Below are positions 1 to 43,824 of a stretch of DNA of 43,824 nt, in pieces. The stretch spans positions 1 through 43,824 of the forward strand of contig JAJPXY010000150.1 of the NCBI GenBank assembly GCA_021205205.1. The letters are read 5' to 3'. Both the position numbers and the translations under genes were made by a program. Origin of the DNA: Clostridiales bacterium. GTDB taxonomy: Bacteria > Bacillota > Clostridia > Oscillospirales > Oscillospiraceae. Within the stretch, counting starts at the first letter, position 1, and each line of letters begins with the position of its first letter. The notes under the pieces were generated by a model. It was given only the letters and a program-made list of their open reading frames with translations. It was not told where the DNA came from and did not search any database.

Positions 1-1386
1 AAGGACTCCTTCCAGGAGGTGGACATCACCGGCATCACCATGCCCATCACCAAGTGCAACTACCTGGTGCGCGACGCCAAGGAGCTGGCCGACATCATCC
101 GGGAGGCCTTTGCCATCGCCCGCAGCGGACGGCCCGGTCCGGTCCTCATTGACATTTTGAAGAATGTCACCTATGATATGGTCAAGTACACCCCGCTGCC
201 CCTGTCCGAGCACCACCGCCACGGCAAGCTGGGCCGCCTGATGGCCCGGGAGAGCCACGACCTGAAGGCCGTGGAACCGGACCACGAGGACGTGAATATG
301 CTGGTGGAGCTGTTGCAGGACTGCAAGCGCCCCCTGGTGCTGGTGGGCGGCGGCGTCATCCGCAGCAAGGGCGCGGTGCCGGAGTTCCGCAAGTTCATCG
401 AGAAGCTGGGCGCGCCGGTGGCCTCCACCGTCATGGGCGGCGGCGCGTGCCCGGGGGACCACCCCCTGTTCACCGGCATGATCGGTATGCACGGCAACCA
501 CGCTTCCAACATCGCCAGCCACGACTGCGATATGCTCATCGCCATCGGCTGCCGGTTCTCTGACCGGGTCACCTGCGATGTGAACACCTTCGCTCCCAAC
601 GCCTGCGTGGTGCAGATCGACATCGACCGGGCGGAGATCGACAAAAACGTGCTGACCAGCCACCACATCATCGGCGATGCCCGCCGGGTGCTGGAGCTGC
701 TGAACGAGCGCATCATGCTCCAGGAATACGACTTTTCCGCCTGGCGGAAGGCCATCCTCTCGCTGAAGGAGCCGCCGCTGGAGCACAACGACGACAAGCT
801 GCTGCCCCACGAGATCCTGGAGAGCGTGGCTAAATTGGCCGGGAAGGACGTCATCATCGCCACCGACGTGGGCCAGCACCAGATGTGGGCCTGCCAGTAT
901 TTCCACTTCAACCGGCCCGGCCAGCTGCTGACCTCCGGCGGCTTCGGCACCATGGGCTTCGGCTACGGCGCGGCCTACGGCGCCAAGCTGGGCAACCCCG
1001 ACCAGGTGGTGGTCCACTGCACCGGCGACGGCTGCTTCCGCATGAACTGCCACGAGATGTCCACTGTCCAGCACTACGACATCCCCGTTATCACCATCAT
1101 TTTCGATAACCACACCCTGGGCATGGTCCGCCAGTGGCAGACCCTGATTTACGGCCAGCGCTACAGCCAGACCACCCTGGACCGCGGCCCCGACTTCGTC
1201 AAGCTGGCGGAGGCCTATGGCATCCCCGGCTACCGGGTCACCAACGTGGCCGAGTTCGAGGAGGCGTTCCAGAAGGCGCTGGACTCCGGCCACGCTGCCG
1301 TCATCGACGCCATGCTGGACATCGACGAGATGGTCCACCCCATGGTGGGCGGCACCAGCCCCGTGACCAATTTCCTGTTGGATTAA
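1..1386 (+). CDS. ilvB: Acetolactate synthase large subunit (5' truncated by window edge)
   Basis: Frame open from base 1 (KDSFQEVDITGITMPITK...), TPP-enzyme motifs (GDGCFRMNCHEMSTVQHYDIPVITIIFDN), followed by ilvN/ilvC/ilvD. Confidence 0.96.
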   Translation, partial: KDSFQEVDITGITMPITKCNYLVRDAKELADIIREAFAIARSGRPGPVLIDILKNVTYDMVKYTPLPLSEHHRHGKLGRLMARESHDLKAVEPDHEDVNMLVELLQDCKRPLVLVGGGVIRSKGAVPEFRKFIEKLGAPVASTVMGGGACPGDHPLFTGMIGMHGNHASNIASHDCDMLIAIGCRFSDRVTCDVNTFAPNACVVQIDIDRAEIDKNVLTSHHIIGDARRVLELLNERIMLQEYDFSAWRKAILSLKEPPLEHNDDKLLPHEILESVAKLAGKDVIIATDVGQHQMWACQYFHFNRPGQLLTSGGFGTMGFGYGAAYGAKLGNPDQVVVHCTGDGCFRMNCHEMSTVQHYDIPVITIIFDNHTLGMVRQWQTLIYGQRYSQTTLDRGPDFVKLAEAYGIPGYRVTNVAEFEEAFQKALDSGHAAVIDAMLDIDEMVHPMVGGTSPVTNFLLD

Positions 1387-1399
1387 GGAGGGAACTTTC

Positions 1400-2999
<1,600 letters not shown>

Positions 3000-3021
3000 G
3001 TTCCCTGATTGCAAAACACTG

Positions 3022-3050
3022 GGGGCAGGCAGCTTCTGCCTGCCCCTTTT
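3022..3050 (+). terminator. Intrinsic terminator/attenuator-like hairpin between ilvC and ilvD
   Basis: GGGGCAGGCAG-ctt-CTGCCTGCCCC followed by TTTTCTC. Confidence 0.75.
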
Positions 3051-3083
3051 CTCATACTCATTTGAACGTAAGGAGGAACCCCT

Positions 3084-4757
3084 ATGGCTCTCAAATCCGC
3101 CAACGTCACCCAGGGCGTGGACCGCGCCCCCAACCGCTCGCTGTTCGCGGCTCTGGGCTTCACCAAAGAGGAGACTGACCGCCCGCTGGTGGGCATCGTC
3201 AGTTCCTATAACGAGATCGTCCCCGGCCACATGAACATCGACAAAATCGCTGAGGCGGTCAAGGCCGGTGTCCGCATGGCTGGCGGTACCCCCATCGAGT
3301 TCCCGGCCATCGCTGTCTGCGACGGCATCGCCATGGGCCACATCGGTATGAAGTACTCCCTGGTCACCCGGGACCTGATTGCCGACTCCACCGAGTGCAT
3401 GGCCATCGCGCATCAGTTCGACGCCCTGGTGATGATTCCCAACTGCGACAAAAACGTGCCCGGCCTGCTGATGGCCGCCGCCCGCATCAACATCCCCACC
3501 ATCTTCGTCTCCGGCGGCCCCATGCTGGCCGGTAAGATGAACGATGGCCGTCGCACCTGCCTGAGCCATATGTTTGAGGCCGTGGGCGAGTACCACGCCG
3601 GCAAGCTGGACGAGGACGGCGTGGAGGAGTATATCGAGAACGCCTGCCCCTCCTGCGGCTCCTGCTCCGGTATGTACACTGCCAACTCCATGAACTGCCT
3701 GACCGAGGCCATCGGCATGGGCCTGCGGGGCAACGGCACCATTCCCGCCCCCTACTCCGCCCGGCTGCGCCTGGCGAAAAAGGCCGGTATGCAGGTGATG
3801 GAGCTGCTGCGGCAGAACATCCGCCCCCGGGACATCATGACCGCCGACGCTTTTCACAACGCCGAGACGGTGGACATGGCCCTGGGCTGCTCCACCAACA
3901 CCATGCTACACCTGCCCGCCATCGCCCACGAGTGCGGCATTGAGCTGGACCTGAATATGTCCAACGAGATCGCCGCCGTCACCCCCAACCTGTGCCACCT
4001 GGCCCCCGCCGGGTTCACCTATATGGAGGACCTGGAGCAGGCGGGCGGCGTCTACGCCGTCATGAAGGAGCTGGCCGACGCGGGTCTGCTGAAAACCGAC
4101 CTCATCACCTGCACCGGCAAGACCGTGGGTGAGAACATCGCGGGTGCCGTCAACCGCGACCCGGAGATCATCCGCCCCATCGACAACCCCTTCATGAAAA
4201 CCGGCGGTATCGCTGTCCTCTTTGGCAACCTGGCTCCCGACGGCTGCGTGGTCAAGCAGGCCGCCGTGGCCCCGGAGATGATGCAGCACAGCGGCCCCGC
4301 CCGCGTCTTTGACAGCGAGGAGGACGCCATTGCCGTCATCTACGCCGGCGGCATCAAGCCCGGCGACGTGGTGGTCATCCGCTACGAAGGCCCCAAGGGC
4401 GGCCCCGGTATGCGGGAAATGCTCAACCCCACCTCGGCTATCTGCGGCATGGGCCTGGGCGAATCCGTGGCCCTTATCACCGACGGGCGCTTCTCCGGCG
4501 CCACCCGCGGCGCGTCCATCGGACACGTCTCCCCCGAAGCCGCCGCAGGCGGCATGATCGGCTTGGTGGAGGAGGGCGACATCATCTCCATCGACATCCC
4601 CGCCCACACCATTTCCTTGGACGTGCCCGAGGACGTGCTGGCCGCCCGGAAGGCCGCCTGGGTCTGCCCGGAGCCGAAGGTCAAGACCGGCTACCTGGCC
4701 CGGTATGCCTCCCTGGTCACCTCCGCCGACAAGGGCGCGGTGCTGCGGACGCTGTGA
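3084..4757 (+). CDS. ilvD: Dihydroxy-acid dehydratase
   Basis: Full-length ILVD/EDD family ([64 protein letters not shown]). Confidence 0.97.
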
Positions 4758-4814
4758 GACAGTGTCTTGTGCCTAGTGGCCTGACCATCTGACAACTTTT
4801 TATCAGCCTTCCAC

Positions 4815-4855
4815 GGGAGCGCCGCGCTTTGCGGCGCTCCCAAACTGTTTCTTTG
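4815..4855 (+). terminator. Probable terminator after ilvD
   Basis: GGGAGCGCCGC-gcttt-GCGGCGCTCCC followed by a T-rich tail (aaactgtttcttt). Confidence 0.55.
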
Positions 4856-4867
4856 GTCCAAATCACA

Positions 4868-4896
4868 TTGCAATTTTTCCCGGTTCGGGGTATGAT
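4868..4896 (+). promoter_or_regulatory. Sigma70-type promoter for pepD
   Basis: TTGCAA-17 nt-TATGAT upstream of the ATG at 4934. Confidence 0.6.
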
Positions 4897-4933
4897 AGGA
4901 ACAGTAAACATTGCACGACAAAGGAGAATCAAC

Positions 4934-6382
4934 ATGGCAGTTTTGTCCCATCTGGAACCGGCTTCGGCGTTCCACTATTTCGAGGAACTTTGTTCCATCC
5001 CCCACGGCTCCGGCAACACCCGCGCCGTCAGCGACTACTGCGTCCGCTTCGCCCAGGTCCACGGCCTGCGGTATGTGCAGGACGAGCACAACAACGTTAT
5101 CATTTACCAGCCCGGCACCCCCGGCTATGAGCAGTCCCCGGCGGTGATGCTCCAGGGTCACCTGGACATGGTCTGCGAGAAGGAGCCGGACTGCGACATC
5201 GATTTTGCCGCCGACGGCCTGCGGCTCCAGGTGGAGGACGGGGTCATCTCTGCCCGGGGCACCACCCTGGGAGGCGACGACGGCATCGCCGTGGCCTACG
5301 CCCTGGCGATTCTGGCGGCGGAGGACATCCCCCACCCGCCCCTGGAGGTGGTGCTGACGGTGGACGAGGAGATCGGTCTGCTGGGGGCCGCCGCATTGGA
5401 CGGCAGCCTGCTCCAGTCCCGCATCCTGCTCAACATAGACTCCGAGGAGGAGGGACACCTGCTCATCAGCTGCGCCGGAGGCGCCACCGCCACCTGCCGC
5501 CTGCCGGTGGAGCGAGGGGAGGTCTCCGGCCAGCTGGCCACGCTGACCGTGGAGGGCCTCCGGGGCGGCCACTCCGGCACCGAAATCATCCAGAACCGGG
5601 CCAATGCCAACGTGCTGTTGGGCCGGGCGCTCTACGCGCTGGACCGGGAGCTGGACTACGATCTGCTCCGGGTGGACGGCGGAACAAAGGACAACGCCAT
5701 TCCCCGGCAGTCCGTGGCCCAGCTGATGGTGAACCCGGAAGAAGGGGAGACTCTGGCCGAGTTTGCGGCGGAGTGGAGCGCCACCTTCGCCAAGGAGTTC
5801 CAGTCCACTGACCCCGGTGTTTCCCTCCGGCTGGGGCTGGGGGAGGAGGGGACCTTCTCCGCCATGGGTGAGTCGGACAAGTGTACCGTGGTGTCCAGCC
5901 TGATTCTGCTGCCCAACGGCATCCAGCGCATGAGCGGCGACATCCCCGGCCTGGTGCAGACCTCCCTGAACCTGGGCATTTTGCAGACCAGCGAGGACGA
6001 GGTCTCCGCCAGCTTCTCCGTCCGCAGCAGCGTGAGCAGCGAAAAGACCGCCCTGCTCCACAAGCTCACCGCCCTGATGGGAGTGCTGGGGGGACGGCTG
6101 GAGGTCTCCGGGGAGTACCCCGCCTGGGAGTACCGCCCGGATTCCCCTCTGCGGGACCTGATGGTGCAGGTGTTCCAGGAGCAGTACGGCCACCCACCGG
6201 TGGTGGAAGCCATTCACGCCGGGGTGGAGTGCGGCCTGCTGTCCTACAAGCTGCCGGGGCTGGACTGCGTCTCCTTCGGGCCGGACATGAAGGACGTACA
6301 CACCACCTCCGAGCGGATGGACGTGGCCTCGGTGCAGCGGGTGTGGAAGTACCTGCTGGAGGTGCTGAAACGGCTGAAATGA
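4934..6382 (+). CDS. pepD: Aminoacyl-histidine dipeptidase / cytosolic nonspecific dipeptidase (M20 PepD-type)
   Basis: MAVLSHLEPASAFHYFEELCSIPHGSGNT...LQGHLDMVCEK...GTTLGGDDGIAVAYALAIL; RBS aaaggag. Confidence 0.93.
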   Translation: MAVLSHLEPASAFHYFEELCSIPHGSGNTRAVSDYCVRFAQVHGLRYVQDEHNNVIIYQPGTPGYEQSPAVMLQGHLDMVCEKEPDCDIDFAADGLRLQVEDGVISARGTTLGGDDGIAVAYALAILAAEDIPHPPLEVVLTVDEEIGLLGAAALDGSLLQSRILLNIDSEEEGHLLISCAGGATATCRLPVERGEVSGQLATLTVEGLRGGHSGTEIIQNRANANVLLGRALYALDRELDYDLLRVDGGTKDNAIPRQSVAQLMVNPEEGETLAEFAAEWSATFAKEFQSTDPGVSLRLGLGEEGTFSAMGESDKCTVVSSLILLPNGIQRMSGDIPGLVQTSLNLGILQTSEDEVSASFSVRSSVSSEKTALLHKLTALMGVLGGRLEVSGEYPAWEYRPDSPLRDLMVQVFQEQYGHPPVVEAIHAGVECGLLSYKLPGLDCVSFGPDMKDVHTTSERMDVASVQRVWKYLLEVLKRLK

Positions 6383-6723
6383 TGGAATTTTCTCACTACA
6401 AGCTGGAGATTTACGTGCCGGAGAGCCACTTCGAGGCCGTTCGCGCCGCCCTGTTCCAGGTGGACGCGGGTCACATCGGCGCCTATGACCGGTGCCTGAG
6501 CTGGTCGCCGGTTCGCTCCTGCTGGCGGCCCCTGGCGGGGACCAGCCCCTATCTGGGGACAGAGGGCGCGCTGGAGGAGGCCGACGAGATAAAGGTTGAG
6601 GTGACGGTCACTGCCGCCCGGCTGGCGGAGACGCTGGCTGCCGTTCGAGCGGTCCACCCCTACGAGGAACCGGTCATTCAGGTGATTCCCCTGATGCTGT
6701 CAATCGGCGAGAAAAATGGTTGA
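6379..6723 (+). CDS. Small YqfO/NIF3-like (PII/CutA-like fold) standalone domain protein
   Basis: MMEFSHYKLEIYVPESHFEAVRAALFQVDAGHIGAYDRCLSWSP...VHPYEEPVIQVIPL, the typical YqfO-type insert domain; ATGA overlap with pepD. Confidence 0.75.
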   Translation: MMEFSHYKLEIYVPESHFEAVRAALFQVDAGHIGAYDRCLSWSPVRSCWRPLAGTSPYLGTEGALEEADEIKVEVTVTAARLAETLAAVRAVHPYEEPVIQVIPLMLSIGEKNG

Positions 6724-6747
6724 CAAACGCCTGAAATCTGCTATACT
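6720..6747 (+). promoter_or_regulatory. Promoter of bioB
   Basis: TTGACA-16 nt-TATACT; the -35 overlaps the stop codon of the preceding gene. Confidence 0.75.
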
Positions 6748-6749
6748 AA

Positions 6750-6780
6750 TTGATAACTCCGTTTAACAATGGGTTGACAA
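6750..6780 (+). promoter_or_regulatory. Putative BirA biotin operator
   Basis: TTGATAAC-N15-GTTGACAA inverted arms directly downstream of the -10, compared with the Firmicutes BirA site TTGTTAAC-N15-GTTAACAA. Confidence 0.65.
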
Positions 6781-6800
6781 TCAGAAGGGGAGCGGCAGAC

Positions 6801-7832
6801 GTGGACGTACAGAAGCTGGCACAGGAGATCATCAACGGCAGACGGCTGACCCGGGAGGACGACCTCTCCGGGTTTCTCACCTGCGACTTGGACGCCCTCT
6901 GCGCCGGGGCGGACGCCATCCGCGCCGCCTGCGTGGGGGACAAGGTAGACCTGTGCTCCATCATCAACGGGCGCAGCGGACGCTGTCCGGAGGACTGTAA
7001 ATACTGCGCCCAGTCGGTCCACCACCATACAAGCTGTGAGGTGTACCCCTTCCTGCCGGAGGAGGACATCGTGGCGGCGTGCCGCCTCCACGAGAGCGAG
7101 GGAGTGGACCGGTTCTCCATCGTCACCTCCGGGCGGGCGCTGACCGGCGAGGAGTTCGACAAGGCTGTCCACGCCTACGAGACGATGCACCGGGAGTGTA
7201 AGATTGAGCTGTGTGCGTCCATGGGCTTTCTGACCGCCCAGCAGCTCCACCGGCTCCACCAGGCGGGGGTCACCAGCTACCACCACAACATCGAGACTTC
7301 CCGGCGCAACTTCCCCAACATCTGCACCACCCACACCTACGACCAGAAAATTGAGACCTTGAAGCTGGTCAAGGCCGAGGGAATGTGTGCCTGTTCCGGC
7401 GGCATCATCGGTATGGGGGAGACCTGGGAGGACCGGCTGGACATGGCCATCAGCCTGGCCGAGCTGGGCATTGATTCCATCCCCCTGAACGCACTGATGC
7501 CCATTCCAGGCACCCCGCTGGAGGGCACGCCCCGGCTGACTGAGGCGGAAATTTTGCGCACCGTGGCTTTTTTCCGGTACATCAACCCGGAGGCCAACAT
7601 CCGTCTTGCTGCGGGCCGCGCCCTAATGGAGCGGGACGGCGAGCGGGCTTTCCAGTCTGGGGCCTCCGCCACCATCACCGGCAATATGCTGACCACCGCC
7701 GCCCGGGCCACCATCCAGAGCGACAAGCGGATGCTGACCGCCCTGGGCCGGGACGTGACGCCGGAGTGGGTGCGCCCCTCCGCCGGGCGGCTGGCCGATT
7801 TGGCCAAAAGGGCCGAAGAAGTGGCTGTTTGA
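6801..7832 (+). CDS. bioB: Biotin synthase (radical SAM)
   Basis: CxxxCxxC motif in SGRCPEDCKYCAQS, HHNIETSRRNF, NALMPIPGTPLE; likely GTG start at 6801 after gaaggggag (ORF track starts at 6750). Confidence 0.93.
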   Translation: MDVQKLAQEIINGRRLTREDDLSGFLTCDLDALCAGADAIRAACVGDKVDLCSIINGRSGRCPEDCKYCAQSVHHHTSCEVYPFLPEEDIVAACRLHESEGVDRFSIVTSGRALTGEEFDKAVHAYETMHRECKIELCASMGFLTAQQLHRLHQAGVTSYHHNIETSRRNFPNICTTHTYDQKIETLKLVKAEGMCACSGGIIGMGETWEDRLDMAISLAELGIDSIPLNALMPIPGTPLEGTPRLTEAEILRTVAFFRYINPEANIRLAAGRALMERDGERAFQSGASATITGNMLTTAARATIQSDKRMLTALGRDVTPEWVRPSAGRLADLAKRAEEVAV

Positions 7833-7861
7833 AAGACAGGTGAACTGTATACAAACCAAAA

Positions 7862-7900
7862 GGGAACCACCCGAAATCCGGCGGGTGGTTCCCTTTTTTT
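7862..7900 (+). terminator. Intrinsic terminator of bioB
   Basis: GGGAACCACCCG...CGGGTGGTTCCC followed by TTTTTTT, between convergent bioB and truB. Confidence 0.88.
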
Positions 7901-7907
7901 GCGTGTT

Positions 7908-8792
7908 CTATGTTGTTTCTACCTCAAAAAAGCTCTTGACGGTGCGCATTTCCCCGGCTTTTCGCTCCCCCAGCATGAGGAACGTGCCGTCCGCTCCGTA
8001 GACCCGAAACCGCCCGTCCGCCCCCTCCAGCCGGAAGGGGTTGCCGTTGCGGCAAAGCCGCTCCTGCCGCCCGGCGACGGTGACCGCCGGGTACTGAGCA
8101 AACAGCGTGTCGATGGGCCGGAGCAATTCACTCACCCGGCCTTCCTCCACTGCGGCGGCCACCTGCTCCAGCGTGACGGCGTCCGCCAGGGTGAACCCCG
8201 CCGCCTGAGTGCGCCGCAGGGCGGCCATGGCCCCGCCGCAGCCCAGCGCCTGGCCGATGTCGTGGCAGAGGGTGCGGATGTACGTCCCCTTGGAACAGCG
8301 CACCCGCAGGGCGTAAGCCCCAGGCCCCAGTTCCTCCCCCAACTCCAGGGCGTAGATGGTGACGGGGCGGGGCGGCCGCTCCACGGTCTTGCCCGCCCGG
8401 GCCAGCTGGTAGAGCTTTTTGCCGTTCCGTTTCAGGGCGGAGTACATGGGCGGCACCTGCAAGATGTCCCCCCGGAACTGGGGCAGCACCGCCTCGATGT
8501 CCTCACGGGAGCAGGTGACGGGCCGCTGGTGCAAAACCTGCCCGGTGGTGTCCTGGGTGTCGGTCTCCAGCCCCAGCTGGAGGGTGGCCAGGTACTCCTT
8601 CTCGCCGCCCTCGGCGAACTCCGCCCCCCGGGTGGCCCGGCCCACGAACACCGTCAGCACCCCGGTGGCCATGGGGTCCAGCGTCCCGGCGTGGCCCACC
8701 CGGCGCTCCCCCAGCAGACGACGGAGCTTGGCGCAGACGTCCATGCTGGTCCAGTCCTGGGGCTTGTCAATGATGATGATTCCGTTTGGCAT
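7908..8792 (-). CDS. truB: tRNA pseudouridine(55) synthase TruB
   Basis: MPNGIIIIDKPQDWTSMDVCAKLRRLLGERRVGHAGTLDPMATGVLTVFVGRATR. Confidence 0.96.
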   Translation of the reverse strand: MPNGIIIIDKPQDWTSMDVCAKLRRLLGERRVGHAGTLDPMATGVLTVFVGRATRGAEFAEGGEKEYLATLQLGLETDTQDTTGQVLHQRPVTCSREDIEAVLPQFRGDILQVPPMYSALKRNGKKLYQLARAGKTVERPPRPVTIYALELGEELGPGAYALRVRCSKGTYIRTLCHDIGQALGCGGAMAALRRTQAAGFTLADAVTLEQVAAAVEEGRVSELLRPIDTLFAQYPAVTVAGRQERLCRNGNPFRLEGADGRFRVYGADGTFLMLGERKAGEMRTVKSFFEVETT

Positions 8793-8811
8793 GATTCTCC
8801 TGCCTTACTCT

Positions 8812-9354
8812 TTAGAACAATTCCTGCAAATGCGCTCTGGCATAGCGGACACACAGGGCCTCCAGCGGCGTTTCGCCGTACAGGTCGCAGTAAGCGCTGT
8901 CGAAGGCGTTCAGCGGGCAGTTCTCACACTGTTCTCCGCAATGTACCATCTGGGCGGTTCCGGAACTGCCCACCTGATGCACGTCAACGCTCTGTTTGAC
9001 CACAACATCGTGGAACAGCTCCCGATAAGGCTCCGCCTCCAGCGCGGCCAGCGCGTCCTCCAGATAGGGGACGCTTTCCGGGCAGTTGTCAAAAAACTGG
9101 CACAGCCCGCCGTTTTGCACCTCCATGTCAAAGAGGAACGCGGTGTGCAGCGTCCGCTTCGCGCCGGGGGCAGTCAGCGCGTCGTCGTCCAGGCTGGCGG
9201 TGACGCACGCCCACAGCTCCTCGTCAGAGAGGGCTGCGGCCTCTTCCAGGGTCGTGTTCCTCCAACGCTCCTTTGCCTCCTGCGCCTTTTTCTCAATGGT
9301 TTGCAGCTCTTTGAAGAACGCCCACCCGTCTTTGAGGCTCCGTAACAGGCCCAT
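8812..9354 (-). CDS. DUF4375/DMP19-family protein with Cys-rich C-terminal segment
   Basis: VQNGGLCQFFDNCPESVPYLEDAL matches the NGG.xQFF motif; RBS ggagg before the ATG at 9354. Confidence 0.7.
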   Translation of the reverse strand: MGLLRSLKDGWAFFKELQTIEKKAQEAKERWRNTTLEEAAALSDEELWACVTASLDDDALTAPGAKRTLHTAFLFDMEVQNGGLCQFFDNCPESVPYLEDALAALEAEPYRELFHDVVVKQSVDVHQVGSSGTAQMVHCGEQCENCPLNAFDSAYCDLYGETPLEALCVRYARAHLQELF

Positions 9355-9356
9355 TG

Positions 9357-10310
9357 TCACGCCTCCGCGCCCAACACCTGCATGATGCTTTCATAGACCA
9401 CCTGCCGGGCGTGTTCCACAGTCCCGGCCACGCTGCCCCCGGCGGCGGCGGCGTGACCGCCGCCCCCCATCAGGGCGCAGACCTGGCTGGCGTTGATGTA
9501 GTTGGGGTCGGTGCGCAGGGAAATTTTGCACTTGCCGGGGGCCAGCTCCCGGATGGTAGCGGCGCAGCGCACCCCCTCGATGACGGCGGCGAAGGAGGAC
9601 AGCTCCTCGCAGTCCCCCTCGTCGGCGTCCACGCTGGCCTTGTCCGCAATGGTGATACAGCCAATGCAGATTTTCCCATCCTCGAAGAATTGCTCCGAGG
9701 CCATCAGCTTGGACTGCAAGCTTAGCTCCTTGAAGGATTTGGTCTGGAAAAAGTGTTTGTTCACCGGGGAAAAGTCGCCGTATTCCATCAGCTCCGCCGC
9801 GATACGGTGGGTGGTGGGGGTGGTGTTGCTGTAGGCGAAGCAGCCGCAGTCGGTGGAGATGGCGATATACAGTGCCTGAGCGATGTCCTTTGTCAGCGGA
9901 CACAGTCCCTTGACGATGCGGTAGACCACCTCACCGGCGGCGGCGGCGTCCGCGTCCAGACAGGTCTCCTGGGCGTAAAAGGTGTTGCTGCCGTGGTGGT
10001 CGATGCAAAGCTCCGTTTTGCCCAAATACGCCTGCTGGGGTCCCTCCGGGAACAGGTTCTCGGTGGCGATGTCCACCGCCACGATGTGCTCCGGCACGTA
10101 GCCCTCCGGCGCCCACCGGAAGTCCAGGAACCCCTCGTAGGTGCGGGCGACGCCGGGATTGGGCAGGGTGTAGGCGGTCTTGCCCAGCTGTTCCAGGGCC
10201 AGACACAGAGCGGTGGCGCAGCCCAGGGTGTCCCCGTCCGGCCGGATGTGGGTCAGCACCAGAAAATTGTCCCGCTCCCGGAGCCACTGAATGGCCTGCT
10301 GTTCAGTCAT
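9357..10310 (-). CDS. nrnA: DHH/DHHA1 phosphoesterase, bifunctional oligoribonuclease/PAP phosphatase NrnA
   Basis: VLTHIRPDGDTLGCATAL, CIDHHGSNTFYA, GGGGHAAAAGGSV; ATGA overlap with rbfA. Confidence 0.93.
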   Translation of the reverse strand: MTEQQAIQWLRERDNFLVLTHIRPDGDTLGCATALCLALEQLGKTAYTLPNPGVARTYEGFLDFRWAPEGYVPEHIVAVDIATENLFPEGPQQAYLGKTELCIDHHGSNTFYAQETCLDADAAAAGEVVYRIVKGLCPLTKDIAQALYIAISTDCGCFAYSNTTPTTHRIAAELMEYGDFSPVNKHFFQTKSFKELSLQSKLMASEQFFEDGKICIGCITIADKASVDADEGDCEELSSFAAVIEGVRCAATIRELAPGKCKISLRTDPNYINASQVCALMGGGGHAAAAGGSVAGTVEHARQVVYESIMQVLGAEA

Positions 10311-10684
10311 AGCGTGTCCTCCGTTTCCGCCGGGGCCTCGTCCGGCTGGATGTCCAGCTCGTTCATCATCTGAATGAGTTTGGCCCCCCGGTCGATGGAG
10401 TCGTCCGCGATGAATTGCAGCTCCGGCGTGTAGCGCAGGGTCATCCGGCGGCCCAGCTCCCGGCGCAGGTAGCCCGCGCTGGATTTCAGGCCCCGCATGA
10501 CCTCCTTCGCGTCGTCCTTGTCCAGAGTGGAGACGTAGACCTTGCAATAGCGCAGGTCGGTGGTGGTGTCCACCCGGGTGATGGAAATCAAACCCCGGAC
10601 ACGGGGGTCTTTCAGGGTGGGGATCATGGACGCAAGCTCCCGCTTGATGTCGTCGTTGATGCGTCCAATGCGATAACTTGCCAT
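10307..10684 (-). CDS. rbfA: 30S ribosome-binding factor A
   Basis: MASYRIGRINDDIKRELASMIPTLKDPRVRGLISITRVDTTTDLRYCKVYVS. Confidence 0.95.
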   Translation of the reverse strand: MASYRIGRINDDIKRELASMIPTLKDPRVRGLISITRVDTTTDLRYCKVYVSTLDKDDAKEVMRGLKSSAGYLRRELGRRMTLRYTPELQFIADDSIDRGAKLIQMMNELDIQPDEAPAETEDTL

Positions 10685-10774
10685 AATAACGCTCCTTTGT
10701 TTGGGGAAATAAGAAAGAGGGGCGCGGAACACAGAATTGCCCTTCTGTATTCTGCGCCCTCTGCGGTGTTTTGA

Positions 10775-10813
10775 TTCAATTCGCAATTTGCAGTTGGCAA
10801 TTAGCAATTACGC
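10775..10813. repeat. Dispersed CAATTxGCAATT-type intergenic repeat
   Basis: ttcaattcgcaatttgcagttggcaattagcaattacgcc; related to other intergenic copies in this window. Confidence 0.5.
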
Positions 10814-10897
10814 CTTATTTTCACATTTACCTAGAACATTTACGCCGGGGTTTCCTGGACGGTCAACCATTTTTGACGTTCGTTCCGTTTACCGGTT

Positions 10898-10932
10898 CAA
10901 CTGCACATTGCACATTGCTAATTGCACATTTA
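10898..10932. repeat. Dispersed TTGCACATTGC-type intergenic repeat
   Basis: caactgcacattgcacattgctaattgcacattta. Confidence 0.55.
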
Positions 10933-13422
10933 CTTTGCGACTTCTTCCATCTGGAAGCACTCGAAGATGTCCCCGACCTTGATGTCGGAGAACTTCTCCA
11001 GGGTGATGCCGCACTCGTACCCGGCCTGCACCTCCCGGACGGAGTCCTTGAAGCGCTGGAGGCTGGCGATCTCGCCCTCGTGGATGACGATGCCGTCCCG
11101 GACCAGCCGCAGCTGGGCGTTCCGGGTGACCTTGCCCTCCAGCACGTAGGAACCGGCCACGATGCCCACGTTGGTGATTTTGTACACCTGGCGGACCTCC
11201 ACGCGGCCCAGCTCCACCTCTTTGAAGGTGGGGGCCAGCATACCCTTCATGGCGGCCTCGATCTCCTCGATGCACTCGTAGATGACCCGGTACATCCGCA
11301 TATCCACCTTGTTCCGCTCGGCCATAGCCTTGGCGGCGGAGTCGGGGCGGACGTTGAAGCCCACGATGATGGCGTTGGAGGTGGAGGCCAGCATGATGTC
11401 GCTCTCGTTGATGGCACCCACGCCGCCGTGGATGACCCGGACCCGGACCTCGTCGTTGGAGAGCTTCTCCAGGTTCTGCTTCACGGCCTCCACGCTGCCC
11501 TGCACGTCGGCCTTGACGATGATGTTCAGGTCCTTGACCTCGCCCTCCTGAATCTGGGAGAACAGGTCGTCCAGGCTGATCTTCTTGGCGGTGGGGGCGG
11601 CGGCAGCGGCCTTCTGCTCCTGCTTGCGCTGCTCGGCCAGTTCCCGGGCCATGCGCTCGTCGGCCACGGCGTAGAAGTCGTCGACGGCGCTGGGGACCTC
11701 GGCCATGCCGGTGATTTCCACGGGGACGGAGGGACCGGCGGCCTTGAGCCGCTTGCCCCGGTAGTCGGTCATGGCGCGGACACGGCCCACGGCGGTCCCG
11801 GCGATGATGACGTCGCCCTGCTTCAATGTGCCGTTCTGCACCAGCAGAGTGGCCACCGGGCCGCGGCCCTTGTCCAGCCGGGCTTCGATGACCGCGCCCT
11901 TGGCGGCGCGGTTGGGGTTGGCCCGCAGCTCCCGCATTTCGGCAGTCAGCAGCACCATCTCCAGCAGCTCGTCGATGCCCTCGCCGGTCTTGGCGGAGAT
12001 GGGGCAGACAATGGTGTCGCCGCCCCAGTCCTCGGCCAGCAGGTCGTATTTGGTCAGCTCCTGCTTGATGCGCTCCGGGTCGGCCCCGGGCAGGTCCATC
12101 TTGTTGATGGCCACCACGATGGGGATACCGGCGGCCTTGGCGTGGTTGATGGCCTCCACGGTCTGGGGCATGATGCCGTCGTCCGCCGCTACCACCAGGA
12201 TGGCGATGTCGGTGACCATCGCGCCCCGGGCGCGCATGGCGGTGAAAGCCTCGTGGCCGGGGGTGTCCAGGAAGGTGACGATTTTGCCGCCGGGCACCTT
12301 CACCTGATACGCGCCGATGGCCTGGGTGATGCCGCCGGCCTCCCCGGCGGTGACGTTGGTGGAACGGATCTTATCCAGCAGAGAGGTCTTGCCGTGGTCT
12401 ACGTGGCCCATGACCACCACCACGGGGGCGCGCGGCTCCAGGTTCTCCTCGGCGTCCTCAGTGTTGTCGATGAGCTTCTCCTCGATGGTGACGACCACTT
12501 CCTTCTCCACCTTGCAGCCCAGCTCTTCGGCCACGAAGGCGGCGGTGTCGAAGTCGATGGTGTCGCTCATGGAGGCCATCACGCCGTTCATCATCAGGCG
12601 CTTGACCACCTCGGCCCCGGTTTTCTTCATCCGGGAGGCCAGCTCGCCCACGGTGATCTCGTCGGGGATCTGGACCTTGACGGGAGCCTTCCGGGCGGCC
12701 TCCTGCTGGAGGCGGCGCATCCGCTGCTGCTGCTCCTCCTGGCGGCGCTTGGCGGACTGCTTACCCTGCTTCTGCTGCTGCTGGCGGCGGGAGGAGATCT
12801 TCTGCTTGCCCTGCTGCATCCGCTCGGCCCGCTCCGGGGCCAGGTCGTCCAGCCGGGAGTCGTACCGGTCCAGGTTGACGTTCACGTTCTTGCGGGTGTT
12901 GACCACCTTTTTCTGGGGAACGCGGCTGGCGGGCTGTTGCTGCGCGGACGGCTGCTGGGCAGCCTGCTTCTGGCTGCCGCCGGACTGCTGCTTGGTCTGG
13001 GCCTTGGCGGACGCAGCCTGCTTCTGCTCGGCGGGCTGCCTGCCGCCCTGCTGCCGGGCAGAGGACTGCTGGGCCTTGCCGCCCTGGCGCTGACCGCGGT
13101 CGCCGCGCTGCACGGCGGCCTTGTCGCCCTGCTTGGCCTGCGCCTTCTGGCTCTGCTGGGGCTTCGGAGCGTCAGCCTTGGCGGCGTTCGGCTCGTGATA
13201 CGTCTCGGCAAACACCTCTTCCAGGCTGCCGATCTGGTTGGTTTGGGTCAGATAGTCGAAGATGATGGAAAGCTCCTGGTCCGTCAGCCGGGCCATGGCG
13301 CTGGTGGGCGCTTTGGCGTATTTGGTCAGGATCTCCGTGATTTTTTTGTTGCCAATGGCCTTTCCGTTCAATGCGAAGTCCTTGCCGACCTCGCGCACTC
13401 TGTATTTGATCTCCAGACTCAT
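10930..13422 (-). CDS. infB: Translation initiation factor IF-2
   Basis: [37 protein letters not shown]-rich N-terminal region; ATG at 13422. Confidence 0.97.
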
Positions 13423-13501
13423 CTATAGCCACCTCCTATATTCCGTGGGGCGCTTTCCCGGTCAGTCGGCGGAGCCGACGACTGAAAAACGCTCCGGGTG
13501 A

Positions 13502-13903
13502 TTACTTCCTTCTCGGTTTGGTCTTTTTGCGCCGGAGCAGCTTTTCCTGCTTCCGGGCCAGCTCCTGGGCGATGGGGACCAGGGCGGGGTCCTCCCCGGC
13601 CACCAGACCGGCAATTTTGGCGGCGAAGCCCAAATCGGTGACGGCGCAGACGGCGCAGGTGTCCCGGCCCAGGGCCGCGCCCAGCTGGGCTTTGCCGCAG
13701 GGCAGGGCCATGACCGCGATCCGTTCCCCGGCCAGGGTGCGGACCCGCCGGACGGTGCCGGGGGCGGCGTCCGCCGCCAGCAGCAGCAGCCGGACCTTGT
13801 GGGCGGCTGCTGCCTCCTGGACCATGTCCTCCCCCTGGGCCAGCCGCCCGGCCCGTTTGGCCAGGCCCAGCAGCCGCAGGCTCTCAGCTTGTTCCATCGC
13901 CAT
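13502..13903 (-). CDS. ylxQ: L7Ae-family ribosomal protein (YlxQ-like)
   Basis: LRLLGLAKRAGRLAQGEDMVQEAAAAHKVRLLLLAADAA; between ylxR and infB. Confidence 0.85.
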   Translation of the reverse strand: MAMEQAESLRLLGLAKRAGRLAQGEDMVQEAAAAHKVRLLLLAADAAPGTVRRVRTLAGERIAVMALPCGKAQLGAALGRDTCAVCAVTDLGFAAKIAGLVAGEDPALVPIAQELARKQEKLLRRKKTKPRRK

Positions 13904-14159
13904 GCTCCATCTGGCCCTCCAGCGCCTCATAGACCTCGTCGGGTATCTTCATGCTGAACGCGCGGCCCAGAGCGTTGCTCTTTCTGGCCCGCTTCAGGCA
14001 GTCCCCGTTGGGACAGACGTATGCGCCCCGGCCGGGTTTTTTGCCCCGGAAGTCCAGGGACAGCTCCCCCTCCGGGGAGCGGACCACCCGGATCAGCTCC
14101 CGCTTGGGCTTCATCTCCCGGCAGCCCACGCACTGGCGCATGGGGATTTTTTTCGGCAT
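13884..14159 (-). CDS. ylxR: YlxR family protein
   Basis: MPKKIPMRQCVGCREMKPKRELIRVVRSPEG...KKPGRGAYVC. Confidence 0.93.
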   Translation of the reverse strand: MPKKIPMRQCVGCREMKPKRELIRVVRSPEGELSLDFRGKKPGRGAYVCPNGDCLKRARKSNALGRAFSMKIPDEVYEALEGQMEHGDGTS

Positions 14160-14189
14160 AGGGGCTTCCTCCCTTCGGTGACGGGGTGT

Positions 14190-15425
14190 TTATTCGTCCT
14201 CGGCGAACAGCGCGTCGTCGGAGAACAGCTCTTCCTCCGGGGCCGCCTCCGCGCCCTCGTCTGCCGGTTCCGCTTCCGCCTGGGCGGCGCGCTCCGCCCG
14301 CTCCCGGGCCTCCTGCTCGGCCAGCTCCGCGGCGGCGGTGACGCTCTTGATGTCGATTTTGTAGCCGGTCAGGCGGGCGGCCAGCCGGGCGTTCTGGCCC
14401 TCCTTGCCGATGGCAAGGGAGAGCTGGTCGTCGGGCACCACCACACGGCAGGTTTTCTGCTCCGGCTGGGCGTCCACGCTGACCACGTCGGCGGGGGCCA
14501 GGGCGGCGGCAATATAGGCGGCGGGGTCGTCGGAATACTTGATGATGTCCACCTTTTCGCCGTTCAGTTCCTCCACCACGGCGTTGACACGGGCGCCCCG
14601 GGTGCCCACGCAGGCGCCGATGGGGTCGATCTCCGGGTCGCTGGACCAGACGGCCATCTTGGTGCGGCTGCCGGCCTCCCGGGCGATGGATTTGACCTCC
14701 ACCGTACCGTCGAACAGCTCCGGCACCTCCAGCTCAAACAGACGGCGCACCAGGCCGTGGTGGGTGCGGGAGATGACCACCTGGGTCCCCCGGGTGCCCT
14801 TGCGTACCTCCACTACGTAGACCTTCAGGCGTTGTCCTTCGGTGTAGGTCTCGCCACGCACCTGCTCGCCGGTGTAGAGCAGGGCCTCGGTGGTTTTGTC
14901 GCCGGAGGCCAGCTTGACATAGATGCCGCCGGTGCGGGGGTCTGTACGGGAGACGACGCCGGTGAGGATTTCCTTCTCCTTGGTCTGGAACTCGTCGAAG
15001 ACCATGTTCCGCTCCGCCTCGCGGATGCCCTGGATGATGACCTGCCGGGCGGTCTGGGCGGCGATGCGGCCAAAGTTCTTGGTTTTCAGCTCCTTGCTGA
15101 CCACGTCGCCCACCTGGGCGTTGGGGAGGCTCCTGCGGACCTCCTCCAGGGAGATCTCGGTGTCGGGGTTGTCGACCTCCTCCACCACCTCCCGCTTGAT
15201 GATCATGCGGATGGAATTCTTCTCCTCGTCTGCCAGCACCACCAGGTTGTCCCCGATGCCTTCGTGGTCCCGCTTGTAGGCGGTGACCAGGGCCTGGGTG
15301 ATTTTTTCCAGCATATAGTCTTTGGAAATGCCCCGCTCCTGCTCCAGCATATCCAGGGCCAGGAAGAAGTCCTTTGCGTCTTCCTCGGGGGTGGGGCCTT
15401 TCTTTTTGCTCACTCGTCTAGCCAT
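14190..15425 (-). CDS. nusA: Transcription termination/antitermination factor NusA
   Basis: S1/KH motifs (IDPIGACVGTRGARVNAVVEELNGEKVDIIKYSDDP; LAIGKEGQNARLAARLTGYKIDIKS). Confidence 0.97.
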   Translation of the reverse strand: MARRVSKKKGPTPEEDAKDFFLALDMLEQERGISKDYMLEKITQALVTAYKRDHEGIGDNLVVLADEEKNSIRMIIKREVVEEVDNPDTEISLEEVRRSLPNAQVGDVVSKELKTKNFGRIAAQTARQVIIQGIREAERNMVFDEFQTKEKEILTGVVSRTDPRTGGIYVKLASGDKTTEALLYTGEQVRGETYTEGQRLKVYVVEVRKGTRGTQVVISRTHHGLVRRLFELEVPELFDGTVEVKSIAREAGSRTKMAVWSSDPEIDPIGACVGTRGARVNAVVEELNGEKVDIIKYSDDPAAYIAAALAPADVVSVDAQPEQKTCRVVVPDDQLSLAIGKEGQNARLAARLTGYKIDIKSVTAAAELAEQEARERAERAAQAEAEPADEGAEAAPEEELFSDDALFAEDE

Positions 15426-15485
15426 GTCACAGCTTCACTCCTTTATCTCCGGGCGGGGCGGAATACCCGTCCCGCCGTTTTTTCA

Positions 15486-15944
15486 TTAAAAGTCGATGTG
15501 CAGACGCACCAGGGCCAGCTCCTTTTTCTCGAAGGACTGCGTCTCGCCCGCCGCGTCGGCGATGGTCACTTTGCCGTCCTCGTACCCGGTCAGGGTCCCC
15601 TGGAACGCCTTTTTCCCGTCCCTGGGGCGGTAGAGCTTGATGTCTACCTCCTGGCCCATGCACTGGGCAAAGTGGGCGGGCTTTTTCAGCGCCCGGTCGG
15701 CGCCGGCGCTGCCCACCTCTAACACGTAGCTGCCCTCGATGGGGTCGGCCTCGTCCAGCAGGTCGCTGAGGGGGCGGCTGACCGCCTCGCACTGGTTGAT
15801 GGAGACGCCCTCCGGGCAGTCCAAAAACACCCGCAGGTACCAGGTCCCGGCCTCCCGGACGTACTCCACATCCCACAGGGTACAGCCCGCCTGCTCCACC
15901 AGAGGCAGAGCCAGCTCCGCGGTCAGTTCCGTTACTTTTTTCAT
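15486..15944 (-). CDS. rimP: Ribosome maturation factor RimP
   Basis: MKKVTELTAELALPLVEQAGCTLWDVEYVREAGTWYLRVFLD; first gene of the nusA operon. Confidence 0.94.
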   Translation of the reverse strand: MKKVTELTAELALPLVEQAGCTLWDVEYVREAGTWYLRVFLDCPEGVSINQCEAVSRPLSDLLDEADPIEGSYVLEVGSAGADRALKKPAHFAQCMGQEVDIKLYRPRDGKKAFQGTLTGYEDGKVTIADAAGETQSFEKKELALVRLHIDF

Positions 15945-16004
15945 TGGTTGCACCACGCTTTCTCTCCCGGCCCGCAAAACGCGCCGGGGACGCAAAAAAG
16001 CTCA

Positions 16005-16032
16005 AAGAAAAGAGCGGGGCGGACCCCACTCT
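16005..16032 (-). promoter_or_regulatory. rimP-leader hairpin with U-rich tail (attenuator-like)
   Basis: Minus-strand RNA AGAGUGGGG-UCCG-CCCCGCUCU-UUUCUUU; the stem is complete only on the minus strand, through a U.G wobble. Confidence 0.6.
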
Positions 16033-16135
16033 TATGGTTGATACGTTCTTACTTTGTTATTGTAGCACGTCTCGGCGGGAAAAGCAAGAGCTTTTCTGCG
16101 TCGGAAACAAATTTTCTGCGGTCGGCGGAAAGGTT

Positions 16136-16478
16136 TCATGAGCAAAGGTCCTCGATGAGCGACGCCAGCTCCTGGTCGGATTCTGCGGCGATGCCCGCCT
16201 CCAGAAGCGCCCGGTCCTCCCGGGGCAGGGAGGCCGCCAACACCCCCGTATGGGTCAGCAGACTGCCGCGGCGGAACACACAGATCTCCCCGTCTACGCT
16301 GCGCAGCTCATAGAGAGGGGCCGCCTCCCCGATGGGGGCGTCGGCTGGCTGCGGAGACGACGACTGTGGAGGCCGCCGTCTCCGCAGCCTGGGGCCAGGG
16401 AGAGGACAGGGCGGCGCAGGACAAAGACAGCGCCAGGCAAAAGGCGGTCAGCAGCACAACGGCGCGTAGTTTCATCAT
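16136..16478 (-). pseudogene. Frameshifted small exported protein (signal peptide in one frame, BofC-C-like tail in another)
   Basis: Frame 0: MMKLRAVVLLTAFCLALSLSCAALSSPWPQAAETAAS...; frame +1: ADAPIGEAAPLYELRSVDGEICVFRRGSLLTHTGVLAASLPREDRALLEAGIAAESDQELASLIEDLCS*. Confidence 0.6.
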
Positions 16479-16640
16479 AGAGCATCAGAATCCTTCCGGT
16501 AATAAAATAAGGTTAGTGGCTTAGTATGTACCACTTTCCCGATTTTTAAACACAGGAAGGGGGAATTAGCTGTTAGCCAGGTACTGCTCACTTTTGTGGT
16601 TGTCCCTTTGAAGCAGACTTGTCCATCATTCCAGCGGAGA

Positions 16641-16705
16641 AACCCCTCCGCCACCGCCTAAAGGCGGCGGCCCTCCTCCCCTTTCAGGGGAGGCAAGAGG
16701 GGATA
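16641..16705. repeat. Double-hairpin intergenic repeat of a type I recall from gut Firmicutes
   Basis: CCCCTCCGCCACCGCC-taaa-GGCGGCGGCCCTCCTCCCC-tttca-GGGGAGGCAAG. Confidence 0.6.
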
Positions 16706-16770
16706 GTGCTTGCCGTTTGATGTCGGTTTTGCCCAAAAGATGTGGCATTTTGAGTAGAACTGCCCACCTT

Positions 16771-16797
16771 CTAGCAACTAACCACTAGCCACTAAAG
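16771..16797. repeat. Intergenic repeat, TTAGCTGTTAGC/ACTAACCACTAGC family
   Basis: ctagcaactaaccactagccactaaag; compare 29573-29636 and 16565-16580. Confidence 0.45.
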
Positions 16798-16825
16798 AAC
16801 GTGGCTGATTCAAAGGGATAGTCAG

Positions 16826-16862
16826 AATTGCACATTGCACATTGCCCATTGAAAATTGTCAA
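16826..16862. repeat. Dispersed TTGCACATTGC-type intergenic repeat
   Basis: aattgcacattgcacattgcccattgaaaattgtcaa. Confidence 0.55.
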
Positions 16863-17569
16863 TACCCGGCGCTCTCCTTAACGCTGGCCCCCACAAACCG
16901 CACCGCCGCTGCGGCCAGGACCATGGTGGGGTCGATGCTGGGCCTGTCGATGTGGAACAGGTCGAAGGCCACGGGCAGCTCGGTACAGCCCAAAATCAGC
17001 ACCTGCGCGCCCTGGTCGAACAGCTCGTCCATGGCGGCGTAAAAGCCCGTCAGGTCGATGGAGAGGTTGCCTGCCTTGACACCTTTATAAATCACGTCCA
17101 TGACCGCCTGCTGCCGCTCCGGGGAGGGCATACACATCTCCACGCCCTCCGCGTCGAAGGCGGTCTTGTAGACGCCGGAGCGGCAGGTGCCGTCGGTGGC
17201 CAGCAGGCCCACCTTGGTCAGGCCCCGCTCTTTGACCGTCTTGGCGGTCTCCCGGATCATGTGGAGCATGGGGATGTCGATGAAGGGGGCGATGCGGTCA
17301 TAGAAGTAGTGAGCGGTGTTACAGGGCATGATGAGCACGTCCGCACCCATACCCTGGAGCCGCACCGCGCTCTTGACCATCTCCGGCACGGGGTCCTTCC
17401 CGCCCTCCAGGATGGCTTTGGTCCGGTCGGCGATCTCGGTGTTGCTGTCGATGCACACGCGCACATGCTCCTGGTCGCAGGCGGCGCCGGTGATGTCCAC
17501 GATCTTGTGGAACAGGTCGCAGGTGGCCAGCGGCCCCATGCCGCCCAGAATGCCGATGGTTTTTTTCAT
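16859..17569 (-). CDS. Aspartate/glutamate racemase family protein
   Basis: MKKTIGILGGMGPLATCDLFHKIVDITGA, MPCNTAHYF, LILGCTELPVAF. Confidence 0.93.
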   Translation of the reverse strand: MKKTIGILGGMGPLATCDLFHKIVDITGAACDQEHVRVCIDSNTEIADRTKAILEGGKDPVPEMVKSAVRLQGMGADVLIMPCNTAHYFYDRIAPFIDIPMLHMIRETAKTVKERGLTKVGLLATDGTCRSGVYKTAFDAEGVEMCMPSPERQQAVMDVIYKGVKAGNLSIDLTGFYAAMDELFDQGAQVLILGCTELPVAFDLFHIDRPSIDPTMVLAAAAVRFVGASVKESAGY

Positions 17570-18020
17570 AGTTGGAACGCCTCGCAATCTTGAAATATGA
17601 GTTATTTTACCATATTTTCCGGGGTAGTGTCAACAGGGGGAGATGTCGCAGGAGAAGAAGCCGATCTTCAGGCAACCCGCTGGACAGGCGTTCCCGCTGC
17701 CCCGATTGCCTTCGGCCAAATCTGTGGCAAAATACACAAAAGCGGACCCGATTTTCCGAAATTTTTTAGGAACGAAATAACCGTTTGCGCGGATTTTTGA
17801 CCGTTCATGCAAAACCGCTTGAAAAACACCCTTGAAAATGATAGAGTCCCTTCCAGAAGGCAGTTGCTTTTTGAAAACGGCAGGATGCCAGACGAGGAAC
17901 GCGCCTGGCGGCTCAGACAGCCGGAACGCGGCAGATGCAGCGCAAACTGCATGAATCGTTCTAATGTTATTAATATTATCTGCGGCGGATTCCGCAGAAC
18001 ACAACCAGGAGGGATGACAA

Positions 18021-19109
18021 ATGACGCGCAGACGAAAAGACATTTTTCATTACATTGATAGCAGGGGAGGGATGAGCTTTCAGCAAAGTGCATTTAACGA
18101 GGTTGACGCGCTGATCCTTTCGGTGTTGGCCTATCTCGATTTTTCCTTTGTGAAAGACGGCGCCACCGTCTCTCTGCCCGACGCAGCAGAGGCGATCCGC
18201 CAGATGCCTGATGCGGTCAAATACAACGGGCTGACGGTTGGCTATATGCGCTCTGTTGTGCGGCTGGCCGAGGCCGCTGCCCGGTCCGCTCGCTTCCGGG
18301 AGATGAAAGTATTCCGCTATGTGAACCTCATTGATGAGGAAACGGAAATGCAGTTTTCCGCTGTCTCGTTTCTGCTCCCTGACCGGACCCTGTTCCTCTC
18401 GTTCCGGGGGACCGACAACACTCTGGTCGGGTGGAAGGAAGACCTCAATATGGGCTTCATGCACGGCGTACCGGCACAGTGGGAAGCCGTCAATTATGTG
18501 GTGCGTTCGCTTAGTCGGGTCAACCTGCCGTTTCGGCTGGGCGGTCACTCCAAAGGTGGGAATCTGGCCGTTTGGGCGGGGGCGCATCTGCCCGCGGACT
18601 GTAAACGAAATCTGATTGCGATCTATAACAACGACGGACCCGGATTTGACAGCGATTTTTTGGAAAGCGCGCAGTATCGGGCGGTACGGGCGAAAATCGC
18701 CTCGTTTGTCCCTGCGTCCTCCATTGTCGGGGTCCTCATGGAACATGACGACTACACCACCATTCGCAGCTCCAGCCTCTCGTTCCTGCAGCACGACCCG
18801 TTTTCCTGGCTCGTCGATGGGACACGGTTTTTCTACGCTGACACCCGCACTACCTCCGGGTTGCGGTTCGAGACGGCCCTCAATGCCTGGATACGGTCCC
18901 TGTCGGCGGGGGAGCGCAAGACGTTTGTCGAATACATCTATCTGATCATCTGCGCCTCCGAGGCCAAGACGTTGCAGGACCTGATGAGGAACAAACGCCG
19001 TTCTCTGCGGTCTATGAGGAGGAGTTTCGTGGACATGGAACGCGAAAAAAGGTCGCAGTTACTGGATGAAATCAGAAGATTTACCCTGCGGCCCGAAACG
19101 GAATGGTAA
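18021..19109 (+). CDS. DUF2974 (Mbeg1-like) alpha/beta-hydrolase family protein
   Basis: LSFRGTDNTLVGWKEDLNMGF and GHSKGGNLAVWAG nucleophile elbow; NNDGPGFDSDFL. Confidence 0.85.
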   Translation: MTRRRKDIFHYIDSRGGMSFQQSAFNEVDALILSVLAYLDFSFVKDGATVSLPDAAEAIRQMPDAVKYNGLTVGYMRSVVRLAEAAARSARFREMKVFRYVNLIDEETEMQFSAVSFLLPDRTLFLSFRGTDNTLVGWKEDLNMGFMHGVPAQWEAVNYVVRSLSRVNLPFRLGGHSKGGNLAVWAGAHLPADCKRNLIAIYNNDGPGFDSDFLESAQYRAVRAKIASFVPASSIVGVLMEHDDYTTIRSSSLSFLQHDPFSWLVDGTRFFYADTRTTSGLRFETALNAWIRSLSAGERKTFVEYIYLIICASEAKTLQDLMRNKRRSLRSMRRSFVDMEREKRSQLLDEIRRFTLRPETEW

Positions 19110-19140
19110 AGCGCCGCTAGACGGTTCAACCCAAAACGCC

Positions 19141-19183
19141 AACAGGGAGACGGCGCGGAGCCGTCTCCCTGTTGCTTATTTTT
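19141..19183 (+). terminator. Intrinsic terminator between convergent DUF2974 gene and malQ
   Basis: AACAGGGAGACGGC-gcgga-GCCGTCTCCCTGTT followed by gcttattttt. Confidence 0.8.
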
Positions 19184-20696
19184 CGCTATTTTCGTTGTCC
19201 CAGTTCATGCGGCCAAAGAGCTTGGCGGTCTGTAGGATTTCCGCCTGTAACGTCGGCGTCAGCTCCGGTTCCGTGACCCGCCAGCGCCAGTTGGTGCCGA
19301 TGGTGGAGGGTTTGTTGATGCGGCACCGGTTGTCGCAGCCCAAATAGTCCTGCAACGGGACGATGCAGACGGCGGCGGCGGAGCGCTGGATCAGGCCGAT
19401 CATGGAGCGGTACAGCTCCTCTTTGGGCGTAGCCTGGTCACACAGGTAGCGCCGGACCATGGCTCGCTCCTCCTCCCGGATGCTGTCGAACCAGCCCACC
19501 AGGGTCTCGTTGTCATGGGTGCCGGTGTAGGCCACGCAGTTTTCAATGTAGTTGTGGGGCAGGTAGTCGTTGGCGGAGCCGGAGTCCCGGGAGTCGAAGG
19601 CAAATTCCAGCACCTTCATACCGGGAAACCCGCTGTCCCGCACCAACTGCCGCACCGAGTCGGTCACATAGCCCAAATCCTCCGCGATGACCTGGTGCCA
19701 CCCCAGCCGCCGCTCCATGGTGCGGAACAGCTCCAGGCCGGGGCCTTTTTCCCAGTGGCCGTTGCAGGCGGTGGTCTCCCCGTAGGGGATGGAGAAATAC
19801 TCGTCGAACCCCCGGAAATGGTCGATGCGCACCACGTCGTACATCTGGAAGCAGAACCACAGGCGGCTCATCCACCAGTCGTAATCGGTCTGTTTGTGGT
19901 AGTCCCAGCGGTAGAGGGGATTGCCCCACAGCTGGCCGGTGGCGGAAAAACCGTCCGGCGGGCAGCCCGCCACGGCTACGGGGGTGTTGCTGTCGTCCAG
20001 CTGGAACAGCTCCGGGTGCGCCCAGGCGTCGGCGCTGTCCATGGCCACATAGATGGGGATGTCGCCGATGATTTGGATGTGCTTTCCATTGGCGTAGGCT
20101 TTCAGGGCCTTCCACTGTTTGAAAAACAGGTATTGCAGGTACTGCTGGAATTCGATGTCGTAATACAGCTCCCGCCGGTAGTAGTCCATGGCGTAGCCCC
20201 AGCGCAGACGGATGTCCTCCGCCCACTCGGTCCAGGGCTTACCGCCGAAACGGCTTTCCACCGCCATGAACAGGGCGTAATCCGACAGCCACCACTGGTT
20301 TTCCGCCACGAATTGCAGATAGTCGGCGTTGTGACTGACAGCGGCCCGCTCGTAGGCTTTGTGCAGCAGAGGATAACGCGCGTCGTAGAGCTTTTTATAG
20401 TCGATGTCCCGCTCGTCCGTTCCAAAGTCCAACCCGTCGCACTCCGCCCGGGTCAGGACGCCCTCCTCCACCAGCGCGTCCAGGCTGATGAAGTAGGGGT
20501 TCCCCGCGAAGGTGGAGAAGGACTGATAGGGGGAATCCCCATAGCTGGTGGGACCGAGGGGAAGGATCTGCCAATAGGACTGACCAGCAGCGGCCAGCCA
20601 GTCCACCCAGTCATAGGCGTTTTTGGAAAAGCTGCCGATCCCGTACCGGCCTGGCAGACTGGCCAGGGGGAGCAAAATACCCGTGGCTCGTTTCAT
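19176..20696 (-). CDS. malQ: 4-alpha-glucanotransferase (GH77)
   Basis: MKRATGILLPLASLPGRYGIGSFSKNAYDWVDWLAAAGQSYWQILPLGPT; VRIDHFRGFDEYFSIP. Confidence 0.97.
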   Translation of the reverse strand: MKRATGILLPLASLPGRYGIGSFSKNAYDWVDWLAAAGQSYWQILPLGPTSYGDSPYQSFSTFAGNPYFISLDALVEEGVLTRAECDGLDFGTDERDIDYKKLYDARYPLLHKAYERAAVSHNADYLQFVAENQWWLSDYALFMAVESRFGGKPWTEWAEDIRLRWGYAMDYYRRELYYDIEFQQYLQYLFFKQWKALKAYANGKHIQIIGDIPIYVAMDSADAWAHPELFQLDDSNTPVAVAGCPPDGFSATGQLWGNPLYRWDYHKQTDYDWWMSRLWFCFQMYDVVRIDHFRGFDEYFSIPYGETTACNGHWEKGPGLELFRTMERRLGWHQVIAEDLGYVTDSVRQLVRDSGFPGMKVLEFAFDSRDSGSANDYLPHNYIENCVAYTGTHDNETLVGWFDSIREEERAMVRRYLCDQATPKEELYRSMIGLIQRSAAAVCIVPLQDYLGCDNRCRINKPSTIGTNWRWRVTEPELTPTLQAEILQTAKLFGRMNWDNENSEK

Positions 20697-20726
20697 AGGG
20701 ATGCCTCCTCTCTCGTCTCGTGGCAG

Positions 20727-20766
20727 ATGTGCAATGTGCAGTCAGGGGGATACACATTGCATGTGA
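20727..20766. repeat. Dispersed TTGCACATTGC-type repeat between malQ and GH13 gene
   Basis: atgtgcaatgtgcagtcagggggatacacattgcatgtga. Confidence 0.45.
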
Positions 20767-20773
20767 TGACTTG

Positions 20774-22492
20774 TTACTTCTCCTCCAGGCTGACCACCAC
20801 AAACTGATACCCTTCCAGGTACAGCTGCCCGTCCTCCACGCGGAAGGAATCCAGGTTGTTCAGCAGCACCTTGTCTGCCGTCAAGCGGCACTTCCGGGGC
20901 TGCGCCCCTCCCTGCACCGGAGCGGGCAGAGCCATGGCCTGGGGCTGGCGCTGGAAGTTCCCCGCCACCAGCAGGGTTTTCTCGCCCCTGCGGTAGTAGG
21001 CCATCAGGTTTTTCTGCTCTGCCAGATAGGGGATGAGTTCGCCGTAGACCACCGTCTCCGCCCAGGCGGGGTCCTTCCGCAGCTGAATGAGCTTGCGGTA
21101 CCAGTTGTAAATCGAATCCTCGTCGTCGATTTCGGCGGCCAGATTGATGGTCTGGTAGTTGGGATTCACCGGCAGCCAGGGGGGCCGGTGGTGAACCCGG
21201 CGTTGGGGGAGTCGTCCCATTGGAAGGGGGGTGCGGGCGTTGTCCCGGCAGTGCATTTGGATGCTCTTCAGCGCCTGAGCAGGGGAGAGGCCCGCGTCCA
21301 GCGCCACCTGGTACTGGTCCAGAGTGGAGACGTCGTTGACCTGGGAGATGTCCTGGACGACGTGGTTCTCCATGCCCAGCTCCTGGCCCTGGTAGATCCA
21401 GGGCAGGCCCCGCAGCATAAAGTACAGACCGGCCAGCATTTTCTTGCTGGTGGGGGAGAGGTCCTCCTCCGGGATGTAGCGGCAGACGCCCCGGGATTCA
21501 TCGTGGTTTTCGATGATATTGGACAAAAAGCCGACACCGGCGGTCTTTTTTTGGCTCTGGAAGCAGGCGGCCTTGTACTGCTCCGCCGTGACAGGGGTCT
21601 GGTCGTACCAGCCCTTGTCACTGCGGTTGAGGATGGTTTCCGCAAAGTCGAACATACTGGAGAAATAACCGTTGTCACCAATGAACTCCGGAATTTCCTC
21701 CGGCTTCTCGTTGAACACCTCGCCCACGGTGAAGGCGTTGTGGGGAGCAAAGGCCTTGTCCCGCATCTCGCCCAGGAACTGGCCAATGCCGGTGGCCTGT
21801 TCCAGCATACGGTCGATGCTGCACAGACCGTCCTCCCGGTCGGCGGGGAAGTCCCGGAAGGGCAGCAGCTTTTTGATGTTCATGATGGCATCAATGCGGA
21901 AGCCGCCCAGCCCTTTGTCCAGCCACCAGTTGACCATCTTGTAGACTTCCTCCCGCAGGTCGGGGTTCTCCCAGTTCAGGTCAGGCTGCTTTTTGTGGAA
22001 GGCGTGGAAGTAGATTTTATCATCGTGGCCGGGGAGCTTCTCCCAGCAGGGGCCGCCGAAGTAGCTGCGCCAGTTGCAGGGGAGAGGGTCGCCTTCCTTC
22101 CAGTCCCGGATGTAGAAGAACTTGCCGTATCTGCCGTCGGGGTCGGCGCAGGCCTTTTGGAACCACTCGTGTTCGTCGGAGCAGTGGTTCACCACCAGGT
22201 CCATGACGATGGAGATGTCACGCTGTTTGGCCTGGGCCAGCAGCTCGTCCACGTCGTCCATGGTGCCAAACAGGGGGTCGATGCAGTAGTAGTCGGAGAT
22301 GTCATAGCCCTGGTCGGCCAGGGGGGAGCAGTAGATGGGGGAAAGCCACACGATGTCCACGCCCAGACCTTTCAGGTAGTCCAGCTTGCTGATGATTCCT
22401 TGCAGGTCGCCCACACCGTCGCCGTTGGAGTCGCAAAAGCTCTTGGGGTAGATCTGATAGGCCACCTTTTCATGCCACCATTTGCGAGTCAT
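20774..22492 (-). CDS. GH13 alpha-glucosidase / oligo-1,6-glucosidase (contains compensated frameshift segment and inserted element copy D)
   Basis: [72 protein letters not shown]. Confidence 0.92.
   Translation of the reverse strand: [572 protein letters not shown]
20877..20914 (-). repeat. Coding-embedded two-hairpin element, copy D
   Basis: Minus strand CAGGGAGGGGCGCAGCCCCGGAAGTGCCGCTTGACGGC; encodes within [16 protein letters not shown]. Confidence 0.85.
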
Positions 22493-22596
22493 AGTCAAAT
22501 TCCTCCTGTAATAGAGCAATATGTGTTAGGACAGCCAGAAGCCTCTCTACTTTTGAAACTGTCTTATTAATAAGATAACAAAGCGGGGAGAGGTTG

Positions 22597-22624
22597 TAAA
22601 GAGGTTATGTACATAACCTCTTTA
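22597..22624. promoter_or_regulatory. 28-bp perfect palindrome containing operator-like GGTTAT-N4-ATAACC
   Basis: TAAAGAGGTTATGTACATAACCTCTTTA in the divergent GH13/lacI intergenic region. Confidence 0.75.
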
Positions 22625-22660
22625 TGGCACAAAATATGTTCTTTTGTTTTGTGAAAATGG

Positions 22661-22680
22661 ATGGTTATGAAGATAACCAT
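22661..22680. promoter_or_regulatory. Second operator-like palindrome
   Basis: ATGGTTATGAAGATAACCAT; same GGTTAT-N4-ATAACC core. Confidence 0.7.
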
Positions 22681-22765
22681 GTGAAAATGTTTGACAAACA
22701 ATCATTTTTGTCCTATTTTTTTAATAGCGATACAAATCGAACAGTTTGCAGGGAGGGAACCAGGC

Positions 22766-23796
22766 ATGGTCACGATCAAAGAGATCGCCGCGCGGGCGGG
22801 TGTCAGCACGGCGACAGTCTCCAATGTTCTGCACGGGAATTTGAAAAAAGTTTCCCCGGCTACGGTGGAGAAGGTCCGAAAACTCATCGACGAGATGGGG
22901 TATGTCCAGAGCCAGGGTCCCCACGCCGCCCTGAAGGGAGGCTCCCATCTGGTGGCGGTCATCGTCCAGTATCAGATCGGCGTGGAAAACTCTCTGCTGA
23001 CCGACCCCTTCTACGGGGTTGTTATCGGCGTCATCGAGCAGGCGCTGAAAAAGCACGGATATGATATTATATGCTGTTTTACTCGTCAGATAATGTAGAC
23101 AACATCTTCAAGACGATTATGGGCTGGAACGTGGACGGCGTGATCGCCATTTCCTTCTCCGATGTGAACTGCGAAAAGCTCAACCAGACGACAAAAAAGC
23201 CCATCATTGCCATCGACTGCTTCTATTCCGGCAAACAGAACCAGAGCAGCGTTCCCAACATCGGTCTGGACGACCGGATGGGCGGCTACCTGATGACCCA
23301 CCACCTGATGAAGGCGGGGTACGAGTCCGTGTACGTCTGTTGCTACCGGAACTACGGCGTGGACGCCTGGCGCTGGCAGGGGGCGCAACAGGCCCCGGAG
23401 GAAGCCGGGGAAATGGGCAGCGGCTGCAAGCTGAAAATGATCGAGCTGGGCACCACCGCCGAGGAGCGGGAAAGAACCTACCGGGAGATCATGCGGCAAA
23501 TGCCCTTCCGCGGCAAAACGGCACTGTTCTTCACGGCGGACATCCTGGCGATGGAGGCATACTATTTCCTGCTGCGGGGTGGCGTAAAGATTCCCGAGGA
23601 CGTGGGCATCGCCGGATTTGACGACAACGCCGAGGCCATCGGGTTTTCCTTCCTGCGGCTGACCACGGTCCGCCAGGACTTCTCCGCCAAGGGGCGGCTG
23701 GCGGTGGAGGAGTTGGTCAAAGCCATCGAGGACCCGACTTATCAGATGCGTTCCCATTCGCTGCCGGTCTCGCTGGTGCTGCGGGACTCCGTGTAA
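22766..23796 (+). pseudogene. LacI/GalR-family regulator, split by a frameshift at ~23069
   Basis: ORF 22766-23098 MVTIKEIAARAGVSTATVSNVLHGNLKKVSPATVEKVRKLIDEMGY...KKHGYDI; continues in another frame from 23071 MLFYSSDNVDNIFKTIMGWNVDGVIAISF...PEDVGIAGFDD...LVLRDSV*. Confidence 0.88.
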
Positions 23797-23941
23797 CAGG
23801 CGAGTTCTGAAACGCTGTTTGGGGAAGTGGTTTTTGCAAAGAAACAAATAACGCTCCCTTGCGCCCGGAAAACCGGACAACTCGCCGCTGACCAGTGGGC
23901 AAGTTGCACAAAAAAAGACGCAAAAATTTGTGCGGGGTTCT

Positions 23942-23957
23942 GGTTATCAAGATAACT
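23942..23957. promoter_or_regulatory. Third operator-like site upstream of second GH13 gene
   Basis: GGTTATCAAGATAACT, matching the 22603 and 22663 sites. Confidence 0.65.
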
Positions 23958-23959
23958 CA

Positions 23960-23988
23960 TTTACAAAAGAGACGAAATGTGATATTTT
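23960..23988 (+). promoter_or_regulatory. Candidate promoter for second GH13 gene
   Basis: TTTACA-17 nt-TATTTT; overlapped by the inverted repeat TGTGAT-attttA-ATCACA (23978-23995). Confidence 0.4.
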
Positions 23989-24073
23989 AATCACAGCGTT
24001 AGTAATGCGCGTAACCTGAGCAAACCCCCCTTTGGCCCTTGCATATTTTATTGTAAAACGAAGGAGACTGACC

Positions 24074-25867
24074 ATGGCACGCAATTGCAAGGAGAAGCGC
24101 AGCTTCGGAAGTACCGCTCGACGGTGGTGGAAAGAGAACGTTGTCTATCAAATCTACCCCCGCTCGTTCTGCGACTCCAACGGAGACGGCGTAGGCGATT
24201 TGAACGGCATCCGCTCCAAGCTGGGCTATCTCAAGGAACTGGGCATTCACATTCTATGGCTCAGCCCGGTCTACAAATCCCCTAACGACGACAACGGCTA
24301 TGACATCGCCGACTACCGGGCCATTATGGACGAGTTCGGCACCATGGAGGACTTCGACGCCTTGCTGGCCGAGGCCCATCAGATGGGCATCAAAATCGTC
24401 ATGGACCTGGTGGTGAACCACACCTCCGACGAACACCAGTGGTTCGTGGAGAGCCGCTCCTCCCGCGACAACGACAAGCGGGACTATTACATCTGGCGGG
24501 AGGCCGTGGACGGCCACGAGCCAAACAACTGGGGCAGCTGCTTCTCCGGCTCCGCCTGGGAGTGGGACGAGACCACCGGGATGTATTACCTCCACTGCTT
24601 CTCCAAAAAGCAGCCCGACCTGAACTGGGAGAACCCCAAGGTCCGGGACGAGGTCTTTGACATGATGACCTGGTGGTGCGAGAAGGGCATCGACGGGTTC
24701 CGCATGGACGTGATTTCCATGATCTCCAAGAAAGAGGGACTGCCCGACGGACCGGTAGAGGGCCTCTACAGCCCCTGTATGTACGGCACCTGCAACGGCC
24801 CCCACGTCCACGAGTACCTCCAGGAGATGAACCGCCGGGTCCTCTCCAAGTACGACCTGATGACTGTGGGCGAGACCGCGGGCGTCACCGTGGAGGAGGC
24901 AAAAAAGTACGCCAATGCCGAGGGCACCGAGCTGAACATGGTGTTTCAGTTTGAGCACGTGGGTCTGGACGAAGGCCCCGGCGGGAAGTGGTCCATCACC
25001 CCCATGTCCATCCCCGCCCTGAAAGAGAACCTGACCAAGTGGGAAAAGGAACTGGACGGCGTGGCGTGGAACTCCCTGTTCTTCTGCAACCACGACCAGC
25101 CCCGGGTGGTCTCCCGGCTGGGGGACAACTCCCCCCAGTCCGCCAAGTGCATCGCCACCATGCTGCACTTCATGCAGGGCACCCCCTACGTCTATCAGGG
25201 CGAGGAGCTGGGCATGACCAACTGCCCCTTCGGCTCCATCGAAGACTACCGGGACATCGAGAGCATCAACGCCTATCGGGAACTGACCGAGGCGGGCCTG
25301 CGGCAGCCGGAGGAGCTGCTGGAGTGCATCGCCTACAAGAGCCGGGACAATGCCCGAACCCCCATGCAGTGGGACGACTCCCCCAACGCCGGGTTCACCA
25401 CCGGCCAGCCCTGGATCATGGTCAACCCCAACTACACCACCATCAACGCGGCGGCGGAGCTGGCAGACCCGGATTCCGTGTTCAATTACTATAAGCAGAT
25501 TATCGCCTTGCGGCAGGACAGCAAGTGGTCTGACGTCATCGTCTACGGCAGCTACGACCTGCTGGCCCCGGAGGCAGGGAGAAGCGCAGCTTCGGAAGTG
25601 CCGCTTGACGGCAACGAGGCGGTCTTTGCCTACACCCGGCACAGGGAGGGGCGTAGCCCCGGAAGTGCCGCTCGACGGCAGAAGGACGGCGTGACGCTGC
25701 TGGTGGTCTGCAACCTCTCCGACCAGGCCCGGACCTTCCCGGTCCCCGAAAATGTCCAGTGGGACAGCGCGGAGCTGGTGACAGGGAACGTGCCCCAGGC
25801 CGACCTGACCCTGACCCGTGAGCTGGCCCTGGCCCCCTGGCAGGCCGCCGTTTGGGCGCTGAACTGA
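24074..25867 (+). CDS. GH13 alpha-glucosidase / oligo-1,6-glucosidase (contains element copies A, B, C)
   Basis: [87 protein letters not shown]. Confidence 0.95.
   Translation: [597 protein letters not shown]
24088..24125 (+). repeat. Coding-embedded two-hairpin element, copy A
   Basis: CAAGGAGAAGCGCAGCTTCGGAAGTACCGCTCGACGGT; encodes [12 protein letters not shown] at the N-terminus. Confidence 0.8.
25575..25612 (+). repeat. Coding-embedded two-hairpin element, copy B
   Basis: CAGGGAGAAGCGCAGCTTCGGAAGTGCCGCTTGACGGC; encodes [13 protein letters not shown]. Confidence 0.88.
25642..25679 (+). repeat. Coding-embedded two-hairpin element, copy C
   Basis: CAGGGAGGGGCGTAGCCCCGGAAGTGCCGCTCGACGGC; encodes [13 protein letters not shown]. 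Confidence 0.88.
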
Positions 25868-25878
25868 TTTTGCATACC

Positions 25879-25967
25879 GGGGGAGTACGCTCCCCCGCAA
25901 ACCGGCGAAACACAGCGCTGTGTTTCTTCTGTTTCCTGACGGAAACAGAAGATAATAAGTGTTCGCC
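25879..25967. repeat. Cluster of three hairpins with enclosing GGCGAA/TTCGCC arms
   Basis: GGGGGAG-tacg-CTCCCCC; GAAACACAGCGCTGTGTTTC; CTTCTGTTTCC-tgac-GGAAACAGAAG; outer GGCGAA (25904) ... TTCGCC (25962). Confidence 0.65.
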
Positions 25968-26042
25968 TCCGCTGTATCCATTGCCCCACTTCGGGGCTGA
26001 ATAACGGATAAATTTATTATCGTAAAAGGAGAGAACAAACGT

Positions 26043-27446
26043 ATGAAGAAACTGCTTGCATTGATCCTGGCACTGGCAATGGCGCTGAGCCTGGTTGCCT
26101 GCGGTGGCTCCAGCTCCGACACCACCGGCGACAGCTCCGCTGCCGCCGACACAACCTCTGATTCCACCAGCACCTCCTCCTCCGGCACCACCGGCGACAG
26201 CTCCGCTGCCGCCGACACAACCTCTGATTCCACCAGCACCTCCTCCTCCGGCACCACCCTTCGCCTGGTCAACGGCAAAATCGAAGTCGACTCTCAGCTG
26301 AAAAAGCTGGCCGAGATGTACGAGGAAGAGACCGGCGTCACCGTGGAGATCGAGTCTCTGGGCGGCGGCGTGGACATCCAGGGCACCCTGAAGGGCTACT
26401 ATCAGGCCGACAATATGCCCGACATCTTTGTCAACGGCGGCGCCACCGACTTCGCCAACTGGGAAGGTCTGCTGGTTGACATGAGCGACCAGGCTTGGGC
26501 CTCTGACACCGACTCCGCCTATGTGGACGATGAGTACGGCACCATCGGCTTCCCCTACACCGTGGAAGCCATCGGCATGGCCTACAACGCCGACATGCTG
26601 GAGACTGCCGGTATCGACCCCTCCACGCTGACCTCTCCTTCCGCCTATGAGGAAGCCTTTGCCACTCTGGACTCCATGAAGGACGAGCTGGGCATCACCG
26701 CTGTGGTGGGCTACTACACCGAGCCGGTCAACCTCTACTGGTCCACCGGCAACCACGTGTTCGCCAACTATCTGGACGCCGGCCTTGACCGGGACGACAC
26801 CACCTACATCGACCTGCTGAACGACGGCGGCCAGCTGGACACCGAGCGCTTCGCTGACTTCGCCAACTTCGTTGACCTGCTCCAGCAGTATGCCGACCAG
26901 GATATGATTATCTCCGGCACCTATGACCAGCAGATCCTGAACTTCGCCTCCGGTGAGTACGCCTTCGTCACCCAGGGCAACTGGATCGGAGCCACCACGA
27001 CCTCCGACGACGCTGATGCCTATGAGTCCGCCGGCAACTTCCAGGCTGGTCTGGCTCCCTTCGCCTTTGAGGACGGCATCGACACCATCCTGACCTGCTC
27101 CCCCTCCTGGTGGTCTGTTTACAGTGGCAGCGAGAACGTGGACGCGGCTCTGGAATTCCTCCAGTGGCTGACCACCGATGAGGCCCAGCAGGTGCTGGTG
27201 GAAGAAGCTGGCTTCATCAGCCCCTTCACCTCCTGCGCCTATACCGCCACAGATCCCTTCGCCGAGTCCGTCTCCAGCTACATCGCCGAGGGTAAGACCT
27301 CTAACTGGCACTGGAACAACATGATCGAGGGCCTCGCCCAGAACTACACCGGTCAGGTCTTCAACGACTTCGCCCAGGGCAGCCTGGATGTGGACGGCTT
27401 CGTCTCCGCTATGGAGCAGGTCTGCGCCAGCGCCTATTCCGGCTAA
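26043..27446 (+). CDS. Sugar (maltose/maltodextrin-type) ABC transporter substrate-binding lipoprotein
   Basis: MKKLLALILALAMALSLVACGGSS lipobox; SBP family 1 architecture; next to two MalF/MalG permeases. Confidence 0.93.
   Translation: MKKLLALILALAMALSLVACGGSSSDTTGDSSAAADTTSDSTSTSSSGTTGDSSAAADTTSDSTSTSSSGTTLRLVNGKIEVDSQLKKLAEMYEEETGVTVEIESLGGGVDIQGTLKGYYQADNMPDIFVNGGATDFANWEGLLVDMSDQAWASDTDSAYVDDEYGTIGFPYTVEAIGMAYNADMLETAGIDPSTLTSPSAYEEAFATLDSMKDELGITAVVGYYTEPVNLYWSTGNHVFANYLDAGLDRDDTTYIDLLNDGGQLDTERFADFANFVDLLQQYADQDMIISGTYDQQILNFASGEYAFVTQGNWIGATTTSDDADAYESAGNFQAGLAPFAFEDGIDTILTCSPSWWSVYSGSENVDAALEFLQWLTTDEAQQVLVEEAGFISPFTSCAYTATDPFAESVSSYIAEGKTSNWHWNNMIEGLAQNYTGQVFNDFAQGSLDVDGFVSAMEQVCASAYSG
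26121..26252 (+). repeat. Perfect 66-bp tandem duplication (2 copies) within SBP linker
   Basis: TTGDSSAAADTTSDSTSTSSSG x2, identical at the nucleotide level, units 26121-26186 and 26187-26252. Confidence 0.95.
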
Positions 27447-27482
27447 ATTTGGCCTGAACCTCTCTTTGCTGTAAGCATCCAC

Positions 27483-27518
27483 AGATGGACAGCAGCTCCG
27501 CTGCTGTCCATCTTTCCG
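27483..27518 (+). terminator. Hairpin between SBP and permease genes (attenuator/stabiliser)
   Basis: AGATGGACAGCAGC-tcc-GCTGCTGTCCATCT followed by ttcc. Confidence 0.6.
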
Positions 27519-27657
27519 AAATGCCCGCATTTTCCGCGCAGAGAACCTGACAAGCGGGTCTGGAGCGGGAAAATGTTCTTGACAAATCCGTTCTGAATCG
27601 CCTCCGCACAGGGGACGCGAAAAAGAAGTAAATTGGAAAGAAAGGGGAATCCAAACA

Positions 27658-28704
27658 ATGGATCAAAACACAACCGGCAAAAAAATCCTGTCGCTGGTTT
27701 TGCTGGTGGCGGGTGTGGCCCTGCTGGGAGTTTCGCTGGCGCTGGACTTTATGGGTTCCAGTGCTTCCTACCGGGGACCAATGCTCATTGTGGGGGCTGT
27801 CGCCCTGCTGATGGGCCTGTATTACTTCCCCACCCTGACCAAGCATCGGAGCATCGTCAACTTCCTGTTCCTGTTCCCGCTGCTGTTCACCTTCGCCGTC
27901 ACCGTCATTATCCCGTTGGTGCTGGGTATCTTCTACTCCTTCACCGACTGGACCGGCATTCAATACACTGAGTTTGTGGGCCTGGCCAACTACATCGCCA
28001 TGTTCAAGGAGACCAGCTTCCTGTGGTCGCTGATCATCACGGTCCTGTTCGTGGTGTTCAACATGATTTTCGTCAACGTGGTGGGCTTCTGCCTGGCGCT
28101 GCTGTGTACCAGCCGCCTGAAGGGCGTGGGCTTCTTCCGGGCCGCCTACTTCCTGCCCAACCTGATTGGCGGCATCGTCCTGGGCTATATCTGGCAGTTC
28201 GTGTTCAACAACGTCCTGGTGCAGGTCACCGGTACCTCGCTGCTGAGCAAGACGCCCACCGCGTTTGCGGCCATCATCGTGGTCTATATCTGGCAGTACG
28301 CGGGCTACATCATGCTGATTTACATCAACGGTCTGGTCACGGTCCCCGGCGACGTGCTGGAGGCCGCCGCCATCGACGGCGCCAATGCGGTCACCACCCT
28401 GTTCCGCATCAAGCTGCCCATGATTGCCTCCACCATCACCATCTGCACCTTCCTGACCTTGACCTCCGCCTTCAAGCAGTTCGATGTCAATATGGCCCTG
28501 ACCAACGGCACCGGCTCGGTGCAGTTCCTGGGCAACTACCTGACCAACGGCACACAGATGCTGGCGCTGAACATCTATAACACCGCCATCTCCAAGAACA
28601 GCTATGCCCTCGGACAGGCTAAGGCCGTGCTCTTCTTTGTCATTCTGGCCTGCGTCTCGCTGATTCAGGTCCGCGTGTCCAACAGCAAGGAGGTGGAGAT
28701 GTAA
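27658..28704 (+). CDS. Sugar ABC transporter permease (MalF-like)
   Basis: Multiple TMs; EAAAIDGANAVTTLFRIKLPMIASTI EAA loop. Confidence 0.93.
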   Translation: MDQNTTGKKILSLVLLVAGVALLGVSLALDFMGSSASYRGPMLIVGAVALLMGLYYFPTLTKHRSIVNFLFLFPLLFTFAVTVIIPLVLGIFYSFTDWTGIQYTEFVGLANYIAMFKETSFLWSLIITVLFVVFNMIFVNVVGFCLALLCTSRLKGVGFFRAAYFLPNLIGGIVLGYIWQFVFNNVLVQVTGTSLLSKTPTAFAAIIVVYIWQYAGYIMLIYINGLVTVPGDVLEAAAIDGANAVTTLFRIKLPMIASTITICTFLTLTSAFKQFDVNMALTNGTGSVQFLGNYLTNGTQMLALNIYNTAISKNSYALGQAKAVLFFVILACVSLIQVRVSNSKEVEM

Positions 28705-29570
28705 TGAAAACCAAGCTGAAAACCTCTCACCTGATTGCCATCATGGCGGTGGCTATTGTGGTGGCGGCGTATACGCTGATGCCCTTCTTCCTGGTGGTCA
28801 TCAACGTGTTCAAGAACGCCAACGGCATCGTGGCCAACCCCGTCGGCTTCGCCGGGATGAGCGTCAGCCAGTTGATCACCAACCTGACCAGCGTCATCAA
28901 CAACTCCAACTTCAGCTTCTGGTCCGCGTTTGGCACCTCCGCTGTCGTCACTATCCTGTCCCTGGTGCTGCTGGCCGTGTTCGGCGGCATGGCCGCGTGG
29001 GTCATCTGCCGGAACAAGACCAAGTGGTCCTCCGCCATCTATATGGTGTTCATCGCCTCCATGATCATCCCCTTCCAGGTGGTCATGCTGCCGCTGATCT
29101 CCACCTTCCGGGACGTGGGCAAGTTCGTGGGCCTGTCCATGCTCCAGTCCATCCCCGGCATCGTCTTTGCCTACTGCGGCTTCGGCGGAGCCATGACCGT
29201 GTTCATCCTGACCGGTATGATCAAGACCATCCCCTACGACCTGGAGGAGGCCGCCTCCATCGACGGCTGCTCCTATGAGGGCATCTACTTCCACATCATC
29301 TTCCCGCTGCTGCGGCCGTCCATCGTCACCGTCACCATCCTGAACGGTATGTGGATCTGGAACGACTACCTGCTGCCCTCCCTGATGCTGGGCCAGAGCG
29401 GCAAGGTCAAGACCTTGCCCGTGGCAGTGCAGGCGTTCGTCGGCTCCTACGTGAAGCAGTGGGACCTGATCCTGACCGCCGCGCTGCTGGCCATGATCCC
29501 CATGATCATCATCTTCCTGATTGCTCAGAAGCAGATCATGAGCGGCATGGTGGAAGGCGCTGTCAAGTAA
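28704..29570 (+). CDS. Carbohydrate ABC transporter permease (MalG-like)
   Basis: EEAASIDGCSYEGIYFHIIFPLLRPSIVTVTI EAA loop; ATG overlaps the preceding TAA by 1 nt. Confidence 0.94.
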   Translation: MKTKLKTSHLIAIMAVAIVVAAYTLMPFFLVVINVFKNANGIVANPVGFAGMSVSQLITNLTSVINNSNFSFWSAFGTSAVVTILSLVLLAVFGGMAAWVICRNKTKWSSAIYMVFIASMIIPFQVVMLPLISTFRDVGKFVGLSMLQSIPGIVFAYCGFGGAMTVFILTGMIKTIPYDLEEAASIDGCSYEGIYFHIIFPLLRPSIVTVTILNGMWIWNDYLLPSLMLGQSGKVKTLPVAVQAFVGSYVKQWDLILTAALLAMIPMIIIFLIAQKQIMSGMVEGAVK

Positions 29571-29572
29571 AA

Positions 29573-29636
29573 TAGCTTTTAGCCTTTAGCTGTTAGCTGT
29601 TAGTCAGGCGTCCGCCAACTAATGGCTAACAGCTTC
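29573..29636. repeat. TTAGCTGTTAGC-family intergenic repeat with inverted arm
   Basis: tagcttttagcctttagctgttagctgttagtcagg...caactaatggctaacagcttctg. Confidence 0.5.
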
Positions 29637-29664
29637 TGCCGTTGCGCAGAGGAAAGGAGACGCG

Positions 29665-30303
29665 ATGAGGAGAATTTTTGGCTGGGGCAGTCCGCTGATG
29701 GACGCGCTGGGCAAGCTGTCGGACCTGGTGTTCTGCAACATCCTGTTCTGCCTGTTCTGCGTGCCGGTGTTCACCATCGGGGCGTCGCTGACCGCCCTGT
29801 ACGACTGCACCCTGAGCATCGCCGAGGATACGGAGGACAGCTTCATCCCCCGGCAGTTCTGGCGGGCGTTCAAGGGCGGCTTCAAGCGCTCCACCCAGCT
29901 GTGGCTGGTCTGCCTGGTGGCCATCGCCCTGCTGGTGGCCTATTATCTGGCCGTCAGCTCGCTGACCGGCGCGCTGGCCCGGATGTATCAAATCACGTTC
30001 TTCGTGCTGGTGTTCCTGTTTGCCTGCGGCTTTCAGTATTTGTTTCCCCTCCAGGCCCGGTTCCATATGCCGGTGAAGGAGAACCTGAAAAACGCCTGGC
30101 TGCTCAGCGCCGCCGCCCTGCCCTGTACACTGGGCACCCTCATCGTCCCCGTTGCCGCTTTTTATCTGTCCTTCGTGATGAACCCGGACATTTTTTATGT
30201 GGCGATTTTCCTGTGGGCCATGGCGGTGTTCGCCATTGTCGCCTATTTGAACAGCTTTCTGTTTCTCCGGGCGTTCCGGCGGGTGGAGGTCAGCCGAGAT
30301 TAG
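29665..30303 (+). CDS. YesL/DUF624-family membrane protein
   Basis: GSPLMDALGKLSDLVFCNILFCLFCVPVFTIGASLTALYDCTL; located in a sugar ABC locus. Confidence 0.88.
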   Translation: MRRIFGWGSPLMDALGKLSDLVFCNILFCLFCVPVFTIGASLTALYDCTLSIAEDTEDSFIPRQFWRAFKGGFKRSTQLWLVCLVAIALLVAYYLAVSSLTGALARMYQITFFVLVFLFACGFQYLFPLQARFHMPVKENLKNAWLLSAAALPCTLGTLIVPVAAFYLSFVMNPDIFYVAIFLWAMAVFAIVAYLNSFLFLRAFRRVEVSRD

Positions 30304-30414
30304 CTATTAGCTTTGATAACAGTATACCACCAGGTTTTCCCCTTTTGGTAGGACAGAACCGCCAAACAGCAGCACAAAACCGCCAAAACATCGTTCACTG
30401 CAAAGGAGCAGGCT

Positions 30415-31308
30415 ATGGATATTTATCAGCGCAGGCTGTCTCGCATCGGGGCGGATGGGCACGAACTGGTCACCCACGGGTCGGCGGACTTTCCCTTAGC
30501 CTGTTATGGGTGTGTGCTTACAGATAGCGCCCTCCCCTGGCACTGGCACGACGAGCTGGAGGTCAACGTGGTGCTGGAGGGGACGGTATCCTTCGCCGCA
30601 GGCAGCGGGAGGCACACCCTCCGGGCCGGGGAGGGGCTGTTTGTCAACAGCGGCGTCCTCCATTCGGCGCGAAACGCTGGAGAAGGAGCCTGCCGCATCT
30701 ACTCTTTTGTGTTCCACCCCCGGCTGGTGGGCGGCGACCCGGGCAGCGTGTTCTGGCAGGACTACCTCTCCCCACTGTTGGCCGCCCGCAGCGTAGAGGG
30801 TGTGACGCTGCGGCCCGACGTGCCCTGGCAGCGGGAGGCGCTGGAGCGCTTCCAACAGGCGGACGCCGCCGTCCGGGAGGAGCCGCCTGGGTATCCCTTC
30901 CTGGTGCGGGAAGGAGTGTCCTGGTTGATGTATCTGGTCGCTGCCCATCATCCGACCCGGCCCCAGCCCTCGGAGAAGGCCCAGCGGGACGCCCAACGGG
31001 TCAAAACCATGCTCCAATTCATCCAAACCCATTACGCAGACAACCTCACCGTGGAGCAGATCGCCCGCAGCGCCTCCCTCAGCGCCAGCGAATGCCTGCG
31101 GTGTTTTCACGCCACCATCGGCAGCACCCCCATCCAGTACGTCAAGCAGCTGCGGGTGCAGCAGGCGGCGGTGCTGCTGTCCACCACCGACCGGAAGGTG
31201 GCCGACATCGGCGCTCAGTGCGGCTTCCAGGAAACCAGCTACTTTTCCAGGGCGTTCCGCAGCGTGCAAGGGTGTACCCCTTCGGAGTACCGGCGGCGGC
31301 TGGGCTGA
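30415..31308 (+). CDS. AraC-family transcriptional regulator
   Basis: Cupin N-terminus (WHWHDELEVNVVLEGTVSFAAG) and AraC HTH (VADIGAQCGFQETSYFSRAFRSVQGCTPSEYRRRLG). Confidence 0.93.
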   Translation: MDIYQRRLSRIGADGHELVTHGSADFPLACYGCVLTDSALPWHWHDELEVNVVLEGTVSFAAGSGRHTLRAGEGLFVNSGVLHSARNAGEGACRIYSFVFHPRLVGGDPGSVFWQDYLSPLLAARSVEGVTLRPDVPWQREALERFQQADAAVREEPPGYPFLVREGVSWLMYLVAAHHPTRPQPSEKAQRDAQRVKTMLQFIQTHYADNLTVEQIARSASLSASECLRCFHATIGSTPIQYVKQLRVQQAAVLLSTTDRKVADIGAQCGFQETSYFSRAFRSVQGCTPSEYRRRLG

Positions 31309-31465
31309 CGGAGCGGTCCATTCCGTGGTCCGCGCGGAAGGGGATGGGCAGGCGCGCCATAAAACCACAACCTATTTTTTGAATTTGGGGTCAGGTGCTT
31401 TGCCTGGCCCCAACATTTATGACTGGACCGGTTTACTCATCTGCACGTTGGAACATATGATGAAT

Positions 31466-31479
31466 CGAACAAACGTTTG
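31466..31479 (+). promoter_or_regulatory. LexA (SOS) box of dinB
   Basis: CGAACAAACGTTTG, full match to the Gram-positive consensus CGAACRNRYGTTYG. Confidence 0.9.
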
Positions 31480-31505
31480 ACATTTGCGAAAAGCTGTGGT
31501 ATGCT
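31477..31505 (+). promoter_or_regulatory. dinB promoter
   Basis: TTGACA-17 nt-TATGCT; the -35 overlaps the LexA box. Confidence 0.85.
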
Positions 31506-31532
31506 GTTACCCGCGTCAAGGGGGGAGACGCT

Positions 31533-32753
31533 GTGGAACGGACGATTTTACACTGTGACCTGAACAACTTCTTCGCCTCGGTGGAGCTGTTGGACCATCC
31601 GGAGCTGCGGGGGCAGCCGGTGGCGGTCTGCGGCGACCCCGCCTCCCGCCACGGCATCATTCTGGCGAAAAATGAGCTGGCAAAGGCCCACAAGGTCCAG
31701 ACGGCGGAGACTATCTGGCAGGCCCAGCGGAAATGCCCCGGCCTGGTGCTGCTCCCCGCCCACCACAGCAAGTATCGCCATTTCTCCCAGCGCATCAACG
31801 CCATTTATCAACGGTACACCGACCTGGTGGAACCGTTTTCCATCGACGAGAGCTGGCTGGACGTGACGGGAAGTCTGCACCTGTTCGGGAAGGACGGCAA
31901 GGGATTGGCCGATGAACTGCGGGCGGTGGTCCGCGCGGAGCTGGGATTGACCATCTCGGTGGGGGTCAGCTTCAACAAGGTCTTTGCCAAGCTGGGCAGC
32001 GACTACAAAAAGCCCGATGCCACCACCGTTATCACCCGGGAAAACTTCCCTGCGCTGCTGTGGCCCCTGCCGGTAGACGATATGATTTTTGTGGGCCAGG
32101 CGGCGCGAAAGGTGCTGAATCAGTACGGCATCCGCACCATCGGCGACCTGGCGCGGGCCGACCGGGAGGCGCTGGTCACGCTGATGGGCAAGCAGGGGGG
32201 CCAGCTCTCCGACTATGCCCGGGGCCTGGACCAGAGCCGGGTCATCCCCGCCAGCGAACAGCCGCCGCCCAAGAGCGTGGGCAACGGCCTGACCTTCCGG
32301 CGGAACCTGGTGGGGCTGGAGGAAGTGCGCACCGGACTGGAACTGCTCAGTGACAGCGTCGCCACCCGCCTGCGGCGGAAGGAGCTGAAATGCACCTCCG
32401 TTCAGGTCACCATCCGGGACCCGAACTTCAAAACCATCACCCGCCAAATGGGGCTGCCCGCCCCCACCTATCTGGCCCGGGAGATCACCGACGCGGCGCT
32501 GACCCTGGTGCGCCGAAACTGGGACCTACGCGCCCCCATCCGAATGTTGACCGTCACCGGACAGAATTTGATTTCGGAGTGGGAGGCCGCGGAGCAGATG
32601 GACTTGTTCGCGCCCTCCGCCGCGCCCCGGCGGGAAAAGCTGGAGCGACTGGAAAAGGCGGTGGACGCCATCCGTACCCAGTACGGGAAGGACGCCATCA
32701 CGCTGGGGTCGCTGCAAAATACGCCCTTGAAAGGAGAGGGCAAACCGGAATGA
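31533..32753 (+). CDS. dinB: DNA polymerase IV (Y-family)
   Basis: ILHCDLNNFFASVELLDHPELRGQPVAVCGDP, FSIDESWLDVTGS, SVGVSFNKVFAKLGSDYKKPDATTVI. Confidence 0.96.
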   Translation: MERTILHCDLNNFFASVELLDHPELRGQPVAVCGDPASRHGIILAKNELAKAHKVQTAETIWQAQRKCPGLVLLPAHHSKYRHFSQRINAIYQRYTDLVEPFSIDESWLDVTGSLHLFGKDGKGLADELRAVVRAELGLTISVGVSFNKVFAKLGSDYKKPDATTVITRENFPALLWPLPVDDMIFVGQAARKVLNQYGIRTIGDLARADREALVTLMGKQGGQLSDYARGLDQSRVIPASEQPPPKSVGNGLTFRRNLVGLEEVRTGLELLSDSVATRLRRKELKCTSVQVTIRDPNFKTITRQMGLPAPTYLAREITDAALTLVRRNWDLRAPIRMLTVTGQNLISEWEAAEQMDLFAPSAAPRREKLERLEKAVDAIRTQYGKDAITLGSLQNTPLKGEGKPE

Positions 32754-33688
32754 AAAAACTGATCCCCTTTCTGCTGTCTCTGCTGCTGCTGACAGGGTGC
32801 GCGGCGCAGCCCACCGGAACGGAGGCGGAGACCACCGTGGCATGTACCACCTACCCGGTGTATCTGTTGGCCCAGGCCGTCACCCAGGGGGTGGACGGGG
32901 TGGAGCCGGTGCTGGTCATCAACCAGCAGATCAGCTGTCTCCACAACTACACCCTGACCATGCGCGACATGAAAACCATTGAATCCTGCGACCTGCTGGC
33001 CATCAGCGGGGCGGGACTGGAGAACTTTTTGGACGATGTGCTGGAGGGCCGGGACTATCTGGACTGCTCCCAGGGCATCGAGCTGGACGAGGGGGACGAG
33101 AACCACGAGGAAGCCTCCGGCCATTCCCATGACGAGGAAACGGACGCCCACATCTGGCTGGACCCGGCGCGGGCGGCGCAAATGGCCGTCAACCTGGCGG
33201 AGGGGCTGGCCCAGGCCGACCCGGACAACGCACAGGCGTATCAGGCCAATGCGGAAACGATTCGGGAGTCCCTCTCTGACCTGCAAGCGGAGTTGACGGA
33301 GCGGCTGGCGGGTCTCTCCTGCCGCCAGCTCATCACCTTCCACGACGGGTTTCACTACTTCGCCCAGGCGTTCGATTTGGAAATCGTCGCCGCCGTGGAG
33401 GAGGAGGAAGGCTCCGAAGCCTCCGCCCGGCGCATTAACGAGTTGGTGACCCTCATCGACCAGTATCAAATCCCCGCCATCTTCACCGAGGTCAACGGCT
33501 CCGACTCCACCGCCCAGGCCCTGGCACAGGAGCGGGACATTGGCGTCTTTGCCCTGGACCTGGGCATGAGCAGCGAGAACGTCCCGGAGGGGCTGGAGGG
33601 GTTGGACGCCTACGAGGCCATCCTCCGGCAGAACGTGGAGACGATTTTGGAGGCATACGCACGAAGAAAACCAAGCACATCGGTGTGA
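32750..33688 (+). CDS. znuA: Metal (zinc-type) ABC transporter substrate-binding lipoprotein
   Basis: MKKLIPFLLSLLLLTGCAAQ lipobox; acidic/His loop GDENHEEASGHSHDEETDAHIWLDP; ATGA overlap with dinB. Confidence 0.88.
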   Translation: MKKLIPFLLSLLLLTGCAAQPTGTEAETTVACTTYPVYLLAQAVTQGVDGVEPVLVINQQISCLHNYTLTMRDMKTIESCDLLAISGAGLENFLDDVLEGRDYLDCSQGIELDEGDENHEEASGHSHDEETDAHIWLDPARAAQMAVNLAEGLAQADPDNAQAYQANAETIRESLSDLQAELTERLAGLSCRQLITFHDGFHYFAQAFDLEIVAAVEEEEGSEASARRINELVTLIDQYQIPAIFTEVNGSDSTAQALAQERDIGVFALDLGMSSENVPEGLEGLDAYEAILRQNVETILEAYARRKPSTSV

Positions 33689-34413
33689 CCACCGGCTGCG
33701 CCGGGAGCTGCTGTCTCCGGGTGGATAAGCTGTCGGTCTCCCTGGGCGGGGACCAAATCCTCAGCGACGTCAGCTTTCACCTGCACTGCGGCGAGCTGAT
33801 CGCCCTGATTGGCCCCAACGGGGCGGGGAAAAGCTCCCTGTTTAAGTCCGTTTTGGGGCAGATGCCCCATTCCGGCAGCATCACCTTCCAGACCGCCCAG
33901 GGCCGGGCCATGAAGCCCCGCATCGGCTACGTGCCCCAAAGCCCCAGCTTCGATCCCAGCGACCCGGTCAGTGTGCTGGACCTGTTCATCTGCGCCGGTT
34001 CCAACTGGCCGGTGTGGCTGCCCGTCCCCAAAAAGCTGCGGGAGCAGGTGCTGGCCTGTCTGGCCCGGGTCCACGGGGAGGAACTGATCGACCGGCGGGT
34101 GGGGGCGCTTTCTGGCGGCGAATTGCAGCGGGTGCTGCTGGCCATGGCGCTGGAGCCGCTGCCCAACATCCTCATTTTGGACGAACCCATGTCCGGCGTG
34201 GATATGGAGGGAGAGCGGCAGCTGTTCGCTCTGCTGGACGACATCCGCACCCGGTACGACCTGTCGATTTTGCTGTCCACCCACGACTTCGGCACCCTCC
34301 AGCTGGTGGACAAGGTCATTCTGCTCAAACAGCAGATCTTGAAGGTGGGCACCCCCCAGGAGGTGCTGGAGTCCGACCAGTTCAGGCAGCTGTTCTCCAT
34401 CCACCGGCAATGA
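33685..34413 (+). CDS. znuC: Metal ABC transporter ATP-binding protein
   Basis: GPNGAGKSSLFKSVLGQ Walker A; ALSGGELQRVLLAMAL signature; ILILDEPMSGVD; GTGA overlap. Confidence 0.9.
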   Translation: MTTGCAGSCCLRVDKLSVSLGGDQILSDVSFHLHCGELIALIGPNGAGKSSLFKSVLGQMPHSGSITFQTAQGRAMKPRIGYVPQSPSFDPSDPVSVLDLFICAGSNWPVWLPVPKKLREQVLACLARVHGEELIDRRVGALSGGELQRVLLAMALEPLPNILILDEPMSGVDMEGERQLFALLDDIRTRYDLSILLSTHDFGTLQLVDKVILLKQQILKVGTPQEVLESDQFRQLFSIHRQ

Positions 34414-34438
34414 AGAATGCAGACGATTCCCGAAAGCC

Positions 34439-34472
34439 ATTCATTGCACATTGCTCATTGCAAATTGTTATA
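34439..34472. repeat. Dispersed TTGCACATTGC-type repeat between znuC and znuB
   Basis: attcattgcacattgctcattgcaaattgttata. Confidence 0.55.
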
Positions 34473-34486
34473 GGAGGTTTCCCATC

Positions 34487-35341
34487 ATGCAGCTGTGGTA
34501 TGCCCTGGTGGACCTGCTGCCCTTCTCCTGGGCGGAGCCGGGCAGTATGTACTTTATGAAAAACGCCCTGCTGGCGGTACTGGTCATCTCGCCGCTGTTC
34601 GCCCTGCTGTCCACCCTGGTGGTGGAACACGGCATGGCCTTTTTTTCCGACGCGCTGGGCCACTCCGCCTTCGCGGGACTGGCCATCGGTTCCCTGTGCG
34701 GCCTTGCGGACGCCACCTGGGCGGCGGTGGCCCTGTCGGTGGTGTTCTCCCTGCTGTTCACCTGGGTGGTGCAGAAAACCGCCATGTCCAGCGACACGGT
34801 CATCGGCGTGTTTTCCTCCACCGCCATCGCCCTGGGTATTTTCCTCTCCACCCTGGACGGCGGCAGCTTCACCAAGTTCAACGCGCTGCTCATCGGGGAC
34901 ATCCTCTCCGTCTCCCCGGGGAAAATCGGCCTGTTGGCGTTGATTTTGCTGCTGGTGGTGATACTGTGGGTGTTCCAAATGAACGATATGACCCTCTCCG
35001 CTGTCCATCCCGCTCTGGCCAGCAGCCGGGGCATCCGGCTGTGGCAGCTGGACGCGCTGTTCAACTGCGCGGTGGCGGTGGTGGTCACCCTGTCCATGAC
35101 CTGGGTGGGCCTGCTGGTCATCAACTCCCTGCTGGTGCTGCCCGGGGCTGCCGCTCGCCAGCTGGCGGGGAATATGCGGCAGTACACACTGCTGGCCCTG
35201 CTGGGGGCGGTGGTCTGCGGCGTGGGGGGACTGCTACTGAGCTTTTACGTGGGGTCCTCCACCGGCTCCTGCATCACCCTTTTGCTGGCGGGGTATTTCT
35301 TCGTGGCCTTCGCCCTGGGGAGGGGGCGGGCGCGTCCCTGA
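34487..35341 (+). CDS. znuB: Metal ABC transporter permease (ZnuB-like)
   Basis: ABC-3 family (VVEHGMAFFSDALGHSAFAGLAIG; WVGLLVINSLLVLPGAAARQLA); RBS aggagg. Confidence 0.9.
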   Translation: MQLWYALVDLLPFSWAEPGSMYFMKNALLAVLVISPLFALLSTLVVEHGMAFFSDALGHSAFAGLAIGSLCGLADATWAAVALSVVFSLLFTWVVQKTAMSSDTVIGVFSSTAIALGIFLSTLDGGSFTKFNALLIGDILSVSPGKIGLLALILLLVVILWVFQMNDMTLSAVHPALASSRGIRLWQLDALFNCAVAVVVTLSMTWVGLLVINSLLVLPGAAARQLAGNMRQYTLLALLGAVVCGVGGLLLSFYVGSSTGSCITLLLAGYFFVAFALGRGRARP

Positions 35342-35402
35342 GCGCTGAACGATTGAAAAATGCTCCGAAAATGCGAAAAATCCGACAAATGAACTGCTTT
35401 TG

Positions 35403-35440
35403 CGCCGTATTCGTCATGTTCGACGGATACGGCGTTTTTT
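35403..35440 (+). terminator. Intrinsic terminator after znuB
   Basis: CGCCGTAT...ATACGGCG followed by TTTTTT. Confidence 0.88.
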
Positions 35441-35580
35441 CGCGCCTCTTTACAAAAATCTTACCGCGTCCTGGTTTCAGACTTTACACGCACTCGTTAC
35501 AATAAATACGAACAGCATTCTGTGGCAAGGGGATGTTGTAACCATTCACATCCAAATAAAGAAAGAGGATGGAACGTACC

Positions 35581-36477
35581 ATGGGAAAAATCGGTAAACT
35601 AATCCCGCTTTTGCTGGCGGCGGCGCTGCTGCTGACCGGCTGCGGCGGGGCCAGCGCCAGCCTGACGGCGGTGGACGGGCTGGACGCCCTGGGGGAGGTC
35701 CAGGTGGTCTCCCGGGAGGAAGGCTCCGGCACCCGCAGCGCCTTTGCGGAGCTGGTGGGATTTGACGAAAGCGAGGACGAGAGCAAGCCTGACGCCACCA
35801 CAGATGCCGCCCTGGTGGTGGACAACGCGGAGGCGGTAATCGCGGCGGTAGGGGAGGACCCCGCCGCCATTGGGTACATCTCCATGGGCGCGCTGGACGC
35901 GCTGGACGGGGAGACTGTGCTGTCTGTGGACGGCGTGGCAGGTACCCTGGCGAATGTGAAAAACGGCTCTTACGCCCTGAGCCGTCCCTTTGTCCTGGCT
36001 TGGTCGGGGACCCTCAGTGAGCTGGAGCAGGACTGCCTGACCTACGTGCTGGGCAAGGGACAGACCATCGTGAGCCAGTCCTATGTGGCGGTGGAGGACT
36101 CCACCACCTTCCTCTCCGGCAAGCAGTCGGGGACCATCACCATCCACGGCTCCACCTCCGCCGCGCCTCTGCTGGAGGAGCTGGCGGCGGAGTATATGAC
36201 CCTGAACCCCAACGCAACAGTGGAGGTGACGGCGTCCGATTCCACCACGGGACTGAACGACGCCATGCAGGGCCGGTGTGATTTCGGCATGGCCTCCCGG
36301 CAGCTGGCGGACTACGAGGCGGAGCTGCTGGACTGCGAGACCATCGCGGTGGATGGCATTGCCGTCATCGTCAACGGGGAAAATCCACTGCAAAGCGTGA
36401 CCCTGGACGAATTAAAGGGACTGTTCACCGGCACACTTTCCACATGGGACTCCATCAACGCAGAAAGAGAAGGATGA
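35581..36477 (+). CDS. PstS-like phosphate-binding lipoprotein with permuted halves
   Basis: LLAAALLLTGCGGAS lipobox; VVSREEGSGTRSAFAELVG precedes ITIHGSTSAAPLLEELAAEYMTLNPNATVEV. Confidence 0.85.
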   Translation: MGKIGKLIPLLLAAALLLTGCGGASASLTAVDGLDALGEVQVVSREEGSGTRSAFAELVGFDESEDESKPDATTDAALVVDNAEAVIAAVGEDPAAIGYISMGALDALDGETVLSVDGVAGTLANVKNGSYALSRPFVLAWSGTLSELEQDCLTYVLGKGQTIVSQSYVAVEDSTTFLSGKQSGTITIHGSTSAAPLLEELAAEYMTLNPNATVEVTASDSTTGLNDAMQGRCDFGMASRQLADYEAELLDCETIAVDGIAVIVNGENPLQSVTLDELKGLFTGTLSTWDSINAEREG

Positions 36478-36484
36478 TACGAGT

Positions 36485-38182
36485 ATGAACGATACATTGG
36501 AAATTGTATTTGGCCTGCTGGGTGGGTTGGCTATCTTCATCTACGGCATGAACCTGATGAGCGAATGCCTCCAGAAGGCCGCAGGCGAGCGGATGAAGCA
36601 GATTTTGAGCCTGCTGACCCGGAACCGTGTTATGGGTGTGCTGGCCGGCGCGCTGGTGACGGCGGTGCTCCAGAGCAGCAGCGCCACCACCGTCATGGCC
36701 ATCGGCTTTGTCAGCGCGGGGCTGATGACTCTGCCCCAGGCCATCTCCATTATCTTCGGCGCCAACATCGGAACCACCATCACCGCCCAGATCATCGCCT
36801 TTAAAATCAGCGATTATATCTATGTGTTCGTGTTCGGTGGTTTCATCGTGAACTTCCTCGCCAAAAACGAGCGGGTGAAGAACATTGCGGGGACCGTGTT
36901 CGCCTTCGGCCTGCTGTTCCTGGGCATCGAGACCATGGGCAGCGTCATGAAGCCTCTGGCCTCCAGCCCGGTGTTCACCAACATGATCGCCCAGGTGGCG
37001 GACATCCCCGTGCTGGGCGTGGCCGTGGGTACGCTGATGACCCTGGTGGTTCAGAGCAGCAGCGCCACCATCGCGGTGCTGCAAAACTTCGCCGCCCAGG
37101 CGGGGTCCGACGGCGTGACCAGCATCCTGGGCCTGTCCGGGGCCATCCCCATCCTGCTGGGCGACAACATCGGCACCACCATCACCGCGCTGCTGGCCAG
37201 CGTGGGCCAGTCCAAGGACGCCAAGCGCACCGCCATTGCCCACAGCATCTTCAACATTTCCGGCGCGGTGCTGTTCATCTGGTTCGTGAAGCCCTATGCG
37301 GCCTTCATCCAGTATATCTCCCCCAAGGGCGCGGAGGTGGACGTGATCTCCCGGCAGATCGCCAACGCCCACACCATCTTTAACATCACCATGACCTTGC
37401 TTTGGATTCCCCTGCTGGGCGTGATGGTGAAAATCGTCACTACCATCATCCCTGTGGGCAAGGATGAGGAGAAAAAACTGTCCGTGCCTCGGTTCCTGGA
37501 CAAAAACGTGCTGAGCCAGCCTGCGGCGGCGCTCCAGCTGGTGGCCAAAGAGATACTGCATTGCAGCGGACTGGTCAAGACCATGCTGCTGAATCTGAAA
37601 GACGCAGTCAAGAGCCAGGACGGCCAGGCGCTGGAGGAGATCAATCACTACGGTGAGGCAGTGGAATCCCTCCACGACGAGATCAACGAATACCTTGCCG
37701 ACCTGTTCTCTTCCGGTGCGCTGACCGAACAGCAGGCGGCTCAGACCGCTCAGCTGCTGTACGTCCTCAGCGATGTGGATCGCATGGGCAGTCTGTCAGC
37801 AGAGCTGTCCCACGATATGCAGCAGCGGAAAGAGAAAAAGCACGACTACTCCCCGCAGGCTATGGATGACCTGGAACAGAGCTTGGGCTATATCGAGGCC
37901 ATGTACGCCGACGCGATTCAGGCCCTGGCCAGCGGTAAGCTGGAGAAGCTGGAGCAGACCATCCAAAACCGGGAGGCTGTGCTGGATCTGGACATTGAAA
38001 TGCGTAAGCACCATATGCAGCGCGTCAGCGCCGGTACCTGCGAAAAGCGTCTGTCTGTGCCCTTTATGGACATCCTGCACTGTGTGGATCGCATGGGCAA
38101 CAGCTGCGTCAACCTGGCCGAGGTGGCGCTGAATCAGATGAACTTCACCTATTTTATCGGTGCAGGGACGGAAGAGAAATGA
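36485..38182 (+). CDS. Na/Pi cotransporter family protein with C-terminal PhoU-like domain
   Basis: Duplicated QSSSATT motifs (TAVLQSSSATTVMAIGFVSAG; TLVVQSSSATIAVLQ), GANIGTTITAQ / GDNIGTTITALLAS. Confidence 0.94.
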   Translation: MNDTLEIVFGLLGGLAIFIYGMNLMSECLQKAAGERMKQILSLLTRNRVMGVLAGALVTAVLQSSSATTVMAIGFVSAGLMTLPQAISIIFGANIGTTITAQIIAFKISDYIYVFVFGGFIVNFLAKNERVKNIAGTVFAFGLLFLGIETMGSVMKPLASSPVFTNMIAQVADIPVLGVAVGTLMTLVVQSSSATIAVLQNFAAQAGSDGVTSILGLSGAIPILLGDNIGTTITALLASVGQSKDAKRTAIAHSIFNISGAVLFIWFVKPYAAFIQYISPKGAEVDVISRQIANAHTIFNITMTLLWIPLLGVMVKIVTTIIPVGKDEEKKLSVPRFLDKNVLSQPAAALQLVAKEILHCSGLVKTMLLNLKDAVKSQDGQALEEINHYGEAVESLHDEINEYLADLFSSGALTEQQAAQTAQLLYVLSDVDRMGSLSAELSHDMQQRKEKKHDYSPQAMDDLEQSLGYIEAMYADAIQALASGKLEKLEQTIQNREAVLDLDIEMRKHHMQRVSAGTCEKRLSVPFMDILHCVDRMGNSCVNLAEVALNQMNFTYFIGAGTEEK

Positions 38183-39090
38183 TTTACCGGCTGGGAAGTC
38201 AGCTCCAGGAAACGGATCTGGAGGCTGTGCTGCAAAGCGGGGCCTCCGCTGTCTGTGTGGTCAGCGAGCGGGAGTGCCAGCGGACGCTGGACACTCTGGA
38301 CATTCATGTGGAGCTGGACATCGTACTGCACGAAATTTGCTTCTGCAAGGTGGAGAGCCAGCAGGAGTGCCTGTTCGGGACGTTCTGCGTGCCCCGACTG
38401 CTGGACGTGCTGGGCAGCCGCTATCGGATGGCCTGCGTCATCACCGAACGGTACGTCGTGATTGTGGACGACAGCGGCTTTGCCGCCCGGCTCATCGCCC
38501 GCATCCGGGCCAAAAAGGTCCACCAGGCTGAAACCCGGGAGCGGTTCCTCTACAACTTTATCACGGAGTTTATCTCCCGGGATGCGGAGCTGCTGGAATC
38601 CTATGAGCAGACGCTGATGGAGATGGAGGACGAGATAGCGCGGGGCGGCTCCGACCACTTCCAGAGCCGCTTGCAGCCCGTCCGCAAGCAGCTGCTGACC
38701 CTGCGTAGCTATTACGACCAGCTCTCGGATATGGCCAGGGAGCTGGAGGAGAACGAGGACCGCTATTTTGCCCGCAAGCAGCTGAAATACTTCGGCACCG
38801 CCGCCGACCGGGCAGAGCGGCTAAAGGACCGCACCAGCTACCTGCTGGAGTACGCCCAGCAGGTGCGGGACGCCTATCAGGCGCTGGTGGATGCCAGACA
38901 GAACGACAATATGAAGTTTTTGACCATCATGTCAACAATTTTCTTCCCCCTGACCCTGATCACGGGGTGGTACGGCATGAACTTTGAGAATATGCCGGAG
39001 CTGAAAACGGGGTACCCCATCATCATCCTGGTCAGCATCGTTGTGGTGTTGAGCTGTCTGCTCCTCTTCAAAAAGAAGAAGATCCTGTAA
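38179..39090 (+). CDS. CorA-like magnesium transporter family protein
   Basis: C-terminal FFPLTLITGWYGMNFENMPEL two-TM module; ATGA overlap with upstream gene. Confidence 0.92.
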   Translation: MIYRLGSQLQETDLEAVLQSGASAVCVVSERECQRTLDTLDIHVELDIVLHEICFCKVESQQECLFGTFCVPRLLDVLGSRYRMACVITERYVVIVDDSGFAARLIARIRAKKVHQAETRERFLYNFITEFISRDAELLESYEQTLMEMEDEIARGGSDHFQSRLQPVRKQLLTLRSYYDQLSDMARELEENEDRYFARKQLKYFGTAADRAERLKDRTSYLLEYAQQVRDAYQALVDARQNDNMKFLTIMSTIFFPLTLITGWYGMNFENMPELKTGYPIIILVSIVVVLSCLLLFKKKKIL

Positions 39091-39097
39091 CGCCTTG

Positions 39098-39135
39098 CGC
39101 AGCGCAGTCCCGCCCGGACTGCGCTGCGTGCTTTT
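39098..39135 (+). terminator. Intrinsic terminator after corA-like gene
   Basis: CGCAGCGCAGTCC-cgccc-GGACTGCGCTGCG followed by tgctttt. Confidence 0.8.
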
Positions 39136-39246
39136 GCGCCGCCGGAACGCCCTGCGAAGGGGAACAAAAACGCCCGCCACGAGGAGTGGAAATTTTGTTA
39201 CTGTTCCGAAAAATATGAACGGTCTGTAAAAATCAAACGCAAGCGA

Positions 39247-39275
39247 TTGACAGCACGCGGTTGATTTGCTATACT
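39247..39275 (+). promoter_or_regulatory. Strong sigma70-type promoter for marR-ABC operon
   Basis: TTGACA-17 nt-TATACT. Confidence 0.85.
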
Positions 39276-39314
39276 CATCCTCGTCCACAGGGACAGGGAA
39301 GGGGGCGGTGTTTC

Positions 39315-39782
39315 ATGGAACCCTGTCAGAGGAATCTGGACGAGCAGCAGACGGAACTGGCCGACCGGATGGACTGCGGAATGCTCATCAAGCGCATCAA
39401 CGACACGCTGGAAAAGCAGGCCAACAGCGAGCTGCAAAAGTGCGACATCACGTTCTTTCAGTTCAAAATGCTTGCTGCGCTGCACTTCCTGGGCAGCGGG
39501 ACGGCGACGCTGAAGGAGCTGGAGCGGCATTTTGGCGTGGCCCAGTCCACCGCGGCGGGAATCGTGACGCGGCTGGAGCGAAAGCAGCTCATCGAGAGCT
39601 TCCACAGCGCCAGCGACCGGCGGGTGAAATGCGTCCGCATTACCCCGGCGGGGTGCGCCCTCTGCGAAGAACACCGGGAGGCCATAGACCGGAGCGAGGC
39701 GAATATGCTCCAGTGCCTGACCGAGGAGGAGCGGCAGCAGCTGCGGGAAATGCTGCTGCGCGTTTACCGCTCTCTGGTTTGA
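39315..39782 (+). CDS. MarR-family transcriptional regulator
   Basis: LKELERHFGVAQSTAAGIVTRLERKQLIESFHSASDRRVKCVRITPAG. Confidence 0.93.
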   Translation: MEPCQRNLDEQQTELADRMDCGMLIKRINDTLEKQANSELQKCDITFFQFKMLAALHFLGSGTATLKELERHFGVAQSTAAGIVTRLERKQLIESFHSASDRRVKCVRITPAGCALCEEHREAIDRSEANMLQCLTEEERQQLREMLLRVYRSLV

Positions 39783-39901
39783 CCAGGCGCCGCGAGGCCG
39801 AACCACCTGTTTCCACGTCCCCGCCGCGCTGTACGATGCAGGCAGGGCGAGGACCCATCCGTGGGATGGAAAACTGCATCCGTTTGTAAGGAGGAATTTA
39901 T

Positions 39902-41698
39902 ATGCTTCATCTTTTTCGCAACATGAAGGTCAAAGACCGGTGGCTAACGCTGCTATGCGTGTTGCTGGTCTGCGGCCAGGTTTACTTTGATTTGCGCCTG
40001 CCGGATTACACGGCGGAAATCACGGTGCTGATCAGCAGCGAGGTCACGGACCTGTCGCAGTACTTCACTGCCGGAGGAAATATGCTGGGCTGTGCGTTGT
40101 GCAGTGCCCTTCTGACAGTGCTCGTCGGCTACCTGGCGGCCATGATCGCGGCGGACTTTTCCTTTGACGTCCGCGCGAAGGTGTTCAACAAGGTGGCGGC
40201 GATGGGCACCGGCGAAATCAAGCAGTTTTCCACTGCCAGCCTGATCACCCGTACCACCAACGACATTACGCAGATTCAAATGATCATCGCCATGGGCTTG
40301 CAGATGATGCTCCGCGCCCCCATCATGGCCATCTGGGCCATCGCCAAAATCGTGGGCAAGAGCTGGCAGCTCTCCGCCGTTGTGGCCGCGGCAGTCGCCA
40401 TTGTCGTGGTGTCGCTGGTCGTCTTGCTGGCCATTATGATTCCCAAGTTCCGCATTGTCCAGCGCCAAATCGACGACGTGAACCGGCTGACTGACGAAAA
40501 CCTCAGCGGCATCCGGGTCGTCCGGGCTTTCAACGCGGAAAAATACCAGGAAGATAAATTTGAGACGGCCAACAACAACCTGATGAAAACGCAGTTGTTC
40601 ACCGGCAGGGGAATGGCGTTCCTCTCTCCCATTATGATGTTCGTCCAGAGCTGCGTCAGTGTCGCCATTTACTACGTGGGCGCCTGGCTCATTAACAACA
40701 TCGAAATCCCGCTGAACGGCACACTGACCGAAATCATGACCGCCGTTTCCGACCGCTCGGTGATGCTGGGCGAGGTCGTCTCCTTTAGCTCTTACGCCCT
40801 GTATGTGATCATGTCCTTTGTTGTGCTGCTGATGATCTTTATGATGCTGCCCCGTGCACAGGTCTCCGCGACCCGTATCAATGAGGTCCTTGACGCAGAC
40901 ATCATGGTCCAGGAGGGCACGGATTCCGCGTCCGACAGTGCAGGGAACATCGAATTTCAGGATGTGTCCTTCCGCTATCCCGATGCCTCGGAGGATTGCC
41001 TGAAACACATCTCCTTTACGGCGAAGAAGGGCGAGACCGTGGCCTTTATCGGCGCGACCGGCTCCGGTAAGTCCACCCTGGTAGGTCTGGCCGCAAGGCT
41101 TTACGATGTCACCGGCGGAAAGATCCTGCTGGACGGAAAGGAAATCCAGGATTATACCTTCGACACCCTCTACCGGAAGGTGGGCTATGTTCCCCAGAGG
41201 GCTGTACTGTTCTCCGACACAGTGCAGGGCAACGTGTCCTTTGGCGACAGCGGCCGCGACATGACAGAGGCCGACGTGGAAGAAGCGCTGGACATCGCCC
41301 AGGCGTCTGACTTCGTCCACAAGATGGACGACGGGCTGGACAGCTGGATCTCCCAGAGCGGCTCCAACGTCTCCGGCGGACAGAAGCAGCGGCTCTCCAT
41401 CGCCCGGGCGCTGGCCAGAAAACCGGAAATTCTGATTTTGGACGATACGTTTTCCGCGCTGGACTACAAGACTGACCGCGCTCTGCGGACGCGCATTGCG
41501 CAGGAGTGCAGCGACACGACCTGCCTGATTGTGGCGCAGCGCATCGGCACCATCCGCAACGCGGATAAGATCATCGTGCTGGACGACGGCGCCGTTGTGG
41601 GTGCGGGCACCCATGACGAATTGATGAAGAATTGCCCTGTCTATCAGGAAATCGCCCTGTCGCAGCTCTCTGCGGATGAGCTTGCGGCGAATGCGTAA
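39902..41698 (+). CDS. ABC exporter half-transporter, degenerate-site subunit
   Basis: GATGSGKSTLVG; NVSGGQKQRLSIARAL; Walker B ILILDDTFSALD (D instead of catalytic E). Confidence 0.95.
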   Translation: MLHLFRNMKVKDRWLTLLCVLLVCGQVYFDLRLPDYTAEITVLISSEVTDLSQYFTAGGNMLGCALCSALLTVLVGYLAAMIAADFSFDVRAKVFNKVAAMGTGEIKQFSTASLITRTTNDITQIQMIIAMGLQMMLRAPIMAIWAIAKIVGKSWQLSAVVAAAVAIVVVSLVVLLAIMIPKFRIVQRQIDDVNRLTDENLSGIRVVRAFNAEKYQEDKFETANNNLMKTQLFTGRGMAFLSPIMMFVQSCVSVAIYYVGAWLINNIEIPLNGTLTEIMTAVSDRSVMLGEVVSFSSYALYVIMSFVVLLMIFMMLPRAQVSATRINEVLDADIMVQEGTDSASDSAGNIEFQDVSFRYPDASEDCLKHISFTAKKGETVAFIGATGSGKSTLVGLAARLYDVTGGKILLDGKEIQDYTFDTLYRKVGYVPQRAVLFSDTVQGNVSFGDSGRDMTEADVEEALDIAQASDFVHKMDDGLDSWISQSGSNVSGGQKQRLSIARALARKPEILILDDTFSALDYKTDRALRTRIAQECSDTTCLIVAQRIGTIRNADKIIVLDDGAVVGAGTHDELMKNCPVYQEIALSQLSADELAANA

Positions 41699-41712
41699 GG
41701 AGGCGTTTGATT

Positions 41713-43776
41713 ATGCCAGAAGCAACGAACAACAGAGCGCGGACTGGTGCGCCCACAAGAAGAGGCCCGATGGGCCGTGGTCCCATGGGACGGGGCGGCG
41801 GCGGCGAAAAAGCGAAGGATACGCGCGGCGCGCTGACAAAGCTCATTTCCTATTGCAGAAATCAGGCGGGAATCATCGTTTTTGCGCTGATCCTTGCTGC
41901 AGCCGGGGCGGTGTTTACCATCATCGGTCCCAACCAGATCAGTCGGCTGACTGACTATATTTACGATGGGCTTTCCGGCGGCGTCTCCTCCGAGGAGATG
42001 GTGGAGGACATCCAGAGCCAAATCGCCAGCGGGGAGCTGAACATTTACGATTATCTGCCGGAGGGGACCGACCCGGCGGACGTTGACCTGTCCAGTCTGG
42101 ACCTGACCGACACGGATGACGAGCTGACCCAGGAGATCCTGTCCAACATCACCCTCAGCGAGGAGTACCAGGCTGCCCACGCGGACGAAGGAATCGATAT
42201 GGCCGGGATACGGGGGGTGGCGCTGCTGCTGGTCGCCATTTACCTGACCAGTGCTCTATGCAGCTTTTTCCAGCACTTTATCATGCAGACCGTAACCCAG
42301 CGAACGGCAAAACGACTGCGGGGCGACATTGACACCAAAATCAACCGCCTGCCCCTGAAATATTTCTCCGGCAACGCCGCCGGTGATGTGCTTTCCCGTA
42401 TGACCAACGATGTGGATATGATCGGGCAGGCCATGTCGAACAGCCTTTCCAACCTGGTCACAGCGGTGGCGCAGTTTATCGGCTGCCTGATTATGATGTA
42501 CTACACCGACTGGGTGATGGCGTCCACAACGGTGCTTGCAACGCTCATCGGCCTGGTGCTGATGGTGGTCATTATGAGCCGTTCCCAAAAATACTTCGCC
42601 GCCCGGCAGGAGAGCCTGGGTGTGCTGAACGGTTATATTGAGGAAATGTACAGCGGCCACGATGTCATCCGGATTCTGAACGCCGAGGACGAAGTGAAGG
42701 AGAAGTTCTCCTCCATGAACCAGGCGGTGAAAACCGCAAACTTCCGCTCCCAGTTCCTTTCCGGACTGATGCAGCCCCTGATGACCTTCATCGGCAACCT
42801 GGGCTATGTGGCAGTCTGCGTGGTGGGCGCGTGGCAAATCATCAACGGCAGCATCACCTTCGGTGTGATCACGGCCTTCCTGATTTACACCCGCCTGTTC
42901 GAGTCGCCTCTGCGGCAGATCTCCCAGGCCATGACCCAGGTGCAGTCCTGCGCGGCAGCTTCTGAGCGGGTCTTCGAGTTCCTGGAGGAAGAGGAGATGG
43001 AGGACGAATCCGGCAAGCTGGCTGAGATCACAGACGTGAAGGGCGCTGTGGAGTTCCGCCACGTCAAGTTCGCCTATCCCAACGCGCCGGAGAAGGAGAT
43101 CATCCACGACTTCAGCGCCAAGGTGCAGCCGGGGCAGAAGGTGGCCATTGTCGGCCCCACCGGCGCGGGCAAGACCACTATGGTCAACCTGCTGATGCGG
43201 TTCTTTGAGCCGGTGGGCGGCGAGATCCTCATCGACGGCGTTCCCGCTGAGAACGTCCACCGGAGCAATGTCCACAAACAGTTCGGCATGGTGTTGCAGG
43301 ACACCTGGCTGTTCGAGGGAACCGTGCGGGAGAACCTGCTCTATAACACCAAGGACGCCACGGAGGAGCGGATGGTGGAGGCCTGCAAGGCCTGTGGCAT
43401 TCATAACTTCATCCAGGCGCTGCCCCATGGCTACGACACCGTTCTCACCGATAACACGTCCATTTCCGCCGGGCAGAAGCAGCTGATGACCATTGCCCGG
43501 GCCATGATTCAGAACAGCCCCATGCTGATTTTGGACGAGGCCACCTCCAGCGTGGACACCCGGACAGAGATTTTGACCCAGCAGGCCATGGACCAGTTGA
43601 CCAGCGGGCGCACCAGCTTTGTCATTGCCCACCGCCTGTCTACCATCAAGAACGCCGACATCATCCTGGTCCTGCGGGATGGCGACATCGTGGAGCAGGG
43701 CAGTCATGAGGAATTGCTGAAACAGGGCGGCTTCTATGCGGAGCTGTACAACAGCCAGTTCGAGGAGGCGTCCTGA
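41713..43776 (+). CDS. ABC exporter half-transporter, partner subunit with large TM1-TM2 insertion
   Basis: GPTGAGKTTMVN; SISAGQKQLMTIARAM; LILDEATSSVD; ~85-residue acidic insertion after TM1. Confidence 0.95.
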   Translation: MPEATNNRARTGAPTRRGPMGRGPMGRGGGGEKAKDTRGALTKLISYCRNQAGIIVFALILAAAGAVFTIIGPNQISRLTDYIYDGLSGGVSSEEMVEDIQSQIASGELNIYDYLPEGTDPADVDLSSLDLTDTDDELTQEILSNITLSEEYQAAHADEGIDMAGIRGVALLLVAIYLTSALCSFFQHFIMQTVTQRTAKRLRGDIDTKINRLPLKYFSGNAAGDVLSRMTNDVDMIGQAMSNSLSNLVTAVAQFIGCLIMMYYTDWVMASTTVLATLIGLVLMVVIMSRSQKYFAARQESLGVLNGYIEEMYSGHDVIRILNAEDEVKEKFSSMNQAVKTANFRSQFLSGLMQPLMTFIGNLGYVAVCVVGAWQIINGSITFGVITAFLIYTRLFESPLRQISQAMTQVQSCAAASERVFEFLEEEEMEDESGKLAEITDVKGAVEFRHVKFAYPNAPEKEIIHDFSAKVQPGQKVAIVGPTGAGKTTMVNLLMRFFEPVGGEILIDGVPAENVHRSNVHKQFGMVLQDTWLFEGTVRENLLYNTKDATEERMVEACKACGIHNFIQALPHGYDTVLTDNTSISAGQKQLMTIARAMIQNSPMLILDEATSSVDTRTEILTQQAMDQLTSGRTSFVIAHRLSTIKNADIILVLRDGDIVEQGSHEELLKQGGFYAELYNSQFEEAS

Positions 43777-43824
43777 GTCCAGGAGTAAATCAATAAAACC
43801 AGTGGAAGGCCCCGGCCAAGCGCT

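Follow-up and report, generated by a model that had tools for sequence, protein, structure and literature searches.

A family of palindromes of the form GGTTA-N6-TAACC surrounds a regulator gene between two GH13 genes in a Clostridiales genome, which raises the question of which protein reads these sites and what its binding does to the neighbouring genes. In the window, that is, the whole stretch of 43,824 nucleotides analysed here, GH13-1 and then GH77 lie on one side of the divergent region, and lacI, GH13-2 and an ABC sugar transporter lie in that order on the other (Table 1). Judged by comparison of sequences, the palindromes are a genuine operator family, conserved and of an ordinary kind, set apart by two uncommon traits, namely a changed regulator hinge together with a relaxed operator centre, and a fixed position beside the -35 box.

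Palindromic sites and their conservation

The three palindromes that an earlier note on this DNA had reported match the DNA exactly at the positions claimed, and the one of 28 bp, site 1, is indeed perfect. It is the longest perfect palindrome in the window, and base composition would lead one to expect 0.0003 perfect palindromes of this length per window and 0.016 per genome. When up to two mismatches are allowed, the motif is found three times in the window versus 0.5 times expected from shuffles, and three matches were reached in only 1 of 100 shuffled windows. When up to one mismatch is allowed, sites 1, 2 and 3 are the only matches in the organism's own genome (2.16 Mb). The genome scan that the earlier note had proposed thus finds the motif confined to this locus; abundance at random genomic positions, which that note had named as refuting operators, is not observed.

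Table 1. Features of the locus and their positions in the window
Feature	Position	Strand	Description
GH77 4-alpha-glucanotransferase	19176..20696	-	Downstream of GH13-1
GH13-1, alpha-glucosidase-type enzyme	20774..22492	-	Predicted target of site 1
Inferred GH13-1 promoter	22572..22600	-	TTTACA-N17-TATCTT, TG before -10; -35 box 2 bp from site 1 core
Operator site 1	22597..22624	.	28-bp perfect palindrome, core GGTTATGTACATAACC at 22603-22618; upstream of GH13-1
Operator site 2	22661..22680	.	Core at 22663-22678; upstream of lacI, 59-60 bp from site 1
Inferred lacI promoter	22691..22719	+	TTGACA-N17-TATTTT
lacI-family regulator gene	22766..23796	+	Two frames, 22766-23065 and 23071-23796
Operator site 3	23942..23957	.	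Upstream of GH13-2
Inferred GH13-2 promoter	23960..23988	+	TTTACA-N17-TATTTT, TG before -10; -35 box 2 bp from site 3
Operator site 4	24001..24016	.	Weaker, added here: AGTAATGCGCGTAACC, 3 mismatches, central CG
GH13-2	24074..25867	+	Oligo-1,6-glucosidases are its nearest relatives by sequence; sites 3 and 4 are predicted to act on it
ABC sugar transporter	26043..29570	+	A solute-binding protein with two permeases; these probably belong to the unit as downstream members

In the window as well as in five relatives (L005, L007, L008, L010 and L011), site 4 follows site 3 at a distance of 59 bp, which resembles that between sites 1 and 2. Site 4 falls at approximately +7 to +22 of the transcript inferred for GH13-2. 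DNA looping across the 59-60-bp spacing, which amounts to about 5.7 helical turns, found no support and was set aside.

A perfect palindrome would also fold as RNA, and site 1 could in principle act as an RNA hairpin, either a terminator or an attenuator. However, the palindrome is located upstream of the inferred starts of both divergent genes, is not followed by a T-run and is absent from the terminator scan list, and sites 2 and 3, which are shorter, have nothing but the half-site letters in common with it, the pattern that protein binding would give. No Rfam family matched at threshold, the better of the sub-threshold matches being a eukaryotic histone stem-loop, and an RNA element was accordingly discarded as extremely improbable.

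Site 1 recurs at the same place in six close relatives (L005-L008, L010 and L011), site 2 is present in these and in L009, and site 3 is identical in L005, L007, L008, L010 and L011, part of it being deleted in L006. Across seven genomes, 25 of the 28 columns of site 1 and 12 of the 16 columns of site 2 are invariant, versus 101 of 198 elsewhere in that region; the inferred lacI promoter has 23 invariant columns out of 29, and neither GH13 promoter varies in its -35 box. The gene order GH77, GH13, lacI, GH13 is retained in L034-L037, with the transporter next in L035-L037. In addition, the same operator layout between two GH13 genes is found in L069, from a different genus of the family.

Several further candidates did not survive. 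Low-scoring composite matches elsewhere in the family were dismissed because a reversed control pattern gave similar numbers, and GGTTACAGAAGTAACC (G000 contig C63:582-597, and relatives) was rejected as a regulon member because it also occurs in genomes without this regulator. The latter is itself a conserved palindrome, which in G007 (L131) lies within a hairpin-like repeat beside a small hydrophobic ORF (MSTSEFYQFCLVIIGIVGLFFQAKKK...), possibly a gene for a small holin-like peptide. A paper on IolQ/DegA was likewise rejected as a motif match, the letters having come from primers; the IolQ/DegA site is AGAAAGCGCTTTCT.

The regulator and its recognition helix

The regulator carries an N-terminal LacI-type HTH (Pfam PF00356, 62.9 bits, cut-off 27) and a C-terminal sugar-binding-protein-like domain (Peripla_BP_3, 75 bits), and the palindromes near its gene and the predicted targets are even and of constant spacing, as in systems of the LacI family. 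With the intact ortholog of L037, none of the NCBIfam equivalogs (RbsR, CytR, MalI, CcpA and others) scored above its curated cut-off, the best being RbsR with 139 bits (cut-off 382), and MalI and CcpA reaching 84 bits (310) and 77 bits (442), respectively.

LacI relatives were gathered from the genus, family and order, and the motif was sought beside each gene. All 22 LacIs with the recognition helix STATVSN (T15, A16, N20) have GGTTA-N6-TAACC beside the gene (21 in scan range, and L115 at +438, just outside that range), versus none of the 48 LacIs with other helices, even such near ones as STATVSK, STATVSY and NTTVSNVIHG. This co-occurrence, the count of which overstates independence because the 22 LacIs are related and not independent trials, makes the neighbouring LacI very probably the binder. 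Moreover, at each of the four loci checked in a sister clade the operator precedes a MATE transporter gene, indicating that it tracks the helix and not the target. The dimer would read GGTTA in each half-site through T15, A16 and N20. LacIs with the same helix and the same operator are located directly upstream of MATE efflux genes in L109-L112, an unusual target for the LacI family.

In the window, lacI is broken and a gene for an AraC-family protein (30415-31308) is near, and the sites might belong to this protein or to a global regulator. Such an assignment is highly improbable, as the motif accompanies the STATVSN helix and no other, also where the target is a MATE gene, and as the sites that a global regulator would be expected to have elsewhere are not found in the organism's own genome at up to one mismatch. 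Confinement to one locus of the genome, conservation at orthologous loci, co-occurrence with a single helix and the fixed position against promoters described below make it very probable that the sites are operators of the LacI-family regulator whose gene stands between GH13-1 and GH13-2, which is how the earlier note had read them. This LacI would control two divergent groups of alpha-glucan or oligosaccharide genes in addition to its own gene, and the gene content suggests maltose or a related alpha-glucoside as the effector.

The regulator gene of this genome is disrupted near 23063-23070 by a small change in length, and intact orthologs are present in nine genomes of the same genus. The dN/dS values against L037 are low in both halves (0.03/0.30 and 0.06/0.44), which argues that the break is recent or an artefact. 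With the gene broken, it is doubtful that the circuit still works in this genome, and it may not be active in this particular strain. The break itself consists of a few extra bases within a short repeat-like ATATG/ATATT/ATATG stretch (23063-23070), which the relatives lack.

Other irregularities were noticed in the coding regions. At about 21190-21240 (-), two close, mutually compensating small frame changes in GH13-1 scramble approximately 20 residues in a conserved part of GH13, and, together with the broken lacI, they are hints of locus decay or of assembly errors. The GH13-2 coding sequence contains, at 24090-24125 and about 25580-25690, inserted short repeats like GAGAAGCGCAGCTTCGGAAGTACCGCTCGACG that vary between relatives and have the look of a small repeat that spreads and that genes tolerate. 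A 20-bp perfect palindrome, GAAACACAGCGCTGTGTTTC (25907-25926), lies in the gap separating GH13-2 from the gene for the solute-binding protein, and the N-terminal linker of this protein (26100-26260) carries a Ser/Thr/Asp-rich segment duplicated in tandem (TGDSSAAADTTSDSTSTSSSG, two copies).

Operator centre and hinge helix

The earlier note had further described the sites as lacking the usual central CG. This stands for the three sites of the window, whose centres are TA (site 1), AA (site 2) and AA (site 3), and for site 3 generally, as all five intact copies in relatives are centred on AA, but it does not extend to site 1, the centre of which is GCGC in all six close relatives. Among even LacI-family motifs, 1173 of 1251 have a CG centre, making it typical but not strictly defining (Ravcheev et al. 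2014, PMC4052901). The contact behind it is known from the structures of LacI, PurR and CcpA: Leu at AA-54, present in 82% of LacI-type domains, inserts at the central CG, and Ala at AA-51 is tied to that contact too, exceptions being rare (Camas et al., PMC2978694).

The combination of Ala AA-51 and Leu AA-54, likewise typical of the family but not strictly defining, is absent from the window's clade, where the hinge has Pro at AA-51 and Ala, Val or Gln at AA-54; in L013 and L069 the AA-51/AA-54 positions are Phe/Ile and Lys/Arg. With the same recognition helix and half-sites, 7 of the 25 sites in the changed-hinge clade have CG centres versus 11 of 13 in canonical-hinge sisters, a comparison that covers only two clades and has an exception in L012. 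A hinge without the CG-gripping residues would leave the middle letters free to vary, and the chances appear evenly balanced that loss of the hinge contact is what relaxed the operator centre.

The two changes may instead have coincided in one ancestry without being cause and effect, an account given somewhat less than an even chance. It gains from the small number of clades compared, from L012, in which Leu is kept at the AA-54 position yet the sites are non-CG, and from site 1, which in six relatives still has a CG although the hinge is altered. Against it are the marked difference in CG content between clades that share half-sites and recognition helix, and the structural grounding of the hinge mechanism (PMC2978694).

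Position against promoters and comparison with known systems

At the inferred promoters of GH13-1, GH13-2, the MATE gene and the lacI of L109, the operator lies 1-2 bp upstream of the -35 box, the promoter spacer is 17 bp, and the operator centre is at -44.5 or -45.5. At the lacI of the window, the centre of site 2 is at -55.5 relative to the inferred start, 10 bp or about one helical turn further away. A fixed position at unrelated promoters would suit a regulator that touches RNA polymerase and thereby activates. A LacI bound 1-2 bp upstream of the -35 box would most likely touch RNA polymerase, so that the genes would switch on when an alpha-glucoside is present, and site 4, which falls within the leader of GH13-2, might contribute repression in the converse state.

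The same operators and regulator could also be arranged as a classical inducible repressor, in which the dimer beside the -35 box excludes RNA polymerase until sugar releases it, with help from site 4 in the leader at GH13-2. Repression is the usual mode of the LacI family, as exemplified by MalR of Streptococcus pneumoniae (PMC4451989). In addition, site 4 is situated where repressors act, which like the habit of the family tells against pure activation, and the good -35 and -10 boxes of the sister promoters should need no activator. However, repression calls neither for a constant distance of 1-2 bp across unrelated promoters nor for the 10-bp shift seen at lacI, and site 4 is weak and was not found outside the close relatives; repression thus appears plausible, at rather less than an even chance. 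Activation as the main mode is slightly favoured over repression, and the promoter geometry gives it roughly the chance of a coin toss. A more specific proposal, which at present seems unlikely, is a LacI subgroup without the hinge-leucine/central-CG kink, whose two HTH heads would bind beside the -35 box and activate through contact with RNA polymerase.

The two clades with the same helix and half-sites, one with an intact and one with a changed hinge, constitute a natural comparison that offers a direct test of hinge residues and the central CG. Moreover, an operator and a promoter layout are hereby assigned, on sequence grounds, to a regulator group in the little-studied Clostridiales, and one operator code appears to serve unrelated targets, sugar hydrolases and MATE transporters.

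Cra/FruR, another LacI-family protein, acts as an activator when bound immediately ahead of the -35 box, at about -45. The present regulator resembles it in the location of a LacI-family protein at about -45, and is a local one. MalR of S. pneumoniae and MdxR of Enterococcus faecium are LacI-type regulators encoded beside, or controlling, maltodextrin genes, with GH13 enzymes, an ABC transporter and even palindromic operators as here, a likeness of genomic setting only; the MalR operator, CGCAAACGTTTKSG, has a CG centre (PMC4451989), unlike GGTTA-N6-TAACC with its variable centre. MdxR is an activator of maltodextrin genes as established by genetics (PMC3737153), and as such a precedent for activation by a member of the LacI family.

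With respect to the centre, the nearest counterparts are the even LacI-family motifs without CG, 49 different and 29 degenerate ones among 1251 (Ravcheev et al. 2014, PMC4052901), which share with the present motif the even palindrome, the constant spacing and the degenerate centre; here, by contrast, degeneracy of the centre accompanies an altered hinge helix, and sisters with the same recognition helix keep CG. CytR, an unusual member of the LacI family, likewise has a relaxed contact between half-sites, but it tolerates variable spacing and acts together with CRP (PMC3454398), whereas the operators of the regulator described here keep a constant spacing and differ in their central letters only.
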